Positions 1-64,000 of a stretch of 64,000 bases of DNA are shown here, one piece after another; the stretch's first letter is position 1, and the number at the start of each line of letters is the position of its first letter. Where the stretch lies: contig JAHBVF010000016.1 in assembly GCA_019637685.1 (NCBI GenBank), positions 62,001-126,000 on the forward strand. Reading direction: 5' to 3'. The notes below the pieces were generated by a model. The model made no database searches. It had not been told where the DNA came from and worked only from the letters and a program-made list of their open reading frames with translations. Source of the DNA: Caldilineaceae bacterium (GTDB taxonomy: Bacteria > Chloroflexota > Anaerolineae > Caldilineales > Caldilineaceae). The position numbers and the translations under genes are program-made.

Positions 1-1543
1 CGGTCAGGAAGTCCAGCATATTGGCTTCCAACTGGGCGACCATTTCGGGCAGGCTGTAATGCTCCACCCAGGCCGCGGCCAGTTCCAGGGCCAGGGCATT
101 GCCTGCCACCAATCGGCAGAGACGAGCCAAGACAGTCCGGCTCTGCGCAGAGACGGTAAAAGTATGTTTGCGTTGTCTGGCCCGCTCGATAAAAAGAGCG
201 ATACTGGCATAGGCGGTGTCGGGCAGGGGCAGGGGCGCGTTTTCCTGGGGGACGGACAGACCGTCCAGACGCACCACTGATTCACCCGCCACCAGCAGGG
301 GCTGGCGAGATGTCAGCAATAGTTGGCAATTGGGCGCGGCGTGCAGCAGGTCGGTGATAAAGGGAAGCCCAGATGTCAGGTGCTCGAAATTGTCCAGAAT
401 CAGCAGCAGGAAACGGTCGCGCAGGTGATGAAAAAGTTGAACCGATGGCTCGGTCGCGCCGGGAGTGGTAGAGAAGACCAGCCCCACAGACTGGGCCAGG
501 GCATTCGCCAGCCGTTGGCCCAAAGTTCCCAACGGCTGGGCCTCCACCTCGGCCAGCGAGGCAAAGCCAACCCCGTCAGGCCGCGCCTCGGCCAGTGCGT
601 GGCCCACGGCCAATGCCAAAGACGATTTGCCCACGCCACCCTCTCCGGCCAGCGTCACAAGCCGGGTGGCCGGTGTCTCCAGCAGAGAACGAACCAGAGA
701 AAGCTCCTCGCCGCGGCCAACAAAGGAGGTCAAGCGCTGAGGCAGATTGTTGCGGCGCGGGGTGGAGACGGGCGGGCCGGGTGGGCTGGGTGCAGTCAGT
801 GTACCCGCGGATATCTGTCGGTGAAGCTCTTGCAGTTTCTGGCTCGGTTCTATGTCCAGTTCCACGGCCAGAAGGCGATGGCAGCCGGCATAGTGGGCCA
901 GGGCCGCGGTGCGCTGACCGCTATAGGCCAGGGCGCGCAACATCTGCCCGTGGGCCTCCTCGTCCACTGGGTCTACGGCCAGCCAATCGGTTGCCAGCCG
1001 GATGGCGGTGGTGTGATCCCCCTGGCGGAGTGTGTAGTCCACCAGGCGCTGATAGCTTTGCAGGGCAAGGAAACGCAGCCGCTCCCGCTCGATGAGTGCC
1101 CACTGTTCAAAGCCCGACGCGCCGGAGATTTGAAACCCGGCCAAAAAATCGCCCCGATAACGGGCCAGGCTCTGGGCCAGCAGGGACGCACTGGCCGCGG
1201 ACAGATGCGGGCCAGCCGAGGCAATACCCGCTTCCAGTGCAGCCACATCCAGATCTAACCCGGCGCCGGGTGCAATGGAAAGCGCTTCGGGCGTGATGAG
1301 CAGACAGTCGCCGGCGTGGGCGCGCAGACGGGAAAGGACCGTGCGCAGGTTGGAGAGGGATTGGGCGGTGGAGCTGGCGTCCCAGAGCAGATCAGCCAGG
1401 AACTCCCGGCGCTGGGGGCCGGGGTTGCAGGCCAGATAAACGAGGAGGGCGATGGCCTTCTGGCTGCGCAGGCCGGTCAGGGGGCGATCGGCAAGGGTCA
1501 AGTTCAGCGTGCCCAGCAAATTGATTTGGAGTGATGCAGTCAT
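1..1543 (-). CDS. BTAD/SARP-type regulator with NB-ARC ATPase domain (3' end cut off)
   Basis: Transcription regulator of the AfsR/SARP type, read on the minus strand from an ATG at 1543 and still open at the window edge, so the C-terminus is missing. About 514 codons are visible. Residues 1-95 look like an OmpR-type winged-helix DNA-binding domain, about 100-245 like the bacterial transcriptional activation (BTAD) domain, and from about 275 an NB-ARC/STAND ATPase begins, with Walker A GEGGVGKSS (Lys306), LILDNFEH as Walker B and LLTSRQPL as sensor. The missing part would normally hold TPR or LuxR-type repeats. No clear Shine-Dalgarno precedes the ATG. It is divergent from the giant secreted protein at 1744, whose promoter carries 11-bp-period direct repeats of the kind SARPs bind, so that gene is a plausible target (inference). 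Confidence 0.85.
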   Translation of the reverse strand, partial: MTASLQINLLGTLNLTLADRPLTGLRSQKAIALLVYLACNPGPQRREFLADLLWDASSTAQSLSNLRTVLSRLRAHAGDCLLITPEALSIAPGAGLDLDVAALEAGIASAGPHLSAASASLLAQSLARYRGDFLAGFQISGASGFEQWALIERERLRFLALQSYQRLVDYTLRQGDHTTAIRLATDWLAVDPVDEEAHGQMLRALAYSGQRTAALAHYAGCHRLLAVELDIEPSQKLQELHRQISAGTLTAPSPPGPPVSTPRRNNLPQRLTSFVGRGEELSLVRSLLETPATRLVTLAGEGGVGKSSLALAVGHALAEARPDGVGFASLAEVEAQPLGTLGQRLANALAQSVGLVFSTTPGATEPSVQLFHHLRDRFLLLILDNFEHLTSGLPFITDLLHAAPNCQLLLTSRQPLLVAGESVVRLDGLSVPQENAPLPLPDTAYASIALFIERARQRKHTFTVSAQSRTVLARLCRLVAGNALALELAAAWVEHYSLPEMVAQLEANMLDFLT

Positions 1544-1660
1544 TGAATTGGCGTTGTTGGCTATGGGCGAAAGACCGTGCCTTTCATTCCGTGTGTCGGG
1601 GGTTTCAATTTGGGCCGAATTTTCGTCTATTGTATCACAGATCAGGTCGGGAAAGGATAC

Positions 1661-1694
1661 GTGAAGCGCTGGTGAAGCGCTGTTTTTTTATGCT
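1661..1694 (+). promoter_or_regulatory. Tandem 11-bp direct repeats next to a -10-like hexamer (possible SARP operator)
   Basis: GTGAAGCGCTG occurs twice head to tail at 1661-1671 and 1672-1682. A T-run follows, then TATGCT at 1689-1694, which could be a -10 element six bases after the second repeat. Characterised SARP activators bind direct repeats with an 11-bp period placed close upstream of the -10. A SARP-type gene sits immediately upstream and divergent. The repeat is seen directly; its function is inferred. Confidence 0.5.
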
Positions 1695-1743
1695 GGCGAT
1701 ACACACCCCTGTATCCGGCAAAGCTGTTCTGAAAGGACGAATA

Positions 1744-4700
1744 ATGAATCACCCACAATCTTCCATTGGCAATCGTCGTACCATTTCATTGACCGTGGGT
1801 CTCTGTCTATTGGCGGCTGCGATCCTGGCGCTGGCGCTGGCACCGACTGCCTGGGCCACTGTGCCTGCGGCCATCACGGCCAACGGCGATCTGGACCCGG
1901 CCTTTGACACGGACGGTCGGGTCAGTACTGATCTGGGCGGGGGCGAACGGGCCAATGGCATTGCCCAGCAGCCCGACGGCAGAATCGTCGCTGCCGGAAC
2001 CAGCAACAACGATTTCGCGGTGACCCGCTACCTGCCCGACGGCTCACTGGACACATCCTTCAGCGGCGACGGCCAGGTGATCACCGATCTGGGCGGCAGC
2101 GAGCGGGGCAACGCGGTCGCCATCCAGCCCGACGGCAAGATTGTGGTGGCCGGAACCAGCAACCAGGACTTTGCCCTGGCCCGCTACAATCCGGACGGCT
2201 CACTGGACACTTCTTTTGCCGGCGACGGCCTAGTGACGGTCAGCACAGACCCGTTGGGCGGGAACTTTAGGGCCGCCGAAGGCACTTCGGTTGCAATCCA
2301 GACCGACGGCAAGATTCTGGTCGGCGGCTCCATCAAACAGGGCGAGCCGAGGAAATTTGCTCTGGTGCGCTTACTCAGCGATGGAATCCTGGACCAGAGC
2401 TTCGACAGCGACGGCTTTGCCACGTCGCAATTTGATCCCGGTGGGCTGGCCGACGAGGAGATCAAAGACATTTCCGTGCGCGCCGACGGCGAGATCGCGG
2501 CGGTGGGCGAGTACAAATCCGGCCAGTTTGCCCTGGCCCGCTACAACCCGGACGGCTCGCTGAATGCCTCCTTTGGCAGCGGCGGTCGGGTGACAGTCAG
2601 CAACAAAGTGAGCACCGGCTACGGCGTGGGCTGGCAGGCCGACGGCTCGATTGTGGCCGCGGGTTCGAAATCGGTCACTGCGCAGAACAGCGCCAACTGC
2701 ATCGACTCCTCCGGCAAAAAGTGCGAGTACGACGACTTCTGGCTGGCCCGCTTCAACGGCAACGGCAGCCTGGACCCCAACTTCGGCACAGGAGGAGAAG
2801 TCACCGCGGCCATCAACAGCCGGGGCAACGACGACAACGGCCGCGGTCTGCTGGTACAGGCCGACGATAAAATTATCGTCTTTGGCTACTCGGATATGGC
2901 CGTGCATACCTTTTCCAATGGGGGCGACCAGCAGAACGTGTCGATTGCCAACGATTTCTCCCTGGTCCGCTTCAGTGGCGCGGGTCTGCTGGACGCCAGC
3001 TTTGGCATCAGCGGCACAGTGACCACCCCCTTCTTCCGCACCTGCGGCATCAACCAGTGCGACACCGGCGACGAAGCCCACGCCGGGCTGATTCAGGCCG
3101 ACGGGAAAATTGTGCTGGCAGGCGTCACCGGTACAGAGAGCAACAGCACCACCAACTTCGCCCTTGCCCGCTATGCCAACGACGTGGCCGGCGCGCCGAT
3201 TCTGCTGCCGGACACAATCCCCCAGCCCGACAACGCCACAACCCCGGAAGAGACGGCGGTCACAGTGGATGTGCTGGCCAACGACAGCAGCGGGGCAGGC
3301 TTCCCTCTCACCCTTCTTTCTGTGAGCAATTCCAGCGGCGGCACAGCCGTCATTGAAAACAACAAAGTCCGCTTCACCCCGGCCAAAGATTTCGAAGGCC
3401 CGGCCTACGTCTTCTATGCGGTCAGCAACGCCACACCGGGCATCGACCGGGTATCCACCAGTCTGCTGGTCAATGTGACGCCGGTCAACGACCCGCCCAC
3501 GGCCATCAGTCTGAGCCGGGCCAACGTGGCCGAGAATGCCCCCGAAGGTACGCCTGTGGGCCGCTTTCAGGCCACGGATGTGGACAAGGACGATCTGCAC
3601 ACCTTTTTCATCCTCTCCGGCCAGGACGGCGCGGCTTTCCAACTCAACGGCGACCAGCTTCTGACCCAAATGCCCTTCGACTACGAGACGAAGAGTAGCT
3701 ACACCGTTCGTGTCAAAGTCACCGACAGCGGCAATGCATCCTATGAACAGGACGTGACAGTCACCGTCGATGACGTGAACGACGCACCCACAGCCGTCAA
3801 TATCAGCAACGACCGGGTGGGCGAAAATCTGCCCGCAGGCACGGTTGTGGGCACACTCTCCTCTGTGGATCCGGACAGCGGCGACACCCACACCTACGCG
3901 CTGGTTCCCGGCTCCGGCGGCAACGGCAACGGGGCCTTCACCCTCAACGGCGCGACCCTCTCCACCGCGGTTTCCTTCGACTACGAGCGGCAGACGGGCT
4001 ACAGCATCCGCGCGCGCAGTACGGACCAGAAGGGGGCCTTCACCGAACAGCGGCTGGTGATTGGGGTCAACGATCAGGCCAGCCCACCGGACCCACCGCC
4101 CAATCTGCTCAGCCTCTGCTCCGGCGACGCCATCCCGCTGATGGACAACAGTGCCAGCGCTCCCGCCCGCAAAGTGCTGGCCCAGATCAACAATGTGGTG
4201 ATCACCAATCTGACGTCCACCACCTGTACGGTGACCGGTTCTCTGACTATCACCTCCAACGGCTCGACGGTCAGCAATCTGACCTTCCAGGGCAATGTGG
4301 ACGGCAGCAATCAGTTTGTCACCAGTTCCATCCAGGACTTCAGTCTGAGCATCGGGGGCATTGTCTTTGCCCTGCGCCAGGTTTCGGTGGCCTACGAATA
4401 TGGACAGCCTCAACTGCGCATCCGCCAGCCCGCGGTGACAATGCCTGCGGATTGGGGCGGTCTCAGCGCCCCCTTTGGCCGGGCGGCCACACTGGACGGT
4501 GGCGGCTTTGAATCTGCGGGGGCCTCCTTCAAGCTGCCCAAAATCGTTACGAAAGGCGGCTACGGACTGGACCTCTCCGGTTCGCTGAAACCCGCGGGCG
4601 ACGGCTATGAGATCGCCGCCGATGGCATTCTGAGCATTCCCAACGTTGGCAAGAACAAAGCCACCGGCGCCAAAGGCCAGACATGCGCCATCAACGCGGG

Positions 4701-7700
4701 CGTGACGATCTATGCCGGGAACGCCGGCGAGACGGTGATGGAGATCGCCACCTACGACCCGGCCAACGGTCAAGTCGCCCATCTGGTACACGAAGAGACT
4801 GGCAGTCCGGTTCTCGATCCCCGCTACGGAGACGATCTGAGCGTCGTGCGCCTGAGCGAAGTGCGGGTAGGCTTCAAATGCTCCCAGGGGATTCCTATCG
4901 GCAATACAGGACTCTTCCTGACATCGGTGAAGGGCACAATCTCCCTGCGCCCGGACAACGAGTTTGTGCGGGTGGATGTGACGGTCGAAGCTGCCAAGCG
5001 CATTCCAGCGATCAACAAACCGGCCCTCTCCATGGAGGGCACGATGCAGGTGGACATCAGCCCCCAGTTCCAGGTGGACCTGAGCGGCGCGCTCTATGTG
5101 CTCTCCTTCAAAATCGCCGAAGCCCAGGCGGTTGTCAACGAACGCAGCTTCCGGGCCGAGGTGAGCATCAGCGCCGTCTTTATCCACGGCAATGCCTGGA
5201 TTCACGCCTGGTCCGCCGACGACAGCTTCCACTTTACCGGGGGCGGCAACATCAGCGTCGGACTGAAGAAGGGGTCCATCGACAACAGTCTCTGCATCCC
5301 CTATCCCTGTGGCATAAAGACGTGCAGTTGGGGTCTCTTCGATGGCCCGTGCGGTGTCAAATTCTGCGAGGCGTGTGTCCCCATTCCTCCCTTCAGCCTC
5401 ACTCTGGCCAGCGGCGGTGCCCAGTTTGGCGAATTCACCAACGGGCGTTATGGCTTCAAAGGCTGGATTGATGTCCCCGTTGCCGGGTCGGTCGGCTTCT
5501 ATGTGGATGAAGAAGGCGATATCGACTTCGGGAATAACAACCAGTATCAGCTTGTCACCGGCCCCAGCGTGCGCGCGGCCTACACCCACTGGCGCAACGA
5601 CGAGTTGCAGAAGCGCGGCCAGCCAGCCGAATTCATCCAGCCCTGGGATGCGTCGATCTACGGCGTCGTCAATCGCGGCGCAATCCTGCCCGACGCCCAC
5701 AGCTTTGTCACCGATCGGTCGGGCCGTCTGTTGGGCGTCACTATCAACACGCGCCTGGACAAATCCGCGCTGGTCGAGCGCTACGACGGCCTGAACGCGG
5801 ACGCCGCGGTCTTCCTGCGGGCAGGCGATGTGATCAGCCCGGTCAATCTGCTCGACCAGGCGGATGTGGCCTTCTCTCTGGTCTCGGACAAACCCCTGAC
5901 CTTCAATCTGATCACCCCGGACGGGGATACGGTGACGACGGCCAATTACGCCAGTCATCCCAAATATGCGATTACCCACCAGCAGATCGACCGCTACGAA
6001 CCGGCCAATCCCCAGGAGATCATCTCCGGCACGGCGCGGCTGCGCTTCGTCCACGCCTCTGCCCAGACGAGCCTGGCGGCGGTGGATGTGAAGGTGGACG
6101 GATCACTCCTCTTCGCCAGCGCCCGCTTCACAGGCTCACTCCCGCTGGACTACGTGCCCCTGGCCCCCGGCGCGCATACAGTAGAGGTGCTGGCCGCGGG
6201 GGGCAGTCAGGTGCTCTTTACCCAACAGATGTCGCTGACCGCTGAGTTGGACTACACGCTGCTGCTGGCCGGTTCTGCCACAGGCGGCGCGTCCGCGGCT
6301 CTCTCCCTCCTCACCGACGACAACGCGCCGCCGACGGGCTACGATCAGAGCCGGGTGCGTTTTGTCAACGGTGCCAACAGGCCGCTGGATTTGTATGTGG
6401 GCGGGGCGAAGATATTCAGCCAGATTCCCTTCCGGGGCGCATCGGCGTACGCGACGATCGGCGCTGGCGAGAAGAATGTGGAGTTCCGCAACAGCAGCGG
6501 TCAGGTTGTGGGCGAAGGCGGCGTGGCGAGCTTTGCGCCCGGCGCAATCTACACCTTCTTCGCCACGGATGTTCAGTTGGGCGGCCAGCCCACTGTCGGC
6601 GGTCTGCAACGGCTGGACCGGGAATACATCCGCAACGTGCGCAACGAATACGGCGTGGATCAGGCCGAGATGGGGCTGTGGAAGGTGGAGATCACCGGCG
6701 ATCTGGACAATATCTACTACGCCATCTCCGTCTCCGGCCCCACCAGCCCGCCGGTTCTCGGCGGTGTGATGGTGGACGCCACAGACATCTCCAATGCCCA
6801 GGTGGGCTGGATGCTCACCTCTGACTATCTGACCAACGATTGCAACATCTACCTGAATCCAGGGCCGATTGTACAGACGGTGACGGTCACCAACAGCCTG
6901 GGGATGCGCACGACCGAAACCGTGCCCGTCTACGAGGGCTTCCCGGTGATGGAACTGGTCATCGACGACCCCAACGATCTGGGCCGTCCGCTGAATATGG
7001 GCATCGACATTTCTAATGTGCCGTCGGGCGACTATCATATGTGGATGCGGGTGGAGGACGGGGTGAACCCACCGGTTCCCGCCTATGCCATCGACGCCAA
7101 CTCGGCCCGCGCCCGCGCCATCACCGGCCCGGACGATCTGCGCTTCGGTGTCAACGCGGCCCGTTTTGCCAAAGCGGGCTACAGCCCTCTGGCCCAGTTG
7201 CAGGACGCGGTCACCATCAAAGTGGACCACTCGGCGAGCTGGCCCGGCAATTGGAACGCCACCATCCGCACGGAGCTGGACGAAACCGACGGCTCACTCT
7301 ACGTCGAATGGGAAGGGCTGGACCACCTGGACGCGGACAACTACGAAGTGCTGGTCAGCGCTGCGCCGATTGGAACCAGCCAGGTCATCTCTGCGGGCGG
7401 GCTGATCGCCCCCCGGGACGCCGACGGTAAAATCGTGGGCACGCCTCTGGGCTTCATCACCCTGCCCAATGTGGACCCGGAACAGACATACAGCATCTCC
7501 ATCCGGGCGGTCAACGGCTTCAACGGCAGCACAGTGACCTCCCAGCAGGTGAATGTGCAGGCCGCGGCCGGCGACTATCAACTGACGACACCCGCGGCCA
7601 GCTACACAGTGGCCCAGGGCAGTTCCGCACAGGTGACCGTCACCCTGCAAGAGCTTGCGACTCTCTTCTTCCCCGATGTGAGCCTGGGCGTGGACCTGAC

Positions 7701-7938
7701 CGGTGCGCCGCGAGGGCTGGATGTGGGTTTCACCGGCAGTGGCACGTCGATACTCAGCACTGCTGGGCCGACCGCCTATCTGCAAGTGAATGCCAGCAAC
7801 AGCCTGGCCGCCGGAAACTACAGCTTCAAAGTCATCGGCTACAACGGCACACGCCAGCGAGAGGTGACAGTGCAGATTGTGGTGGTGGAGGGCGCGCCAG
7901 AATTGCAAAACCTCTATCTGCCTGCTGTGGTTCGGTGA
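1744..7938 (+). CDS. Giant secreted delta-60/cadherin/DUF4397 repeat protein
   Basis: Predicted exported protein of 2064 residues. The start at 1744 follows GAAAGGACG and gives a clean signal peptide: basic residues, a hydrophobic core and an APTAWA cleavage region near residue 38. The frame stays open upstream to 1531 but that part lacks a signal. Residues about 48-480 hold some eight delta-60 repeats with the recurring pattern PDGSLDTSF...GKIVVAGTS, expected to form a beta-propeller-like fold. Next come an Ig-like domain near 490-590 and two cadherin-like domains (VNDPPTAISL, VNDAPTAVNI) to about 790. A large beta-rich region follows, with a cysteine-rich patch near 1182-1218. Two DUF4397-like units start at about 1430 and 1536, and an FnIII-like unit lies near 1846-1940. 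The C-terminus NLYLPAVVR resembles tails I recall from many Chloroflexota exported proteins. A surface adhesin or matrix role is inference. Confidence 0.85.
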   Translation: MNHPQSSIGNRRTISLTVGLCLLAAAILALALAPTAWATVPAAITANGDLDPAFDTDGRVSTDLGGGERANGIAQQPDGRIVAAGTSNNDFAVTRYLPDGSLDTSFSGDGQVITDLGGSERGNAVAIQPDGKIVVAGTSNQDFALARYNPDGSLDTSFAGDGLVTVSTDPLGGNFRAAEGTSVAIQTDGKILVGGSIKQGEPRKFALVRLLSDGILDQSFDSDGFATSQFDPGGLADEEIKDISVRADGEIAAVGEYKSGQFALARYNPDGSLNASFGSGGRVTVSNKVSTGYGVGWQADGSIVAAGSKSVTAQNSANCIDSSGKKCEYDDFWLARFNGNGSLDPNFGTGGEVTAAINSRGNDDNGRGLLVQADDKIIVFGYSDMAVHTFSNGGDQQNVSIANDFSLVRFSGAGLLDASFGISGTVTTPFFRTCGINQCDTGDEAHAGLIQADGKIVLAGVTGTESNSTTNFALARYANDVAGAPILLPDTIPQPDNATTPEETAVTVDVLANDSSGAGFPLTLLSVSNSSGGTAVIENNKVRFTPAKDFEGPAYVFYAVSNATPGIDRVSTSLLVNVTPVNDPPTAISLSRANVAENAPEGTPVGRFQATDVDKDDLHTFFILSGQDGAAFQLNGDQLLTQMPFDYETKSSYTVRVKVTDSGNASYEQDVTVTVDDVNDAPTAVNISNDRVGENLPAGTVVGTLSSVDPDSGDTHTYALVPGSGGNGNGAFTLNGATLSTAVSFDYERQTGYSIRARSTDQKGAFTEQRLVIGVNDQASPPDPPPNLLSLCSGDAIPLMDNSASAPARKVLAQINNVVITNLTSTTCTVTGSLTITSNGSTVSNLTFQGNVDGSNQFVTSSIQDFSLSIGGIVFALRQVSVAYEYGQPQLRIRQPAVTMPADWGGLSAPFGRAATLDGGGFESAGASFKLPKIVTKGGYGLDLSGSLKPAGDGYEIAADGILSIPNVGKNKATGAKGQTCAINAGVTIYAGNAGETVMEIATYDPANGQVAHLVHEETGSPVLDPRYGDDLSVVRLSEVRVGFKCSQGIPIGNTGLFLTSVKGTISLRPDNEFVRVDVTVEAAKRIPAINKPALSMEGTMQVDISPQFQVDLSGALYVLSFKIAEAQAVVNERSFRAEVSISAVFIHGNAWIHAWSADDSFHFTGGGNISVGLKKGSIDNSLCIPYPCGIKTCSWGLFDGPCGVKFCEACVPIPPFSLTLASGGAQFGEFTNGRYGFKGWIDVPVAGSVGFYVDEEGDIDFGNNNQYQLVTGPSVRAAYTHWRNDELQKRGQPAEFIQPWDASIYGVVNRGAILPDAHSFVTDRSGRLLGVTINTRLDKSALVERYDGLNADAAVFLRAGDVISPVNLLDQADVAFSLVSDKPLTFNLITPDGDTVTTANYASHPKYAITHQQIDRYEPANPQEIISGTARLRFVHASAQTSLAAVDVKVDGSLLFASARFTGSLPLDYVPLAPGAHTVEVLAAGGSQVLFTQQMSLTAELDYTLLLAGSATGGASAALSLLTDDNAPPTGYDQSRVRFVNGANRPLDLYVGGAKIFSQIPFRGASAYATIGAGEKNVEFRNSSGQVVGEGGVASFAPGAIYTFFATDVQLGGQPTVGGLQRLDREYIRNVRNEYGVDQAEMGLWKVEITGDLDNIYYAISVSGPTSPPVLGGVMVDATDISNAQVGWMLTSDYLTNDCNIYLNPGPIVQTVTVTNSLGMRTTETVPVYEGFPVMELVIDDPNDLGRPLNMGIDISNVPSGDYHMWMRVEDGVNPPVPAYAIDANSARARAITGPDDLRFGVNAARFAKAGYSPLAQLQDAVTIKVDHSASWPGNWNATIRTELDETDGSLYVEWEGLDHLDADNYEVLVSAAPIGTSQVISAGGLIAPRDADGKIVGTPLGFITLPNVDPEQTYSISIRAVNGFNGSTVTSQQVNVQAAAGDYQLTTPAASYTVAQGSSAQVTVTLQELATLFFPDVSLGVDLTGAPRGLDVGFTGSGTSILSTAGPTAYLQVNASNSLAAGNYSFKVIGYNGTRQREVTVQIVVVEGAPELQNLYLPAVVR

Positions 7939-7960
7939 GTCGGCGAGGACATCTCTATAG

Positions 7961-8012
7961 CCAGCACGAAAAAGGGCGCATCCAGCATTGGATGCGCCCT
8001 TTTTCGTGCTGG
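7961..8012. terminator. 24-bp perfect hairpin after the giant secreted protein
   Basis: Perfect 24-bp arms (7961-7984 and 7989-8012) around a 4-base loop, with AAAAA/TTTTT inside the arms. It starts 22 bases after the stop codon. It is symmetric enough to act on both strands, but the gene on its right runs away from it. Confidence 0.85.
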
Positions 8013-8051
8013 CAAATTCATTCGATCCGCTTGACAATCCTGCAAAATACA

Positions 8052-8092
8052 GTTTGTTCGGTCTTGACAAAACAAACAGGACAGACTATACT
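8052..8092 (+). promoter_or_regulatory. Near-consensus sigma-70 promoter with an inverted repeat over the -35
   Basis: TTGACA at 8064-8069 and TATACT at 8087-8092 are separated by exactly 17 bases, close to the ideal housekeeping promoter. GTTTGTT (8052-8058) and AACAAAC (8071-8077) form an inverted repeat flanking the -35, a natural place for a repressor to bind. It drives the regulator at 8135 and probably the ABC genes downstream; autorepression by the regulator is inferred. Confidence 0.8.
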
Positions 8093-8108
8093 ACACGATA
8101 GATAATCT

Positions 8109-8140
8109 CAATCACCCAATGAACCAATCACCCAATGAAC
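8109..8140 (+). repeat. Perfect 16-bp tandem duplication spanning the regulator start codon
   Basis: CAATCACCCAATGAAC occurs twice in a row (8109-8124 and 8125-8140). Each copy contains an ATG (8119 and 8135). Only the second is in the regulator frame; the first would open a 68-codon overlapping frame. The same CAATCACCCA word recurs in the intergenic region at 62828-62905. Confidence 0.9.
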
Positions 8141-8590
8141 CCAACCCAACAGTACATCGAAGATTTTGGCCTCTTTGCCGAGCAGATCGGTCTGACCCGT
8201 ATGGCCGGGCGTATTCTGGGCTGGCTGCTCATCTGCGACCCGCCCCACCAGACGATGCACGAACTGGTGGACGCGCTCCAGACCAGCAAAAGCTCCATCA
8301 GCACCACCACCCGGATGCTGATTAACTTTGGGATGCTGGAACGGGTCAGCCTGCCGGGAGAGCGCCGGGACTACTACCGGCTGGTCCCGGACCTGTGGAC
8401 GACTGCCATGGAGCGCTCGTCCCAGCAGTTCACCGGCTTTCGCAAGATGGCGGAGCGGGGACTGATGCTGCTGGCCGACGCGGACCCGGAGCGACGGCAG
8501 CGCTTGCAGGAGATGTGCGATCTCTACACCTTCATCGACCGGGAGTTTCCGCAGATTATGGAACGCTGGCGGCAGGAACGGAAGGCATAA
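8135..8590 (+). CDS. GbsR/MarR-type winged-helix transcriptional regulator
   Basis: A 151-residue DNA-binding protein. Residues about 20-85 form a winged helix: a recognition-helix segment, LQTSKSSISTTTRML, resembles the GbsR subgroup of MarR proteins, and ERRDYYRL marks the wing. The C-terminal half is helical and probably mediates dimerisation. It is transcribed from the promoter at 8064-8092 with a leader of about 35 bases and no visible Shine-Dalgarno. The start at 8135 is chosen because it lies in frame with the domain; the ATG at 8119 does not. The ABC transporter genes follow on the same strand, so it most likely controls that exporter, probably as a repressor (inference). Confidence 0.85.
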   Translation: MNPTQQYIEDFGLFAEQIGLTRMAGRILGWLLICDPPHQTMHELVDALQTSKSSISTTTRMLINFGMLERVSLPGERRDYYRLVPDLWTTAMERSSQQFTGFRKMAERGLMLLADADPERRQRLQEMCDLYTFIDREFPQIMERWRQERKA

Positions 8591-8620
8591 ACTCGCCTGT
8601 GATTGCCAATGATACCGGCG

Positions 8621-8680
8621 AAACGTGAAACGTGATGCGTGAGATCACCGGCCTTTCTCCCGTTTCACGCCTCACGTTTC
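8621..8680. repeat. Copy A of an intergenic palindromic repeat (AAACGTGA / TCACGTTT type)
   Basis: Imperfect inverted repeat built from AAACGTGA, GCGTGAG and their complements around a core ATCACCGGCC. Related copies are at 10322-10372, 45877-45921 and 49325-49351. It lies between the regulator and the ABC ATPase gene. Confidence 0.75.
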
Positions 8681-8715
8681 CAGAACGAAGCAACAAAACG
8701 AATCGAGGACTTTCA

Positions 8716-9573
8716 ATGATAACCGTCTCCAACCTCACCTACACCTACCCCGGCAGCGACAAGGCCGCGGTGCAGGGCGTGGATTTTCGGATTGAGAAGG
8801 GCGAAATTTTCGGCTTTTTGGGTCCGAGCGGCGCGGGCAAAAGCACCACCCAGAAGATTCTGATCAAACTGCTGCGGGGCTATGCCGGCGACATTTCCGT
8901 CTTTGATAAGCCGCTGAACAGTTGGAACGACAGCTACTACGAGCGGGTGGGGGTGGCCTTCGAGCTGCCCAACCACTACCGCAAGCTGACCGGGCTGGAG
9001 AATCTCAATCTCTTCCGCTCCTTCTACGGCGGTCCTACCCTCGACCCGCTGGAACTGATGGAGATGGTGGGGTTGGCGGAGGACGCCAACCTGCGGGTGG
9101 GCAACTATTCCAAAGGGATGCAGATGCGGCTGAATTTTGTGCGCGCTCTGCTCCACCAGCCCGAACTGCTCTTTCTGGACGAACCCACCACTGGACTGGA
9201 CCCGGTGAATGGGCGCACGGTGAAGGATATTATCCGCGCCCAGAAGGCTGCCGGACATACCGTCTTTCTGACCACCCACGATATGTATGTGGCCGACGAT
9301 CTGTGCGACCGGGTGGCCTTTATTGTGGACGGCAAAATCTCCCTCATCGACTCGCCGCGCAATCTGAAATTGCAGCACGGCAAACGCAATGTGCGGGTGG
9401 AATATCACACAGACGGCGGCCCATTGCAGCAGGCAGAGTTCCCGATTGACGGGCTGGGCGACAACGCGGATTTCGTGGCCCTGCTGCGCCGGGAAAAGAT
9501 CGAAACCATCCACACCCAGGAAGCGTCGCTGGAAGACATCTTTGTCGAGACAACGGGTAGGAGGCTGGCATGA
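8716..9573 (+). CDS. ABC transporter ATP-binding protein (drug-export type)
   Basis: Nucleotide-binding subunit of an ABC-2-type exporter, 285 residues. Walker A is GPSGAGKST with Lys42, the signature is a variant, NYSKGMQMR in place of LSGGQ, Walker B is LLFLDEPTTGLD and the switch histidine is in TTHDM. The start at 8716 is preceded by GAGGACTTTCA; the frame is open further upstream only through repeat copy A. The C-terminal 60 residues form the accessory domain seen in exporters of the CcmA/DrrA kind. The gene overlaps the first permease by four bases (ATGA), so the two are translationally coupled. The ATPase plus two different permeases recalls mycobacterial fluoroquinolone-export operons, but the substrate cannot be read from sequence. 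Confidence 0.92.
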   Translation: MITVSNLTYTYPGSDKAAVQGVDFRIEKGEIFGFLGPSGAGKSTTQKILIKLLRGYAGDISVFDKPLNSWNDSYYERVGVAFELPNHYRKLTGLENLNLFRSFYGGPTLDPLELMEMVGLAEDANLRVGNYSKGMQMRLNFVRALLHQPELLFLDEPTTGLDPVNGRTVKDIIRAQKAAGHTVFLTTHDMYVADDLCDRVAFIVDGKISLIDSPRNLKLQHGKRNVRVEYHTDGGPLQQAEFPIDGLGDNADFVALLRREKIETIHTQEASLEDIFVETTGRRLA

Positions 9574-10271
9574 ACAGGCTGCTATCGGCCCTGCGCTGGG
9601 AAGTGCTGGTCCAGTTCCGCCAGAATATCTTCTACGCCGCCCTTTTTGTGATGGTGCTCTGGTCGGCAGTGCTCTATCAGATTCCCGACGCGGGGATTGT
9701 GACTGTGCTGGTCTCCATCCTCTTTCTGGACCTTTCCATCTTTGGCTTCTTCTTTATGGCCGCGCTCTACTATCTGGAAAAGGGCGACCGGGTGTTGGAA
9801 GGGTTGGTGGTGACGCCCCTGCGGGTGGTGGAATATCTGACCGCCAAAATCGGTGTATTGACCGCACTTTCCGTGGTGGTGGGCGCGGTGGTGACGCTGA
9901 TTGTCTACGGGTTTTCCATCAACTGGGGCTGGTATATGCTGGCGGTGGTGGGGATGTCCGTGCCCATTTCCCTGCTGGGCTTTGTGTTGGCCGCCCGCTA
10001 CAACGGCATCAACGAATTTCTTGTGCCCGGTATCTTGTTTCTGGTGGTGATGCAATTCCCGCTCCTGGGCTATCTGAGTATCTGGGACAATTTTCTGCTC
10101 TATCTCATCCCCAGCCAGCCGGGAATGATTCTGCTGGAAGCTGCCTTCACCGGCGCGCCCCTGTGGGAGATCGGCTACGCCCTGCTCTATCTGGCCGCGC
10201 TGATTTTTGTAGGCTGGCGTTGGGCCGAACAGACATTCGTGCGAGTGATCGCCCGGCAGGTAGGGAATTGA
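9570..10271 (+). CDS. ABC-2-type exporter permease 1
   Basis: Integral membrane protein of 233 residues with about six hydrophobic segments: FYAALFVMVLW, VLVSILFLDLSIFGFFFMAAL, VLTALSVVVGAVVTLIVYG, MLAVVGMSVPISLLGFVLA and two near the C-terminus. The amphipathic N-terminus (RWEVLVQFRQNIFYA) and overall layout match permeases of CcmB/fluoroquinolone-export type systems. The ATG overlaps the stop codon of the ATPase gene. With the product of 10419-11147 it would form a heterodimeric channel energised by the 8716 ATPase. Confidence 0.88.
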   Translation: MNRLLSALRWEVLVQFRQNIFYAALFVMVLWSAVLYQIPDAGIVTVLVSILFLDLSIFGFFFMAALYYLEKGDRVLEGLVVTPLRVVEYLTAKIGVLTALSVVVGAVVTLIVYGFSINWGWYMLAVVGMSVPISLLGFVLAARYNGINEFLVPGILFLVVMQFPLLGYLSIWDNFLLYLIPSQPGMILLEAAFTGAPLWEIGYALLYLAALIFVGWRWAEQTFVRVIARQVGN

Positions 10272-10321
10272 TAAGAGTGGATGACAGGGTGATAGGTTTA
10301 GAAGATGTCACTCTTCAAAAT

Positions 10322-10372
10322 GTGAGATGTGAAACGTGAGATCACCGACCTTTTTCACGTTTCACATCTCAC
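10322..10372. repeat. Copy B of the palindromic repeat, perfect 18-bp arms
   Basis: Arms at 10322-10339 and 10355-10372 pair perfectly around a 15-base loop that contains ATCACCGACC, nearly the same loop as copy A. It sits between the two permease genes of one operon, so it would form a hairpin in the mRNA without an obvious terminator T-run. Confidence 0.85.
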
Positions 10373-10418
10373 GTTTCCTGGCCGAACATTTGGCTTTCTA
10401 TTGAAAGGATACTCCCCA

Positions 10419-11147
10419 ATGAGTGCCATCACAACCCTCTCCCGGGGCGATGTCATCAATATCCGCCGGGATTCGCTGATGCAATTTCTGCTGGTCTACC
10501 CGCTGATTCTGGGCCTGCTTATGCGCTGGCTGATTCCGTGGGTCACCGCGGGGCTGATGGACACTTTTGACCTGACGCCCTACTACCTTTTCATCGCCAG
10601 TTTCTTTGGGCTGATTATTATGCCCGATCTGGCTGGCAGCCTCATCGGCCTGCTGCTGCTGGACGAGCGGGACGAAAATACGCTGACCGCGCTGCTGGTG
10701 ACGCCCATGCCCATCACCACCTACGCGCTCTATCGGGTGATCACACCGACGCTGATCAGTCTGGTGGGCATTCTGGTGCTGGTCCCGCTGATCGGCATTG
10801 AGGTTCCAGCGATGGGGGCACTGGTGGTGGTGGCGCTCTCGGCATCTCTGGGCGCGCCGATCTTCACATTGCTGCTGGCTTCTCTGGCCAAGAACAAAGT
10901 GGAGGGCGTTGCCGTGATGAAAGGAATGGGCGTGCTGCTGCTGGCTCCGATGATCGCCTGGTTTGTGCCAGAGCCGTGGCAGTGGCTGCTGGGGATATTC
11001 CCCACTTTCTGGTCGGCCAAAGCCTACTGGCTGGCCGCGACCGGGGAATCCTATCTGTGGGTGGCGCTGGTCGGTGGGGTCTACGCCGCGGGAATCGTGT
11101 GGGTACTGCTGCGCCGTTTCCAGAGCGGGCTGTACAAATCGATGTGA
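10419..11147 (+). CDS. ABC-2-type exporter permease 2
   Basis: Integral membrane protein of 242 residues with about six hydrophobic stretches, for example LLVYPLILGLLMRWLIPWV, LFIASFFGLIIMPDLAGSLIGLLLL and IVWVLL at the end. The cytoplasmic segment LDERDENTLTALLVTPM is typical of ABC-2 permeases. The start at 10419 follows GAAAGGATACTCC; an upstream in-frame ATG at 10329 lies inside repeat copy B and is rejected. It is the last gene of the operon and is followed 14 bases later by a hairpin. Confidence 0.88.
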   Translation: MSAITTLSRGDVINIRRDSLMQFLLVYPLILGLLMRWLIPWVTAGLMDTFDLTPYYLFIASFFGLIIMPDLAGSLIGLLLLDERDENTLTALLVTPMPITTYALYRVITPTLISLVGILVLVPLIGIEVPAMGALVVVALSASLGAPIFTLLLASLAKNKVEGVAVMKGMGVLLLAPMIAWFVPEPWQWLLGIFPTFWSAKAYWLAATGESYLWVALVGGVYAAGIVWVLLRRFQSGLYKSM

Positions 11148-11160
11148 TGGGCGGCGGATG

Positions 11161-11206
11161 GCGAGTGAAAGCAGGCCGGCTTTTCCTGAAAAGTCGGCCT
11201 GCTCGC
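11161..11206. terminator. Bidirectional hairpin between the permease and vapC
   Basis: GCAGGCCGGCTTTTCC pairs with the segment ending GGCCTGC (core 11171-11202), and an outer GCGAG/CTCGC adds five more pairs. It separates two converging genes and ends three bases before the vapC stop. Confidence 0.75.
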
Positions 11207-11208
11207 GT

Positions 11209-11643
11209 CTATTGCGTTTCAATCTCATCCCACGGATTAACCAGGGGAAGACCCGTATTCACGAAGTCTGCTATATTGCGGGTCATGAGTGTTAGGTTAT
11301 GCCGTACGGCTGTGGCCGCAATCAATCCATCCATTACCGGTATCTTCGCGCCGGTCCCCAGCAGTCTGGCGGTCAGAGTTCCCCACTGCATCACGACCGC
11401 CGTATCTATGGGCAGAATTCGATCAGCGTATGCCATCAATAGGGATTGATTGAGCCAGCTATCCAAATCTCTCTGTTTCTGAGAAGCAGGCAACCTGGCG
11501 ATTCCCTGTTGAATTTCACCAATCGTGACGACGCTCAGAAAAAGCTCGTCATTTTGATGCTGGCGAAACCACCCAATAAGTGCAGAATCGGGTTGGTTTT
11601 TTGTAAATTCTGATATGACATTCGTATCCAGCAGATACCTCAC
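11209..11643 (-). CDS. vapC: PIN-domain toxin, VapC/FitB type
   Basis: Predicted ribonuclease toxin of 144 residues. The PIN acidic set is visible: Asp6 in LLDTNV, Glu43 in TIGEI, Asp105 in VMDGLIAATA and Asp126 near the motif TRNIADF. This set binds Mg2+ or Mn2+ in the active site. The start overlaps the end of the antitoxin gene by four bases, the usual arrangement for stoichiometric control. In the VapC/FitB group the substrate is usually a tRNA or other structured RNA; the target here is unknown. Confidence 0.93.
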   Translation of the reverse strand: MRYLLDTNVISEFTKNQPDSALIGWFRQHQNDELFLSVVTIGEIQQGIARLPASQKQRDLDSWLNQSLLMAYADRILPIDTAVVMQWGTLTARLLGTGAKIPVMDGLIAATAVRHNLTLMTRNIADFVNTGLPLVNPWDEIETQ

Positions 11644-11888
11644 AGCAGCACTTCGCGCCCAAAGTCTTCGTCATCGCGCTCAATTACCAAACCACTGCCC
11701 GCAAGCGGAGAATTGATAAGCAGATCGAGCAGCGATGGTTTTGGTTCTGCAACGGCCCAATAATCTTTTACAGAAAGAATAACCACAACTTCTTCCCCGT
11801 GGCGAGTCACGAATTGAGGGCCATCGGCCAGAGCGAGGTTGACAATATGGCTGAATTTGCTTTTTGCTTCTTGTAATTGCCAGGCCAT
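11640..11888 (-). CDS. Phd/YefM-type antitoxin partner of the PIN toxin
   Basis: An 82-residue antitoxin. The N-terminus MAWQLQEAKSKFSHIVNLA and the segment VTRHGEEVVVILSVKDY are the Phd/YefM DNA-binding fold; the acidic tail (IERDDEDFGREVLL) is the likely toxin-binding part. The start follows AAAAGGGGAG. It should bind the PIN toxin and repress its own promoter. A longer reading from 11940 in a different frame is a shadow. Confidence 0.92.
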   Translation of the reverse strand: MAWQLQEAKSKFSHIVNLALADGPQFVTRHGEEVVVILSVKDYWAVAEPKPSLLDLLINSPLAGSGLVIERDDEDFGREVLL

Positions 11889-11906
11889 AAGACTCCCCTT
11901 TTATAT

Positions 11907-11923
11907 GTCTAGTCCGTCTAGTC
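11907..11923. promoter_or_regulatory. GTCTAGTC direct repeat upstream of the toxin-antitoxin operon
   Basis: GTCTAGTC occurs at 11907-11914 and 11916-11923, separated by one base, 19 bases upstream of the antitoxin ATG. Its position is right for an autoregulatory Phd/YefM operator. The repeat is seen; binding is inferred. Confidence 0.5.
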
Positions 11924-12102
11924 AGATAATAGTATCCCACAAAATTTCACCCCAAGTCAAAATTGTCTGGTTGCTTTCTATTGCCTGCCCCTTTTCGTGG
12001 TAGAATAGATGCGGACAAATTTGTATAGCACCGGCTCGGCTGATTGCAGCGGTGATACGCCTGTGGAGGCGCACCCCGGTTCTGGAATCATAAGGATTTG
12101 CA

Positions 12103-15042
12103 ATGATTAAGAAAATTTATTACGCCATTGCTGGCGATCCCAATGAAAAAGAGATCAAACGACTTCAGCCCAATGTGGAGCGCATCAACGAATTGGAGGC
12201 TGAGTTCGGCAACAAAAGCGGCGATGAACTGCGGGCGATGACCGACAGTTTCAAAAAGGAGATTGCCGCAGAGACTGCTGAAGTGCGAATGCTGCTACAA
12301 CAGGCCGAGGAAGAATATGAAGCAGTGGCAGGAACAGACGAGCAGCGCTTTGCCCGGCTGGAAGTAGAACGCCTGCGCAAAGAATTGCTGGCCCAGGAAA
12401 ACGCGCTGCTGGACGAAATCTTGCCCGAAGCCTTTGCGGCTGTGCGCGAAGCCAGCAAGCGTACTACCGGCATGCGCCATTACGACGTGCAGCTGATCGG
12501 TGGAATGGTCCTGCACCGGGGCAAAATCGCCGAGATGCGCACGGGTGAAGGCAAGACGCTTGTCGCCACATTGCCTCTCTACCTCAACGCGCTGACCGGC
12601 CGGGGTGTCCATCTGGTCACACCCAACGACTATCTCTCCAAAGTCGGCCTGCAACTGATGGGGCCCATCTATCGGCTGCTGGGGCTGAACGCGGCGGTGA
12701 TCCAGAACAGCGCGGGCAGCCCGGACAAAGGCAGCTTTGTCTACGATCCCGACTACCCCGCGGAGGACGATCGCTTCCAGGCCCTGCGTCCCATCACCCG
12801 CCCCGAAGCCTATCAGGCCGATGTCCTCTATGGCACAAACAACGAATTCGGCTTTGATTATTTGCGGGATAATATGGTGATGGAAAAGGAGCGCCGCTCC
12901 CAGCGGGAGCTCCACTACGCGATTGTGGATGAAGTGGACAACATCCTCATCGACGAAGCCCGCACCCCGCTCATCATCTCCGGCGAATCCCAGGACAGCA
13001 GCGACTATTATCAGCGTTTTGCCGAAATGGTGCGCAGCCTGCGCATTGACGAAGACTACGAAGTCAATGAAAAAGAGCGCGCGGCCACCCTGACCGAAGA
13101 GGGCATTGCCCGCATCGAGAGCCGTCTGGGGATCGAAAATCTTTACAATGCCGAGCACTTTGAGATGTTGCCCTATCTGGACAACGCGCTGCGGGCCAAA
13201 GCGCTCTACACCAAAGACAGGGATTATATCGTCCGCCAGGATGAAGTGGTGATTGTGGACGAGTTTACCGGGCGGCTAATGGAGGGGCGGCGCTACGGCG
13301 AAGGGCTGCACCAGGCCATCGAAGCCAAAGAGGGTGTGAAGGTCAAGAAAGAGTCCATGACGCTGGCCACAATCACCTTCCAGAACTTCTTCCGCATGTA
13401 TGACAAACTGTCGGGTATGACAGGCACGGCCAAGACCGAAGAAGAGGAATTCCAGAGCATCTACAATCTGGATGTCATCGCCGTCCCCACCTACAAACCG
13501 GTAATCCGGGACGACCGGGCCGATATGGTCTACAAGACCCAAAAGGCCAAATTCAAGGCCGTTATCGAGGAAATTGAAGAAGCCCACAAAAAGGGCCAGC
13601 CCGTACTGGTGGGTACAGTTGCCATCGAGACCAGCGAGTTGGTCAGCGGGATGCTGGAACGCCGGGGCATCAAACACGAAGTGCTCAACGCCAAGAATCA
13701 CGAACGGGAAGCGACAATTATTGCCCAGGCCGGTCAGCCCAATTCCGTCACAATCGCCACCAATATGGCCGGTCGTGGCGTGGACATTCTGCTGGGCGGC
13801 AACTACGAGGGCATGGCCCGGGACCAGCTGCGCAAAGAGGGCATCGAACTTACTGAAATTCCCACCCGGGCCTGGAATCACAGCCTGGATATGCTTAAAA
13901 AGGGCAAAAACCCGACCGACGAGTATCAGACCCGCTGGGCCGAAGTGCTGAAAGAGAACTACGACGAGACCCGCCGGGATCAAAAGAATGTGATCAACGC
14001 GGGTGGGCTGCATGTGGTGGGTACAGAACGCCACGAAGCCCGGCGCATCGACAACCAGCTGCGGGGCCGTGCCGGTCGTCTGGGCGATCCGGGCAGCAGT
14101 CGCTTCTTGCTCAGCCTGGAGGACGAACTGGTCCGTCGCTTTGGCGGCGACCGCATCACCGGCATTATGGACCGGCTGGGGCTGGAGGACGACATCCCCA
14201 TTGAGGCCGGAATGATCAGCAAAGCCATCGAGAACGCCCAGACCCGTGTAGAAGGCCACAACTTCGACATCCGCAAGCACGTGCTCAAATACGACGAAGT
14301 GGTCAACGAACAACGGGAAACCATCTACGCGGAACGACGGCGTATTCTGCTCGATCCTTCGTTGCGCACAACCATCACCGATATGATCGAGCAGGAGATC
14401 GAAGATGTGGTGCGCCACTTCACGGCCAGCCCCCACCACGAAGAGTGGCAGCTCGAAGAGATGGTGCAGGCCCTGCGTGTGGTATTCCCCTTCCCCGATT
14501 CCTTCCAGACCAGCGAATGGGAAGGGCTGAGCGCCGATGAGATCACCGATCTGGCTGTCGAGCTGGCACTGGCCTTCTATGCCCACAAGGAAGAAGAATA
14601 CGGCGAAGAGATTATGCGGGACGCCGAACGCCACATAATGCTGCGCTCGGTGGATCACCGCTGGGTGCGCCATTTGACCGACCTGGACCGGCTGCGGGAA
14701 GGCATTGGCTTGCAGGCTATCGCCCAGGTGGACCCGCTGGTGGCGTACAAGCGCCAGGCATTTCAGATGTATCAAGAGTTGATGGGGGACATTCGCAGCG
14801 ATATCGTGAAGAATATGATGGCCCTGCGCGTGGAGAGACGGGAGCCGATAGTACAATCGCCCATTGCCGCCAATATACGCACCAATCGGGATGCATCCGG
14901 GGCTGTGACCAAACAGCAGACCGTGCGCAATACAACCAACAGACCCGGCCGTAATGATCCCTGCTGGTGCGGCAGCGGCAAAAAATACAAACAGTGCCAC
15001 ATGCGCGAGGACGCCCGCAAAAGTATGACACCGGCCCAATAG
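12103..15042 (+). CDS. secA: Preprotein translocase ATPase SecA
   Basis: Motor ATPase of the Sec export pathway, 979 residues, slightly longer than usual. It pushes unfolded precursors through SecYEG at the cytoplasmic membrane. Visible marks are Walker A MRTGEGKT near residue 146, the DEAD-like box DEVDNILIDEARTPLIISGE, the preprotein-crosslinking region, TNMAGRGVDI and GRAGRLGDPGSS of the second helicase domain, and a C-terminal SEC-C zinc motif, CWCGSGKKYKQCH, which binds SecB or ribosomes in other bacteria. An inserted charged region near residues 590-630 (RTDE-type DEYQTRWAEVLKENYDETR) is common in Chloroflexota and actinobacterial SecA proteins. Translation starts after ATAAGGATTTGCA. 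It is monocistronic, with a hairpin about 57 bases after the stop. Confidence 0.98.
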   Translation: MIKKIYYAIAGDPNEKEIKRLQPNVERINELEAEFGNKSGDELRAMTDSFKKEIAAETAEVRMLLQQAEEEYEAVAGTDEQRFARLEVERLRKELLAQENALLDEILPEAFAAVREASKRTTGMRHYDVQLIGGMVLHRGKIAEMRTGEGKTLVATLPLYLNALTGRGVHLVTPNDYLSKVGLQLMGPIYRLLGLNAAVIQNSAGSPDKGSFVYDPDYPAEDDRFQALRPITRPEAYQADVLYGTNNEFGFDYLRDNMVMEKERRSQRELHYAIVDEVDNILIDEARTPLIISGESQDSSDYYQRFAEMVRSLRIDEDYEVNEKERAATLTEEGIARIESRLGIENLYNAEHFEMLPYLDNALRAKALYTKDRDYIVRQDEVVIVDEFTGRLMEGRRYGEGLHQAIEAKEGVKVKKESMTLATITFQNFFRMYDKLSGMTGTAKTEEEEFQSIYNLDVIAVPTYKPVIRDDRADMVYKTQKAKFKAVIEEIEEAHKKGQPVLVGTVAIETSELVSGMLERRGIKHEVLNAKNHEREATIIAQAGQPNSVTIATNMAGRGVDILLGGNYEGMARDQLRKEGIELTEIPTRAWNHSLDMLKKGKNPTDEYQTRWAEVLKENYDETRRDQKNVINAGGLHVVGTERHEARRIDNQLRGRAGRLGDPGSSRFLLSLEDELVRRFGGDRITGIMDRLGLEDDIPIEAGMISKAIENAQTRVEGHNFDIRKHVLKYDEVVNEQRETIYAERRRILLDPSLRTTITDMIEQEIEDVVRHFTASPHHEEWQLEEMVQALRVVFPFPDSFQTSEWEGLSADEITDLAVELALAFYAHKEEEYGEEIMRDAERHIMLRSVDHRWVRHLTDLDRLREGIGLQAIAQVDPLVAYKRQAFQMYQELMGDIRSDIVKNMMALRVERREPIVQSPIAANIRTNRDASGAVTKQQTVRNTTNRPGRNDPCWCGSGKKYKQCHMREDARKSMTPAQ

Positions 15043-15098
15043 ACAACCACACGTAGCCGGGCTGTTTGCCACAGACAGACAAAATTAACCGCTCAAAA

Positions 15099-15128
15099 GG
15101 CAGGGGTCCTCCCATGGGGATCCCTGCC
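15099..15128 (+). terminator. Hairpin terminator after secA
   Basis: GGCAGGGGTCC (15099-15109) pairs with GGATCCCTGCC (15118-15128) with one wobble. The loop is CTCCCATG. It lies between secA and the histidine kinase gene. The following 145 bases up to 15273 contain no gene I can support. Confidence 0.7.
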
Positions 15129-15273
15129 CATTTGCTACCCGTAATAAATCCAAAAACAATACGCACTTACTTCTATATTTCTCTATCTGTTTGCGCGCTA
15201 TAGTAAATCCCGTTCTGATAACCTGCTAGAACCATCACAGAGCGTAGCACTATCTATTGGCCGCCCAAAATTT

Positions 15274-17619
15274 ATGAATCCGAGCCACAGCAGTCAGACC
15301 CATTTAAATTATTTGCAGGGCAACGCACCCACTCCGGCCACTGGTATTGTCGCCCCTATTCTGGCAGAGACCTTGCTGGAGCTATCCGCCGAACTGCTGA
15401 CTGCCTTCGACAGCGCTCAACTGCTGGAGCGTATTCTCGCGTTGTTGAGCCACCTGGTCGAATATGAAACAGCGGCCATCCATCTCATGGACGGCCAACA
15501 GTTGATCACACAGGCCGGCAAGGGAGGCCCTGCCGCCACAGTAGGCCATTTCAATTATCACCGGGAAAGCGATTTTATCTGGCAATACCTGGAACAAGAG
15601 AAACGGCCCTATCTGGCCCACGACCTGCACACAGAGCCGTGGCACCCCCTACCCGGTTTCGAATCCATCCGCTCGTTTATGGCCGTACCGCTGACTGCCG
15701 AGGGCGAACTGATGGGCGTCCTCACGGTCGATCACTCCTTGCCCCATTGCTTTGACGACAATCAGGTGCGTCTGATCACCCTTTTTGCCAACCAGGCATC
15801 GACCGCGCTGACACGAGCCCGCCTGCTGGAATCAGAACGACAGCAGCACCGCTTTGTCGAAAGCCAATTGGCCTTTTCCTATCGCCTGATGCAGACCGAT
15901 TCCAGCGAAGCGGCCATCGATGCATTGCTGGAAATTATTGAGGCAATTGTTGCGTTTGACGCGGCTTCGGTTACGCTGCTGACGCCGGGCGAGGCCGAGC
16001 AGGGCTACATCGCCGCGGTTCGCGGCTATTCCAGCCCGGATGACGCGGTCCTCCAATTTGTGGATATGCGGCGTTTTGAACTGCTGGCCGAATTGATGGA
16101 AGAACGCAAACCCATCTATCTGGCGGAAATGCGGGAAGCCAACCGCTGGCAGCCCAGCACCCAGCCCGACAGCCAGGAAGTCCGCTCTATCCTTCTCGTC
16201 CCGCTGCTGGTGGATACCCGATCCGAGCTCCTCGGCTTTGTCACCCTAAAAAGCTATCGGCCCAAAGCCTTTCCTATCGCTGTGCAGAACAATGTAGCGC
16301 TGCTCTGTAACCAGACAGCAGGCGCCTTGCGCACCCTGCGTCTGCTGGAAGAAGCCCGCCACCGCTTGGCAGAAGTGGCAGTCCTCTCGGAAATGAGCGC
16401 CCACCTCAACCGCTCTTATGATCTGAACGAAACCCTGCATTTTGTGTTGAAACGGGTTGTCTCTGTGATCTGCCAGGGGGAGGACCCCCACGGCGTACAC
16501 GGAGCCATCATTCTGCGCACACCGGGCAGCGACAGGCTACACATGGCCGTGGGCCACAATCTGGACGAAGAGGAGATCGCGGCCTTCAATTCCCACGCCT
16601 ATCGGGTTCACGAAGGCACGTTTGCCCAATCGATTGGCGAAGGCGAATGGGTAGAAATGGGAAACAGGGAAACGGTGGCAAAAGCGCAGGCCAAACAATT
16701 TGCCAATCTCAGCCCCCGTCAATTGCTCGATATTCCCCTGCGCGTAGGTGCAGAGACCATTGGCATCATTTCTGTGGATCGGGTGGCCCAGGACCCAACC
16801 ACCCGCCAATTGCTGGCTGCCATCTCCGATCTGGCAGGTTCCGCCATCCAGAAAACCCAGGCGCTGGAACAAAGCCGTCAGCGCGCGGTTGAATTGATCG
16901 AAACCTACGACCGGCTACAGGCCCTGGATCGGGAGCAGGATGAATTCATCCAGAACATCACCCACGACCTGAAAGCGCCCCTGACATTCATCCGCGGCTA
17001 TGCGGAACTCATGGGCGAGGGCGCATTGGGCAAGATTACCCCGGAGCAGAGGGAAGCATTGGAGGTAATTCAGGAACGCACAGATGCTGTCAATCTTCTC
17101 ATTTCCAACATTCTTACCATAAAAGATGTGGAAGCCAGACCGATGGAAGAAGTCCCCCTCCATCTGGATGAGATTGCCTCCAAAGTGGCACGCAATGCAC
17201 GCATGGCCGCGCGGCTATCGGGGCTGGAGATCCAAGTGGTGGCCACCAGCAAACCGGTGATCGTGCAGGGGGATGGGATGCGGATGGAACAGGTCTTTGA
17301 AAATCTGCTGAGCAATGCCATCAAATACAGCCCGGAAGGCGGAGTCATCCATATTATTGTAGAGGCAAGCACGGAGACAGTGCTGGTCTCTGTCTCGGAT
17401 GAGGGCATCGGCATTCCCGCCCAGGAGATCGAGAGTGTCTGGGCGCGATATTACCGGGGGGCTGGTATGAGCGCCAATGGGAGCGGATTGGGGCTGGCCA
17501 ATGTACGCCGCATTGTGGAGGCCCACGGCGGGCGCATTTGGGTCCACAGCGCCGGGCGGGGCACAACATTCACTTTTGAGCTGCCCCGCTATCGGGGAGA
17601 GCCATCAGCGGCGAGCTGA
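15274..17619 (+). CDS. Soluble sensor histidine kinase with three GAF domains
   Basis: Cytoplasmic two-component kinase of 781 residues with no membrane segment. Three GAF domains lie at about 45-185, 210-360 and 385-535 and should bind small ligands or a chromophore. A HisKA dimerisation domain follows, with the phosphoacceptor His564 in NITHDLKAPLT. The HATPase domain shows the N box NLLSNAIKYSP, the G1 box DEGIGIP and the G2 box GSGLGLANV. No cysteine is placed in a way that I recognise as bilin attachment. There is no response regulator next to it, so it is an orphan kinase. Its 3' end overlaps the 3' end of the converging RarA-fusion gene by 50 bases. Confidence 0.92.
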   Translation: MNPSHSSQTHLNYLQGNAPTPATGIVAPILAETLLELSAELLTAFDSAQLLERILALLSHLVEYETAAIHLMDGQQLITQAGKGGPAATVGHFNYHRESDFIWQYLEQEKRPYLAHDLHTEPWHPLPGFESIRSFMAVPLTAEGELMGVLTVDHSLPHCFDDNQVRLITLFANQASTALTRARLLESERQQHRFVESQLAFSYRLMQTDSSEAAIDALLEIIEAIVAFDAASVTLLTPGEAEQGYIAAVRGYSSPDDAVLQFVDMRRFELLAELMEERKPIYLAEMREANRWQPSTQPDSQEVRSILLVPLLVDTRSELLGFVTLKSYRPKAFPIAVQNNVALLCNQTAGALRTLRLLEEARHRLAEVAVLSEMSAHLNRSYDLNETLHFVLKRVVSVICQGEDPHGVHGAIILRTPGSDRLHMAVGHNLDEEEIAAFNSHAYRVHEGTFAQSIGEGEWVEMGNRETVAKAQAKQFANLSPRQLLDIPLRVGAETIGIISVDRVAQDPTTRQLLAAISDLAGSAIQKTQALEQSRQRAVELIETYDRLQALDREQDEFIQNITHDLKAPLTFIRGYAELMGEGALGKITPEQREALEVIQERTDAVNLLISNILTIKDVEARPMEEVPLHLDEIASKVARNARMAARLSGLEIQVVATSKPVIVQGDGMRMEQVFENLLSNAIKYSPEGGVIHIIVEASTETVLVSVSDEGIGIPAQEIESVWARYYRGAGMSANGSGLGLANVRRIVEAHGGRIWVHSAGRGTTFTFELPRYRGEPSAAS

Positions 17620-19846
17620 GAATCAGCGCCGTCCGGCTCTCCCAGCGGATCTGCTGGTGCAGCAGTTGCGCCCGCACCAATGCCTCGATTGTATCCACTT
17701 CCTCTTTTGTCAGCTTCTCGGCCAGGCGCTGGGCATAGGAAGGCCGCTCCCCGGTAGCTGGCCCAAACCAGCGAGCGAGCAGCGCCGGCGTCACTTGCAT
17801 ATCCATCCCACCCGCCAGCAGTTGCACATCCCAGGCCCGGTTTTCAATTTTGCCCAGGGCGGTCCGCAGGTCTTCCTCGTCCCAATTGACCAGTTCATCC
17901 CGCGTATCCCGGTAGATCGCTTCCTCCGCGGCCCGAAAGCGCTGGGCCAGATCGTCTCCCAAACCGGCACAATCGATCAGCGCGTAGATCCGCTGGGTGT
18001 GGCGGGGTATCCGTTCGGCCAGGGCCAGCCAGCCATCTGCGGACAGCAGCCCGGCCAGGCGGGCCAAATCCCCGGCTCTGTCCGACGAGCGCAGCAGCGC
18101 GTTGCGCCCCACAATGCCGTCAAAGCGCAGGGACGGTTCGTCGGCCAGCAGATGGGGCAGAGAAGCGAGCAGTCCTTCCAGCACCTGGGGTCGGTCCACT
18201 GGCGACAGGGAAGCGGCCTGATCCCGCAGCGCCTGGGCCTCGTCAGCCGTGTAGGCCAGGGCATAGACACCCCCTTCGGGCAGACGGCGCACCGCCTCCC
18301 ACGTGAGGAGACCACTGGCCGCGTTCACATCCAGCAGCACGCCGTGCCGGGGCAGGGGCGCTGTGGAGAGCAGGCGGTCCCGCAGCCGCGCCAGTTCCGC
18401 GCCGGCATTGGAAATCGTCCGTTGCAGCCAGCGTTCCCGCGCGCTGTCCTGGGGTGAGAAGGTGAGAATCTCCGGGGGCGCACCGGTCTCGTCCATCATG
18501 GCAGCCAGTTGGGCCTCCCGGCGCTGGGTCACCTGACGCTGCACCCGGGCCTCATCGCCCCGCTCCGACGGGCGATAGAAGACTTTGCCCTGCATGGAGT
18601 CGGGCAAATATTGCTGGGCTACCCAATGCTCCCGGTAGGCGTGGGGATAGAGATAGCCTTCCCCGTGGCCGAAGCCTTCCTTGTCCCGGTTGGCATCCCG
18701 CAGGTGGTTGGGCACATCGCTCTCTGGCTCGTTGCGGATCGTCTCCAGGGCATCGAAGAAGGCCATTGCCGAATTCGACTTTTCTGCTGTAGCCAGATAG
18801 ATGGTGGCGTGGGCCAGGGGAAAGTGGCCTTCGGGCAGACCGATGCGATCGAAGGCGGCCGCGCAGGCTGTGACCACCTGTATGGCCTGGGGATCGGCCA
18901 TCCCCACATCCTCCCCGGCAAAGATAATCATCCGGCGGAAAATGAAGCGGGGGTCCTCGCCGGCGTAGATCATCTTTGCCAGCCAGTAGAGAGCCGCGTC
19001 GGGATCACTGCCCCGCAGACTTTTGATGTAGGCGGAAATGGTGTCGAAGTGATAATCGCCCTCTTTGTCATAGAGCACAGCCCGGCGCTGGATGGATTCC
19101 TCGGCAATCTCCATTGTGATGCGAATTTCGGGCGGGCTGTCGGTGGCTTTGGTTGAGCTTGTCGAAACCGGTGTGGTCTCCGCGGCCAGTTCCAGGGCAT
19201 TGAGCAGGGCGCGGGCGTCGCCATTGGATACACTGACCAGATGATCCAGCGCGTCTTCGTCGATGGTGGCGTTGCGCTTGCCATAGCCCCGCTCCGGGTC
19301 GGCCAGGGCGTGGCGGGCGATCTGGCGCAGGTGGTCTTCGTTCAGGGGTTTGAGCTGAAAGATACGGCTGCGGCTGACCAGCGCTTTGTTCACCTCAAAA
19401 TAGGGATTTTCGGTGGTCGCGCCGACGAAAATAACCGTCCCGTTCTCTACCCAGGGCAGGAGCGCGTCCTGCTGGGCTTTGTTGAAGCGGTGAACTTCGT
19501 CCACAAAGAGGATTGTGCGTTGATTGTGCAGGGCCAGCCGTTCTTGCGCCTGGTCGATGGCCGCGCGGATGTCCTTTACCCCGGCCAGCACAGCGTTGAG
19601 TGCAATAAAGTGGGCGGCGGTGGTGTTGGCGATGACCTGGGCCAGGGTCGTCTTGCCTGTGCCCGGCGGGCCATAGAAGATGAGGCTGCTCAGTTGGTCG
19701 GCCTGGATAGCCCGGCGCAACAGTCGCCCCGGCCCGACAATTGCCTCCTGGCCCACAAAGTCGTCCAGCACCCGGGGACGCATACGCGCGGCCAGAGGCG
19801 CATCGCTCTCCATCCGTTCCTTCCGGGCCTGCTCGAATAGATTCAT
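17570..19846 (-). CDS. rarA: RarA/MgsA AAA+ ATPase fused to a methyltransferase-like domain
   Basis: A 758-residue protein. The first 440 residues are a replication-associated recombination ATPase: Walker [10 protein letters not shown] near residue 60, Walker [21 protein letters not shown], sensor ATTENP, arginine finger SRSRIF, and the C-terminal helical domain with [18 protein letters not shown]. RarA acts on stalled replication forks and single-strand gaps, and binds SSB. Residues about 470-758 resemble a Rossmann methyltransferase-type fold ([19 protein letters not shown]) that lacks a clear glycine-rich GxGxG loop. RarA is normally about 440 residues, so this is a fusion of a kind I recall from cyanobacteria. 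A 19-base palindromic repeat is embedded in frame at 19151-19169. The start at 19846 was taken from the usual MNLFEQA N-terminus. Confidence 0.9.
19151..19169. repeat. GAGCTTGTCGAAA-type repeat embedded in rarA
   Basis: GGTTGAGCTTGTCGAAACC is a variant of the widespread bacterial REP word TGAGCTTGTCGAA. It lies inside the rarA reading frame without breaking it and encodes the insert region VSTSSTKA between the ATPase lid and the helical domain, where RarA proteins usually have a short loop. Confidence 0.65.
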
Positions 19847-19907
19847 AGCGTTTCCTATGGGAAAGGGACTGGACTGGGGATTGGGAGTGATGCCGCCACC
19901 CGGCCCC

Positions 19908-20753
19908 CTAGCCCCAATCCCCGATCTCTGCCAAAACAGGCCGGTGATCTGAGGCTTCGCGGCCCAGTTCTTCCGGCCAGACCTGTACAGAATTCAGCGC
20001 CGGGGCCAGGGGTTGGCTGAGGAAGATGTAATCGATGCGCAGAGGGACCGCGGCCGGGATGAATGTACCCTGGCCCACCAACTCCTTTGCGCGCATGGCG
20101 TCCACATAGCCCGCCTTCTCCATTTGGGGAATCACCCGCATCCCGCTCTCTTGCAGCAGAGGGCCAGCCGGGGGGTGGTTTTCCACCAGGGACACCAGAT
20201 CGTCCTGGCGCTGGGCAAAATCCCAGGGGGAGACGGCGTTGAAATCACCCATCACCACATGCGGCCGGTTGCGATCTCGTATAGTCCAGGTGCGCAGCGC
20301 GCGCAACTGGACCAGCCGCGCCTCCTCGGACGTGTGGTCCAGGTGGGTGACATAGGCGGTGAAATTGCGTCCGTCGGGAAGGAGGATGCGTCCTTCCAGC
20401 AGCCCCCGCTGCTCCTTCTCCGGCACGGGCGTCAGGTGATGAGCCGCGCTGGCAATAATGGGCCAACGGCTGAACAGGGCGTTGCCGTAGCTCTTTTCCG
20501 GCATTTCATCGGTGGCGGGCCAACGCAGGCACGGGCCAAAAGCAAAGTGCATCCCCAGCGCTGCCGCGACACGCGCCAAAACAGGCGTCGGGCTATGCGA
20601 ATTTTGTGCGTCAGCGTCGTAGACGGGGTGAAAAACTTCGTTCAAGCCAATCACATCGGCCCCGGTCGCTCCAATCACCTGCACAATCTGCTGCCAATTG
20701 GGATTCCCTTCAGTCGTGCGCCATCCGTGAATGTTATAAGTCAATATCCGCAT
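19908..20753 (-). CDS. Endonuclease/exonuclease/phosphatase-family hydrolase
   Basis: A 281-residue EEP-superfamily enzyme. The metal and catalytic motifs are in order: TYNIHG near residue 5, GLNEVF with the metal-binding glutamate, the YVTHLDH loop, MGDFNA and the terminal SDHRPV with the catalytic histidine. It lacks a signal peptide, so it probably acts in the cytoplasm. The superfamily includes nucleases, sphingomyelinases and inositol phosphatases, so the substrate cannot be settled from sequence. It reads away from the candidate origin, starting 28 bases from its first DnaA-box-like word. Confidence 0.88.
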   Translation of the reverse strand: MRILTYNIHGWRTTEGNPNWQQIVQVIGATGADVIGLNEVFHPVYDADAQNSHSPTPVLARVAAALGMHFAFGPCLRWPATDEMPEKSYGNALFSRWPIIASAAHHLTPVPEKEQRGLLEGRILLPDGRNFTAYVTHLDHTSEEARLVQLRALRTWTIRDRNRPHVVMGDFNAVSPWDFAQRQDDLVSLVENHPPAGPLLQESGMRVIPQMEKAGYVDAMRAKELVGQGTFIPAAVPLRIDYIFLSQPLAPALNSVQVWPEELGREASDHRPVLAEIGDWG

Positions 20754-20781
20754 CTGATTTGGCCCTTTTTAGTATACGAAA

Positions 20782-21220
20782 TTATCCCCTGCTTATCCCC
20801 ACCTGGGGATAACTATCGGGATTGGGGATAGATGTGGGGATAAGTGGGTGCAAAAGTGGATAAATAAGCTGTTGATTTCCTGTTTACCAATTTTATCCCC
20901 GCTTTTGCCAGTTATCCCCAGGCAAAGTAGTACTTTGGAACTACCACTGTATCTAGCGTAGCCCATCCGTTCGACAGACGGCTGTCCGCTGCTTTCCACA
21001 AAGTATCCTGCGGAGTCTGCCCATTCCGTTGAGCAGATTCTCTTTTTGCCTACCCTATATGTGGGACACTACACGCGTGTCACCACCACATATATACGGC
21101 CAACAGGTGATTCTGCGGGTATGTGTTTACTTATCCCCATATCCCCAGCCCCTACTAAAACTATTAAAATTAAAAGATATTTCTATTGAAAGATATCAGG
21201 ATTAAACGAAAAGATACAGC
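20782..21220. other. Candidate chromosomal replication origin: DnaA-box cluster plus AT-rich repeats
   Basis: This gene-free 470-base gap holds repeated TTATCCCCA-type 9-mers, one change from the classic TTATCCACA DnaA box. Exact TTATCCCCA is at 20793-20801, 20912-20920 and 21131-21139, and on the other strand at 20804-20812 and 20835-20843. Near matches are at 20782 (…CCCCT), 20823 (reverse, CTATCCCCA), 20855 (reverse, TTATCCACT), 20893 (…CCCCG) and 21139 (ATATCCCCA). An AT-rich stretch from about 21149 follows, with AAAGATA at 21173, 21189 and 21210, like an unwinding element. dnaA, dnaN and recF are not adjacent, so the assignment needs GC-skew support. Confidence 0.65.
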
Positions 21221-21225
21221 CAGTC

Positions 21226-21750
21226 TCAAAAGCGTTGGCGATCGGGCAATAGAATATCGAGAGGGTTGAAGAAAGGCAATGGATTCGTAAAACCTCCCCA
21301 CCCGTCCAATCGATTGTAGGGATAGGTGCGAATGGCAAAATGTAAGTGGGGTCCGCTGCTGCTGCCTGTATTGTTGGAAAAACCGATCAATCCGCCCCGT
21401 GGCACAGTCTGGCCCGCGTCAACGGCGAAGCCTTGCAGATGTGCGTAGAGCGATTCCCCCCACCAGTGCTGTAACTTGATAAAGAGGCCATAGCCCGTCG
21501 GGTCATTGGCAATTTCAATGACCCGTGCCTTGTCAGTCGCCAACAGCCGGGTGTGCTCGGGCATGCCAAAATCCAGCCCATTGTGACCGGACAGGGGTCT
21601 GCCGCCCATCTGAAACCGTTGATAGTAGCCAGGATTCTCGCCCCACAGTTGGGTAATCCGACGGCGACCCTCGAAGGGGGCAGAGAGAAAGATACCCTCT
21701 GGTTCATAATGGCCCCTTTCAATAGGTTTGTTGAGAAAGTCGAACGACAC
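21226..21750 (-). CDS. M23-family peptidase domain protein without signal peptide
   Basis: A 174-residue LytM/M23 metallopeptidase domain. Zinc ligands are visible as HNGLDFG (His and Asp) and the HLHF pair in GSSSGPHLHFAIRT, so the site looks intact. Such enzymes cut peptidoglycan cross-bridges. I chose the GTG at 21750 because CAGGAGAAG lies eight bases upstream; longer readings from 21879 or 22053 overlap the FmdB gene or have no ribosome site. The chosen form has no signal peptide or membrane segment, which is odd for a cell-wall enzyme; a leaderless export route or a non-classical role is possible. It ends at the AT-rich edge of the candidate origin. Confidence 0.8.
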   Translation of the reverse strand: MSFDFLNKPIERGHYEPEGIFLSAPFEGRRRITQLWGENPGYYQRFQMGGRPLSGHNGLDFGMPEHTRLLATDKARVIEIANDPTGYGLFIKLQHWWGESLYAHLQGFAVDAGQTVPRGGLIGFSNNTGSSSGPHLHFAIRTYPYNRLDGWGGFTNPLPFFNPLDILLPDRQRF

Positions 21751-21915
21751 AGGACGCTTCTCCTGAGATGCGGTGATAAGGACAGTCGGTACTCTCCCAA
21801 TTCGACAGAGACGATCAAATTCAGTATACTCTGTTAGTTGACGTTCGCCCACTTGTGGGCGTTGCCACTTTGCAAACATACGATTTGAGATAAGCACTAC
21901 GCAGGAGAGTACCTT

Positions 21916-22314
21916 ATGCCCATCTATGAATTTATATGCGGTGATTGCGGGCACGAATTCGAAAAAATTATGTCGTTCTCTGCATCCACCCCTGTGTGCG
22001 CCCGTTGTGGCGCGGCCAATGTGACCCGTCAAATGGGGCGTCCCGCCATCCATTTTAAGGGCAGTGGCTGGTATATCAATGACAGCAAAAAGGGCAAAGG
22101 CAAGAACGGCAGCAATAACCCCGCGTCTGCCCCGGCTGGCGAGGCCGGTGAAGGCGGAGAGAGCGGGGAGAGCAGCAGCGAGAAAACCGCTGCCGAAAGT
22201 ACCGCATCGACAGAGAATGGCAAAAGCGAAAGCAAAGCTGCTGACAAAAAAGAGCCTGCCCCCAGCCGGGAGAGTTCCAGCAGTGCGCCGGCGGCCAAGA
22301 CGGAAAGCGTCTGA
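21916..22314 (+). CDS. FmdB-family zinc-ribbon protein with low-complexity tail
   Basis: A 132-residue protein. Residues 1-45 are the FmdB/regulatory zinc ribbon: MPIYEFICGDCGHEFE followed by CARCGAANV, giving two CxxC pairs for one zinc ion. Residues about 55-132 are low in complexity and rich in Lys, Ser, Glu, Ala and Gly, and are probably disordered. Proteins of this kind are small accessory factors of uncertain role, often next to ribosome-hibernation or cell-wall genes. The start follows CAGGAGAGTACCTT. The upstream gap of 165 bases (21751-21915) contains an inverted repeat CGCCCAC/GTGGGCG at 21846-21861 that could be an operator. Confidence 0.88.
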   Translation: MPIYEFICGDCGHEFEKIMSFSASTPVCARCGAANVTRQMGRPAIHFKGSGWYINDSKKGKGKNGSNNPASAPAGEAGEGGESGESSSEKTAAESTASTENGKSESKAADKKEPAPSRESSSSAPAAKTESV

Positions 22315-22437
22315 GATGTGCGCGGGTGCAGTTCAGATTGGGCGCAACCGATTCCCGGAATCAGCACCTCGCGCCCCCAACTGGAACTACACCCCATGTG
22401 CGCTGCCTGGTTGCTGGTATACTGTATTTGACCGCAC

Positions 22438-22465
22438 AACACCCTTGCCCGTGCGCAAGGGTGTT
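22438..22465 (+). terminator. Hairpin between the FmdB gene and a small membrane protein gene
   Basis: AACACCCTTGC and GCAAGGGTGTT form a perfect 11-bp stem over a short loop, followed by TGTTATTT. It lies 123 bases after the FmdB stop. Confidence 0.75.
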
Positions 22466-22510
22466 TGTTATTTGTGATACAGACCGCGTATTCAGAAAGC
22501 GAGCAGTAGC

Positions 22511-22873
22511 GTGAGTGTACCCCAACGGTTTGGCGTTCTCCGTCTTATCGGCACACTGTTGAAAGTAATTGCGTGGATTGTGTTGGCTGGTTCCATCCTT
22601 CTGGCTCTGCTGGCGGGGTTGGCCGGGCCGATTGCCCGTCAGTTTCTGGGCGATGCCGGGTTGCAGTCCGAACTTCTCTCCCTGGGCAGTGCGGGGGGGC
22701 TGATCGCCGGTGTCTCTCTGATGCTAATGGGGATTGTACTCTTCCTGGTTCTCTATGCCGCGGGCGAAAATATCTTTTTGCAATTGGCGATTGAGGAGAA
22801 TACCCGGATGAGCGCCGCACTGCTCCTGCAGGCCGCAGAGGGAAAAAAGGACACGGGCCACATTAAGTACTAA
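22511..22873 (+). CDS. Small two-helix membrane protein
   Basis: A 120-residue protein starting with GTG at 22511. Two long hydrophobic helices are visible, at about 16-40 (LLKVIAWIVLAGSILLALLAGL) and about 62-85 (GLIAGVSLMLMGIVLFLVLYAAG). The C-terminal 35 residues are hydrophilic and helical. I do not recognise the family; it looks like a small integral membrane protein of unknown function. The minus-strand gene at 22942 converges on it. Confidence 0.65.
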   Translation: MSVPQRFGVLRLIGTLLKVIAWIVLAGSILLALLAGLAGPIARQFLGDAGLQSELLSLGSAGGLIAGVSLMLMGIVLFLVLYAAGENIFLQLAIEENTRMSAALLLQAAEGKKDTGHIKY

Positions 22874-22941
22874 CCGCGGGAAGTGAAGATTCCTGACTCA
22901 CCATCCATCTATCACGCCCAACGGATATTGCCCGTTTCTTT

Positions 22942-23703
22942 CTACTCCTGCTGCAATTTATCTGTGACCAGCGAGGCCAGAAAGACCCGTTCCCGGTCGC
23001 CGTCGAAGAGGATGGAAATTTTCATCTCAGCGCCTTCACCCTCCAGCCCGGTGATAACGCCAGGCCCAAAACTGGTGTGCTGTACCCGCTGGCCTGTATC
23101 CAATGTTTTGAATTTACGGGCCACTTTGGCATTGCTGGCTCCCTTTTTCTCGATTGTGCTGGCCTGTTGCAACGAGGCTGCCATACCCGCTTCCCGATCC
23201 CGCCAGCTCTCGGCCAGTGTGGCCAGTGTCTGTTCCGGCTTTTTGCTCAGATTGGAACGAATGCGGGATATTTCTTTGATCACCTGGGCCAGAGCGTTCA
23301 TTGCCTTCTGCTTCTGCGCACGTTCTTTGTGGCCCTGGGCCACGGCGCGGCTGGCCCGGCTGAGAACAGTCAACAGCCCATCCACCTGTTTCACCGGGTC
23401 GTCCTGGGGATCGATCACCGCCAGTTGCACACCGTTGGCTTTGCACATTTCCACACGGGTCTGATCCCGCTGCTCATCTTCCAGCGCTTCCCAATCGCTG
23501 CGTCGCCCCTGGCCTTTGGCCGTCAGGCCCGTAAAGCGCACGGCCACATCAATGCCGGGAAAGAGATAGTCCAGTTTCAGCCGTCGCCGGGTGGCGGGAT
23601 TGATCAGCCATCCCGGGCTGACATTCGGTTGCATCTCCTGGCCGTCGAAGGCCCGGGCCAGAATTTCCCGCCAGGCGTTCATATGCAGATAGGTAGTTGA
23701 CAC
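22942..23703 (-). CDS. Protein with degenerate nuclease-like domain and UvrD-type Tudor domain
   Basis: A 253-residue protein with a GTG start at 23703 after GAGGAGCAAAAACC. The first 100 residues resemble a PD-(D/E)XK nuclease core: LDYLFPGIDVAVRFTG, then RDQTRVEMCKANGVQLAVID. In active members the second strand carries an acidic residue, but here it reads AVRFTG with Arg, and the lysine-bearing part reads DQTR, so activity is doubtful. A helical linker covers about 115-200. Residues about 205-253 (GQRVQHTSFGPGVITGLEG...KISILFDGDRERVFLASL) match the Tudor-like C-terminal domain of PcrA/UvrD, which contacts RNA polymerase. A DNA-repair or transcription-coupled role is inference. Confidence 0.65.
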   Translation of the reverse strand: MSTTYLHMNAWREILARAFDGQEMQPNVSPGWLINPATRRRLKLDYLFPGIDVAVRFTGLTAKGQGRRSDWEALEDEQRDQTRVEMCKANGVQLAVIDPQDDPVKQVDGLLTVLSRASRAVAQGHKERAQKQKAMNALAQVIKEISRIRSNLSKKPEQTLATLAESWRDREAGMAASLQQASTIEKKGASNAKVARKFKTLDTGQRVQHTSFGPGVITGLEGEGAEMKISILFDGDRERVFLASLVTDKLQQE

Positions 23704-23810
23704 GGTTTTTGCTCCTCTGTCAAGTCGTATTACTGAGGCTGGGTATCCTCAAATTCAGTGTTCCAGCATAGCACATTTGTTCCCTTTTTGTGAAATCGGA
23801 TCCACCTTTT

Positions 23811-25433
23811 ATGGCGCGTATAGACGAAGGAAACGGCACGCAAACCCAGCCCATATCCGCGACCGGCGCGGCCCGCAGTATGGCCGGCGCGGCCGCGCTG
23901 GTGATGGTTTTCTTTGTCCTCAGCCGGGCCACTGGCCTGCTGCGCGAGATGGTCATCGGCGCACAGTTTGGCACAAGCGCCGAGCTTGACGCCTATCTGG
24001 CCGCGTTCCGGGTTCCCGATCTGCTCTTTCAATTGGTGGCGGGCGGCGCATTGGGCAGCGCCTTTATTCCGACGTTCACCGCTAGTTGGAGCAAAGGCGA
24101 AGAGCGCGCGGCCTGGCTTCTTTTCAGCCGCATCCTCAATCTGATGAGTCTGCTGCTGCTGCTGCTGGCCGGCAGCGCGGCGCTGTTGGCCCCGGTGCTT
24201 GTGGAGCGCGTGATCGCGCCAGGTTTCAGCCCCCAGCAACAGGCGCTGACAGTGGACCTGATGCGTTGGATGCTGGTCAGTACGATTGTCTTTGGGGCCA
24301 GCGGGCTGGTGATGGGTGCGCTCAACGCTGTCCAACATTTTACTCTGCCCGCGGCCGCGCCCGTTCTCTACAATCTGGCTATCATTGCCGGGGCCTGGCT
24401 TCTGGCCCCCCGCTTCGGCGTTCACGGCCTGGTGATTGGGGTGGTTGCCGGGGCCTTTGCCCATCTGCTTGTCCAGTTGCCCGCGCTGCTGCGTCGGGGC
24501 GCGGTCTGGCGTCCCAGCCTGGGCTGGCGAGACAGAGACGTACACGAAGTCGCCCGGCTGATGGGGCCGCGGGTGCTGGGACTCTTCTTCGTCCAGCTCA
24601 ATTTTCTGGTCAATACGATTCTGGCCAGCAATCTGCCCGCGGGCAGCCTGAGCGCGCTCAACTACGCCTGGCTGCTGATGCTGCTGCCCCAGGGCATCTT
24701 TGCCCAGGCCATTGCCACAGTCGCTTTTCCCACTTTTGCCACCCAAATTGCCACGGGCAAGCAGGCCGAGATGGGGCGCTCTCTGGCTCGCATTCTTTCT
24801 ACTGTGCTATTTCTCACCCTGCCCGCCACAGCCACACTGCTGGTCCTGCGTCTGCCGTTGGTGCAGCTTCTCTTTCAGCGGGGCAGCTTTTCGCTGGAAA
24901 GCAGCCAGTCTGTGGCCTTTGCCCTCCAATTCTATGCTTTGGGATTGGTCGCCCATTCGGTGGTGGAGATTGTCGTGCGCGCCTTCTATGCCCTGCACGA
25001 TACGCTGACGCCGGTGGTGATTGGGGTGGGCGCAATGACATTGAATATCCTGTTCAGCCTGCTCTGGATTGGTTGGCTGGGTTATGGGGGGCTGGCCCTG
25101 GCCAACAGCGCGGCCACGGCTGTGGAGATGGTTGTGCTGGTCTGGCTGCTGGGCCGACGGCTGGGCCGGGTCGATTTGCAGGCGCTACTGCCGGGATTGC
25201 TCCGTTCCGGGTTGGCTGCTGTTGGGATGGCTGGTGCGCTCTGGCTCTGGCTGGGCTGGCTGAGCGGACGGTCAGCCCTGACGGACCTGCTCCCGGCTGG
25301 CTGGGTTGCCGCGCTGGGGGGGCTGCTTCTGGCCGGGCTGGTCTACCTGTTTCTTGGCTTTTTGCTGGGCAATCAGGAGTTGCGCAGCTTCGCGGCACTG
25401 CTTTCCAGGCCCAGGCTAACACGAAGCAAATGA
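23811..25433 (+). CDS. murJ: Lipid II flippase MurJ (MviN)
   Basis: Polytopic membrane protein of 540 residues with about 14 hydrophobic segments. It flips lipid-linked peptidoglycan precursor to the outer face of the membrane. The N-terminal signature is present: LSRATGLLREMVIGAQFG, AELDAYLAAFRVPDLLFQLVAGGALGSAFIPTF. These Arg-rich loops line the cavity of MurJ. The ATG at 23811 is used because homologues start close to this signature; a GTG at 23790 would add seven residues, and neither has a strong ribosome site. MurA and SecA in the same window fit a peptidoglycan-bearing cell. Confidence 0.95.
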   Translation: MARIDEGNGTQTQPISATGAARSMAGAAALVMVFFVLSRATGLLREMVIGAQFGTSAELDAYLAAFRVPDLLFQLVAGGALGSAFIPTFTASWSKGEERAAWLLFSRILNLMSLLLLLLAGSAALLAPVLVERVIAPGFSPQQQALTVDLMRWMLVSTIVFGASGLVMGALNAVQHFTLPAAAPVLYNLAIIAGAWLLAPRFGVHGLVIGVVAGAFAHLLVQLPALLRRGAVWRPSLGWRDRDVHEVARLMGPRVLGLFFVQLNFLVNTILASNLPAGSLSALNYAWLLMLLPQGIFAQAIATVAFPTFATQIATGKQAEMGRSLARILSTVLFLTLPATATLLVLRLPLVQLLFQRGSFSLESSQSVAFALQFYALGLVAHSVVEIVVRAFYALHDTLTPVVIGVGAMTLNILFSLLWIGWLGYGGLALANSAATAVEMVVLVWLLGRRLGRVDLQALLPGLLRSGLAAVGMAGALWLWLGWLSGRSALTDLLPAGWVAALGGLLLAGLVYLFLGFLLGNQELRSFAALLSRPRLTRSK

Positions 25434-25452
25434 TTTGCTAATGAAAAGAATA

Positions 25453-25552
25453 GCAACCTGTGCTACACTGTTGCGTAGTGCAGGATGATAGAATATGCAC
25501 TATCAATTATGAACTATCGATTATGAGCTATCAATCGTGCAGCACAGGTTGC
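25453..25552. repeat. 12-bp inverted repeat framing TATCAATTATGAAC-type tandem words
   Basis: GCAACCTGTGCT at 25453-25464 and AGCACAGGTTGC at 25541-25552 are exact inverted copies. Between them lie degenerate tandem units of the form ACTATCAATTATGA. The element ends 27 bases before the metallopeptidase start and could form a long-stem structure in its mRNA leader. Confidence 0.7.
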
Positions 25553-25579
25553 ATCTCTTTTGCTTACTGGAGGTAGGCA

Positions 25580-26266
25580 ATGTTTGCAGGATACGGACTT
25601 TATATTCTCTTTAGTCTGCCCGCTCTGATTCTGGGGTTTTGGGCACAGGCCAAAGTTAAATCGGCCTTTAATAAATATTCCCGGGTGACCACTGGCCGGG
25701 GGCTGGCGGGCGCGCAGGTGGCCCGTATGATTCTGGATAGCAACGGTCTGCAAAGCGTCAATGTGGAAGAGGTGAACGGCTTTCTGAGCGATCACTACGA
25801 CCCGCGCAGCAAGACTTTGCGTCTCAGTTCCAATGTCTACAAAAGCCCCAGTGTGGCCGCGGTGGGTGTGGCTGCCCACGAAGCCGGCCACGCCATTCAG
25901 GACCAGCAGGGCTACGCGGCTTTGAATCTGCGCAGTGCGATGGTTCCCAGCGTGCAGATCGGCAGTTGGCTAGGCCCGATTATCTTCTTCATCGGCCTCT
26001 TTATGAATGTCCCTTCCCTGGCCTGGGCCGGGCTGATCTTCTTTGGCGCAACCGCTCTCTTTACTGTCGTCACCCTGCCGGTTGAATTCGATGCCAGCAA
26101 ACGGGCCAAGGCCATTCTGGTCAATCAGAACTTGATGACACCGACGGAGATGCAGGGCGTCAACACAGTGTTGGATGCTGCCGCGCTGACGTATGTGGCC
26201 GCGGCTTTGCAGGCGATCAGTACACTGCTCTATTATGCCTTTATTCTGATGGGGCGACGGGACTGA
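25580..26266 (+). CDS. YugP-type membrane zinc metallopeptidase
   Basis: A 228-residue membrane protein. The zinc-binding motif HEAGH has its first histidine at residue 100 and is followed by AIQDQQGYAALNLRSAMVP, as in the YugP family of neutral zinc metallopeptidases. Hydrophobic segments lie at the N-terminus (GYGLYILFSLPALILGFWAQ), at about 130-180 as a pair, and at the C-terminus. The family is conserved but its substrates are not known; a housekeeping membrane-protein role is inferred. The start follows a strong CTGGAGGTAGGCA. The next small membrane protein gene begins 22 bases on, with its own AAAGGAG, suggesting one operon. Confidence 0.9.
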   Translation: MFAGYGLYILFSLPALILGFWAQAKVKSAFNKYSRVTTGRGLAGAQVARMILDSNGLQSVNVEEVNGFLSDHYDPRSKTLRLSSNVYKSPSVAAVGVAAHEAGHAIQDQQGYAALNLRSAMVPSVQIGSWLGPIIFFIGLFMNVPSLAWAGLIFFGATALFTVVTLPVEFDASKRAKAILVNQNLMTPTEMQGVNTVLDAAALTYVAAALQAISTLLYYAFILMGRRD

Positions 26267-26288
26267 CGCTTTTCAAAGGAGCAATTCA

Positions 26289-26576
26289 ATGTTTGGACGT
26301 ATACCCTTCTTTGCCCATTTCAATCGATTTGGTCAACGCACCGGAGGATCCGCTGGCTGGTTGTTGATGGGGCCAGGTATTGCCCTGGCCGCGGTTGGGC
26401 TGGCTATCCTCATTTGGCCAGAGTTGCTGGCCTATATGGTGGCTGGGCTGCTCCTCTTTGTCGGGCTGACCCTGGCCGGCTGGGGCTGGCAGATGAGCCG
26501 GGTGGCAAAGCGGATGGAGCAGCAGGCAACAAACGCACACAACGGGGTCTATTATTATGAGGAACCCCGTTTTTAG
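26289..26576 (+). CDS. Small membrane protein in operon with the YugP-type peptidase
   Basis: A 95-residue protein with two hydrophobic helices at about 23-43 (WLLMGPGIALAAVGLAILIW) and 46-68 (LLAYMVAGLLLFVGLTLAGWGW), then a basic amphipathic tail ending in YYYEEPRF. AAAGGAGCAATTCA precedes the ATG. The family is not recognised; helix-loop-helix architecture and position suggest it is co-transcribed with the metallopeptidase. A long palindrome follows 14 bases after the stop. Confidence 0.7.
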   Translation: MFGRIPFFAHFNRFGQRTGGSAGWLLMGPGIALAAVGLAILIWPELLAYMVAGLLLFVGLTLAGWGWQMSRVAKRMEQQATNAHNGVYYYEEPRF

Positions 26577-26590
26577 GAGCGCAGGCAGTG

Positions 26591-26640
26591 GATCAGTGGA
26601 GGGGAAGAGTCAATTAATTGACTCTTCCCCTCCACTGATC
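26591..26640. terminator. 50-bp perfect palindrome
   Basis: Two 25-base arms, 26591-26615 and 26616-26640, are exact reverse complements with no spacer. It follows the small membrane protein gene and precedes the HtrA-like gene. T-rich sequence (TGTTTTGTTG) comes after it. Termination is the simplest role. Confidence 0.75.
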
Positions 26641-26691
26641 TGTTTTGTTGAACTATATTGATCGGGTGATGAAGCGAAGGGAATGAGAGCT

Positions 26692-27978
26692 ATGATGGAA
26701 GAACAGAAGAAGAACAATCGGAGCGTCTGGCTGATTGTGGGCGGAGTTGGGGCACTTTCCATCTTTTCCCTTTGCGCTCTGGTTGTGGTGGCGGGCTTTT
26801 TCTTTGTGAGCGCGCCCAGCAGCCGTATGCAAAGCAGCGAAACAGCCCCTTTGCGCGCACCGGTTGTGCAACAATTGGCAACACCCGTTCCCCCTGCCCA
26901 GCCAGTGGTTGTTGCAGAAGCGGGGAACGATTACGAGACAGCAGTGCTGGTGAGCATCTATGAACGGGTGGGACCGTCGGTGGTCAATGTGGATGTGCTC
27001 AGTTTTCAGCGCAATCTGTCTTCCCAACTCTTTCCCGAACAGAGCCAGATCAATCCGGAGACACTGATTCCCCAGGGCCAGGGGTCCGGCTTTGTGTGGG
27101 ACACCGAAGGCCATATCGTTACCAATGCCCACGTGGTGGACAACGCGGATCAGGTGCAGATCACCTTCTCTGACGGGACCGTCACCATTGCCGATGTCAT
27201 TGGCCTGGATCGTCACAGCGATCTGGCTGTTTTGCAGATCGACCCCACCGGCTACAATCTGGTGCCTGTGCTTCGGGGTGATCTGGACCAGATGAAAGTC
27301 GGGATGCGGGTGGCCGCTATCGGCAATCCATTTGGCTTTGCCGGAACGCTGACCAGCGGCATTGTCAGCGCCATCGGGCGTAGCATCCCTGGCCTTGCCA
27401 GTTTTAGCATTCCCGAATCCATCCAGACCGACACGGCCATCAATCCGGGGAACTCTGGCGGGCCGCTGCTCAATGAGCGGGGCGAGGTCATCGGTGTCAA
27501 CGCCCAGATTCGTTCAGATGAACGGGCCAACAGCGGTGTGGGTTTTGCCATTCCCATCACAATTGTCGAGCGGGTGGTTCCTGTGCTTATCGCCGAGGGC
27601 AGCTACGAACATTCCTACATCGGCATCAGCGGCAACACCCTCAGCCCCATCTGCGCCGAAGGATTGGGCTTTGACTCCGACCTCCGGGGCGCGTATGTGA
27701 ACACTGTCCTGCCTGGCACGCCCGCGGCCAAAGGCAATCTGCGCGGCGGGACCGTCGAGATTCAGAATGACTCTATTGGCATCTGTCCCACAGTGGCCGG
27801 GGGCGATCTGATTACGGCGATCGACGGCCAGCCCGTCACCCGTTTCGACGATCTGCTGGTCTATTTAGAGCGCTACACCAGCCCCGGGGACACCATCACT
27901 CTCACCATTCTGCGCGACGGACGCACAGAAGAAATCAAGATAACCCTGGCCCCCCGCCCAACCACGACCCAGCCATAG
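26692..27978 (+). CDS. HtrA/DegP-type serine protease with PDZ domain
   Basis: Membrane-anchored quality-control protease of 428 residues. Residues about 12-35 form a single N-terminal membrane anchor, then a Pro/Ser-rich linker. The trypsin-like domain has a complete triad: His147 in TNAHVV, Asp177 in HSDLAV and Ser255 in NPGNSGGPL. A PDZ domain occupies about 305-420 and contains a somewhat long insert (RGGTVEIQNDSIGICPT). The active domain should face the outside of the membrane and degrade or refold damaged exported proteins. The start at 26692 is preferred over 26683 because AAGGGA then sits nine bases upstream. Confidence 0.93.
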   Translation: MMEEQKKNNRSVWLIVGGVGALSIFSLCALVVVAGFFFVSAPSSRMQSSETAPLRAPVVQQLATPVPPAQPVVVAEAGNDYETAVLVSIYERVGPSVVNVDVLSFQRNLSSQLFPEQSQINPETLIPQGQGSGFVWDTEGHIVTNAHVVDNADQVQITFSDGTVTIADVIGLDRHSDLAVLQIDPTGYNLVPVLRGDLDQMKVGMRVAAIGNPFGFAGTLTSGIVSAIGRSIPGLASFSIPESIQTDTAINPGNSGGPLLNERGEVIGVNAQIRSDERANSGVGFAIPITIVERVVPVLIAEGSYEHSYIGISGNTLSPICAEGLGFDSDLRGAYVNTVLPGTPAAKGNLRGGTVEIQNDSIGICPTVAGGDLITAIDGQPVTRFDDLLVYLERYTSPGDTITLTILRDGRTEEIKITLAPRPTTTQP

Positions 27979-28007
27979 ACTGATGGCTCCACTGCAGAAA
28001 GGTCACT

Positions 28008-28140
28008 TTCACCGCAGAGGCGCGGAGTTTCGCGGAGAGATTCAGGAGAAAACTTCCGCGGTGGGTCTGTAGGCTTTTTGCAGTAGACTCACAGATGAAC
28101 AGGGGTGAACGCGGATGGGCAGGGATAAATCTGCGTTCCT
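28008..28140. repeat. Degenerate intergenic repeats in the gap 27979-28347
   Basis: This gap has no gene. It holds a CACCGCAGAGGCGCGGAG-type word at 28010-28027 and a GATGAACA...GAACGCGGAT word at about 28094-28117 that pairs imperfectly with ATCTGCGTTCCTGTTC near 28127-28142. Similar words occur at 37819, 40600 and 61107 and are common between genes of many environmental bacteria. A terminator hairpin lies further right at 28272-28313. Confidence 0.6.
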
Positions 28141-28271
28141 GTTCTTGTCGTTATTTTCGTCGTTACCGGTGTCAGGTAACCATATTGCCCAACCAGCAAT
28201 CGGTTTGTGTGCCACAGGTAGGGCAATTTTAGGATTCGGGTAGCTGTTTGCTGGAATATGCCTACAATGAC

Positions 28272-28313
28272 AAAAGAGGCGGGAGCAAGTTAATATCTGC
28301 TCCCGCCTCTTTT
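28272..28313 (-). terminator. 16-bp perfect hairpin terminator for the zinc-ribbon gene
   Basis: AAAAGAGGCGGGAGCA (28272-28287) and its exact complement (28298-28313) enclose a 10-base loop. Read on the minus strand it ends in a U-run after the zinc-ribbon gene; it can work on both strands. Confidence 0.85.
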
Positions 28314-28347
28314 TGTTTCGCAATGTCAGCCCGCTCAGGCCCGCGGG

Positions 28348-28752
28348 CTATTCTTCGATATCGATGATGTGCTCTTCCGCGCCTTGCCGCCACACACCTT
28401 TGCCATCGCCCACCGCCCAGGTGGAGCGGATGCGGATGGTGCGTTTGGGACGTCCGCTGGCCGGTTGGGCAGGCGCTGCCCGGCGCGGCGTCGGGGCAGA
28501 TGGCTTTGTGACGGCTGGCGGATTCTGGGCCATCTCTTCCAGCCGTGAACGCAATAGCTTCCACCCGGCACGCACAGCCCAACTGGCCAGACCCGCGGCC
28601 ACGGGCAGCGCGGCTGTCGCCAATTGCATAGGGAGCTTGCGCTGTTCGACCGGCAGACCGGCTGTTGTGTCATAGCCGCAACGACCACAAAAACGGGTCT
28701 CCAGGCCGACTTTGCCGCCACACTGGGAACAGACTCTCGATACCTCACTCAT
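28348..28752 (-). CDS. Zinc-ribbon protein with a short hydrophobic region
   Basis: A 134-residue protein of unknown role. The N-terminus VCSQCGGKVGLETRFCGRCG is a double-CxxC zinc ribbon. Residues about 45-70 (LATAALPVAAGLASWAVRAG) are weakly hydrophobic, and the C-terminal half is Pro/Ala/Arg-rich and ends in an acidic IIDIEE. The start at 28752 is supported by AAAAGGAAGG upstream; an ATG further upstream at 28845 is not. Zinc-ribbon membrane proteins of this sort are common in Chloroflexota, without a known function. Confidence 0.75.
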   Translation of the reverse strand: MSEVSRVCSQCGGKVGLETRFCGRCGYDTTAGLPVEQRKLPMQLATAALPVAAGLASWAVRAGWKLLRSRLEEMAQNPPAVTKPSAPTPRRAAPAQPASGRPKRTIRIRSTWAVGDGKGVWRQGAEEHIIDIEE

Positions 28753-28962
28753 AGGCCAACGCCTTCCTTTTCCCTGGCACTCACAAACAGGCACTTGCTG
28801 GTATTTACTGGGGGGAGTATAGCACCCCAGGCGCGCTCTCTGCAAGACGCTTCTGTCGGCGTTTCCGGGTGCTCTTTTTCTCTGCGCCCTCTCTGGCCTA
28901 CTTGGGAATTGGCACGGCCAGGGCTATAATAGAAGAATGAATGCAGACTGTGACGGACTCCT

Positions 28963-30078
28963 ATGCGCGCTGTCCTGGTGAGCAAAGCGCTGGTTGTCGG
29001 CGCATATCAACGCAAGGCCGAAGAGATCGCCCGCCTGGGCGTGGACCTGACTGTGCTAACGCCCCCCGCCTGGCGGGATCGTCGGGGTGAGCAGCAGGCT
29101 GAACGTATCCATACTGACGGGTACGAATTACGCACCATCCCCGTGCGTTTCAACGGCAACTTCCATTTACACCACTACCCTACACTCTTTCGGGAATTGC
29201 AGGACCTGCGCCCGGATGTGGTCCATTTGGACGAGGAACCCTACAACGCGGCCACGTGGCTGGGGGTGCGTGCCGCGCGCCGGGCCGGGGCAGCGATCAC
29301 TTTTTTCGCGTGGCAAAATATCCATCGCGCCTATCCGCCTCCCTTTCGCTGGTTCGAGAGGGCCGTATACGCGGCCTGCCCCCAGGCCATTGCAGGCAAT
29401 CGGGACGCGGCCGATGTGCTGAAACGCAAAGGCTATACGGGCGAGATTACTCTTCTGCCCCAGTTCGGGGTGGACCCACAACTCTTTTCCCCGGCCCAAT
29501 GTTCGGCCCCCGGCGCGTGTCTGCGTATCGGCTATGCAGGCGGGCTGCTGCCGGAAAAAGGGCTGGACCTGCTCCTGCGGGCCTGCGCGGGATTGGTGGG
29601 TGAATGGCGTTTGCAGATAGCCGGAGGCGGTGAGGAAGAGAGGGAGCTACGCGGCATCGCCGATGAGGTGGGCATAGGGGAACGGGTAGAATGGAGGCAG
29701 CGCATTCCCAGCGGGCAGATGCCCACTTTTTATCAAAAGCTGGATGTGCTGGTCCTGCCCAGCCGCACAATGCCCAATTGGAAGGAGCAGTTTGGCCGGG
29801 TGCTGATTGAAGCGATGTCCTGCGGCGTGGCTGTGGTGGGCAGTGACTCCGGGGAGATTCCCCACGTGATTGGCGATGGGGGATTGATCTTCCCGGAAGG
29901 GGATGTGGCCGCTCTGATGGGCCGGTTGCAGGGCTTGCTGGATGACCGCCGCGCAACCCGGCGGTTGGGCGAAGCGGGCCGGGCACGGGTGTTGGCCCAT
30001 TTTACAATGGCCCAGATCGCGGCGGAGACAGTGGCTGTCTATGGCAAGTTGCATTCCAGCCAAAACGGGAAAGGCTGA
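28963..30078 (+). CDS. GT4-family glycosyltransferase
   Basis: A 371-residue GT-B enzyme of family GT4, acting at the cytoplasmic face of the membrane on nucleotide-sugar donors. The C-terminal donor domain carries YAGGLLPEKGLDLLLRA, a fold-typical IAGGGEEERELR, and the GT4 signature EQFGRVLIEAMSCGVAVVGSDSGEIP, in which the first glutamate and Glu818-type ExxxxxxxE pair bind the donor. The N-terminal acceptor domain is short of a signal. It opens a four-gene operon (28963-33972) for surface glycan and glycolipid assembly. Acceptor and sugar are unknown. Confidence 0.9.
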   Translation: MRAVLVSKALVVGAYQRKAEEIARLGVDLTVLTPPAWRDRRGEQQAERIHTDGYELRTIPVRFNGNFHLHHYPTLFRELQDLRPDVVHLDEEPYNAATWLGVRAARRAGAAITFFAWQNIHRAYPPPFRWFERAVYAACPQAIAGNRDAADVLKRKGYTGEITLLPQFGVDPQLFSPAQCSAPGACLRIGYAGGLLPEKGLDLLLRACAGLVGEWRLQIAGGGEEERELRGIADEVGIGERVEWRQRIPSGQMPTFYQKLDVLVLPSRTMPNWKEQFGRVLIEAMSCGVAVVGSDSGEIPHVIGDGGLIFPEGDVAALMGRLQGLLDDRRATRRLGEAGRARVLAHFTMAQIAAETVAVYGKLHSSQNGKG

Positions 30079-30117
30079 ATGTGAGGCTGTTCAGCCCCAC
30101 GCAGATTTTTGGTGTCT

Positions 30118-31263
30118 ATGCATATCGCTGTCAACGCTCAACTGCTGAATACAGAGGCAAGCTACCGGAGCGCGGGGGTCAGCAACTACAGCCGAAATCT
30201 GCTGACTGCATTGGCAAAAGAAGCCGATGGCCAGCAATTCACAATTTTTGTCAACGATCCGAATTTCGCGCCAGATTCTGTGGAAGCTGTCCTCTCGCTG
30301 CGCCGTAGCCGCTGGCCTGTGCAGCAGCCGCTGGTGCGGATTGCCTGGGAGCAGACCGCCCTCCCTTTGGCCCTGGCGGGGATGGATGTGGATTTGATGC
30401 ACGGGCTGGTCAATGTGCTGCCCCTGGCCTCCCACGTGCCCGGTGTGGTCACAGTTCACGACCTGAGCTTTGTGCGTATGCCGGAGAAACTGCCGCCAGC
30501 CAAGCGTTTCTATCTTGCCCGGCTCTGCGCGGCCAGTGTTTCCAAGGCCCGCCAGGTGATTGCGGTCAGCCGGCAGACTGCCGACGATCTGGTGAGCTGT
30601 TTTGGGGTGGACGCAGGAAAGATCGAAGTTGTGTATAATGGGGTGGCTGGGGACTTTCATCCGGGTGTGGCGGCAGAGACGGAAGCCTTTCGCCTGGCCA
30701 AAGGGTTGCCCGCGCGCTTTCTGTTCTATCTGGGCACGCTGGAACCCCGCAAGAATCTGCTCCGTTTGATCGATGGCTATGCGCGCTGGCGGGAGAACGA
30801 CCCGGCCGGGGGTGGGGTGGCTCTGATAGTGGCCGGTGGCAAGGGTTGGTATTATAATGAGATCTTCCGATTGGTGCGTGAGCGAGGATTGGAAAGCGCG
30901 GTACGCTTTCCCGGCTTTATCCCCGGCGCAGAACTGCCCCACTGGTATCGGGCCGCCGAAGCCTTTGTCTACCCCAGCCTTTTCGAGGGCTTTGGCCTGC
31001 CCGTGGCCGAGGCCATGGCCTGCGGCACACCGGTGATCTGCAGCGACGCCGCCAGTCTGTTGGAAGTGGCCGGGGATGGGGCGCTCATCTTTCCCGCCCA
31101 GGAAACAGCCGGTCTGGTGGATGCGCTGAGCCGTCTCTTTGCTGGTGGCTCCTTGCGGCGGGAACTGGTGCAGGCCGGATTGGCGCGTGCCCGTCGCTTC
31201 ACCTGGGAACAGACCGCGCGGGAGACACTGGCGCTGTATAAAGACATTGCACAACGACATTGA
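30118..31263 (+). CDS. GT4-family glycosyltransferase (mannosyltransferase-like)
   Basis: A 381-residue GT-B enzyme. The N-terminus HIAVNAQLL and the stretch VTVHDLSFVRMPE resemble WbaZ/MtfB-type mannosyltransferases. The C-terminal domain has LGTLEPRKNLLRLIDGYA, VAGGKGWYYNEI and the GT4 signature PSLFEGFGLPVAEAMACGTPVICSD. The ATG at 30118 gives a normal N-terminus; a GTG nine bases upstream is possible. It begins 39 bases after the previous glycosyltransferase gene and abuts the sugar-transferase gene at 31264, so the three are probably co-translated. Confidence 0.92.
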   Translation: MHIAVNAQLLNTEASYRSAGVSNYSRNLLTALAKEADGQQFTIFVNDPNFAPDSVEAVLSLRRSRWPVQQPLVRIAWEQTALPLALAGMDVDLMHGLVNVLPLASHVPGVVTVHDLSFVRMPEKLPPAKRFYLARLCAASVSKARQVIAVSRQTADDLVSCFGVDAGKIEVVYNGVAGDFHPGVAAETEAFRLAKGLPARFLFYLGTLEPRKNLLRLIDGYARWRENDPAGGGVALIVAGGKGWYYNEIFRLVRERGLESAVRFPGFIPGAELPHWYRAAEAFVYPSLFEGFGLPVAEAMACGTPVICSDAASLLEVAGDGALIFPAQETAGLVDALSRLFAGGSLRRELVQAGLARARRFTWEQTARETLALYKDIAQRH

Positions 31264-32772
31264 ATGCTGATGACAACCACTGCCAAGCCGTTGAAGCAAC
31301 CGCATAGTATTTCTGGTGAACGGGGCAACTGGCTGATTAATCTGGTTGTGCGTATCCAGCCAGCCTGGTGGCCCGCGCTTCTCCTCTTTTCCGACTTGCT
31401 TCTGATTTTTGCTGCCTTTCTGCTCTCCTATTGGGTGCGCTATCAACTCCAGTGGTTTCGGGCCGTAGACCCCGCCAACCAGACAGATTTTGTCACCTAT
31501 CTTCCCTTTTCTGTGGCTCTGGTTGCCATTCTCTTTCTCTCTTTTAACTTCTCTGGTGTCTATCGCCAGCGCCGGGATCGGGGCTGGCTGGAGGAGGTCT
31601 ATAGTATTGCCACTGCTACCACCCTGGGTGTGGTCACGCTGATCATTCTGAATCTGATTTTTGGTGAGCTTTCCTATAGCCGTCTGATATTTCTGTACGC
31701 GGCTGTCTTTGTAATTCTGTTATTGGGGGGCAGCCGGGCCGCCATTTATATGCTGCGGGGCTATTTGCGGGCACGGGGCGTGGCTGTGCAGCGGGTGGTG
31801 CTGGTGGGCGCGGGCGATGTGGGGCGAATGGTCATGCGCAATATTGCGGCCCGGCCCAATCTGGGCTACCGGCTCATCGGTTTTCTGGACGACAACCCCA
31901 CCAAAAATTCGACGGATATTGGACGGTTCAAAGCCCTGGGGCCGCTGGAAAACTTCGAGCAGGTATTGCTCACCTATCCGGTGGACGAAGCGATTATCTG
32001 CCTGCCCTGGCAAAGCCACCGCACAGTGGCCCGGCTTCTCCACCAGTGCGAGCAGAGCGGTGTGCGGGCGCATATCGTGCCGGACCTCTTTCAACTGACC
32101 AAAAATCAGATGCGCGTGGAAGACCTGAATGGCGTCCCTCTCATCAGCACCCGGGAAGTCTCTATTGCCGGGTGGAATCTGATTTTCAAACGGGTGTTGG
32201 ACCTGGTAATTGTCTCTGTCGGTTCTCTCTTTGCCCTGCCCATTGGGCTGTTAATTATCCTGGCCATCCGGCTGGATTCCAGCGGACCTGTCATCTACAG
32301 CCAAACCCGGGTGGGCAAGAATGGCAAACCCTTTGCCATCTACAAATTTCGTTCGATGGTGACCGATGCCGAGGAGCGTCGGGATGAGCTTGCCGCACTC
32401 AATGAGGCCACTGGCCCCCTCTTCAAAGTGCGCGACGACCCCCGACGGACGCGGGTGGGCCGGCTCCTGCGCCGCTTCAGCCTGGACGAACTGCCCCAGC
32501 TCATCAATGTGTTCCGGGGGGAGATGAGTCTCATCGGTCCCCGCCCCAACCTGCCCGAAGAAGTGGCCCAGTACAAAGAGTGGCATCACAAACGTCTTTC
32601 GGTCAGCCCCGGCATGACAGGGCTGTGGCAGGTAAGCGGGCGCAGCGATTTGACCTTTGACGAGATGGTGCTGCTGGACATTTATTATGCAGAAAACTGG
32701 AGTCTGGGTATGGACCTGGGCATTCTGTTGATGACAGGGCCACGAGTGCTCTTTGCCAAGGGTGCGTACTGA
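31264..32772 (+). CDS. Polyprenyl-phosphate sugar-1-phosphate transferase (WbaP/WcaJ type)
   Basis: A 502-residue membrane enzyme that starts glycan assembly by moving a sugar phosphate from a nucleotide sugar to undecaprenyl phosphate. Four hydrophobic helices occupy about 35-165, then a Rossmann-like CoA-binding domain (VVLVGAGDVGRMV), a further membrane helix near 315-340, and the catalytic bacterial sugar transferase domain: SSGPVIYSQTRVGKNG, YKFRSMV, LRRFSLDELPQL, MSLIGPRP and PGMTGLWQVSGRS. The ATG follows the preceding stop codon immediately (TGAATG). Its presence with the GT4 genes points to exopolysaccharide or O-chain synthesis. Confidence 0.95.
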   Translation: MLMTTTAKPLKQPHSISGERGNWLINLVVRIQPAWWPALLLFSDLLLIFAAFLLSYWVRYQLQWFRAVDPANQTDFVTYLPFSVALVAILFLSFNFSGVYRQRRDRGWLEEVYSIATATTLGVVTLIILNLIFGELSYSRLIFLYAAVFVILLLGGSRAAIYMLRGYLRARGVAVQRVVLVGAGDVGRMVMRNIAARPNLGYRLIGFLDDNPTKNSTDIGRFKALGPLENFEQVLLTYPVDEAIICLPWQSHRTVARLLHQCEQSGVRAHIVPDLFQLTKNQMRVEDLNGVPLISTREVSIAGWNLIFKRVLDLVIVSVGSLFALPIGLLIILAIRLDSSGPVIYSQTRVGKNGKPFAIYKFRSMVTDAEERRDELAALNEATGPLFKVRDDPRRTRVGRLLRRFSLDELPQLINVFRGEMSLIGPRPNLPEEVAQYKEWHHKRLSVSPGMTGLWQVSGRSDLTFDEMVLLDIYYAENWSLGMDLGILLMTGPRVLFAKGAY

Positions 32773-32820
32773 GTAATTCTCATAAGAATTTTGGACGCAA
32801 ACCTGATGGAGGGAGTTCGC

Positions 32821-33972
32821 TTGGAACGTAGACAACAGCGTGTTTTGATTTTGATGAGCGACACGGGTGGAGGACATCGCGCCAGTGCCGAAGCGTTGGC
32901 CGCTGGCTTTGGCGAACGTTTCGGCGAACGCTTCCATGTGCATGTGATCGATCTCTGGAGCCATTACACGCCCTGGCCTGTCAATCAGGTTCCCAAAAGC
33001 TACCGCACACTGGTGACAGATGCCCTTTGGCTCTGGAAACTGGCGTGGCGGGCCAGCGAACGAGACTGGCTGACCGAGCCGGGGCTGCGTCTGGTCGGGC
33101 GGCTTGTGCGTCGGGCCATGCGTCGGGCTTTTGACGAATTCCAGCCCGATGTGGTCATCTCCGTACACCCTCTGATGCAGCACGCCCCCCTGCGTTTGCT
33201 CCGCAATACACTCAACTCCTCTATACCTTTTGTCACTGTCGTCACTGATCTGGTTTCCATCGCGCCGGTCTGGTATCACCGGGGGGTGGACCGCTGCTTT
33301 GTTGCCAGCGACGAGGCTGTGCGTCGGGCCAAACGGGCGGGCCTGCGCGACGAGCAGATTCGGCTTTACGGGCTGCCGATTCGGCCCGCCTTTGCGCGAC
33401 CGGTGGGCGAAAAGTGCGGCCTGCGCAATTCTCTGGGGCTGGACCCGGCGCGGATGACGGCTCTGCTGGTGGGTGGCGGCGAAGGGATGGGGCCGGTGGG
33501 CGCGATTGCCCGTGCGGTGGCCGCCCGCCTGGCCGCAGACGGGCGGGAAGCCCAATTGGTGGTAGTCTGTGGGCGCAACGAAAATCTGCGCCGGGAGCTG
33601 GCGGCAGTCGCCTGGCCTTTGCCCGTGCGGGTGGAAGGTTTTGTGCGGAATATGCCCGAATGGATGGCAGCCAGCGACTGTGTCGTGACCAAAGCCGGGC
33701 CGGGCACGATTGCCGAGGCGTTGATCAGTGGGCTGCCTATTCTGCTCACCGGCTTTATTCCAGGCCAGGAAGAGGGCAATGTGCCCTTTGTGGTGGACAA
33801 TGGAGTGGGGGCCTATAGCGAGAAGCCTGAGGAGATTGCCAGGCTGCTCAGTCGCTGGTTTGGGCCAGGACGGGCACATCTGGAGGAGATGGGGCACAAG
33901 GCCCGGTCAATGGGACGTCCCCAGGCGACCTTTGAAATTGTGGATGAGATTGTTGCATTGTTGGACAAATAA
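32821..33972 (+). CDS. MGDG synthase/UgtP-like glycolipid glycosyltransferase
   Basis: A GT-B glycosyltransferase of 383 residues in family GT28. The N-terminal part (LMSDTGGGHRASAEALAAGF) is the MGDG-synthase-type acceptor domain and the C-terminal part (LVGGGEGMGPVGAIARAV, VTKAGPGTIAEALISGLPILL) is the UDP-sugar-binding domain related to MurG. Family members glycosylate diacylglycerol at the membrane. A TTG at 32821 is chosen because ATGGAGGGA lies just upstream; an ATG at 32806 is part of that ribosome site. Being last in the glycan operon, it may make a membrane glycolipid rather than polymer. Confidence 0.88.
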   Translation: MERRQQRVLILMSDTGGGHRASAEALAAGFGERFGERFHVHVIDLWSHYTPWPVNQVPKSYRTLVTDALWLWKLAWRASERDWLTEPGLRLVGRLVRRAMRRAFDEFQPDVVISVHPLMQHAPLRLLRNTLNSSIPFVTVVTDLVSIAPVWYHRGVDRCFVASDEAVRRAKRAGLRDEQIRLYGLPIRPAFARPVGEKCGLRNSLGLDPARMTALLVGGGEGMGPVGAIARAVAARLAADGREAQLVVVCGRNENLRRELAAVAWPLPVRVEGFVRNMPEWMAASDCVVTKAGPGTIAEALISGLPILLTGFIPGQEEGNVPFVVDNGVGAYSEKPEEIARLLSRWFGPGRAHLEEMGHKARSMGRPQATFEIVDEIVALLDK

Positions 33973-34037
33973 AGCGAGCGGTCCGGTTGCGAAAAAACTG
34001 CTCGATGGTTCGCAGGCACGGCCCCCGATTTTTGCTG

Positions 34038-35255
34038 TCAACGCTTCAGTCGCTGCCAATCAAACATCCCCGCGCCGCGCCCTTCTGTCAGCAGCCCAAA
34101 GGCCCGTTCGGCCACTTTAATGCCCAGGCCCATTCCGTGGCCGTTGAAACCCACGCAGAAGAATACCCCCGGCTGGTCGGGCATCTCCCCCACCAGCGGC
34201 AGTCCGTCGTCGGTGAAACCCATTGTGCCTGCCCAGCGGTGGCTGATAGGCACATCTGCCAGTTCGGGGAAATATCGGGCTGTGTACGCACTGATGTCTG
34301 CCTGCACCTTCGCTGTGACATTTTCATCGGTCAAATGATTCTCTGTGGCATAGTTCAAATGGCGTGCGCCGCCGATCAGCCAGCGCCCCATCCCCGGCTG
34401 GTCTGGCTCGGCCACCTGGCGGAAGTAGTAGTAGCCAAAATGGCTGTAGCCCGCCACAGGGAAGACCAGCGGCGCGGGTTCACTCACCTGAATCTGGCCG
34501 CGCCGGGGGTGAACTTTGCCCTGGAAAAAAGGATGGAAGAGGGCTGAGTATCCGTTTGTCGCCAGCAAGACGCGGCGGGCGTGGATAGTGGCCCGACTGC
34601 TTTCCACCCGCAGGCCCGTGCCCGCAGGGGTGATTTCCGTCACGGCTGCGCTGCTTATCACCCGCACACCAGAGGCCGCCAACAGCGCCCGGTTGAAATG
34701 GGCCGGTTGAATCACCCCATCCGCGGGTCGATGCAGCCCGGCCAGAAAGCCCCGGCCAAAGAAATCCGTGGACGCGAAGTGGTGGTCAAAGCCATCTGCT
34801 TGCAACAGGCGGGCAGACCCGGCCAGGGCCTCCGCCTCCTCTGCGCAGTCGGCCAGCAGCCAGCTTCCGCAGCGTTCGCTGGGGACGCCCAACCTGGCCG
34901 CCAACCCCAGCATCATCTCCCGGTTGTCGATGGTGAGCTGCCAAAGCTCTTTCGCTGCCTGTCGCCCATACTGCTCAACCGCACTGGCATAGCTTTCGGC
35001 AATACCACACAGAGCCATCCCCGCGTTGCGGCCTGTGGCGCCCAGCGCGGGCTGCCGGGCATCCAGCAGCACCGCTTCGATCCCCGCCTGTTGGGCAAAC
35101 CAGGCGATGCTGCTGCCGATGACGCCACCACCGACAATGCACAGGTCGGTTTCTATTTTCAGCCCTTCCCCCGGTGGGGCTTCGGGCGTGGGCAGGCCGA
35201 TGCTCTGCTGCCAGAAGGAAGTAGTGGCAAAACGGTCGAGGAAAGTGGATGCCAT
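34038..35255 (-). CDS. FAD-dependent amine/amino-acid oxidoreductase (DAO family)
   Basis: A 405-residue flavoenzyme of the glycine oxidase/D-amino-acid oxidase family. The N-terminal dinucleotide-binding motif is DLCIVGGGVIGSSIAWFAQQAG, followed by LLDARQPALGATGRNAGM, which is characteristic of the gamma-glutamylputrescine oxidase (PuuB-like) branch. The C-terminal FAD contact is VGFNGHGMGLGIKVAE. It should oxidise an amine or amino acid and release H2O2 and ammonia; the exact substrate is not clear. AAAGGGATTTAGCA precedes the ATG. It starts 13 bases downstream of the secreted glycosidase-like gene, so the two may share a transcript. Confidence 0.9.
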   Translation of the reverse strand: MASTFLDRFATTSFWQQSIGLPTPEAPPGEGLKIETDLCIVGGGVIGSSIAWFAQQAGIEAVLLDARQPALGATGRNAGMALCGIAESYASAVEQYGRQAAKELWQLTIDNREMMLGLAARLGVPSERCGSWLLADCAEEAEALAGSARLLQADGFDHHFASTDFFGRGFLAGLHRPADGVIQPAHFNRALLAASGVRVISSAAVTEITPAGTGLRVESSRATIHARRVLLATNGYSALFHPFFQGKVHPRRGQIQVSEPAPLVFPVAGYSHFGYYYFRQVAEPDQPGMGRWLIGGARHLNYATENHLTDENVTAKVQADISAYTARYFPELADVPISHRWAGTMGFTDDGLPLVGEMPDQPGVFFCVGFNGHGMGLGIKVAERAFGLLTEGRGAGMFDWQRLKR

Positions 35256-35268
35256 TGCTAAATCCCTT

Positions 35269-36441
35269 TCATTCCGAATGGGCGCGGATGTAACCCGACA
35301 GGGCGCGCAGGGGGGGCAGGGGTATGCCCTCGGTGGTAAAGAGATCGCCCGCGGGATAGAGATAGTAGCGGGTGCTGAACCAGACCCAGCGCTGGATCAG
35401 CCGATTTTCGTCGGAGGGATAGCCCAGTTCTTCGTCGGTCAGGCTGTTCAGCAGATCAAAGGACCCGACCATAAATTCGATGACCCGTGCCGGACTGAAT
35501 CCAGCTTCGGGCAGCATCAGAATGCCGTATTCTGTGATGATAAGGGGTTTGTTTCGTTCGCCTCGCTCGGCCATCCACGCCCGCATCGCCCGTGCTTGGG
35601 CCTCCACCAGCCCCAAATCGTCGTGATCCGCCACATCCCACAGCAGACCATCGGTTGCGTCGTCAAAACCGGGGGGCAGCCCCACGCCCCATTCGCCTGC
35701 CTGTTCGCGCAGGATAAAGGCGTGTATATTCCAGACATCCACTGGCATTGGCCCGCCAAACTGCTCCGTATAGCTCGCCCGCACCGCGTCCAGATAGCGC
35801 AGACGCAGGGGTGTCACCTGACTGATACCGCCGATGGCGACCTGGGCTGTGGGGTCGGCCAGTTTGATTGTGCGCCAGGCCCGGTAGTATTGACAGGCGT
35901 ATTCTTCGGGTGTAGCGTCGTCCTGCCAGCGCACATCCGGCTCATTGCCCACCAGCCACACCATTCCGGGCCGGGCTTGGGCCTGACGGTAGATCGTTGC
36001 CAGCCCCGGTTGCAGGCCGTTGTCAACCAGACGGATCATCGGCACAAATTCCATACCCAGCGTTTCCTCTCCCGCCGCGGATTCTGCAAAGGGATTTGTG
36101 GACCAATTGAGATACCAGCCGGGCCGGGGCGACATCCAGTCAAACAGGTGGGGGTTGCCATCGGGGATGCCTACGCCAATCCGCCAGCGCAGGGTGTAGG
36201 GCGCAGGCATTTCCTGCGCAGCCAGATCGAACATTCCCGTGGGGCGGGCCTGCTCTGTGGGCATCTGGGCTTCGCCCGAAGGGACAAGTGTTTCCGGTGC
36301 GTTGGAGATATACGAGGCGCAGGGAATCGCTTCCAATCCGGCCAAAATCCGCTGGGGAGAAGCCGGGCGCGCGGAGAACCAGCCCGGGATCAGCGCGCCG
36401 AGCAGAATAAAGAGGAGCAGGCGTCGGGCGAAGTCTGGCAT
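35269..36441 (-). CDS. Secreted glycoside hydrolase-like protein (TIM-barrel, clan GH-A type)
   Basis: A 390-residue exported protein. Residues 1-24 are a signal peptide or anchor (RRLLLFILLGALIPGWF). The remainder looks like a (beta/alpha)8 glycosidase: WLVGNEPD provides the Asn-Glu pair typical of the acid/base residue, and IITEYGIL holds a glutamate in a place expected for the nucleophile. WNIHAF and the aromatic residues between them fit a sugar cleft. I cannot assign a GH family. The next gene upstream, 51 bases away, is the patatin-like lipase on the same strand. Confidence 0.72.
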   Translation of the reverse strand: MPDFARRLLLFILLGALIPGWFSARPASPQRILAGLEAIPCASYISNAPETLVPSGEAQMPTEQARPTGMFDLAAQEMPAPYTLRWRIGVGIPDGNPHLFDWMSPRPGWYLNWSTNPFAESAAGEETLGMEFVPMIRLVDNGLQPGLATIYRQAQARPGMVWLVGNEPDVRWQDDATPEEYACQYYRAWRTIKLADPTAQVAIGGISQVTPLRLRYLDAVRASYTEQFGGPMPVDVWNIHAFILREQAGEWGVGLPPGFDDATDGLLWDVADHDDLGLVEAQARAMRAWMAERGERNKPLIITEYGILMLPEAGFSPARVIEFMVGSFDLLNSLTDEELGYPSDENRLIQRWVWFSTRYYLYPAGDLFTTEGIPLPPLRALSGYIRAHSE

Positions 36442-36491
36442 GTGGGTCCATTCGTCATCTGTTTTAGCATTGTTTTCATCCGCGACGCCAT

Positions 36492-37799
36492 TTACAACGC
36501 GCCTGCATTCAGACGGTGCAGCCTGGACTCCAGCCGTTCCATTGCGCCCAGCAGGCTGACATCGGCCCGGCGTCGGGCACTCTGGGCAAAGACCCGGCTT
36601 AGCACGTCCGGCGCATAGTTGGCTGTGCGGATTTCTTCCAGTTCGTGCTGCACCAGCCGGGGCGAGATGCGAATGCCGTGGGCGGCCAGCACCTGACGAA
36701 AGTAGGGCAGGTTTTCACAGAGACCGACTGTCACCGATTCAAAGCCGTGATTGATCACCCGCAGACGGCTGGCATAGTCCATCAGATCGTAGCCGAACAT
36801 TTTCTGGTCGTCGGGCCGGGGTTCAATGAGGATAATATCCACATCCGGGTATTTGTGGCGCAGATTTTTGATGTGATAGCGCAGCCCAGAGTGGAGCAAC
36901 ACCCGCAAGACCTGGCGGCTGATTGCCCGCATCCCCCCTTCGGACAGATGATGCCCTTCGCCGTAGATTTCCGGGGCGTTGAGCGGGGCCAGTGGGTTGA
37001 TGCAGACCACCAGATCCGCGCCGGATTCAATGGCCAGATCGATGCTGGCGTTGCCCCGAATTCCTCCGTCAATGTACTCTTTGCCGTAAATGTTGACTGG
37101 CTTGTAGAGCAGGGGAACCGCGCTGCTGGCAGCCACGGCTTTGCTGATGGGGACAATTCCCTTACCGCCTTTGCCAAAGACCGCTCGCTCCCCGGTGTCC
37201 AGGTCTGTGGCGACAATATAGAGGTCTTTATCCAGCTGATCAAAGCGGTTTGTGCAGCCCGGATGGGCCAGCACTTCATCCAAATAGTGTTCCAGGGCGC
37301 TGCCGCTGAACAGACCTGACGGCAGCAGGTCGGTCAGGTTCCACAAGAGATCGGTCAGATTCATATCGTTGAAATGGCTGGCGTAGGTGCGCAGGGAGCG
37401 AAAGAGTGTGGCGGGCAGGCCGGGGACACGCCGCAGGGCTTCGCCCACATTGGCCTGAAAGATGTCGCTGGCCTGAATCCCCCGCACCTCCGGGTGGTTG
37501 TCCTCGATGGCCTGCATCATTTCGTCCGGGGTCATCCCGTTGGCGATCATCGAGCCAACCAGCGCGCCCGCGCTGGTTCCCACATAAATGTCAAAGTCAT
37601 TGACTGTCTGGTTGACGAGCATATCGTTCATCGCCCGCAACGCGCCGATTTCGTAGACTGCGCCAGTGATCCCACCCCCGGCCAGCACCAGCGCGCTCTT
37701 GCCCGCGCGGGGTCTATCGCCTGTCCTTTTGCTCTTCGCCTTGCTCTTTGCCTGAATGGAGGGAGGGATATACTCGTCTATTTCGTCGTTGAATTGCAT
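36492..37799 (-). CDS. Patatin-like phospholipase
   Basis: Lipid acyl hydrolase of 435 residues. The oxyanion-hole motif is LAGGGITGAVYEIGALRA, the nucleophile elbow is VGTSAGALVG (GxSxG) and the catalytic aspartate lies in EYIDGGIRGN. The dyad is complete, so the enzyme should be active on phospholipid or other acyl esters. The N-terminal 40 residues are hydrophilic. I start at the ATG 37799; the frame is open to 37880, but there it reads through an intergenic ACAAAGGCACAAAAACACG repeat, which by chance resembles a signal peptide. Confidence 0.92.
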   Translation of the reverse strand: MQFNDEIDEYIPPSIQAKSKAKSKRTGDRPRAGKSALVLAGGGITGAVYEIGALRAMNDMLVNQTVNDFDIYVGTSAGALVGSMIANGMTPDEMMQAIEDNHPEVRGIQASDIFQANVGEALRRVPGLPATLFRSLRTYASHFNDMNLTDLLWNLTDLLPSGLFSGSALEHYLDEVLAHPGCTNRFDQLDKDLYIVATDLDTGERAVFGKGGKGIVPISKAVAASSAVPLLYKPVNIYGKEYIDGGIRGNASIDLAIESGADLVVCINPLAPLNAPEIYGEGHHLSEGGMRAISRQVLRVLLHSGLRYHIKNLRHKYPDVDIILIEPRPDDQKMFGYDLMDYASRLRVINHGFESVTVGLCENLPYFRQVLAAHGIRISPRLVQHELEEIRTANYAPDVLSRVFAQSARRRADVSLLGAMERLESRLHRLNAGAL

Positions 37800-37818
37800 A
37801 AAGTCCGCTTTGACTTGT

Positions 37819-37858
37819 GAACCACAAAGGCACAAAAACACGAAGAAAAACAAAAAAG
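37819..37858. repeat. ACCACAAAGGCACAAAAACACG-type intergenic repeat
   Basis: Lysine-codon-like A-rich repeat just upstream of the patatin gene. Words of this form are widespread between genes in environmental genomes. The other bases between the patatin start and the PHA-regulator gene contain nothing else I can name. Confidence 0.6.
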
Positions 37859-37934
37859 TACACCAGTGACACAAATGCAATGGATGGACAGTACGTGTCA
37901 GCCTGTCACCCCTTCACTCTTTGGGCCTTTGCGG

Positions 37935-38480
37935 TTAGGTTTCGTTTTGCGTATCTTCTTCCGCCAGGCTGTTGAGTTGTTCGGTCAGCAGAGCCAGCTT
38001 ATCCCGCAGATCCACAATGTCCCGGTTGGTGGGGATATTCAGGCGGTGCAGGATAGCCGCCATATTTTCGTCCAGCCGGGTCAATTCCTTGCCTTCGCTC
38101 TGCAACTCTGAGGCCACTGATTTGGCCTGTTCCGCGCTCAATTTTCCGGCGGCGACCAGTTGGGCCAAGCGTTCTTCGACAATACCCACACCCGCGGGCA
38201 GTGTGCCCTGCACCTGGCGCAGCAGAAATTCCAGTGTGTCGCCGCCGGTACGGATCAAATTGGTCATCAGCGATTGGGGCAAGAATCCTGACTGGCGCTT
38301 CTCCATCTCCAGAATAATCTGGCTGAGGGTCAGGCTGGTCAGGTCGTCGCCGGTTTCGTGATCGGTGACTGTCACCTCTGCCCCCGCCTGAATCATCTGC
38401 GTGATCTGTTCCAATGTGACGTAATGTTTGGCTTCGGTGTCGTAGAGTTTGCGGTTGGGATAACGTTTGATCTGGGGCAT
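37935..38480 (-). CDS. PhaR-like polyhydroxyalkanoate synthesis regulator
   Basis: A 181-residue protein. The first 60 residues are the PHA-accumulation regulator DNA-binding domain: IKRYPNRKLYDTEAKHYVTLEQI followed by TGDDLTSLTLSQIILE. The C-terminal 110 residues are mostly helical with heptad-like leucines, resembling the phasin-like or oligomerisation part. In known members it binds PHA granules and represses phasin genes. No PHA synthase lies nearby, although a thiolase is at 57987. The start at 38480 has CAGGAAATGTCCA upstream; the longer reading to 38558 does not fit the family. Confidence 0.88.
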   Translation of the reverse strand: MPQIKRYPNRKLYDTEAKHYVTLEQITQMIQAGAEVTVTDHETGDDLTSLTLSQIILEMEKRQSGFLPQSLMTNLIRTGGDTLEFLLRQVQGTLPAGVGIVEERLAQLVAAGKLSAEQAKSVASELQSEGKELTRLDENMAAILHRLNIPTNRDIVDLRDKLALLTEQLNSLAEEDTQNET

Positions 38481-38554
38481 TGGACATTTCCTGCTGGCAA
38501 TGGGCGATCTGCTTTCGTAGACATAGAGATCATAGCACATCATTACGCAGTGCG

Positions 38555-39439
38555 TCAATCGTCATTTTGGCAGATACGGCCTACAAAATCAGTCTGGTGG
38601 GCGATGTAGACCAGTTCGCCCGACCCGATCTGCTGCCGCCGGGTGGAGAGCCAATCGGAAAATATCTCTGGGTCCAGCTCGGGGTGGCCGCGCAGTGTGC
38701 TCTCTATAAAGTGCAGAATACAGTGGAGGAAGTAGGCTTCGTCCTGGGGATATACCCCCGCGGAGCCAAAGACGACCCAATCTGAGCTGCCCGCGGCCAG
38801 AATCTCCACCCCCGCGGCGGGCAGCAGGTGAAAGAGATGGCGTCCTGTGCGGCTGTCGCCGGAGGGCTGGCCGTCGGTGATGCGCTCGTCCATTGAACGG
38901 TGATAGAGCGCTTCAATCTGGGCGTCCAATCCGGCGTCAATGACTGGTTCGAAGATTGTCGCACCGTCAAAGTTGATGGTGAAATAGCATAGCCCATCCG
39001 GTTTGACCATCCGCAGCAGGCGCGGCAACGCGGCCGGTACGTCGAAGAGGTCCAGGACCGCGTGGGCGATAAGCAGATCGTAGCGCGCCTGGTTGTGTGG
39101 CCGCCGGGCAAAGTCAAAGACATCTGCCTGCTCGACAGCCAAATCCAGCCCTGCGCCGCGGCCTGTGCCCAGCCGGGCGCGGATGGCCGCCACATTCTCT
39201 GCTTCGTTGTCCAGAGCGGTGTAGCGGGCCTGTTCCAGCAAACCCCACGCCACCACCCGCTCTGCCATTGTGCCAATGCCCGCGCCAATCTCCAGCACAT
39301 CCAACGGCTGTCCGCCGGATGTCTGCGCGGCTACTTCGTCGGCCAGGCGCTGCCAGACCAGCCGGTTGAGCGCGCGGTCGTCCACACTCTTTTTGGCTGC
39401 CAAATAGCGGGGAAAGGAGAAGGGAAGTGTCTGTGTCAT
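38555..39439 (-). CDS. Class I SAM methyltransferase, last gene of the RibA-RibD operon
   Basis: A 294-residue SAM-dependent methyltransferase. The motif I loop [15 protein letters not shown], an acidic residue in TALDNEAEN (motif II) and [16 protein letters not shown] (post-I/III) define the SAM pocket. The C-terminal half is unlike well-known small-molecule methyltransferases. It starts 13 bases after the GT4 gene stops, and the order GTP cyclohydrolase fusion, dehydrogenase, PTPS-like, GT4, methyltransferase suggests it modifies a glycosylated pyrimidine or pterin intermediate (inference). Confidence 0.88.
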
Positions 39440-39452
39440 AAAATTTTACGCT

Positions 39453-40565
39453 TTAGTTTTGGCGGGAGCAGCTCACCTGCTCTTGCAAGAAGCCCCGGAT
39501 GCTCGCCCCCGTCTCTGCCCAGGTGGGATGGCTGTCGTAGAATTGCCGGGCTGCGCGCCCCATTTCGGCCAGTGCAGACCGATCTGCCAGACAAGTGCCC
39601 AGGACGCGGGCCATTTCAGCGCCGGCAGCGGGCTGCACCAGAAAACCGTTGACGCCCGCCCGCACAATCTCGTGGGCCGCGCCGGCTGAGGAAGCGATGA
39701 CGGGCAGTCCGAAAGCCATCGCTTCCAGATAGACGATGCCAAAGCCCTCATAAGACGGCACGGCCAGCAGGTGGCAGCATGAAAAATATTCGGCCAGTGC
39801 CGTGTCATTCACCCGCCCGTGCAGTGTGACGGCTGCGCCCAATCCCAGCCGTTCAATCTGCGTTTGGACGCGCGCCGTATAGTCGGAATCCACATCCGTA
39901 CTCCCGACGGCGTGCAGTCGCCAGTCCCGATTGGAGAGCTGGGCCAGGGCGGCCAACAGATGGTGCAGTCCTTTGCGGGGGATAAGATTGCCCACAAAAA
40001 GAATCTCCAGCGGGCCGGCGCGGGCGCGGCGTTCCTCAATCAGCCGTTGGATTGTCTTGGCCGAGGGAAGCTTCACGTGATCCGCGGCCGGATAGGCAAT
40101 GATTTTTTGCGCTTTGCTGTGCCTTTTGTGCTTTCCAAGCAATACTTCGACGGTTTCCTGTGTGGTACGGCTGTTGAAAATAAAACCATCCACCGACGCC
40201 AGGTAGCGTCCCTCCACCCAGCGATAGAAGGGCAGCAGCCAGGCCGGGTGTTCTTCGCTGGCCCGCAGGTGATGGACGATACTCACCACCGGAAAGGGCG
40301 CGTTTCGGAATGTTCGGTTGGCCCAGGCCAGGGAGGGATGGTTGAGTTCATCCTGCAGGAGAATATCCACATCCAGCCCGGCCAGCCGTCTCCGCCACGC
40401 CGGACTGAAGTTGTCCAGCAGATGGTGGGGATAGGCACGCCAGGGCAGGGAGATGATTTCTACGCTGTCGCCCTGGCCGCGCAGATAGTTCACCAGTTGC
40501 CGGTCATAGAGATAGCCACCGGAGAGGGTGTCCAAACTGCCGTAGATGACCAAACCGATGCGCAT
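39453..40565 (-). CDS. GT4-family glycosyltransferase in the RibA-RibD operon
   Basis: A 370-residue GT-B enzyme. It shows MRIGLVIYGSLDTLSGGYLYDRQL at the N-terminus, in line with a Gly-rich loop of GT4 enzymes, then LFVGNLIPRKGLHHLLAAL and the signature PSYEGFGIVYLEAMAFGLPVIAS. It probably transfers a sugar from a nucleotide donor. It lies between the PTPS-like and methyltransferase genes in one minus-strand operon. A 96-base gap on its upstream side contains a degenerate GAACGCGGATAAAGCGGAT repeat (40600-40640), which may interrupt what was once tighter coupling. Confidence 0.9.
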   Translation of the reverse strand: MRIGLVIYGSLDTLSGGYLYDRQLVNYLRGQGDSVEIISLPWRAYPHHLLDNFSPAWRRRLAGLDVDILLQDELNHPSLAWANRTFRNAPFPVVSIVHHLRASEEHPAWLLPFYRWVEGRYLASVDGFIFNSRTTQETVEVLLGKHKRHSKAQKIIAYPAADHVKLPSAKTIQRLIEERRARAGPLEILFVGNLIPRKGLHHLLAALAQLSNRDWRLHAVGSTDVDSDYTARVQTQIERLGLGAAVTLHGRVNDTALAEYFSCCHLLAVPSYEGFGIVYLEAMAFGLPVIASSAGAAHEIVRAGVNGFLVQPAAGAEMARVLGTCLADRSALAEMGRAARQFYDSHPTWAETGASIRGFLQEQVSCSRQN

Positions 40566-40599
40566 CTGATTTCACTTTTTAGCAAAGAGATGGATTTTG

Positions 40600-40640
40600 G
40601 AATAGAACGCGGATAAAGCGGATCGGACGAATTCCCCCTG
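40600..40640. repeat. Degenerate GCGGATAAAGCGGAT intergenic repeat inside the RibA-RibD operon
   Basis: The word AACGCGGATAAAGCGGAT recalls the GATGAACACAGAT/GAACGCGGAT family seen at 28094 and 61107. It sits in the 96-base gap between the PTPS-like and GT4 genes. Confidence 0.5.
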
Positions 40641-40661
40641 ATTTTTCATCTGCCCGCCCTG

Positions 40662-41039
40662 TCATCTTGTCAAACTGTATGATGCCCAGGCGATCTCATT
40701 CTCCCAAATTTTCACCCGCACCGCGCTGATGTTGGGCGCGTTCAGATGGTTGGAAAAATGGGCGCAGACGATGCGGCAAAAATGCTCGATGCTGGGATTC
40801 AGCCCGGCAAATTCGGCCAGATCGTTGAGGGTCTTGTCCCGATAGCGGGCCACGATTTCTTCCAGCAGTGCTTCCACCTGCACAATGTCCACCAGATAGC
40901 CGTGCTGGTCCAGGGTTGCGCCCTCCAACTGAATTTCCAGCCGGTAGTGGTGGGAATGCCACTGGTTTTCCGCGCCCCAGTCGCCGCCGATGAGGAAGTG
41001 CTGGCCGGTAAAATTTCGCTGCACGGCAAGGGTGTACAC
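40662..41039 (-). CDS. PTPS/QueD-fold protein lacking the catalytic cysteine
   Basis: A 125-residue tunnelling-fold protein of the 6-pyruvoyl-tetrahydropterin synthase/6-carboxytetrahydropterin synthase family. Zinc histidines are visible at His14 (TGQHF) and in HSHHY (His28 and His30). The usual CxxxHGH cysteine is absent: the residue four before His28 is Glu24 (ENQWHSHHY). The family includes a cysteine-lacking, glutamate-bearing group, PTPS-III, that cleaves dihydroneopterin triphosphate instead of making a pyruvoyl pterin. Whether this protein belongs there is uncertain. It begins 15 bases after the MDR gene ends and lies in the RibA-RibD operon, not with queuosine genes. Confidence 0.85.
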   Translation of the reverse strand: MYTLAVQRNFTGQHFLIGGDWGAENQWHSHHYRLEIQLEGATLDQHGYLVDIVQVEALLEEIVARYRDKTLNDLAEFAGLNPSIEHFCRIVCAHFSNHLNAPNISAVRVKIWENEIAWASYSLTR

Positions 41040-41054
41040 GTCTTTTCTCCTGTT

Positions 41055-42062
41055 CTATCGATAGTCCAGCACCACCTGCACTGTCTGTTCTGGCTGCTGG
41101 TCGATCAGTTGATAGGCGGCGGTGGCTTCTTCTACAGGGAAGCGGTGGGTGATCAGCCGCTCGATGGGCAGGTCGGCCAGAAAACGCCAGGCGCTCTCCA
41201 TCCGCCGGGCTTTGCTCCAGCGGCCGGTCAGGCCGGGCGCGATTGTGCTCACCTGACTGCTGACGAGCTGAATGCGGTTGCGGTGGAAATGTTCGCCCAG
41301 GTCCAGACTGGCCCGTTTGTTGCCATACCACGAACCGATGACAATCCGTGCGCCAAATCCGGCCATCTGCACCGCCTGATCCAACGCGGCGGGCTGACCG
41401 GATAGTTCAAAAATCAGGTCTGTGCCGTGGCCTGCTGACAAGTCCAGGGAGGAAGATTCTGTGTCCGCGGGATCAAAAGTGTGGGACGCGCCCAATGTGC
41501 GGGCCAGTGCCCGGCGCTGGGGGATAGGATCGAAAACATCGAGCGCGGCCAGGGGGAATTGGGCCAGCAGCGCGGTGGTCAGCAGCCCCACAATCCCCAG
41601 GCCAAAGACAACGACCCGCTCGCCCACCAGTGGCGCGCCGTCCATCACCAGATTGACGGCTGTTTCGGCGTTGGGGAGCAGGCTGGCTCGTTCTGTGTCC
41701 ATTCCTGTGGGCAAGGGCAGCAGCGTGGCGACGGGCGCGCAGAAATGGCTTTCGTGGGGGTGAAAGGCAAATACCCGTTGCCCCCGCCACGTGTCTGCCA
41801 CATCTGGCCCCGTTTCTGCCACCCGGCCCACACAGGCATAGCCATATTTGAGCGGATAGGCCAGGCTGCCGGCGAGGGAGGCAATAGACGTATCCACGGC
41901 CAGGCCGGCGGGAAGCTGCCCCCGATAAAAGAGCATTTCCGTGCCGGGGCTGATGGCAGAGACCAGCGTTTCGACCAGAACTTCGCCGGGAGCGGGTGCG
42001 GGAAGGGTTTCTTCCACCACCGCGGCCTGGCGTGGCCCCGTGAAATAGACGCTACGGCGCAT
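41055..42062 (-). CDS. MDR-superfamily dehydrogenase without zinc-ligand cysteines
   Basis: A 335-residue NAD(P)-dependent medium-chain dehydrogenase/reductase. The nucleotide fold is VVVFGLGIVGLLTTALLAQF, and PLKYGYACVGRV is the conserved GroES-domain turn. The catalytic Zn positions are lost: where alcohol dehydrogenases have a Cys-Gly-Thr motif, it reads ISPGTEMLFYRG. It therefore more likely resembles the BchC/threonine-dehydrogenase-like zinc-independent members. The ATG at 42062 overlaps the TGA of the upstream fusion gene (TGATG), which ties their translation together. The longer reading from 42080 is not needed. Confidence 0.88.
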   Translation of the reverse strand: MRRSVYFTGPRQAAVVEETLPAPAPGEVLVETLVSAISPGTEMLFYRGQLPAGLAVDTSIASLAGSLAYPLKYGYACVGRVAETGPDVADTWRGQRVFAFHPHESHFCAPVATLLPLPTGMDTERASLLPNAETAVNLVMDGAPLVGERVVVFGLGIVGLLTTALLAQFPLAALDVFDPIPQRRALARTLGASHTFDPADTESSSLDLSAGHGTDLIFELSGQPAALDQAVQMAGFGARIVIGSWYGNKRASLDLGEHFHRNRIQLVSSQVSTIAPGLTGRWSKARRMESAWRFLADLPIERLITHRFPVEEATAAYQLIDQQPEQTVQVVLDYR

Positions 42063-43465
42063 CAGGCCAAAGCCCCCCAAATTGTCACGTCTGGACCGAC
42101 CTGAATCACCTGCGGGTTGTCTATGCGCGGCAAATTTGTCTGAGACGGCGTGGCCGTTGGGTTCACCGCGTGGACGCCGCCCACAAAAAAGGGCGCGACT
42201 GTCACGACTGTATAGTGGGCCAGGCGGGCTGCCAAAAAGGAGGTGAGGATCGACGGGCCGCCCTCCACCATCAGCGAACGCAGCCCCTTTGTGCCCAGAC
42301 AGCGCAGAAACGCGGTCAGGTCCACCTGGCCGTCGGCGGTAGCAGGTACGCGCAAAATGCGTGCCCCGGTTGCCTCCAAAGCCCGTTGACGTTCAACCGG
42401 GGCCGCCGGGGTGGTGGCGATCCAGACCGAGCGAGGCATTTGCAACAGGCGGGCCGTGAGCGGCAGACGCAGATGGGAATCCACCACAATCGGCTGGGGA
42501 TTGCTGCCTGTCGCCAGCCGTACGGTCAGGCTGGGATCGTCGGCCAGGGCCGTGCCGATGCCCACCAGAATGCCATCGTGGACAGCGCGCAGGGCGTGGG
42601 TCATTGCCAGTGCTTCGGCCGCGCTGATGTCCAGGCGTTGGCCCGGTTGAGCGGCCACACACCCATCCAGGCTCTGGGCATAGCTGAGGGTGACAAAAGG
42701 ACGATTGGTGGCGTGGGAATGGGCCTCTGCCTGCTGGGCCAGGGAATGCAACGCACCCGCATAGGGCAGCGCGGCCATTGGCGGGGCTTTTGGCTCCCCG
42801 TGCAAATGATCCAAATGGCCGTTCAAGTCCAGCAGATGGCGCATCCGGTCTGCTTTGGCGCGCAAATAGTCCGCGTTTTGTCGGTTCACAGTGGGCTGCA
42901 TGGGCAGCCGCGCGATGACCGAAATTCCGTGACTTTCCAGACTTTCTATTTTGGCCGGGTTGTTGGTGAGCAGGCGGACAGACCGGACTTTCAACTGTTG
43001 CAGAATGAGCGCGGCCGGGGTGTAGTCCCTTTCGTCCGCGCCGTGGCCCAGGAGCAGGTTGGCATCTACGGTATCGTAGCCCTGATCCTGCAAGTTGTAG
43101 GCTCGCAGCTTCTCCGCCAGCCCAATGCCCCGCCCTTCCTGGCGTAGATAGACGACGACTCCGCTCCCTTCCGCGGCAATGGATTGTATGGCATTTGCCA
43201 ATTGTTCCCCGCAATCACAGCGCTGGGAGCCAAGCACATCGCCGGTGAAGCACTCCGAATGGACCCGCACCAGCACGCCGTCGTGCTGGGAAACATCGCC
43301 CATCACCAGGGCCAGATGCTCTTTGCTATCCCAATTGTTCTGAAAATGGAGCAGGTGAAATTCCCCGTCTGGGGTGGGAATTCGCGCGGCAGCCGTCTGT
43401 GTCATCTGTAGATGGACATGAGAACGGGGCCGCTGGGTGGCATGGGGTCGAGGCAGGGCAGACAT
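42062..43465 (-). CDS. GTP cyclohydrolase II fused to RibD-type reductase
   Basis: A 467-residue two-domain enzyme. Residues about 25-220 are GTP cyclohydrolase II (RibA): zinc cysteines Cys72, Cys83 and Cys85 (HSEC...RCDCG), RQEGRGIGL and LRAYNLQDQGYDTV. Tyr123 is at the position of E. coli Tyr105, so full hydrolysis to the diaminopyrimidine is expected. Residues about 255-467 are the RibD/RibG C-terminal reductase (LSYAQSLDG, VGIGTALADDP, LMVEGGPSILTSFL). The RibD deaminase and the RibB domain are absent. Thus GTP should be converted to a reduced ribityl-type pyrimidine, as in the archaeal order of steps (inference). The start at 43465 is tentative; the family core also fits the ATG at 43405. 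Neither has a clear ribosome site. Confidence 0.93.
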   Translation of the reverse strand: MSALPRPHATQRPRSHVHLQMTQTAAARIPTPDGEFHLLHFQNNWDSKEHLALVMGDVSQHDGVLVRVHSECFTGDVLGSQRCDCGEQLANAIQSIAAEGSGVVVYLRQEGRGIGLAEKLRAYNLQDQGYDTVDANLLLGHGADERDYTPAALILQQLKVRSVRLLTNNPAKIESLESHGISVIARLPMQPTVNRQNADYLRAKADRMRHLLDLNGHLDHLHGEPKAPPMAALPYAGALHSLAQQAEAHSHATNRPFVTLSYAQSLDGCVAAQPGQRLDISAAEALAMTHALRAVHDGILVGIGTALADDPSLTVRLATGSNPQPIVVDSHLRLPLTARLLQMPRSVWIATTPAAPVERQRALEATGARILRVPATADGQVDLTAFLRCLGTKGLRSLMVEGGPSILTSFLAARLAHYTVVTVAPFFVGGVHAVNPTATPSQTNLPRIDNPQVIQVGPDVTIWGALA

Positions 43466-43588
43466 TGCTTGTCCCACTGTGGAAGGGTCGTTGGGTACAA
43501 TAATAGAACGAATCCGGTGGCTGATTTGGATTGGCGGCAAATGCAGGGCGGAAATATGGAACAGCAGGCAAAGGGCGGCAGATATAGA

Positions 43589-43627
43589 GAAGCGAGACAC
43601 CTGACGACGCAACAGGTATCTCGCTTC
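43589..43627 (-). terminator. Hairpin between the sulfite-oxidase-fold gene and the RibA-RibD operon
   Basis: GAAGCGAGACACCTG (43589-43603) pairs with CAGGTATCTCGCTTC (43613-43627) with one mismatch over a 9-base loop. Read on the minus strand it comes after the stop codon of the 43649 gene. Confidence 0.7.
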
Positions 43628-43648
43628 GTTTCTTGTGGTGGAATGAGT

Positions 43649-44281
43649 TTACCAGCCGAAACGTTCTTCCAGCCAGGGATCGCCTTCCATGTGATAGCCG
43701 TGGCGTTCCCAGAAGCCAGGACTATCGCCCTGGATAAATTCCAGCCCGCGCAGCCATTTGGCACTCTTCCAAAAATACTTTTTGGGCACGAGCAGGCGCA
43801 TAGGATAGCCGTGATCCGGCTCCAGCGGCTTGCCGTCGTACAGATGGGCCAGCATTGTGTCGTCGTCGTCCAGCACATCCAGAGCGATATTGGTGGTATA
43901 GCCCTGATCGCAGTGGGCCATCACGTGGGTGGCCCTGGGATCGATGTCGAGCAACTTTATGAAATCCCGCCAGGCCACGCCAGTCCAGGTGGTGTCCAGC
44001 TTGCTCCAACGGGTGACACAGTGGATGTCCACTGTCTGGGTTTTCTGGGGTAACTCCATCAGATCAGCCCAGGAGAAGCGCTTTTCTTCGTTCACCAGAC
44101 CAAAGACCCGCAGGTCCCAGCCGTTTAGATTGGGATAGTGAACTGTCTCGCCGTAGGTGAGCACGGGAAAACGCTCGGTCAAGAACTGGCCGGGCGGGAC
44201 GCGTTCGTCTGGATTCTCGCCGGGCAGGTTCTTCACCCGTTTGAGCCGTTCTACTTTTTTGAAGGGATTTTCAATGCGCAT
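43649..44281 (-). CDS. Sulfite-oxidase-fold molybdopterin enzyme (YedY/MsrP-like, cytoplasmic)
   Basis: A 210-residue oxidoreductase with the sulfite-oxidase molybdopterin fold. The Mo-ligand cysteine lies in [10 protein letters not shown], and GVAWRDFI and [19 protein letters not shown] are typical pterin-contact stretches. It lacks the Tat signal and the dimerisation domain of sulfite oxidase, so it is the short soluble type found widely in Chloroflexota and archaea. Its electron partner is unknown. AGGAGGGC lies eight bases before the ATG. The 190-base gap 44282-44473 on its upstream side contains only tandem AAGAATTG words. Confidence 0.9.
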
Positions 44282-44473
44282 TGCTTGCCCTCCTGTTGGG
44301 CTGCCTGTATTGGCCTACTTGTCCTGACTGGATTCACGCGCCGTGTGCGCGTGGCGAACAGTTGAACAGTAGCGCTCTCGGCTCTTTATACACGTAATCC
44401 AACTTCCCAAACAAGAGATGGGCAAGCAGCGGATAAGAATTGAATAAGAATTGGGCCAAAAGAGATGCGTTGT

Positions 44474-45748
44474 CTACGCTACAAAACGCTTCAGCACCAG
44501 TGTCGCATTCTGTCCGCCCAGGCCAAAGCCGTTGCACAGCCCCGCGTCCACCCGGTGTTCCCGGCTTTTGTTGGGCACGTAGTCCAGATCGCAGTCCGGG
44601 TCGGGAATTTCGTAGTTGATGGTGGGCAGGATGCGGTCTTCCTGCATAGCCTTAACCAGCACCGCCGCGCTCTGCGCGCCCGCAGCGCCCATAGCATGGC
44701 CAATGCTGCTTTTAATGCTGGTGACGGGAATGGTATAGGCCGCTTCCCCAAAGACCCGCTTGATGGCCGCGGTTTCCATTGTATCGTTGAGCATCGTGCC
44801 TGTGCCGTGAGCCACAATCCAGTCGATGTCCGTGGGAGCCAGACCGCTTTCGGCCAGGGCCAGGGACATACAGGTCGTTGCACCCGTGCCTGTGGGTTCC
44901 GGGGCCACCATATCGTAGGCGTCTTCGCTGATGGCATAGCCGGCCACTTCGGCCAGAATCGTCGCGTTCCGAGCCTGGGCGTGCTCCAGTGTCTCCAGCA
45001 CAAAGACGCCTGCTCCCTCGGCCACAACCATTCCATCCCGGTTGCCGCTGAAGGGTGCGCAGGCTTTTTCCGGGTTGGCGTTGTTGGTGCTGGCCGCGCC
45101 CAGGCGGCTGAAGGTAGTGATGATCATTCGGGAGAGGTAGCCTTCCGCGCCACCCGCAATCATCACATCCGCGTCGCCCCGTTGCAGGCGGCGGGCGGCC
45201 TCGCCGATAGATGTGATGCCCGTGGCGCAGGCCGTGACCTGGCTGTTGGTTGGCCCGTGAACACCGAATTTGATGGCGATAAAAGTGGGTGTGCCGCTGA
45301 TCAGTGCAGCCGTTCCCTGGGCCGGATTAAAGCGCCGGGGGCCGCCTTCGGCCAGTTTGGCGCTCTCTTCCTCCACAATATCCCAGCCGCCAAAAGCCAG
45401 GCCGATCTCCACGCCGATCCGCTGGCGGTTCTCCTGCTCCAAATCCAGACCGGACATTGCCACCGCGTCCTGGGCTGCTTTGTAGGCAAACTGGGTTCCC
45501 CGTCCGGTGCGCCGGGCCTCTTTGCGGTCCATGTAATCGCCGGGTTCCCAATCGTTCACCCGTCCATTGATTTGGGTGGGAAACTCGGAAGCATCCCAGT
45601 GGGTGATGGCGCTGGTTCCCGACTTGCCCGCGGCCATCTGCGCCCAGGAAGTGGACAGGTCGTGGCCCAGGGGGGTGACGAGTCCTACGCCGGTGATGAC
45701 AACCCGGCGGACTGGGTTTGCAGCGGGAGAATGTCCATTCGTATTCAT
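44474..45748 (-). CDS. fabF: 3-oxoacyl-ACP synthase II (FabF/KASII)
   Basis: Condensing enzyme of fatty-acid elongation, 424 residues. The thiolase-fold motifs are complete: nucleophilic cysteine in VTACATGITS, histidine in VAHGTGTMLND, lysine in SIKSSIGH and the second histidine in SIGHAMGAAG, ending with NGFGLGGQNATLVL. It joins malonyl-ACP to acyl-ACP with loss of CO2. The start at 45748 is chosen by alignment to the usual RRVVITGVG N-terminus; the open frame to 46147 is not coding. No ACP, FabD or FabG gene is next to it. Confidence 0.95.
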   Translation of the reverse strand: MNTNGHSPAANPVRRVVITGVGLVTPLGHDLSTSWAQMAAGKSGTSAITHWDASEFPTQINGRVNDWEPGDYMDRKEARRTGRGTQFAYKAAQDAVAMSGLDLEQENRQRIGVEIGLAFGGWDIVEEESAKLAEGGPRRFNPAQGTAALISGTPTFIAIKFGVHGPTNSQVTACATGITSIGEAARRLQRGDADVMIAGGAEGYLSRMIITTFSRLGAASTNNANPEKACAPFSGNRDGMVVAEGAGVFVLETLEHAQARNATILAEVAGYAISEDAYDMVAPEPTGTGATTCMSLALAESGLAPTDIDWIVAHGTGTMLNDTMETAAIKRVFGEAAYTIPVTSIKSSIGHAMGAAGAQSAAVLVKAMQEDRILPTINYEIPDPDCDLDYVPNKSREHRVDAGLCNGFGLGGQNATLVLKRFVA

Positions 45749-45876
45749 AGGTATACCCAATATTTCAGTAGCGGTTGTGGCGAGAATCGTACACAATAGA
45801 TAACACGACGGGGCGTGTATTGTCAATGATGGATGAAGCGTCAACTTCAAACAGCCGCGGATTCTCTGGTGAAAAT

Positions 45877-45921
45877 GAAACGTAAAAGGTGAGATTGCCG
45901 ATTTCCCGCGTTTCACGTTTC
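45877..45921. repeat. Copy C of the AAACGTGA/TCACGTTT palindromic repeat
   Basis: GAAACGTAAAAGGTGAGATTG and TTTCACGTTTC form an imperfect inverted repeat around GCCGATTTCCC, close to copies A and B. It lies in the 212-base gap between fabF and the YgeW-like gene. Confidence 0.65.
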
Positions 45922-45960
45922 TTCGCGGGGTCGCCGCTCTACGCAACATACAATGGAGTA

Positions 45961-46938
<978 letters not shown>

Positions 46939-47081
46939 TGCCTGGGTCTCCTGTGAAAATGAGTAAAAATCTCGTGGTGCGCAGTGCGTGAACCGGTTTG
47001 GGATACGACAACGCATCTGCAAGCCTGTGTCAAAGCGATGAAAAATGGAGCCAACGCCACTACTGCTCTACGCACCACACA

Positions 47082-48041
47082 CTACGTTCCTACAATCCTC
47101 GTCCCCGTCTCTCCGGCCAACGCTCGCTCCAGATTCTTTGGGTCGGTGATCAGACACCAGGCGTCGGGATTTGCGGTGCCTTCTAAAAATTCTATGCAGG
47201 CGTCAATTTTCGGGCACATATTGCCAGGCGCAAAATGGCCTTCGTCCCGGTAACGTCTGGCCTCGTCTATGTTCATTTGATCGATCTTCCGCGCCGCTGG
47301 TGTGCCAAAATGGAGCGCCACCTGCTCTACATCCGTACTGATAAGGAACAATTCCGCGCCCAATTGTCGGGCCAAAAGGCTGCTGGTCCGGTCTTTGTCA
47401 ATGACAGCGAAGACGCCCCGCAAATCTCCTTTGTGGTTACGCACGACAGGTATTCCGCCACCGCCGCACGCCACCACAATCCAGCCCAGTTCGATGGCCT
47501 GTTGAATCGCCTTCAACTCAACGATCTCAGTTGGTAGCGGGGAAGCAACCACCCGCCGCCAGCCTCGCCGCGCGTCCTCCACCACCTGCCAGCCCATATT
47601 CTCAAAACCCCGGGCCGTGGCCTCGTCCAGAAAACCGCCGATGGGTTTGGTGGGCTTCTGAAAGGCCGGATCATTTTCATCCACCCGTACTTGGGTGACA
47701 ATTGTAATTGTCTGCCGGGGGATCCCCCGCTGGAAAAAATCGTTGTTCAGCGCCTGTTGCAGCATATATCCAATCGATCCTTGCGTATCGGCTACAATCA
47801 GGCTGAAGGGTGTTGTGTGGACTTCGTGCGCGGCCAATTCGTTGCGGCGCAGGATAAAGCCCACCTGTGGCCCGTTGCCGTGGGTGATAACCGTGCGCCA
47901 GCCCTTTTTCATCATTCCGGCGATGTGGCCGGTCGTCAGCCGCACCGCGTCCCACTGGTGAGCTACATCGGGCTGCTTGTCGTCTACAATCAGCGAGTTG
48001 CCGCCGATGGCGACGACGGCGAGGGGCGATGGGTTGGGCAT
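47082..48041 (-). CDS. arcC: Carbamate kinase
   Basis: A 319-residue amino-acid-kinase-fold enzyme that makes ATP and carbamate from carbamoyl phosphate and ADP. Typical motifs are VVAIGGNSL, ITHGNGPQVG, VACGGGGIPV, GVFAVIDKDRTSSLLA and LISTDVEQV. Its gene lies seven bases after the YgeY-like gene and before the YgeW-like gene. The trio YgeY, ArcC/YqeA and YgeW would let the cell deacylate or hydrolyse a ureido substrate, move the carbamoyl group to phosphate and harvest ATP (inference from the order). Confidence 0.95.
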   Translation of the reverse strand: MPNPSPLAVVAIGGNSLIVDDKQPDVAHQWDAVRLTTGHIAGMMKKGWRTVITHGNGPQVGFILRRNELAAHEVHTTPFSLIVADTQGSIGYMLQQALNNDFFQRGIPRQTITIVTQVRVDENDPAFQKPTKPIGGFLDEATARGFENMGWQVVEDARRGWRRVVASPLPTEIVELKAIQQAIELGWIVVACGGGGIPVVRNHKGDLRGVFAVIDKDRTSSLLARQLGAELFLISTDVEQVALHFGTPAARKIDQMNIDEARRYRDEGHFAPGNMCPKIDACIEFLEGTANPDAWCLITDPKNLERALAGETGTRIVGT

Positions 48042-48048
48042 AGGGCCT

Positions 48049-49257
48049 CTATTTTCCGATCAACGCGGGCAGGACCGCGTAGAACTCCGTCGCCTTCACC
48101 ACTTCGTCCAGCGAAACGCTGTCCAGCACTGTGTGCGCGGTCACTTCGTCGCCGGGGCCAAAGCCGATGGAGGGGATGCCCGCTTTGCCCGCCCAGTAGA
48201 TGCCGTTTGTGCTGAAATTCCACTTGCCCGGCTCGGCCGCGGGCAGACCGGTCAGCGTGCGCGCGGCCTGGCCCGCCTGCACCAGCGGATGGCTCTCTTC
48301 CAGCGCCCAGGCTGGGAAGTATTTGTCCACGGGGAAGACGAAGCCAGTGTAGCTGGGGTCGTCGTAGTAGAGCATTTCGACGGTCACGTCGCCCCGCGCC
48401 CGGTTCGCCGCGGGGATGAGCTGACGCACCTGCTCGATGACGTCTTCCACGCCTTCGCCAAAAGTGACCCGGCGGTCGATGTAGACGGTGCATTGGTTGG
48501 GCACGGCGTTGATGCTGGGCGTCTCCACGGCCATATCCGTCACTGTAATTTTGCCGTGGCCCAGAAAGGGATGATCGCCCAACGCTGGCTCCAGTTTGCT
48601 GACACCTTCGATCACCGGCAGGACTTTGTAGATGGCGTTGTCGCCCAGGTGGTTGCTGGCCGCGTGCGCGCTCTTGCCCTTGGCCACCACTTTCATCTCC
48701 ACCCGGCCTTTGTGGCCCCGATAGACGAGCATCTTCGTCGGCTCGCCGATGACGACAAAATCCGGGCGGATGCCCTCGTGCTCCACAAAGGCGTGGGGCG
48801 CGATGCCGTCGCACCACTCCTCCATATTTCCAAAATAGTAGGCGGTCCACCCTTCCAGCAGGCCGAGACGCTGGGCAATCGCCAGCCCGTAGATCATCCC
48901 CGGCGTGCTGCCCTTCTCGTCGCACGCGCCCCGGGCATAGAAGACGCCATCTTCGATTTTTCCCTGGAAGGGGTCCCACTGCCACTCGTCCGGGTCGCCA
49001 ATGCCGACGGTATCGATGTGGCTGTCGTAGACCAGCACCCGCGGCCCGCTGCCCATGCGCCCGACGGTGTTGCCCATGGAATCGAACCAGACTTCATCGA
49101 AGCCGAGTTTTGTCATTTCTGCCTGCACCCGTTCGCCCACCGGCCCAATCTGGGAATCCATCGACGGGATGGCACAAATCTCGCGCAGGAAGGTGATAAT
49201 GTCGTTGCTGTGGCTGGCGACTTGGGATTGGACGGAAACAATATCAATCGAAGGCAT
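48049..49257 (-). CDS. YgeY-type M20 metallohydrolase
   Basis: A 402-residue di-zinc hydrolase of peptidase family M20, YgeY/acetylornithine-deacetylase-like. Metal and catalytic residues are in VYDSHIDTV, ARGACDEKGS, GNMEEWCDG and GEPTKM, and the last histidine is in the C-terminal DEVTAHTVLDS. It should hydrolyse an amide or carbamoyl bond. AGAGGAAATTCC lies just upstream of the ATG. A 77-base gap separates it from the GntR gene, and repeat copy D begins in that gap. Confidence 0.9.
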   Translation of the reverse strand: MPSIDIVSVQSQVASHSNDIITFLREICAIPSMDSQIGPVGERVQAEMTKLGFDEVWFDSMGNTVGRMGSGPRVLVYDSHIDTVGIGDPDEWQWDPFQGKIEDGVFYARGACDEKGSTPGMIYGLAIAQRLGLLEGWTAYYFGNMEEWCDGIAPHAFVEHEGIRPDFVVIGEPTKMLVYRGHKGRVEMKVVAKGKSAHAASNHLGDNAIYKVLPVIEGVSKLEPALGDHPFLGHGKITVTDMAVETPSINAVPNQCTVYIDRRVTFGEGVEDVIEQVRQLIPAANRARGDVTVEMLYYDDPSYTGFVFPVDKYFPAWALEESHPLVQAGQAARTLTGLPAAEPGKWNFSTNGIYWAGKAGIPSIGFGPGDEVTAHTVLDSVSLDEVVKATEFYAVLPALIGK

Positions 49258-49324
49258 GGAATTTCCTCTGCTAAACTGGTCGGTCAGGTCTGAGGAGGGA
49301 GATGTGGGCGTGCGGTTGCCCGGT

Positions 49325-49351
49325 AATCTGACGTTCACGCCTCCCGTTTCC
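49325..49351. repeat. Copy D, half-element of the palindromic repeat, at the gntR 3' end
   Basis: GTTCACGCCTCCCGTTTCC (49333-49351) matches the right arm of copy A (TTTCACGCCTCACGTTTCC). It overlaps the last codons of the GntR gene, so its sequence is partly coding. Confidence 0.55.
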
Positions 49352-50108
49352 GCACGACGTGAAAATCGAAAAAACTGGGCACGTAATAGTTGCGGGAGTA
49401 GAAGCAGGGCTGATGATTGCTGGTGTAGGCTGTCTGCTCGATGAAAAAGAGAGGCGTTTGCGTTCCCACGCCCAGCGCACGGCAGATGGCTTCTGTGCCG
49501 TGGACGGGCGCAATGTGGGCCACGGCATAGGCAGTGTCGTAGTGGGCCGGCGCGGCCAGCAAGTGGTGGAGCAAGGAACCGTCCAAATCGGCGACTGCCC
49601 CGGCTTCCACAAAAACCTTCGGCGTGACTTCCAGCAGATAGGCCACGGGGCTGCCCGACACCACTACTGTGCTGGTCACGACTGTCAGTGGTTCGCCTTC
49701 GCCAATGGCCAATCGCTGGGCGGCTTTGGGCAAGGCAGCTTCTGTTCTGACTGTGTGCTGGGGAAAAGAGGGCTGAATCTGTCGGCTCGCCAGGAGCATT
49801 TCGATAGATTCCAGACTTTCCAGACCGCTCTCGATGTAGGGCGGGCGCAGGCTGACAAATGTGCCTACGCCCTGCTTGCGGTTGATAATCCCCTGCTGCT
49901 CAAAACTGCGCAAGGCTTCGCGCAGGGTGGCCCGGCTCACGCCGATCTGCTGGGCCAGTTCCGGCTCCGGCGGCAATTTATCGCCAGGCCGATAGCCGCC
50001 GGTTTCCAGCAGTGTGTGCAGGCTCTCTTCGATTTGCACATAGCGCGGCCGGCTGGTGGCAGATGGGATCACAGAATAGTCCAGAAATTCAGGTTTGAAC
50101 GAAAACAA
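49335..50108 (-). CDS. GntR/HutC-family transcriptional repressor
   Basis: A 257-residue regulator. The N-terminal winged helix is at about 20-85 (YRPGDKLPPEPELAQQIGVSRATLREALRSFEQQG). The C-terminal UTRA domain (residues about 95-250) would bind a small ligand, probably linked to the ygeY-arcC-ygeW substrates next door. The start is TTG at 50108; a GTG at 50072 is an alternative. A perfect palindrome overlaps this start and the -10 of the gene's own promoter, so strong autorepression is likely. It leads the minus-strand operon gntR-ygeY-arcC-ygeW. Confidence 0.9.
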   Translation of the reverse strand: MFSFKPEFLDYSVIPSATSRPRYVQIEESLHTLLETGGYRPGDKLPPEPELAQQIGVSRATLREALRSFEQQGIINRKQGVGTFVSLRPPYIESGLESLESIEMLLASRQIQPSFPQHTVRTEAALPKAAQRLAIGEGEPLTVVTSTVVVSGSPVAYLLEVTPKVFVEAGAVADLDGSLLHHLLAAPAHYDTAYAVAHIAPVHGTEAICRALGVGTQTPLFFIEQTAYTSNHQPCFYSRNYYVPSFFDFHVVRKREA

Positions 50109-50168
50109 TCCAGTTGTCAGACAAATATTTGTCTGACAACTGGATTATAGGAAGGAGCGTGAGAAATG

Positions 50169-50172
<4 letters not shown>
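50107..50172 (-). promoter_or_regulatory. Consensus promoter overlapped by a 40-bp perfect palindromic operator
   Basis: On the minus strand TTGACA (50172-50167) and TATAAT (50149-50144) are separated by exactly 17 bases, the ideal sigma-70 promoter. Bases 50107-50146 form a perfect palindrome, core TTGTCAGACAAATATTTG and its mirror, overlapping the -10 and the start of transcription. The -35 overlaps the murA stop. It is a textbook repressor site for the GntR protein encoded next. Confidence 0.88.
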
Positions 50173-51473
<1,301 letters not shown>

Positions 51474-51857
51474 AACAATCTCCGGGTCGTGAAAGGAATG
51501 TAAAAATGTGGGAACAGGCTTCCGTGGGTTGGCATACGGGAAAACGTAGCTGATGCAGGAAGCGTTCCCCATTTGGGCTGGGAGTAACTGCCCAGGCTTT
51601 GGGTGCGGCGCGCTCACCACACAATTTTTGCACAAAAATACTCTTCTGGCCGAGTGCGTCGCACCTGAGCAATTACGTCTGGGAAGTACCACATTTTAGC
51701 CTGCTCTCTGCTGGCGCGCCAATTGCACGGCTGTGCCATAGGGGGAGGGAGACCGGGAACGAATGTTCTAAAACAACCCCCTTCTAACTTCGTGATTTGT
51801 CTGATCTGTGGTAAAATTACAGGAGTTGGAACTCACTGATTTCCTATAAATTTACCC
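51474..51857. other. Gene-free 384-base region upstream of murA
   Basis: No ORF, tRNA or riboswitch that I recognise. An imperfect hairpin on the murA side pairs 51510-51523 (GGGAACAGGCTTCC) with 51558-51569 (GGAAGCGTTCCC). It holds the divergent promoters for murA and the membrane protein at 51858; TTCGTG-N17-TAAAAT near 51797-51825 is a weak candidate for the latter. Confidence 0.5.
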
Positions 51858-52862
51858 ATGCAGTTAGCCGAAGGAACTGGTTTGGGAATCATCGATAGTC
51901 TTTCTGCTGGCTACCGGCTGCTGATTCAGCGGCTGGAACTGCTTTTGTTGCCTCTGCTTTTGGATGGCTTTCTCTGGTTTGCGCCCCGCTTGAGTCTGGA
52001 GCCGCTTCTGCAGAGTTTTTCTGCTTTCTATGCGGATCTTTTTTCCCAATTGGGGGGTGCCGCCGAAGTTACCGGTCCGGGGTTGGCCGATTTGCCGGGC
52101 GAAGTAACAAAGGCAATGGACGCGGCTGGCAAATCCTTCAATCTTTTTGATCTGCTTGTCAGCTCTTCTCTCTATCACGTGCCTAGCCTTTTGGTATCCC
52201 AGCCGGGATTGAAGACCGGCCAGCAGAGCTGGGAGATTGTTTCCCTGTGGAATGCTGGCAGTGGTGCGCTTCTGCTGGGTTTGGCCGGTCTGTTGATCGG
52301 CGTTGTCTATATGAATTTATTGGCGCGGGTTGTACCTTTGGGCGAAGGGGAGAAGATCGGGGCTGCACCCCGTTTGTTCTCCAGGCTACTCCACCATTGG
52401 CTGCGCTCTATCGGCTTTTTGTTGGCTGTGTTTCTATTGCTGCTGATGATTTACATCCCGACGGCAGTGGTAATTACCCTTCTGATGTTGCTCAGCCCCG
52501 CGCTGGGTGCAGGCGCAATGATGCTGATGGGTGGATTGGTGACGGTCATTCTTTTCTACCTTTACTTTGTGACAGTCGCTTTGGTTCTGGACAACCTGCC
52601 TGTGCGCGGGGCGATTATGCGTAGCATCGTTTTGATACGCCACAATTTTTGGTCTACCATCGGTTTCTTTTTGCTCACAAATCTGATATCCGTGGGCATG
52701 GCACTTCTTCTGCGGGATGTGGTGGGTATGGGCGTTATCGGTTTGGTCCTGGCTGCGATTGTCAATGCTTTTGTGGGCACGGGTCTGGCGATTGCTCTGC
52801 TGATTTTCTATCGTTCCCGGCTGATTGTCACATCGGACCGGATGGGAGCGCAGAGCGCGTAG
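51858..52862 (+). CDS. Multi-pass membrane protein of unknown function
   Basis: A 334-residue integral membrane protein with about six hydrophobic regions: LLLLPLLLDGFLWFAP, ALLLGLAGLLIGVVYMNLLA, GFLLAVFLLLLMIYIPTAVVITLLMLLS, MLMGGLVTVILFYLYFVTVAL and two more after 270. The pattern resembles DUF-type proteins related to the glycerophosphodiester-phosphodiesterase membrane domain, but I cannot assign a family. It reads toward gyrB, with a 145-base gap, and may have no functional link to it. Confidence 0.7.
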   Translation: MQLAEGTGLGIIDSLSAGYRLLIQRLELLLLPLLLDGFLWFAPRLSLEPLLQSFSAFYADLFSQLGGAAEVTGPGLADLPGEVTKAMDAAGKSFNLFDLLVSSSLYHVPSLLVSQPGLKTGQQSWEIVSLWNAGSGALLLGLAGLLIGVVYMNLLARVVPLGEGEKIGAAPRLFSRLLHHWLRSIGFLLAVFLLLLMIYIPTAVVITLLMLLSPALGAGAMMLMGGLVTVILFYLYFVTVALVLDNLPVRGAIMRSIVLIRHNFWSTIGFFLLTNLISVGMALLLRDVVGMGVIGLVLAAIVNAFVGTGLAIALLIFYRSRLIVTSDRMGAQSA

Positions 52863-52902
52863 GCAGGTGGGACGTGTAATAGATTCGAGCAAACGAGTGT
52901 AG

Positions 52903-54960
<2,058 letters not shown>

Positions 54961-55011
54961 GAAAAGTCTGTGTCCTTGCATTGAACTCTGCACAGGGAAG
55001 AATGGTTGTCG

Positions 55012-55350
55012 ATGGATAAGACCGGTTTCAATAGCTACCAGCAGGAGTCACGTAAGACCTGGAATCTGGTGCATACGGATCACTCGATTGTCTACCCAAC
55101 GCTGGGCCTGGTCAACGAAGCCGGGGAGGTGGCCGGCAAGATCAAGAAGATTTTTCGGGACAAAGGCGGGCAGATCGGCGAAACCGAACGCCAGGCGCTC
55201 AAAGGGGAATTGGGCGATGTCCTCTGGTATCTGGCCCAAATCTGTACCGAACTGGACTTGACATTGGAAGAAGTGGCGGCCTACAATCTGGAGAAGCTCT
55301 TCGATCGTCTGGAGCGGGGCGTCATCCGCGGCGACGGGGATACGCGTTGA
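55012..55350 (+). CDS. MazG-like nucleotide pyrophosphohydrolase
   Basis: A 112-residue all-alpha NTP-PPase-superfamily protein. The metal-binding residues are in LVNEAGEVAGKIKK and KGELGDVLWYLAQ, the ExxE and ExxD helices typical of MazG and dCTPase/iMazG groups. It would hydrolyse a non-canonical or excess nucleoside triphosphate to the monophosphate. The ATG at 55012 gives the natural N-terminus; a TTG at 55006 is possible. It follows gyrB by 51 bases and ends in a long terminator hairpin. Confidence 0.88.
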   Translation: MDKTGFNSYQQESRKTWNLVHTDHSIVYPTLGLVNEAGEVAGKIKKIFRDKGGQIGETERQALKGELGDVLWYLAQICTELDLTLEEVAAYNLEKLFDRLERGVIRGDGDTR

Positions 55351-55360
55351 ATAGCCTTCC

Positions 55361-55412
55361 CCAACAAAAAAGCCGGTCCAGTTTCAATGAACTGGACCGG
55401 CTTTTTTGTTGG
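55361..55412. terminator. 23-bp perfect bidirectional terminator between mazG-like gene and rpoD
   Basis: CCAACAAAAAAGCCGGTCC… (55361-55383) and its exact complement (55390-55412) enclose a 6-base loop. A-run and T-run at the two ends make it work for both converging genes. Confidence 0.92.
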
Positions 55413-55422
55413 GTATCAGTGA

Positions 55423-56700
55423 CTACAGATAGTCCCGCAGGCGGCGGCTACGGCTGGGGTGGCGCAGTCGGCTGAGGGCTTGGGCCTCGATCTGCCGGAT
55501 ACGCTCCCGCGTCACGCCGAACTTTTTGCCCACCTCTTCCAGCGTGTAGCAATAGCCATCGACCAGCCCAAAACGCAACTGGAGAATACGTACTTCCCGG
55601 GGAGTCAGGCTGGCGAAGATTTCATCGATCACTTCGCGCAGCAACTGCTGGCCCGCCGATTCCTGGGGGCTGTCCGCGTCTTCGTCCTCGATGAAATCGC
55701 CCAGATAGCTGTCTTCTTCCTCACCCACCGGCATTTCCAAACTCAGAGGGCGCTGGCTGACCCGCATAATGTGCTCCACTTTGCGCGGGGTCACGCCCAA
55801 CTCTTCAGCGATCTCCTCCGTCGTCGGGTCACGCCCCAATTCCTGCACAAGCTGGCGGCTGGTGCGGGTCAATCGGTTGATCTGTTCGTACATGTGTACG
55901 GGCACACGGATGGTGCGGCCCTGGTCTGCTATGGCACGGGTCACGGCCTGGCGAATCCACCAGGTGGCATAGGTGCTGAATTTGAAGCCCCGGCGATAGT
56001 CGAACTTCTTCACAGCCCGAATCAGGCCGATATTGCCTTCCTGAATCAGGTCCAGAAACGGTACGCCCCGCCCCACATATTTTTTGGCGACACTCACCAC
56101 CAGCCGGCTATTGGCTTTGATCAGATGTTCGGTGGCCGACTGGCCATCCCGCACAAGCCAGAGCATCTTTTCCCGCTCTTCCCAATCTTCCATTCCATCG
56201 GCCAGCGTTTGGCGAGAATCCCGGCCCGCCTCCATGCGTTTGGCCAGGTCAATCTCTTCTTCTGCTGTGAGCAGCGGGACGCGGCCGATCTCTTTCAGAT
56301 AGAGGCTGATAGAATCGTCGATTTCGATCTGACTCAGGTCAAAATCGTCTTCTTCCGCCTTGTCCCCGTTGTCTTTGATCTCCGGAATGGCGTCTTCTTT
56401 GGACTGTCCCACAGCAATGCCCTGCTCGAAAAGCGTGGCAAAAATGTCTTCCAATTGCTCTATATTGTTCTCGACTTCAGGCATAAGTTTGAGGACGTCG
56501 TCATAGCTGACGAATCCTTTGGAACGTCCCACCTTCAACAGATAGTCCATTGTCTCCTGTGGACTGCGGACAACTGTCTCCTCGGACTCTTCACCTTCGG
56601 CTTCGGGCATGTCCATCTCCTCGGCGTTCGGCTCATTTTGTTCCATTTCCATTTCGTCGATCTCTTCTTCTTCCGATGCAAATCGTGTTTTCTCTGCCAC
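55423..56700 (-). CDS. rpoD: Primary RNA polymerase sigma factor RpoD
   Basis: Housekeeping sigma factor of 425 residues. Region 1.1-like acidic N-terminus (residues 1-110) is followed by region 1.2 ([28 protein letters not shown]), region 2 with the -10 recognition helix ([29 protein letters not shown]), region 3 and region 4 with [23 protein letters not shown], which reads the -35. The start is the GTG at 56700, with AGAGGGGG seven bases upstream; the TTG at 56733 lacks a site. The near-consensus promoters at 8064 and 50144 are fitting targets. Confidence 0.97.
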
Positions 56701-56847
56701 CGGCACACCCCCTCTTGTCGGGCGATCGGCCAAGGCTGTAAAAAGGCGTCCACGGACACCCAGACCAGACCAGTCGCTAAAGATAGTAACTGTTTATTCT
56801 ACGATGATTTTGTTACAAGTCGGGTAATTAACTTCACAATTCGATTT

Positions 56848-57777
56848 TTATACTGCTTCCTTCATATCCCAGATTTTGTCCTGTCGGGCATACCGACGGC
56901 TGCACGAAGTACAGATCACCTGATCTGCGCCACTCCACTGCAATGGATGGGCGCTACAGTGCGGACAGCGCAGAAGCGCGGGTACGTCGGCTGGTTTTGT
57001 AGAATCGGCCTGAGCCGCTCGGCTGATTGGTATGGCCGCCTGAACAAAGACACTGGGCGCAATGGGAAAACGTCCAGCCAGAGACAAGAAGGGTTTCTCA
57101 ATCCCGACTAATCGGTCGGCGGGAACGCGGCTTTTTAGCATAGGCAGGCGAAAGTGTGACACGCCAAACTGCCGTTCAATCCGCAGGCCACTCTTGACAA
57201 TCCGCTCTGTCATCCAGTCCGGATGAAAATCGTAGTTAAGTTTGACAAATTCCACCGGTTTCGGCGAAAAGGGCGACCATTTCTGGCGGCCAGCCAGCCA
57301 GCGGACAATTGCCTTCAGGTTGCGTTTGTTGGCATATTCCAGCACAGCAACACTTTTTCCGTGCAGTGTCCGACTTAACTGGCCCAGCGCGTCAGGTACA
57401 TCCGCCAGATGATGCATCACCCGCACCATCACCAGTGTGTCCAGCACCCCATCGGCCAGGGGCAGATCGTAGATGTTCCCAGCCACAAACACAAAGCGGG
57501 GGTCGTCTCCCCAATGGGCAACTGCCTCTTGCAGCAATGTTCTGCTATAATCAAAGAGAATGATCTGCTCATAGCCTAGGTAGAGATCGGCCAGTCGCCC
57601 GAATCCGGCCCCGATTTCGGCAATGCGGCGGCCTGCGGTGGGCAGAAGTTGGGCGAGGGCGGCCCGCTCTACAGCATCTTCGTATTCCCGGCCCTGGCCC
57701 ACCCAGAAATCTGTGCGATAACCGCTGCCTTCGTAGTCGATGACGGGTGTTGCGTCGCTTACTGTCAAGTCACTCAA
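56848..57777 (-). CDS. SAM methyltransferase with C-terminal zinc ribbon
   Basis: A 309-residue protein. Residues about 40-180 form a class I methyltransferase: IAEIGAGFGRLADLYL (motif I), FDYSRTLL, VAGNIYDLPLADGVLDTLVMVRVMHHL (post-I). After residue 265 it has a Trm112-like zinc ribbon, LLRCPHCSAHPLQWSGADQVICTSCSRRYA, with four cysteines. The order methyltransferase then ribbon on one chain is less usual. The start is the TTG at 57777 after CAGGATAGAGCCAT. The substrate is unknown. The gene diverges from parS and the thiolase gene. Confidence 0.85.
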   Translation of the reverse strand: MSDLTVSDATPVIDYEGSGYRTDFWVGQGREYEDAVERAALAQLLPTAGRRIAEIGAGFGRLADLYLGYEQIILFDYSRTLLQEAVAHWGDDPRFVFVAGNIYDLPLADGVLDTLVMVRVMHHLADVPDALGQLSRTLHGKSVAVLEYANKRNLKAIVRWLAGRQKWSPFSPKPVEFVKLNYDFHPDWMTERIVKSGLRIERQFGVSHFRLPMLKSRVPADRLVGIEKPFLSLAGRFPIAPSVFVQAAIPISRAAQADSTKPADVPALLRCPHCSAHPLQWSGADQVICTSCSRRYARQDKIWDMKEAV

Positions 57778-57817
57778 ATGGCTCTATCCTGCTGAAACGA
57801 ATGTCAGTTGATGCCGT

Positions 57818-57833
57818 TGTTTCACGTGAAACA
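57818..57833. other. Perfect 16-bp parS site (ParB binding)
   Basis: TGTTTCACGTGAAACA is an exact 16-bp palindrome that matches the near-universal bacterial parS consensus, where ParB-CTP loads and spreads for chromosome segregation. It lies in the intergenic region between the minus-strand methyltransferase gene and the plus-strand thiolase gene. parA and parB are not in the window. parS sites cluster near the chromosome origin in most bacteria, in line with the DnaA-box cluster 37 kb away. Confidence 0.93.
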
Positions 57834-57986
57834 TTTGTGTCTGCCAACTGGTGGGTCTTCCCATTAAAAAATGCGAGAGAATTAACTTCTCCGCGCATTT
57901 AGGCTAGTATAGCACGCTCCTAAACCGATTTCAATACCCAATTTGCGCTTTTTTGCACGAATGATCAATGAATTTGGGAGGTTTGT

Positions 57987-59123
57987 ATGCGAGAGGCAGT
58001 GATTGTCGAAGCCGTGCGCACGCCCGCGGGCAAATTTCGTGGTTCTCTCAGTTCCATCGAGCCGATCAATCTGGCCGCGCTGGTTCTGCAAGAAGTGTTG
58101 AACCGGGCGGGGATCGACCCGGCAGAGGTGGACGATGTGATGATGGGCTGTGTCACCCAGACCGGCGAGCAAGGAGCTAATATCGGCCGTCTGGCTACGC
58201 TTTACGCTGGCTTCCCTGTCGAAGTGGCCGCAGTCAGCATCAACCGGATGTGCGGCTCCAGCCAGCAGGCCATCCACTTTGCTGGACAGGCCATCGCCGC
58301 CAGTGATGCCGATGTGGTCATCGCTGCCGGTGTGGAATCCATGAGCCGGGTAGCAATGGGGTCCGACTATCCGCCCCAATTTCCCGACAATCCACCCTAT
58401 CCCTTGCTCCATCAGGGCGAATCGGCTGAATTGATTTGCCAAAAATGGGGCTTCAGCCGTGAAGCACTGGACGAATACAGCTACAATAGCCACATTAAGG
58501 CGGCCGCGGCCACAAAGGCCGGGCATTTCCAGCGGGAGATACTGCCTGTTGATGTCCGCCACAACGGAGCCAGCCGTGTGCTGGACATCGATGAGGGCAT
58601 CCGTTTCGAGCCGGACAGGGGAAAGATGTCCGCTCTGCGTCCTGCTTTTCGGGAGAATGGGGTAATCACCGCGGGCAATGCCAGCCAGATCAGCGACGGC
58701 GCGGCCGCAGTCCTGCTTATGGAACGCGGCCGCGCCGAGGCGCTGGGATTGAAGCCCCGCGCCCGCTTTGTCAGCCGTGTAGCCGTGGGCAGCGACCCGG
58801 AACTGATGCTTACTGGCCCGATTGCGGCCACAAGAAAGGCGTTAAAGCGGGCGGGGATGTCCATTGACCAGATGGATGTGATCGAAATCAACGAGGCATT
58901 TGCGCCGGTGGTGCTGGCCTGGGCCGCAGAGATCGAGCCGCCCCTGGCGCGGGTCAACCCCAATGGGGGCGCAATTGCCCTGGGCCATCCGCTGGGCGCG
59001 ACCGGGGCCAAATTGATGACAACGCTGCTCCACGAACTGGAACGAACGGGCGGGCGCTACGGTTTGCAGACGATGTGCATTGGCCACGGCCAGGCCACAG
59101 CGACAATTATCGAGCGATTGTAA
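57987..59123 (+). CDS. Acetyl-CoA acetyltransferase (thiolase)
   Basis: A 378-residue thiolase. The nucleophile is Cys89 (NRMCGSSQQA). The C-terminal motifs are NEAFAPV, GHPLGATGA (catalytic His) and MCIGHGQATA, which carries the second catalytic cysteine. It either condenses two acetyl-CoA or cleaves 3-ketoacyl-CoA in beta-oxidation. The start at 57987 follows GGGAGGTTTGT. The gene is monocistronic as seen; a PHA or fatty-acid role could link it to the PhaR-like protein at 37935, but this is conjecture. Confidence 0.93.
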   Translation: MREAVIVEAVRTPAGKFRGSLSSIEPINLAALVLQEVLNRAGIDPAEVDDVMMGCVTQTGEQGANIGRLATLYAGFPVEVAAVSINRMCGSSQQAIHFAGQAIAASDADVVIAAGVESMSRVAMGSDYPPQFPDNPPYPLLHQGESAELICQKWGFSREALDEYSYNSHIKAAAATKAGHFQREILPVDVRHNGASRVLDIDEGIRFEPDRGKMSALRPAFRENGVITAGNASQISDGAAAVLLMERGRAEALGLKPRARFVSRVAVGSDPELMLTGPIAATRKALKRAGMSIDQMDVIEINEAFAPVVLAWAAEIEPPLARVNPNGGAIALGHPLGATGAKLMTTLLHELERTGGRYGLQTMCIGHGQATATIIERL

Positions 59124-59235
59124 TGCGATCTGACAGCCCATATACCCAATTCGGCGTTTTTCGCTTTTGACACACGCCGCTTCCCGTGCTAGACTTCCAC
59201 AGTTGTCCAATCATTCGACAATTCAGGTAGTGGGA

Positions 59236-59376
59236 ATGAATCAGCACAAGAATTGCACCAGCCCTTTGAGGAAAAGCCCTGAGCAGTAGCCAGACAGTGT
59301 CTGGACCTTTGCGCGTGGGCAGGGTGCAAGTGTTTCACCCCAGCTATGCAAGGCTCTCCGGACGGAGAGCCTTTTT
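59236..59376 (+). promoter_or_regulatory. Structured leader with short ORF and terminator hairpin (possible attenuator)
   Basis: A 17-codon ORF runs from 59236 to 59289 (start MNQHKN, end KSPEQ). It lies within a folded region: TTGCACC (59253-59259) pairs with GGTGCAA (59323-59329), GCCC with GGGC, and CCAGAC (59290-59295) with GTCTGG (59299-59304). A terminator hairpin (59352-59371, GGCTCTCC/GGAGAGCC) with T-run ends the leader 36 bases before the PaiB-like gene. No known riboswitch class recognised; translation-coupled attenuation is possible. Confidence 0.55.
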
Positions 59377-59411
59377 GTTTGCCTTGATTTTTTGATACAG
59401 GGTATTTTGCC

Positions 59412-60050
59412 ATGTACATTCCAATAGTCAATCGAGAAGACGATCTTTCTGTCCTGTACCGGATGATGCAGGCCAATAGCTTTGCCACCCTCGTCACCAG
59501 CAGTGGGGGTGTGCCCGTTGCCACTCATCTGCCTGTGGTGCTGCATCCGGCGCGGGGCGAATGGGGTGTGATTGATGCTCATTTGGCCAAAGCCAATGGG
59601 CAATGGAGACAGTTTCGGCCAGGAGAAGAGGTGCTGGTCATCTTTCAGGACGCCCACGCCTACATTTCGCCCACCTATTACGCTACATCCGGTTCCAGCG
59701 TGCCCACGTGGAATTATAGCGCTGTCCACGCCTATGGCATCCCCCAGATTGTGGACGAACCCGCGGCGGTGAGGGCAATGCTGGACGAACTGGTGGGTGT
59801 CTATGAGCAATCCCGGCCTGCCCCCTATGCGGTGGACTGGAACGACGAGCGGATTGCGGGATTGCTTGGCGAGATTGTCGCCTTTTCGCTTGAAATTACC
59901 CGGCTGGAGGGCAAGCGCAAACTGAGCCAGAATCGCAGCCTTGCCGATCGGCAGGGTGTGATCGACGCTTTGCAGGACGGAAACCCGAATGAAAAAAAAG
60001 TAGCCGCAGCAATGGCGGCAGACCTGGCAGCTCTTCAGGAGGCACATTAA
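59412..60050 (+). CDS. PaiB-type FMN-binding protein
   Basis: A 212-residue split-barrel flavin-binding protein of the PaiB/FMN-binding negative-regulator family. Typical features are the N-terminal MYIPIVNREDD, THLPVVLHP, YISPTYYATSGSSVPTWNY and a KLSQNRS motif near residue 180. In Bacillus PaiB is linked to sporulation and protease repression; in other bacteria the role is unclear. Its stop is immediately followed by the argC start (TAAATG), so it is translationally coupled to arginine genes, an unusual pairing. A leader with hairpins lies upstream. Confidence 0.9.
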   Translation: MYIPIVNREDDLSVLYRMMQANSFATLVTSSGGVPVATHLPVVLHPARGEWGVIDAHLAKANGQWRQFRPGEEVLVIFQDAHAYISPTYYATSGSSVPTWNYSAVHAYGIPQIVDEPAAVRAMLDELVGVYEQSRPAPYAVDWNDERIAGLLGEIVAFSLEITRLEGKRKLSQNRSLADRQGVIDALQDGNPNEKKVAAAMAADLAALQEAH

Positions 60051-61085
60051 ATGTACAAGGCAGGCATTGCCGGCGCGTCCGGCTACACTGGCTACGAATT
60101 GCTCAAGTTGATCCACCGCCACCCGCAGTTGGAAGTGGGCTGGCTGACCAGCGAGAGCAGCGCGGGCGGCATTTACAGCGATATTTACCCGGTGGATTGG
60201 GACTATCCGCTCATTTCTCTGGAGGATGCCCTGGCCCGTGTGGGCGAAGTGGATGTGGTTTTTCTCTGCCTGCCCCACGCCGCGTCTATGGAGGCTGTCA
60301 AATCCTTTTATGACACAGGCATCTTGGCCATCGACCTGAGCGCGGACTTTCGCCTGGCCGATCCCGCGGTCTACACCCGCTGGTACGGGCTGGAACACTC
60401 GGCCCAGGAGCTTCTGCAGGTGGCCCGCTACGGCCTCTGCGAACTCTATCGGGAGAATATCCGGGGAGGGCAACTGATCGCCGTGCCCGGCTGCTACCCT
60501 ACCAGCGTCAATCTGGGGCTGTATCCGCTGGCCAAGGCTGGCTGGCTGGGGGATCGGGTGATTGTGGATTCCAAGAGTGGCGTCTCCGGTGCTGGGCGCA
60601 AACCAAAGCTGAATTATCACTTTACCGAGGCCAATGAGAACATCACGCCCTACAGTGTGGGGTATCGCCACCGCCATGTGGCCGAGATGGAGCAGGTGTT
60701 GAACAGCGCTAATGGCAAGCAGCACGACACGCGCTTTATCTTTACCCCCCATCTTTTGCCGGTGAACCGGGGCATTCTCAGCACAATTTATGTGGACGTG
60801 CCCGCGGGCGTAACCGAAGACGAAATTCGCGGTCTCTATGCTGAAAGTTACGACGGCGAACCCTTTATCCATCTGATTCCCGCGGGGCAGCAGGCCAGCC
60901 TTTCCCATACGGTCAACACCAACCGCTGCGCCATCGCCATTACACCTGTCGATCCGACCCGGCCCACCGGCACAGAGTATATTGTCACGGCCAGTCTGGA
61001 CAATCTGATCAAAGGAGCCAGCGGACAGGCGTTGCAAAATTTCAATATCATAAAAGGTCTGGACGAGACTAGCGGATTGCTATAG
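60051..61085 (+). CDS. argC: N-acetyl-gamma-glutamyl-phosphate reductase
   Basis: Third step of arginine synthesis, 344 residues; reduces N-acetylglutamyl phosphate with NADPH to the semialdehyde. The dinucleotide fold is AGIAGASGYTGYELLKL, and the active cysteine is Cys148 in VPGCYPTSVNL. The C-terminal dimerisation part ends near GLDETSGLL. It starts directly after the PaiB-like gene stop. It is followed by an RNA methyltransferase gene and then argB and argD, so the arginine genes form a mixed operon. Confidence 0.97.
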   Translation: MYKAGIAGASGYTGYELLKLIHRHPQLEVGWLTSESSAGGIYSDIYPVDWDYPLISLEDALARVGEVDVVFLCLPHAASMEAVKSFYDTGILAIDLSADFRLADPAVYTRWYGLEHSAQELLQVARYGLCELYRENIRGGQLIAVPGCYPTSVNLGLYPLAKAGWLGDRVIVDSKSGVSGAGRKPKLNYHFTEANENITPYSVGYRHRHVAEMEQVLNSANGKQHDTRFIFTPHLLPVNRGILSTIYVDVPAGVTEDEIRGLYAESYDGEPFIHLIPAGQQASLSHTVNTNRCAIAITPVDPTRPTGTEYIVTASLDNLIKGASGQALQNFNIIKGLDETSGLL

Positions 61086-61106
61086 GGATTTTCTGTAGCA
61101 ATGGGG

Positions 61107-61143
61107 CACGGATTTTCACGGATGAACACAGATTGACACAGAT
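61107..61143. repeat. CACGGATTTTCACGGATGAACACAG intergenic repeat at the trmH-like start
   Basis: Tandem-like words ACGGAT, GATGAACACAGAT and GATTGACACAGAT, members of a widespread environmental repeat. The start codon assigned to the next gene (TTG at 61133) lies within it. Confidence 0.75.
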
Positions 61144-61882
61144 ATTTTTGGAAGGTCAGGTCTCTGTGGCGGCAGCGTTGCAGTCGCCCTACCGGGACGT
61201 GCAGGTGGTCTATGTGCGCGCCGACCGGGACGATCGTGCGCTGCGCTGGCTGGAACACCGGGCGCGGGAGGCGGGCGTGTCTCTGGAGCGCAAGGAAGCC
61301 GGGGAGATCGATGCCCTGGCCGAGGGCAGCAGCCACGGCGGAGTGGTGGCGCTGGTGGGAGATCGGCACACTGTCGAACTGGCCGATCTGCTGCCCACTG
61401 CTCGACCGGCTTTTGTGGTAATGTTGGATGGGATCGAAGACCCGTTCAACTTCGGCCAGGCCGTGCGTTCGCTCTACGCGGCCGGGGTCGACGGGCTGGT
61501 GCTGCGTCCCCGCAACTGGCTGAGCGCGGCAGCGACTGTGGCCCGTTCCTCTGCTGGCGCGTCGGAGCTGATTCCTACGGCGATTGTCGAGAGCGCGGAG
61601 GCGGCGGCCCGCTTTTTCCAGGAGAAAGGGCTGGCGATTGCCTGCGCCGCGGAAGAGGACTCTGTGCCCATTCACCAGGCTGATCTGACTGGCTCCCTGT
61701 TTCTGCTCATCGGCGGGGAGAAACGGGGCATCACCCGCTCTTTTCTGCGTCAGGCAGACCTGCGCCTGGAGATTCCCTACGGGCGGGCGTTTCGCCAATC
61801 TCTGGGCGTGACCGCGGCCGCGGCTATTTTGGGCTATGAGGTAATGCGCCAGCGGACAGGGAATAAAGAAGTGGGAGACTAA
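61133..61882 (+). CDS. TrmH/SpoU-family RNA 2'-O-methyltransferase
   Basis: A 249-residue SPOUT methyltransferase with a small N-terminal RNA-binding domain. Knotted-domain motifs are DPFNFGQAVRSLYAAG (motif 1), LIGGEKRGI (motif 2) and EIPYGRAFRQSLGVTAAAA (motif 3; Asn of the usual SLNV is Gly here). It likely methylates a ribose in 23S rRNA or a tRNA (RlmB/TrmH-like). The start is uncertain: TTG at 61133 falls inside the intergenic repeat, and a TTG at 61148 would remove five residues. It is inserted between argC and argB in the same transcript. Confidence 0.88.
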   Translation: MTQIFLEGQVSVAAALQSPYRDVQVVYVRADRDDRALRWLEHRAREAGVSLERKEAGEIDALAEGSSHGGVVALVGDRHTVELADLLPTARPAFVVMLDGIEDPFNFGQAVRSLYAAGVDGLVLRPRNWLSAAATVARSSAGASELIPTAIVESAEAAARFFQEKGLAIACAAEEDSVPIHQADLTGSLFLLIGGEKRGITRSFLRQADLRLEIPYGRAFRQSLGVTAAAAILGYEVMRQRTGNKEVGD

Positions 61883-62002
61883 AGGCGTCTGCCACTCCAT
61901 CCAACAGCAACGCGGGTTGAGCAGTGCAGCCCGTGGGAACCAGGCGGGCAAGTTAAGCGATATTCGGATAATGGATCAACTTTTGTGCCAAAGGAATACA
62001 GT

Positions 62003-62827
62003 GTGGATATAGAGAATAGCCCCCAAACCATAGAAGTGACAACACCCGCTGAGGACAAATATGTGGTGGTTCTCAAAGTGGGCGGGAATGAACTGGACGA
62101 CGAAGCCTTTTTGTATGGCCTGGCCAAGGCTGTGCGCTCCCTCCAGGAAGGTGGCAAGCAGGTGGTGATCGTCCACGGCGGCGGTAAGGCCATCGCCGAT
62201 ATGCAGGGGAAACTGGGGTTGAAAACCCAATTTCTCGACGGCCTGCGTGTCACCAGCGACGCGGATGTGGATGTGGTGGAGATGATCCTGAGCGGACTGA
62301 TGAACAAACGCATCGTGCGCGCGCTGATCAACGAACATATCCAGGCCGCGGGTATCAGCGGTGTGGACAATGGAACCGTCTATGTGGAAAAAATGTGGCA
62401 TCCCGCCGGCGATCTGGGCCGGGTGGGCGAGGTGCAGGACGTGGACCCGCGCCTGCTCCACGCACTCTTTGCTGCCGATATTGTGCCGGTGATCAGCCCG
62501 GTCAGCTTTGGGGCCTACGATGCCAAGAGCTACAATGTCAACGCTGATCACGTGGCCGCGGCCGTGGCGGCAAAGCTGGGCGCGATTCGGCTGGTCTTTG
62601 TGAGCAACGTGCCCGGCGTCCTCATTGCCGACCGGGTGGTGCGGGCCATCACCGCGGCTCAGGCTGAGGCGTGGATTGCGGATGGCAATATCTTTGGCGG
62701 AATGGTTCCCAAAGTCAGGAGCGCTATTGAAGCGGTCAGGAACGGCGTGGCCCAGGCAGTGATCACGAATATTGCTGGGGTGCAGGAGGAGAGCGGGACG
62801 GGAATTATTGGTGGGAAGGGATTTTAA
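62003..62827 (+). CDS. argB: Acetylglutamate kinase
   Basis: Second step of arginine synthesis, 274 residues, amino-acid-kinase fold. It phosphorylates N-acetylglutamate with ATP. Motifs are VVLKVGGN, VIVHGGGKAI, LDGLRVTSD (acetylglutamate), NVNADHVAAAVA and the C-terminal GGMVPKVRSAIEAV. The GTG at 62003 follows AAAGGAATACA; a GTG at 61985 would add six residues. Arginine feedback features (an N-terminal arginine helix) are not evident. The following gap of 89 bases contains inverted CCAATCACCCA words. Confidence 0.96.
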   Translation: MDIENSPQTIEVTTPAEDKYVVVLKVGGNELDDEAFLYGLAKAVRSLQEGGKQVVIVHGGGKAIADMQGKLGLKTQFLDGLRVTSDADVDVVEMILSGLMNKRIVRALINEHIQAAGISGVDNGTVYVEKMWHPAGDLGRVGEVQDVDPRLLHALFAADIVPVISPVSFGAYDAKSYNVNADHVAAAVAAKLGAIRLVFVSNVPGVLIADRVVRAITAAQAEAWIADGNIFGGMVPKVRSAIEAVRNGVAQAVITNIAGVQEESGTGIIGGKGF

Positions 62828-62916
62828 TTGGGTGATTGGATGGTTGGGTGACTTGCACACAGAGCGAATTGCCCAATTACCCAATCACCCAGTCAACCAC
62901 AAAGGAGAAGATATAC

Positions 62917-64000
<1,084 letters not shown>

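Follow-up and report, generated by a model that had tools for sequence, protein, structure and literature searches.

A likely chromosomal replication origin with C-rich DnaA boxes in a Caldilineaceae bacterium

From a 64,000-nucleotide stretch of DNA (the window) of a member of the Caldilineaceae (Chloroflexota), we propose that the intergenic gap at 20754-21225 is the chromosomal origin, oriC, a reading that we hold to be quite probable. The box array, the unwinding core, parS, gyrB, dnaA and the gradient of GC content agree with one another, and it is from this agreement that we argue for an origin; we stop short of a firmer statement because the sign that the GC skew takes in a related genus, g8, and the way in which ribosomal genes point there count against it. 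An earlier note on this DNA had put forward a candidate origin here, and that proposal is now supported by the conservation of the array and core in all 7 sampled members of the genus, by the recurrence of its box word upstream of dnaA and by parS, gyrB and dnaA, which are near the site in the host's assembly or in relatives. Comparison with relatives also supports a lineage-specific, C-rich DnaA box at the predicted origin, in line with the note's suggestion that the G/C-rich form of the box may be a trait of this lineage. In the full texts of the literature searched, we found no described origin for the Caldilineaceae. Our reading would give the family a concrete origin, a box word and an unwinding core, together with a pattern by which the probable origin can be found in many draft genomes. 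Software for finding origins relies on a skew minimum and a neighboring dnaA, both of which would mislead here.

The box array and the unwinding module

The gap is 472 bp long, contains the entire predicted origin and is free of genes; as noted earlier, both flanking genes, one for an Exo_endo_phos nuclease (19908-20753) and the other for a peptidase M23 (21226-22053), lie on the minus strand. Within 366 bp of this gap (20782-21147), there are 9 TTATCCCCA boxes with at most 1 mismatch, 5 of them perfect and 4 with 1 mismatch, distributed on both strands; a tenth box, TTATCCACT at 20855, has 2 mismatches to TTATCCCCA, so that the earlier count of about ten boxes was accurate. The array begins with TTATCCCCT (20782-20790, plus strand, 1 mismatch), followed by 2 copies of TTATCCCCA (20793-20801, plus; 20804-20812, minus) that form the left and right halves of the mirrored pair TTATCCCCACCTGGGGATAA at 20793-20812, which was described before and is indeed exact. 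Next come CTATCCCCA (20823-20831, minus), TTATCCCCA (20835-20843, minus) and the TTATCCACT box, embedded in AAAGTGGATAAA (20855-20863, minus) and invariant in 7 of 7 genus members; a TTATCCAC-type box likewise occurs in most of the other genera with the array. The array closes with TTATCCCCG (20893-20901, plus), whose position is less conserved, and TTATCCCCA (20912-20920, plus).

This clustering in non-coding DNA, as in a DnaA-dependent bacterial oriC, stands out against several controls. The window holds 25 matches to TTATCCCCA at no more than 1 mismatch against 11.1 expected, a number that no shuffle reached, and the maximum in any 400 bp is 9 boxes for TTATCCCCA versus at most 3 for permuted words (60 controls). 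The 5 perfect copies in the gap are the only such group in the whole assembly (6.32 Mb, 70 contigs); elsewhere in it, never more than 2 perfect copies lie close together, and the sole close pair is the one upstream of dnaA.

The second module begins with an upstream box, TTATCCCCA (21131-21139, plus), overlapped by a downstream box, ATATCCCCA (21139-21147, plus). A G/C-rich spacer, GCCC (21148-21151, plus), follows, the distance between the upstream box and the first trio being 12 bp, and leads into a DnaA-trio-like stretch, CTACTAAAACTATTA (21152-21166, plus), which on the other strand reads 3'-GATGAT. The adjoining AT-rich putative unwinding element (21153-21215) includes the lowest-GC 60-mer of the window (21156-21215, 18% GC). 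This 60-mer comes after the last box, which bears out the AT-rich stretch reported earlier and gives the boxes the adjacent unwinding element of a DnaA-dependent bacterial oriC. The same note had pointed to AAAGATA words, and they do stand at 21173, 21189 and 21210, in steps of 16 and 21, but a role for them in the origin did not hold up: at these 3 positions they are seen in this genome only and not in its relatives, and the window has 11 AAAGATA words in total. We therefore rejected AAAGATA as an origin repeat. From the alignments, the conserved putative unwinding element is the tandem box together with CCTACTA, and the AAAGATA words appear incidental.

We suggest a plausible mechanism for the opening of this DNA. 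We infer that the host DnaA binds these boxes: it would occupy the TTATCCCCA-type array at 20782-20920, the mirrored pair included, and also the tandem pair at 21131-21147, which is oriented toward the DNA to be melted. From the tandem pair, DnaA would oligomerize along the trio-like CTACTA strand, and the AT-rich DNA at 21153-21215 would then be melted. The helicase could be loaded at the melted stretch, from which 2 forks would depart.

Conservation and comparison with known origins

With the nuclease gene as a guide, we retrieved the corresponding gap from each of the 7 genomes sampled in the genus and aligned the sequences. Two modules are kept in all 7, the box array (20782-20867) and the unwinding module (21131-21215), the latter consisting of TTATCCCCATATCCCCAG-nn-CCTACTA and then AT-rich DNA; this is the comparison across relatives that the earlier note had called for, and array and core also recur in other genera. 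Invariant alignment columns are found at 20780-20867 and 21131-21157, in a small patch at 20940-20979, and in little else. Of additional note, this patch between the modules (15 of 40 columns invariant in 20940-20979, with the conserved spacer stretch at 20950-20979) is not a DnaA box and is a possible site for another protein.

The unwinding module extends beyond the genus. CTACT is invariant in the 7 genus members and CTA in 18 aligned sequences from 5 genera, across which the element has the form TTATCCCC-A-TATCCCCAG-nn-CCTAC-T/G-A, with AT-rich DNA after it. The second-module pattern CCCCATATCCCCAGNNCCTA, at no more than 2 mismatches, matches 35 of 46 family genomes, a figure that includes some chance matches because a reversed control pattern occasionally matches and a few matching loci have no box array (those without any array include L049, L050, L069, L075, L076 and L078). 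Nearly all matches in g8, and 1 each in g9, g11 and g12, have an adjoining array. By pattern or alignment, the unwinding core is thus found in 7 of 7 genus members, in most of g8 and in g9, g11 and g12, and the module is present in at least 4 genera besides that of the host.

These comparisons also bear on whether the boxes might be a chance or regulatory cluster that controls transcription of the flanking genes. Throughout the genus the region does lie upstream of the nuclease gene at 19908-20753, as such a cluster would. Against this, the best core match in G020 is about 5 kb from the nuclease gene, and in g8 the core is present where no nuclease gene was detected, for example in G013 and G024; the core therefore does not depend on this neighbor, and we regard transcriptional control or chance as very improbable.

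As an origin, the second module recalls the basal unwinding system, which combines paired DnaA boxes with a short spacer and with 3'-GAT-5' trios next to the melting site and is widespread in bacteria (PMC8287927). Like its version in the B. subtilis oriC (boxes 6/7 and DnaA-trios), the module has direct tandem boxes, a short spacer, CTA (3'-GAT-5') triplets and AT-rich DNA. Its 12-bp spacer, counted from the upstream box, falls inside the published peak of 10-13 bp, and its upstream box is nearer to the consensus than the downstream one, as in that system (PMC8287927). It differs from B. subtilis in its box word, which is TTATCCCCA and not TTATCCACA, in the overlap of the 2 boxes by 1 base, in having few and degenerate trios, and in not lying beside dnaA. 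By the definition that we used (box or boxes, a spacer no longer than 16 bp, then 3 or more NAN triplets on the 3'-5' strand), the boxes and the spacer fit. Reading the aligned trios by eye gives CTA CTA and, after a break, CTA TTA in G000, and CTA CTA ATA in sisters such as G003; in g8 they are degenerate, mostly CTA CGA. On its own, a succession of NTN triplets within AT-rich DNA is only weakly indicative.

Two further origins offer partial parallels. In the E. coli oriC, DnaA boxes on both strands form an array next to an AT-rich region that melts, and the origin lies apart from dnaA. The present site shares the both-strand array by AT-rich DNA and the position away from dnaA, but its box word and box arrangement differ, and its AAAGATA words are not conserved. 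The bipartite oriC of H. pylori has 2 box groups with the melting site by one of them (PMC8235120). The site here is alike in having 2 box groups and a putative melting site adjoining one; it is unlike in that the groups are about 210 bp apart with no gene between them, and in its box word.

dnaA and the chromosomal setting

The dnaA gene of the same genome lies on another contig, C15, where it is followed by recA and not by dnaN. Domain IV of its product is intact (Bac_DnaA_C; matches 1j1v and 3pvp), and the helix-turn-helix (L006 13096-13395) has GGRDHST, as against GGRDHTT in E. coli and B. subtilis, a change that could be related to the altered box word. In the single-contig relatives, dnaA is 0.23 Mb (G055), 0.21 Mb (G057) and 0.11 Mb (G058) from the site.

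Upstream of dnaA on C15 (L006 10945-11145) there are boxes of the same type, 2 perfect and the others with 1 or 2 mismatches, which probably serve autoregulation. The earlier note had held that a distinct box cluster beside dnaA would speak against an origin in the gap. Such a group does exist, but it is smaller, and inspection showed no trio element of the CTACTA type next to it; on this ground we rejected the dnaA promoter boxes as the origin. This second group would nevertheless be expected if the gap were a non-firing element bound by DnaA, with a role like that of E. coli datA or DARS in titrating or reactivating DnaA, the real origin being elsewhere, for example beside dnaA. The skew sign in G055 and G057, which by the usual rule does not mark the site as an origin, would also fit. 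Yet a conserved tandem box, spacer and CTACTA by the lowest-GC stretch have the look of an unwinding site (PMC8287927), which is unexpected in a titration site, and no such trio was seen on inspection of the boxes at dnaA. We therefore consider a non-firing element quite unlikely, and take the gap rather than the dnaA promoter to be the probable origin.

Other landmarks of an origin lie in the same window. An exact parS palindrome, TGTTTCACGTGAAACA, at 57818-57833, the sole exact copy in the 6.32-Mb assembly, is 36.7 kb from the box array, giving the site the origin-proximal parS of a ParB/parS region in its own assembly; its neighbors are a methyltransferase gene on one side and a thiolase gene on the other. 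gyrB (52954-54960, plus) is 32 kb from the array. In g8 the distance to parS is larger, 0.24 Mb in G058 and 0.49 Mb in G055 (an inexact site). In G001, contig C25 carries an exact parS at 34342, and 22 kb off, at 56445-56501, there is an inverted pair of CTAACGTATATTTTGTCAA, which matched the dif pattern at 3 mismatches.

Three relatives from genus g8, G055, G057 and G058, are each a single contig and so allow the whole chromosome to be considered. All 6 of their 16S genes (2 in each) lie within 0.7 Mb of the site, and 4 of the 6 point away from it. GC content and skew were taken from 20-kb samples, 40 in G055 and 20 in G057, the sampled share of each relative's chromosome being 7-16%. GC content commonly falls from origin to terminus, and here it becomes lower the farther a sample lies from the site (rho -0.64 in G055 and -0.58 in G057), with best centers no more than 0.15 Mb away and the lowest values at the antipode; in G058, the gradient around the site was not significant. 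In G055, we found no other TTATCCCC cluster, neither near the antipode nor elsewhere, except for a pair at dnaA.

Strand asymmetry and gene direction

Within sampling resolution, both G055 and G057 have their strongest two-arm split in GC skew at the site. Since the right arm is negative (-0.046 in G055, -0.129 in G057) and the left arm positive (0.091 and 0.065), the cumulative GC skew has its maximum at the site in these 2 genomes, and by the usual rule a cumulative maximum marks the terminus. The AT skew is mirrored too. The third codon positions in G055 move in concert whichever strand a gene is on, and gene direction is therefore not the explanation of the skew. No GC skew was seen in G058. 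In the host's own contig, there is a weak local skew minimum at the site, and the third-position skew flips there with the conventional sign; the minimum that the earlier note had proposed to look for is thus present only as a weak, local one in that contig, but G055 and G057 have a maximum in its place, so that the skew gives an ambiguous answer.

In all 3 single-contig genomes, the genes for L2 (S10 operon), EF-G and EF-Tu are directed toward the site. The tRNA units, with 44 away versus 56 toward, lean weakly the same way, a bias that is not significant, and the coding-strand share is too even to indicate a direction. These observations, with the skew maximum, would be conventional if replication ran toward the site, which would then lie in the terminus half with the origin near the antipode: both skews (GC and AT) and the direction of ribosomal operons would follow the usual rules, and tRNA-unit orientation also best fits an origin near the antipode in 3 of 3 genomes, though this fit was optimized over many positions. 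Such an arrangement would put dnaA, parS and all 16S genes near the terminus, and it is opposed by the GC content, which is lowest at the antipode in G055 and G057, by the lack of a TTATCCCC cluster at the G055 antipode, by the 16S majority pointing outward and by the conventional flip in the host's own contig. We judge it quite unlikely.

In the genus of G055 and G057, either the strand asymmetry is mirrored or the site is on the terminus side. If the gap is an origin, as we favor, at least 1 genus of the Caldilineaceae would have a strand asymmetry mirrored about a DnaA-type origin, with more C and A on the leading strands and with ribosomal-protein and elongation-factor genes head-on to replication; we advance this only tentatively, at somewhat less than even chances. 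The 3 single-contig relatives may also be misassembled. A clear precedent for an inverted GC skew at a bacterial origin was not found in the literature searched, which does not by itself prove novelty. A mirrored asymmetry, if true, would test the cause of GC skew because its sign is usually held to be near universal.

Other markers of direction were tried. A search for dif with the consensus core at no more than 3 mismatches gave scattered matches, none at a shared place, and no dif site. Polar octamers were rejected as a substitute for KOPS: the strongest ones track the skew or come from local repeats in a single sample, and so no direction was read from them.

Elsewhere in the window, 17570-19846 (minus) encodes a RarA/MgsA-type AAA+ ATPase of 758 aa whose C-terminal extension weakly matches Methyltransf_23 (residues 483-611), and 1531-7938 (plus) encodes a protein of 2135 aa that has DUF5122 propeller, DUF4397 and cadherin-like domains.

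Follow-up and report, generated by a model that had tools for sequence, protein, structure and literature searches.

Enzymes of the PTPS superfamily are sorted by short signatures around their catalytic residues, PTPS-I (QueD) being marked by CxxxHGH (PMC5041015). The same article, in the part consulted, mentions unpublished involvement of PTPS-IV in F420. Genome neighborhoods of PTPS-IV, a group of 561 sequences with the signature FGPAQ, were described in the AGeNNT study of 2017 as containing PF00925 and PF01872, and the consulted portion of that article reports no product for them (PMC5445326). Our search of the open PMC literature found no paper describing what such a cluster makes. Here we compare these systems with a locus in a Caldilineaceae bacterium; the window referred to below is the whole analyzed stretch of 64,000 nucleotides of contig JAHBVF010000016.1.

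Gene content and organization of the operon

As the initial annotation proposed, the locus consists of five minus-strand genes, whose families were assigned with Pfam:

42062..43465, minus strand: fusion of RibA (GTP cyclohydrolase II, GCHII) with RibD_C (C-terminal reductase), 467 aa, Pfam
41055..42062, minus strand: zinc-less medium-chain dehydrogenase (MDR), Pfam ADH_zinc_N
40662..41039, minus strand: PTPS-fold protein, ExxxHSH subfamily, 125 aa, Pfam PTPS (4.5e-26)
39453..40565, minus strand: GT4-type glycosyltransferase, 370 aa, Pfam
38555..39439, minus strand: class I SAM-dependent methyltransferase (MT), 294 aa, Pfam Methyltransf_25

The fusion carries PF00925 (E 9e-67) and PF01872 (8.4e-43) in a single protein and exceeds the NCBIfam cut-offs of both TIGR00505 (257.7 bits; cut-off 205.85) and TIGR00227 (162.5; cut-off 150.15); a Pfam search of its 467 residues recovered no deaminase domain. 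A possible ATG start of the MDR at 42062 shares one base with the TGA of the fusion (TGATG), in keeping with the overlap noticed initially, and the remaining gaps of 15 (MDR/PTPS), 96 (PTPS/GT4) and 13 bases (GT4/MT) agree with the tight spacing, broken once, that had been described. The open frames of the fusion and the MDR extend up to TTG codons at 43612 and 42080, respectively. Promoter and terminator scans returned sites no commoner than in shuffled sequences.

That the MDR is zinc-less, another of the initial claims, is borne out by Ser44 (SAIS-x-GTE), which is invariant in 20/20 aligned sequences and occupies what we take to be the position of the first catalytic zinc ligand (Cys, His, Cys) of zinc MDRs; the Cys of a zinc-dependent alcohol dehydrogenase is thus replaced. 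The closest NCBIfam model of this protein is BchC, with a score far below its cut-off. For the methyltransferase, fold comparison gave nothing more specific than class I (TM 0.57-0.59 in the three best rows), which offers no clue to its substrate.

A distinct subfamily of PTPS-fold proteins

The PTPS-fold protein contains the motif ENQWHSH, in which Glu24 lies four residues ahead of His28. The catalytic Cys of CxxxHGH enzymes is spaced in the same way, and the earlier placement of Glu24 at the catalytic Cys position is thereby upheld. The three zinc-type histidines are kept and the catalytic Cys, Asp and His positions are replaced. Glu24, Glu113 and the three histidines are invariant in a chosen set (n=37), and E-xxx-(H/N)-(S/A)-H occurs in 99 of 105 PTPS ORFs, the remaining six being those of five IV-type loci and of L112; Asn stands in place of His28 in 9/105, and the protein of L045 lacks the anchor Glu. 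The structural model (pLDDT 96.9) has the T-fold of the superfamily, with a TM of 0.91 to the nearest solved structure, 3d7j, which is SCO6650 of Streptomyces coelicolor, titled uncharacterised. SCO6650 reportedly, according to its structure paper, does not carry out the PTPS reaction. The PTPS of the Streptomyces cluster is only 22% identical to the window protein and has HGA where the latter has HSH. Plasmodium vivax E37 'catalytic residue' mutants are also among the structural matches.

In a phylogenetic tree the window-type proteins form a group of their own (40 rows, 100/99), apart from the IV-type (8 rows, 99/87) and QueD-like groups. The window protein scores 47 bits with the NCBIfam QueD model, far below the cut-off of 89.25, and ENQWHSH departs from CxxxHGH (PTPS-I/QueD), from CxxxxxHGH (PTPS-II) and from ExxHGH (PTPS-III), relative to which its Glu lies one residue further out and HSH replaces HGH; in place of FGPAQ (PTPS-IV) it has DWGAEN. 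As judged from motif and tree, it represents a separate subfamily, marked by ExxxHSH, that none of the signatures of PTPS-I to -IV covers, and this motif can be used for annotation.

Conservation of the gene neighborhood

We confirmed 417 PTPS relatives and took the best 80 as named loci, of which 47 extend 5 kb or more to either side of the PTPS gene. Among same-strand genes up to 5 kb away, MDR is found in 42 of these 47, GT4 in 42, RibD_C in 39, MT in 38 and RibA in 37, MT being missing there from nine. Some frequent ORF families lying opposite the core genes were excluded by eye as shadow ORFs. All five domains occur somewhere in 42 of the named loci (best 80 of 417) and in 1/15 phylum regions, and the fused RibA-RibD_C in 40/80 and 0/15, respectively. 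The PTPS gene stands with none of these partners in 1/80 named loci and 4/15 phylum regions (L038, L039, L045, L046 and L114). The grouping of these genes exceeds chance; the initial expectation that the five be kept together holds for those 42 loci and fails for the partnerless relatives.

The genome-neighborhood comparison further indicates that the genes are also grouped in additional phyla and in archaea. Related gene sets are found in Chloroflexota, on haloarchaeal plasmids and in three MAGs that carry the label Deltaproteobacteria or Desulfomonile; Streptomyces has such sets in which the PTPS is diverged. For the haloarchaeal and Streptomyces neighborhoods we relied on the incomplete gene tables of PLSDB, with 7/19 plasmid matches fetched. 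In Haloarcula halophila a GCH_III gene (PF05165) directly precedes the MDR (1/4 haloarchaeal loci fetched), and Halobellus limi has MDR-PTPS-MT only. A Streptomyces fungicidicus plasmid, which supplies an instance of the actinobacterial clusters mentioned in the initial annotation, encodes MDR, PTPS, GT4 and MT consecutively with GCHII nearby, and is a relative of the cluster around SCO6650. RibD_C was not found in this 18-kb locus, and an annotated F420-dependent oxidoreductase gene lies two genes beyond ribA. The second of the two fetched Streptomyces plasmid matches has no cluster, and in an unannotated Arthrobacter plasmid record MDR, PTPS and GT4 were detected by profile. The IV-type loci L150, L151 and L152 also contain MDR and GT4, and a diverged relative, G142, has the run methyltransferase-FolB-RibD_C-MDR-PTPS-GT4 with a diverged, IV-type PTPS.

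GCHII, PTPS and the search for riboflavin genes

The operon combines GCHII and the RibD reductase, both riboflavin enzymes, so that a riboflavin operon with lost parts, or flavin made by another route, might be considered. In the host genome (98.25% complete) the fusion is the only PF00925 match, and RibB, riboflavin synthase and RibH each gave 0 matches (E 0.001); because these three were not detected, the operon cannot supply flavin. Since a flavokinase is present, flavin is presumably taken up from outside. The initial view that this is not a plain riboflavin operon therefore stands. It was to be given up if the genome had no other riboflavin genes and the operon supplied flavin: no other riboflavin genes were indeed found, the operon does not supply flavin, and the objection as a whole falls. 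Furthermore, no Rfam match, the FMN riboswitch included, was found in 37000-45000, and RibH is missing from 42/46 genomes of the family, among which GCHII occurs only alongside the PTPS gene (33/35 PTPS-positive versus 0/7 PTPS-negative genomes). The riboflavin reading is thus already largely refuted, and we regard it as exceedingly improbable.

Where family genomes encode both GCHII and PTPS (n=34), the two share a contig in 32 and lie at most 3 kb apart in 31; GCHII was not found in the PTPS-positive G223 and G235, both fragmented assemblies. Among 23 RibH-less genomes of the class in the phylum sample, GCHII is present in 11/12 with a PTPS orthologue and 2/11 without one; these genomes, like those of the family, are related, and kinship inflates the Fisher values. 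The class includes G184, with PTPS and no GCHII, and G046 and G072 show the reverse. RibD_C adjoins GCHII in 11 of the 12 free-standing-GCHII loci fetched from RibH-less genomes of the same class (L133 and L135-L144; 9 from PTPS-positive genomes and 2 from the PTPS-negative G046 and G072), L134 having no RibD_C beside it.

Proposed pathway and alternatives

On balance, we consider it probable that these genes encode the central part of a dedicated pathway that begins with GTP and does not lead to flavin. GCHII would open GTP to 2,5-diamino-6-ribosylamino-pyrimidinone 5'-phosphate and, going by family roles, the fused RibD_C would reduce the ribose to ribitol, with the 2-amino-4-oxo ring likely staying intact because no deaminase partner accompanies it. 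The MDR may oxidise one hydroxyl, either on the ribityl chain or on an intermediate further along; the PTPS-fold protein could then bind the 2-amino-4-oxo ring via Glu113 and help close or trim it, most simply to a pterin, which GT4 would glycosylate and the methyltransferase would methylate. Our best guess for the product is a glycosylated, methylated pterin built stepwise; the host cell may make ordinary pterins too. More specifically, though here we are tentative and think the exact route unlikely, this would be GCHI-independent: RibD_C would reduce ribose C1', the MDR would oxidise ribityl C2' to a ketone, and the Glu-type PTPS would close the ring to dihydroneopterin phosphate, GT4 and the methyltransferase finishing a pterin that would be lipid-anchored in some lineages. 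GCHI passes through the same C2' ketone, the Amadori-type intermediate, within a single active site. FolB acts on dihydroneopterin, so its presence in the G142 cluster, a single diverged relative, favors a pterin and makes the stepwise reading more likely. Such a route, if true, would be common to Bacteria and Archaea.

The same gene content could alternatively yield a sugar-linked, methylated ribityl-pyrimidine (or an 8-ribityl pterin via a dicarbonyl), with the PTPS-fold protein only binding or trimming; this corresponds to the pyrimidine choice in the initial annotation. RibD_C would indeed give ribityl-diaminopyrimidine, and the replaced catalytic positions of the PTPS-fold protein, as well as the uncharacterised status and reported inactivity of SCO6650 in the PTPS reaction, would suit this; however, the kept Glu113 and, mostly, three histidines suggest a working pterin-type pocket, the adjacent MDR suggests side-chain oxidation, and FolB in G142 also speaks against it, making it rather unlikely. 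Queuosine, folate or F420 biosynthesis appears very improbable: plasmid annotations name queuosine, and the automatic name 6-carboxytetrahydropterin synthase, the PTPS-IV mention, FolB in G142 and the oxidoreductase near ribA of S. fungicidicus could be adduced for it, but the motif, QueD score and tree position of the PTPS-fold protein all point elsewhere, and que, fol and F420 enzymes make up 0/20 of the annotated recurring or nearby proteins.

Compatible with the non-flavin GTP pathway is the possible, if doubtful, idea of a lipid-linked headgroup, in which the ribityl compound would be coupled through a hydroxyl to CDP-diacylglycerol or CDP-archaeol by a CDP-alcohol phosphotransferase and flipped by an LPG-synthase-TM protein. 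Because some relatives add such a phosphotransferase and a flippase-like protein, which might attach and move the product in the membrane (the weakest step of our scheme), the product may be membrane- or lipid-linked as well. Among the best 80 of the 417, the phosphotransferase occurs in 15 loci, always with the flippase-like protein, itself in 17; L106 and L109 carry a contiguous same-strand run with the core genes, both proteins are in the S. fungicidicus cluster, and the phosphotransferase is in 3/4 haloarchaeal loci fetched. In the host genome the two genes are neighbors on contig C44, and Chloroflexota as well as two haloarchaeal loci repeatedly encode a small, hydrophobic, multi-TM-like protein close to PTPS. 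Against this, the phosphotransferase lies outside the window operon, is in 0/15 phylum regions and has no match (E 1e-5) in 10/12 PTPS-positive phylum-sample genomes of the same class; within the family it is strong in 33/36 PTPS-positive but also in 3/10 PTPS-negative genomes (G226, G228 and G237), and weaker in 5 more. A strict dependence of the phosphotransferase on the operon was considered too: the two strong matches among 201 genomes are both in PTPS-positive ones, and the strong matches in three PTPS-negative family genomes weaken it.

An unnamed GTP-derived cofactor-like or membrane molecule may be common to many Chloroflexota, some haloarchaea and Streptomyces, and the automatic 'queuosine' and 'riboflavin' labels would be corrected. 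As the Caldilineaceae operon is mostly in RibH-less genomes, flavin intermediates would interfere less with a comparison by mass spectrometry.

Comparison with known systems

The operon would have its first two steps in common with the bacterial and archaeal riboflavin pathways (RibA/RibD; GCH III/ArfB/ArfC), from which it differs in its deaminase-less fusion and in a genome that gave no match to RibB, riboflavin synthase or RibH; some cluster relatives possibly also share creatininase-family formamidase chemistry with that pathway, as far as the consulted part of PMC9478397 indicates. Relative to the window, the S. fungicidicus cluster has a free-standing GCHII and adds a creatininase-family and a flippase-like protein. 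PTPS-III, a Glu enzyme replacing FolB in Plasmodium and some bacteria, is likewise a T-fold protein with a Glu near the zinc histidines, its ExxHGH contrasting with ExxxHSH. The PTPS-IV neighborhoods, in the portion of PMC5445326 consulted, like the window place a PTPS homologue beside GCHII and RibD_C; the window has all three, with ExxxHSH and its own tree group instead of FGPAQ. The window operon is thus a variant of an already known orphan cluster.

Gene content and context of the operon

Comparison with Pfam confirms the five-gene operon proposed in the initial annotation, with content and spacing borne out by the coordinates.

Features of the operon (assigned with Pfam)
43465 to 38555, minus strand: five-gene run
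Minus strand: RibA-RibD_C fusion, 467 aa
Minus strand, second gene: medium-chain dehydrogenase (MDR)
Minus strand: PTPS-fold protein, 125 aa
Minus strand, fourth gene: GT4 glycosyltransferase
Minus strand, last gene: SAM methyltransferase (MT)

The stop codon of the fusion shares one base with the ATG of the MDR gene, and the later genes are spaced by 15, 96 and 13 bases. The genome (6.32 Mb in 70 contigs, completeness 98.25%, contamination 5.13%) has its closest named PTPS relatives, among the best 80 of 417, in Litorilinea aerophila MAGs (89 and 88% identity), which makes an origin in the Caldilineaceae (Chloroflexota) very likely. Upstream on the same strand are a sulfite-oxidase-type molybdopterin protein (43649-44281; PF00174) and a beta-ketoacyl synthase (44474-45709; PF00109/PF02801), and ORF families matching both are again upstream in other Caldilineaceae loci. 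Immediately downstream is a PhaR-like polyhydroxyalkanoate regulator (37935-38558; PF07879), whose longest ORF runs into the end of the methyltransferase gene, followed by a patatin-like gene; in locus L047, too, the operon is followed by ORF families of this kind, and in L048 by one such family.

Relationship to riboflavin biosynthesis

The initial annotation held that this is not a plain riboflavin operon and suggested looking for separate riboflavin genes. The search supports that view: the single match to GTP cyclohydrolase II (GCHII) in the whole genome is located in the operon, and RibH, RibB and riboflavin synthase gave no matches there at E 0.001, with flavokinase being present. The same searches were positive in control genomes for RibH and RibB (14/14 each), riboflavin synthase (11/14), GCHII and flavokinase (10/14 each); the absence of RibB and riboflavin synthase pertains to the window genome, the one searched for them.

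RibH is found in four of the 46 Caldilineaceae genomes, one of which (G242) has 10% contamination; in another family genome with RibH (G203) GCHII was not detected, which may reflect an assembly gap or a different GTP-opening enzyme. Of the 42 RibH-less genomes, 35 have the PTPS gene and 33 of those also have GCHII, which is seen in none of the seven that lack PTPS (Fisher 1.3e-6, relatedness ignored), and two nearly complete genomes of the window's genus (G226 and G228) lack both genes. Likewise, among 23 RibH-less genomes of the same class in a sample of 201 Chloroflexota, GCHII occurs in 11 of 12 with a PTPS orthologue and two of 11 without (p 6e-4, relatedness ignored); the exceptions, G046 and G072, have a RibD_C-RibA pair (L143, L144) and no PTPS gene. 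Thus, GCHII is mostly retained alongside the PTPS gene in these lineages.

The GTP-opening step is retained though its form varies. Free-standing GCHII genes at 12 loci of RibH-less same-class genomes are adjoined by RibD_C in 11 (L133 and L135-L144, not L134), nine of these being from PTPS-positive genomes. In Haloarcula halophila, GTP cyclohydrolase III (PF05165, E 6.6e-81) immediately precedes the MDR gene, with no GTP-opening enzyme found near the other three haloarchaeal loci examined. The Halobellus limi set comprises MDR, PTPS and MT only, which would be explained by haloarchaea already making the same pyrimidine for riboflavin. Streptomyces fungicidicus has a free-standing RibA and a creatininase-family protein, the latter likewise present in Haloarcula sinaiiensis; these two proteins score 141 and 147 bits against the NCBIfam model for mycofactocin MftE (cut-off 172) and 37 and 21 bits against ArfB (cut-off 180). 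PMC9478397 places archaeal and bacterial deformylases acting on the same intermediate in this family.

In three genomes with two GCHII matches each (G118, G134, G052; loci L147-L149), a short GCHII lies near an acyltransferase family also seen by some PTPS clusters, two MFS-transporter ORFs intervening in L147; the PTPS search of the 201 genomes found no E-type match in these three.

The PTPS-fold protein

An AlphaFold model of this protein (pLDDT 96.9) has as its top solved match, by both sequence and fold, 3d7j, the SCO6650 protein of S. coelicolor, named as uncharacterised (TM 0.91, 21% identity). In a multiple alignment of 37 sequences (the window protein and 36 picked from 59 suitable relatives), His14, His28, His30, Glu24 and Glu113 show no variation. 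Of 105 PTPS ORFs, 99 carry the pattern E-xxx-(H/N)-(S/A)-H, the exceptions being five IV-type loci and L112; Asn replaces His28 in nine of the 105, and the anchor Glu is absent from locus L045. Where E. coli QueD has LDHH, the window protein has YRDK. Given the conserved His and Glu residues, this replacement, and the Asn and L045 exceptions, the sequences indicate that the zinc-type site and ring anchor are mostly retained and that the Cys, Asp and His residues of the known PTPS mechanism are gone.

The window protein matches none of the signatures CxxxHGH, CxxxxxHGH and ExxHGH (PMC5041015) or FGPAQ of PTPS-IV (PMC5445326). A tree of 57 rows, with bootstrap not fully settled and long branches flagged, recovers E-type (40; 100/99), IV-type (8; 99/87) and QueD-like (9; 100/97) groups. 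Other Chloroflexota loci (L018, L019, L020, L024, L025, L030, L031) encode QueD-like proteins with CExLHGH, the PTPS-I/III hybrid motif of PMC5041015. A Streptomyces-type PTPS gene on a plasmid of Streptomyces sp. NBC_00019 (L175) lacks annotated cluster genes nearby.

Conservation of the gene set

The PTPS search of the 201 genomes gave matches below E 1e-40 in 16 genomes and a clean break to the next best (4.8e-20). In named genomes 417 relatives were found, the best 80 being mostly Chloroflexota MAGs and including three MAGs labelled Desulfomonile or Deltaproteobacteria (L111, L120, L125). Across 102 loci (the window, 15 regions from the phylum sample, the best 80 of 417 named loci and six plasmid loci), many on truncated contigs, the recurring families are GT4 (88), MDR (83), MT (72) and that of the fusion (56). 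Of these 80, 47 have at least 5 kb of sequence to either side, and in those 47 the partners within 5 kb of PTPS on the same strand are MDR and GT4 (42 each), RibD_C (39), MT (38) and RibA (37). The complete five-domain set is present in 42 of the best 80 of 417 named loci and one of the 15 regions. The fused RibA-RibD_C is found in 40 of these 80 versus none of the 15, and is therefore a trait of nearer relatives. The neighbourhood comparison suggested initially finds the set recurring in many loci, but five have PTPS with none of the partners: L114 (of the best 80 of 417) and L038, L039, L045 and L046 (of the 15). The genomes of L038 and L039 (G145, G161) have GCHII, MDR and GT4 clustered at other sites (L145, L146).

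Proposed pathway and nature of the product

Going by established family roles, GTP would be converted to a diaminopyrimidine and its ribosyl group then to ribityl. As the deaminase is missing, the 2-amino-4-oxo ring is predicted to persist, and it is this ring to which pterin-binding T-folds bind through their conserved Glu. PDB neighbours of the MDR profile include sorbitol, xylitol and galactitol-phosphate dehydrogenases, all zinc users, whereas the window MDR probably works without zinc; among NCBIfam models, BchC comes closest to it (91 bits, well short of the cut-off of 291). The MDR would oxidise C2' of the ribityl chain, giving the intermediate that GCHI makes ahead of ring closure; on this bold interpretation, a pterin would be built stepwise. 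By analogy, GT4 and the methyltransferase may act last.

In G142, a genome of another class with an IV-type PTPS, a same-strand run (locus L152, 5004-9303) encodes a methyltransferase, FolB (PF02152, E 1e-29), RibD_C, MDR, PTPS and GT4, with GCHII close by on the opposite strand. Dihydroneopterin is the FolB substrate, and at this single locus FolB may hint at a pterin product.

Other genes that recur near PTPS encode a CDP-alcohol phosphotransferase, whose motif is complete, an LPG-synthase-TM protein resembling a flippase, an acyltransferase of the PlsC type and a small hydrophobic protein, one haloarchaeal copy of which is DUF7475. That the product is lipid-linked is a tentative and rather doubtful proposal. 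It draws on the phosphotransferase, which occurs in 15 of the best 80 of 417 named loci, always together with the flippase-like protein, and on the Streptomyces cluster, which carries both; the window genome also has these two genes next to each other on another contig, C44 (L173, 9580-11828), a pair that accompanies the operon in some Anaerolineae. However, the phosphotransferase is seen in none of the 15 regions, is missing in 10 of 12 same-class PTPS-positive genomes, and is also strong in three of 10 PTPS-negative family genomes.

Comparison with known systems

PMC5445326 already associates a PTPS-IV homologue with GCHII and RibD_C, naming no product where it describes the association, and the structure of SCO6650, a relative of the window protein, has been solved. 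New within the literature searched are the E-type subfamily, its occurrence in RibH-less Chloroflexota genomes and on haloarchaeal plasmids, the GTP cyclohydrolase III form, the related cluster that includes FolB, and the membrane-protein partners.

What the first reader, a model, noticed from the sequence alone, without database searches (positions are those of the whole stretch)
57818..57833. Exact parS site
TGTTTCACGTGAAACA is a full match to the bacterial parS consensus and a perfect palindrome. A random exact match in 64 kb is very unlikely. Together with gyrB and the DnaA-box cluster it marks an origin-proximal region.
Basis: partly seen in the sequence, partly recalled or inferred. Interest (0 to 1): 0.7.

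Follow-up and report, generated by a model that had tools for sequence, protein, structure and literature searches.

The report
Lone parS centromere near replication origin
The 16-letter palindrome is a genuine chromosome-segregation site (parS), the only one found in this Chloroflexota (Litorilinea-like) genome; it sits about 37 kb from a probable replication origin and has stayed beside the same methyltransferase gene across much of its class, while the genes for the proteins that use it lie far away.

Summary
Confirmed. TGTTTCACGTGAAACA is exact and palindromic at 57818-57833. It is the only credible parS in the 6.32-Mb genome: the one 2-mismatch hit equals the control level. The genome encodes a canonical parA-parB pair on another contig, and ParB keeps the parS-contacting and parS-type specificity residues (R173, G201). 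The window is from a Litorilinea-like Caldilineaceae (Chloroflexota). Of 61 genomes (own plus 60 relatives), 47 carry 1-3 sites at 0-1 mismatch. In 60 of 80 homologous loci the site lies within 300 bp upstream of the same class-I methyltransferase gene, with random flanks. A dense DnaA-box cluster (window 20782-21139) is a probable oriC, 37 kb away; in two Anaerolineales such a cluster lies just downstream of dnaA and about 8 kb from parS. So this is an ordinary ParABS centromere: a single site in the ori region. The unusual points are its attachment to one gene for a whole class, and that parAB lies 1.2-2.7 Mb from parS in the four closed genomes checked. One open conflict: in closed Caldilineaceae the GC skew around the DnaA-box cluster has the reverse of the usual sign.

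The parts
57818..57833 (.). parS, exact 16-bp palindrome TGTTTCACGTGAAACA; only copy found in the genome
   Evidence: conserved 16-mer with random flanks in 75 sites at homologous loci (columns inside the site are conserved partly by selection at 0-1 mismatch)
56848..57777 (-). class-I SAM methyltransferase gene; start codon 41 bp from parS; the gene that parS stays beside across the class
   Evidence: 60 of 80 homologous loci have a 0-1-mismatch parS within 300 bp upstream
57906..57934 (-). sigma-70-like promoter (TTGAAA-17-TATACT) pointing at the methyltransferase; would place parS in its 5' untranslated region (consensus match only)
55423..56733 (-). rpoD sigma factor, next to the methyltransferase; some relatives have parS on its far side as well or instead
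52954..54960 (+). gyrB, part of the conserved gyrB-rpoD-methyltransferase-parS neighbourhood in the family
57987..59123 (+). thiolase gene, divergent neighbour; shared by the genus and a few family members only
20782..21139 (.). probable oriC: 8 TTATCCCC/TTATCCAC boxes followed by an AT-rich stretch, in intergenic region 20754-21225
   Evidence: cluster beside the same M23 gene in relatives; the only tandem box pairs in closed relatives G033 and G061
21226..21765 (-). M23 peptidase gene flanking the probable oriC, used as a syntenic anchor

Best explanation
The site is the chromosome's parS centromere. ParB, encoded on another contig, loads at this one palindrome as a CTP-dependent clamp and spreads over neighbouring DNA. 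ParA then separates the duplicated complexes, and with them the replication origin that lies about 37 kb away. Shown here: the site, its single copy, its conservation at one locus across the class, a canonical parA-parB pair with parS-type contact residues, and a nearby DnaA-box cluster. Inferred from known ParABS systems: ParB binding, spreading, ParA-driven movement and any SMC loading.
For: Exact palindromic consensus, single copy. Canonical ParB: ParB_N, HTH_ParB and ParB_C domains, GERRWRA motif and best PDB match a chromosome-partitioning ParB of 6t1f, read here as Caulobacter ParB; R173, G201 and the contacts Q162, G170, K171, S172, N178 and R204 are kept when mapped on the alignment (residue roles from PMC7383237). 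47 of 61 genomes have 1-3 sites at 0-1 mismatch; 60 of 80 methyltransferase loci have one within 300 bp upstream, expected about 0.0003 by chance; flanks are random. Origin side: 8 DnaA boxes in 450 bp against at most 2 in shuffles; dnaA plus box cluster about 8 kb from parS in two Anaerolineales; 7 of 9 rRNA operons point away from the oriC or parS reference; in closed G046 the GC-skew minimum is about 0.1 Mb from parS.
Against: No binding or localisation data. parAB is not near parS or the inferred origin: 2.46, 2.69, 1.72 and 1.20 Mb from parS in four closed genomes. In closed Caldilineaceae G033, G061 and G062 the GC skew has the wrong sign for an origin at the DnaA-box cluster. In the same genomes parS is 0.24-0.49 Mb from that cluster. 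Four genomes of one related genus (g16) have ParB but no 0-1-mismatch site.
Confidence: 0.93

Rival explanations
1. The palindrome is mainly an operator for the adjacent methyltransferase or thiolase, bound by a transcription factor (or by ParB acting as a regulator).
For: It lies 41 bp before the methyltransferase start, downstream of a promoter-like match on the same strand, and is usually within about 5-220 bp of that gene's start in relatives.
Against: Spacing varies widely; in L190, L199, L194 and L208 the site is 2.3-3.4 kb downstream of the methyltransferase start, near the far end of rpoD, and some genomes have both positions. The divergent neighbour gene changes. The sequence is the universal parS consensus and the genome has a matching ParB.
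Confidence: 0.05
2. The locus is a real parS but lies in the terminus half, the true origin being at the GC-skew minimum near parAB.
For: In closed G033 and G061 the cumulative skew minimum lies near parB and the maximum near the DnaA-box cluster.
Against: DnaA-box clusters are on the parS side and are the only tandem box pairs in G033 and G061. In two Anaerolineales dnaA, a box cluster and parS are neighbours. Closed G046 has a conventional skew minimum near parS. rRNA orientation favours the oriC/parS side.
Confidence: 0.08
3. Chance occurrence without function.
For: None found.
Against: Expected 1.5e-5 in the window; present at the same locus in 60 of 80 homologous loci where about 0.0003 is expected.
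Confidence: 0.005

Closest known systems
Chromosomal ParABS (Spo0J/Soj-parS) of Bacillus, Caulobacter and Pseudomonas
   Same: Identical 16-bp parS consensus, canonical ParB domains and parS-contacting residues, chromosomal-type ParA, parS in the ori region
   Different: One site instead of several; [quoted passage not shown]
Single-parS chromosomes such as Xanthomonas campestris (PMC7333895)
   Same: One centromere site per chromosome
   Different: Here the one (sometimes two or three clustered) site stays beside one methyltransferase gene across a class; whether anything similar holds in Xanthomonas was not checked
Noc-NBS nucleoid occlusion system
   Same: Homologous protein; this ParB also scores against the Noc model (233 bits, below its 315 cut-off)
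   Different: ParB has R173 and G201 (parS type), not Q173 and R201 (PMC7383237); the site is parS, not NBS, and is single, not scattered

Membership tests
Chromosomal ParABS | 16-bp palindromic parS matching TGTTNCACGTGAAACA | tested here: met
Chromosomal ParABS | ParB with ParB_N, HTH and C-terminal dimerisation domains and GERRxRA motif | tested here: met
Chromosomal ParABS | parS-type specificity residues R173 and G201 (Caulobacter numbering) | tested here: met
   alignment, mapped by eye; residue roles from PMC7383237
Chromosomal ParABS | ParA ATPase encoded next to parB, without an N-terminal DNA-binding domain | tested here: met
   the nucleotide-binding domain begins at residue 4
Chromosomal ParABS | parS in the origin region | tested here: met
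   37 kb from the DnaA-box cluster in the window; 4.8-8% of the chromosome away in three closed relatives; caveat of reversed skew sign
[quoted passage not shown]
   parB is 72-97% of the way to the opposite pole in four closed relatives; on another contig in the own genome. Described as a conserved feature, not a strict requirement
Chromosomal ParABS | ParB binds parS and ParA moves the complex | not testable with these tools
   needs an experiment
Noc-NBS | Q173/R201 specificity residues and scattered NBS sites | tested here: not met
   residues; Noc model below cut-off; NBS sites themselves were not searched

The most novel reading that the evidence does not exclude
In Caldilineaceae the origin lies at the DnaA-box cluster and parS locus, the par operon sits near the terminus, and the leading strand is C-rich, so the GC skew is inverted. 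That would break two usual rules of bacterial chromosome layout at once.
Probability: 0.5. Interest if true: 0.5.

Novelty: new member of a known kind. Interest (0 to 1): 0.3.

Why it matters
It marks the centromere, and with the DnaA-box cluster the probable replication origin, of a poorly studied group. A class with one conserved centromere position and a distant parAB operon could help test why parS sites stay where they are and whether parAB must lie near the origin.

Tried and rejected
GC skew as the origin test: uninformative in the own draft contig and of reversed sign in three closed family members. A generic dif pattern to locate the terminus gave no match in the four closed genomes. 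Gene-strand bias over sampled stretches showed no replichore signal in G033. The 2-mismatch site on C14 was rejected as noise. A simple operator reading was rejected because the position relative to the methyltransferase varies. The comparative survey by Livny et al. 2007 is not held, so prior reports for Chloroflexota could not be checked there; literature searches found none.

Full report
Observation. TGTTTCACGTGAAACA lies at 57818-57833, exact and palindromic. It is the only match in the window at up to 3 mismatches. In the 6.32-Mb genome it is the only site at 0-1 mismatch, and the single 2-mismatch extra is within the reversed-pattern control count.

Identity of the genome. Homologous loci with high identity come from Litorilinea and Caldilineaceae MAGs (Chloroflexota). 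The own genome has 70 contigs; the window is contig 8, 62001-126000.

Partners. A parA-parB pair is on contig 1. ParB has ParB_N, HTH_ParB and ParB_C domains and aligns with chromosomal ParB proteins of known structure. Mapping the contact residues described in PMC7383237 onto the alignment with the first of these (6t1f, which I take to be Caulobacter ParB), I read Q162, G170, K171, S172, R173, N178, G201 and R204 as conserved: a parS-type, not Noc-type, protein. The mapping is mine, done by eye. dnaA is on contig 15.

Conservation. 47 of 61 genomes (own plus 60 relatives) carry 1-3 sites at 0-1 mismatch. Phylum-wide, 116 of 301 sampled genomes have the exact word, from 1 to 22 copies, and the reversed control has none. 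Across 80 loci encoding the same methyltransferase (down to about 40% identity), 60 have a 0-1-mismatch site within 300 bp upstream, against about 0.0003 expected. In 75 sites the flanks are random; conservation inside the site is partly due to selecting at 0-1 mismatch, but in six genus loci the 16-mer is unchanged while the near flanks differ. The position is not rigid: some genomes have the site near the far end of rpoD, or at both places. This speaks for a centromere rather than an operator.

Origin. The window holds 8 DnaA-type boxes within 450 bp from 20782, where shuffles reach at most 2, followed by an AT-rich stretch. Clusters lie beside the same M23 gene in many relatives. In G025, G027 and G019 an M23 homologue and parS share a contig 12-33 kb apart, though in G025 no boxes were seen beside it. 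In closed G033 and G061 the only tandem box pairs are at one place. In two Anaerolineales loci a box cluster follows dnaA directly, about 8 kb from parS. In G044 dnaA is 2.7 kb from parS.

Layout in closed genomes. oriC-like cluster to parS: 0.34 Mb in G033, 0.49 Mb in G061, 0.24 Mb in G062. parB to cluster: 2.61, 2.77 and 1.96 Mb, that is 97, 93 and 77% of half the chromosome; in G046, measured from parS, 1.20 Mb or 72%. [quoted passage not shown] These genomes are related, so the four values are not independent.

Conflict. In G033, G061 and G062 the arm to the right of the box cluster has the more negative GC skew, the reverse of the usual sign, and the cumulative minimum falls towards the opposite pole, near parB in G033 and G061. 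In G046 the sign is usual and the minimum is about 0.1 Mb from parS. rRNA operons: 7 of 9 point away from the oriC or parS reference; five of seven in the four closed genomes, and one each on the oriC contigs of G063 and G064, both to the left of the box cluster on the minus strand. I favour an origin at the box cluster, at about 0.9, and leave the skew unexplained.

Mechanism. Inferred from known ParABS systems: ParB loads at parS, spreads as a CTP clamp, and ParA separates the copies, moving the nearby origin. Nothing here shows binding.

Verdict. A genuine, ordinary parS; single copy; attached to one gene across a class; with a distant parAB operon.

Noticed in passing
closed relatives G033 (OY282376.1), G061 (OX638330.1) and G062 (OY282381.1): GC skew on the two sides of the DnaA-box cluster has the reverse of the usual sign; in G033 the sharp minus-to-plus flip near 2.73 Mb lies almost exactly opposite the cluster.
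   Followed up: partly
relatives G021, G026, G029, G032 (genus g16): ParB is present but scores lower (about 154-158 bits) and no 0-1-mismatch parS is found, so the site sequence may have changed there.
   Followed up: no
own contig C15:10977-11145; the same in several relatives: Two or three TTATCCCC boxes upstream of dnaA, perhaps for autoregulation or a remnant origin.
   Followed up: no
window 57869-57900: Inverted repeat in the methyltransferase-thiolase intergenic region that folds into a hairpin (z = -1.6); the adjoining CCATTAAAAAATGC is kept in the genus.
   Followed up: partly
phylum search, genera g76 and others: Some Chloroflexota outside this class carry 5-22 exact parS copies, in contrast to the single copy here.
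   Followed up: no
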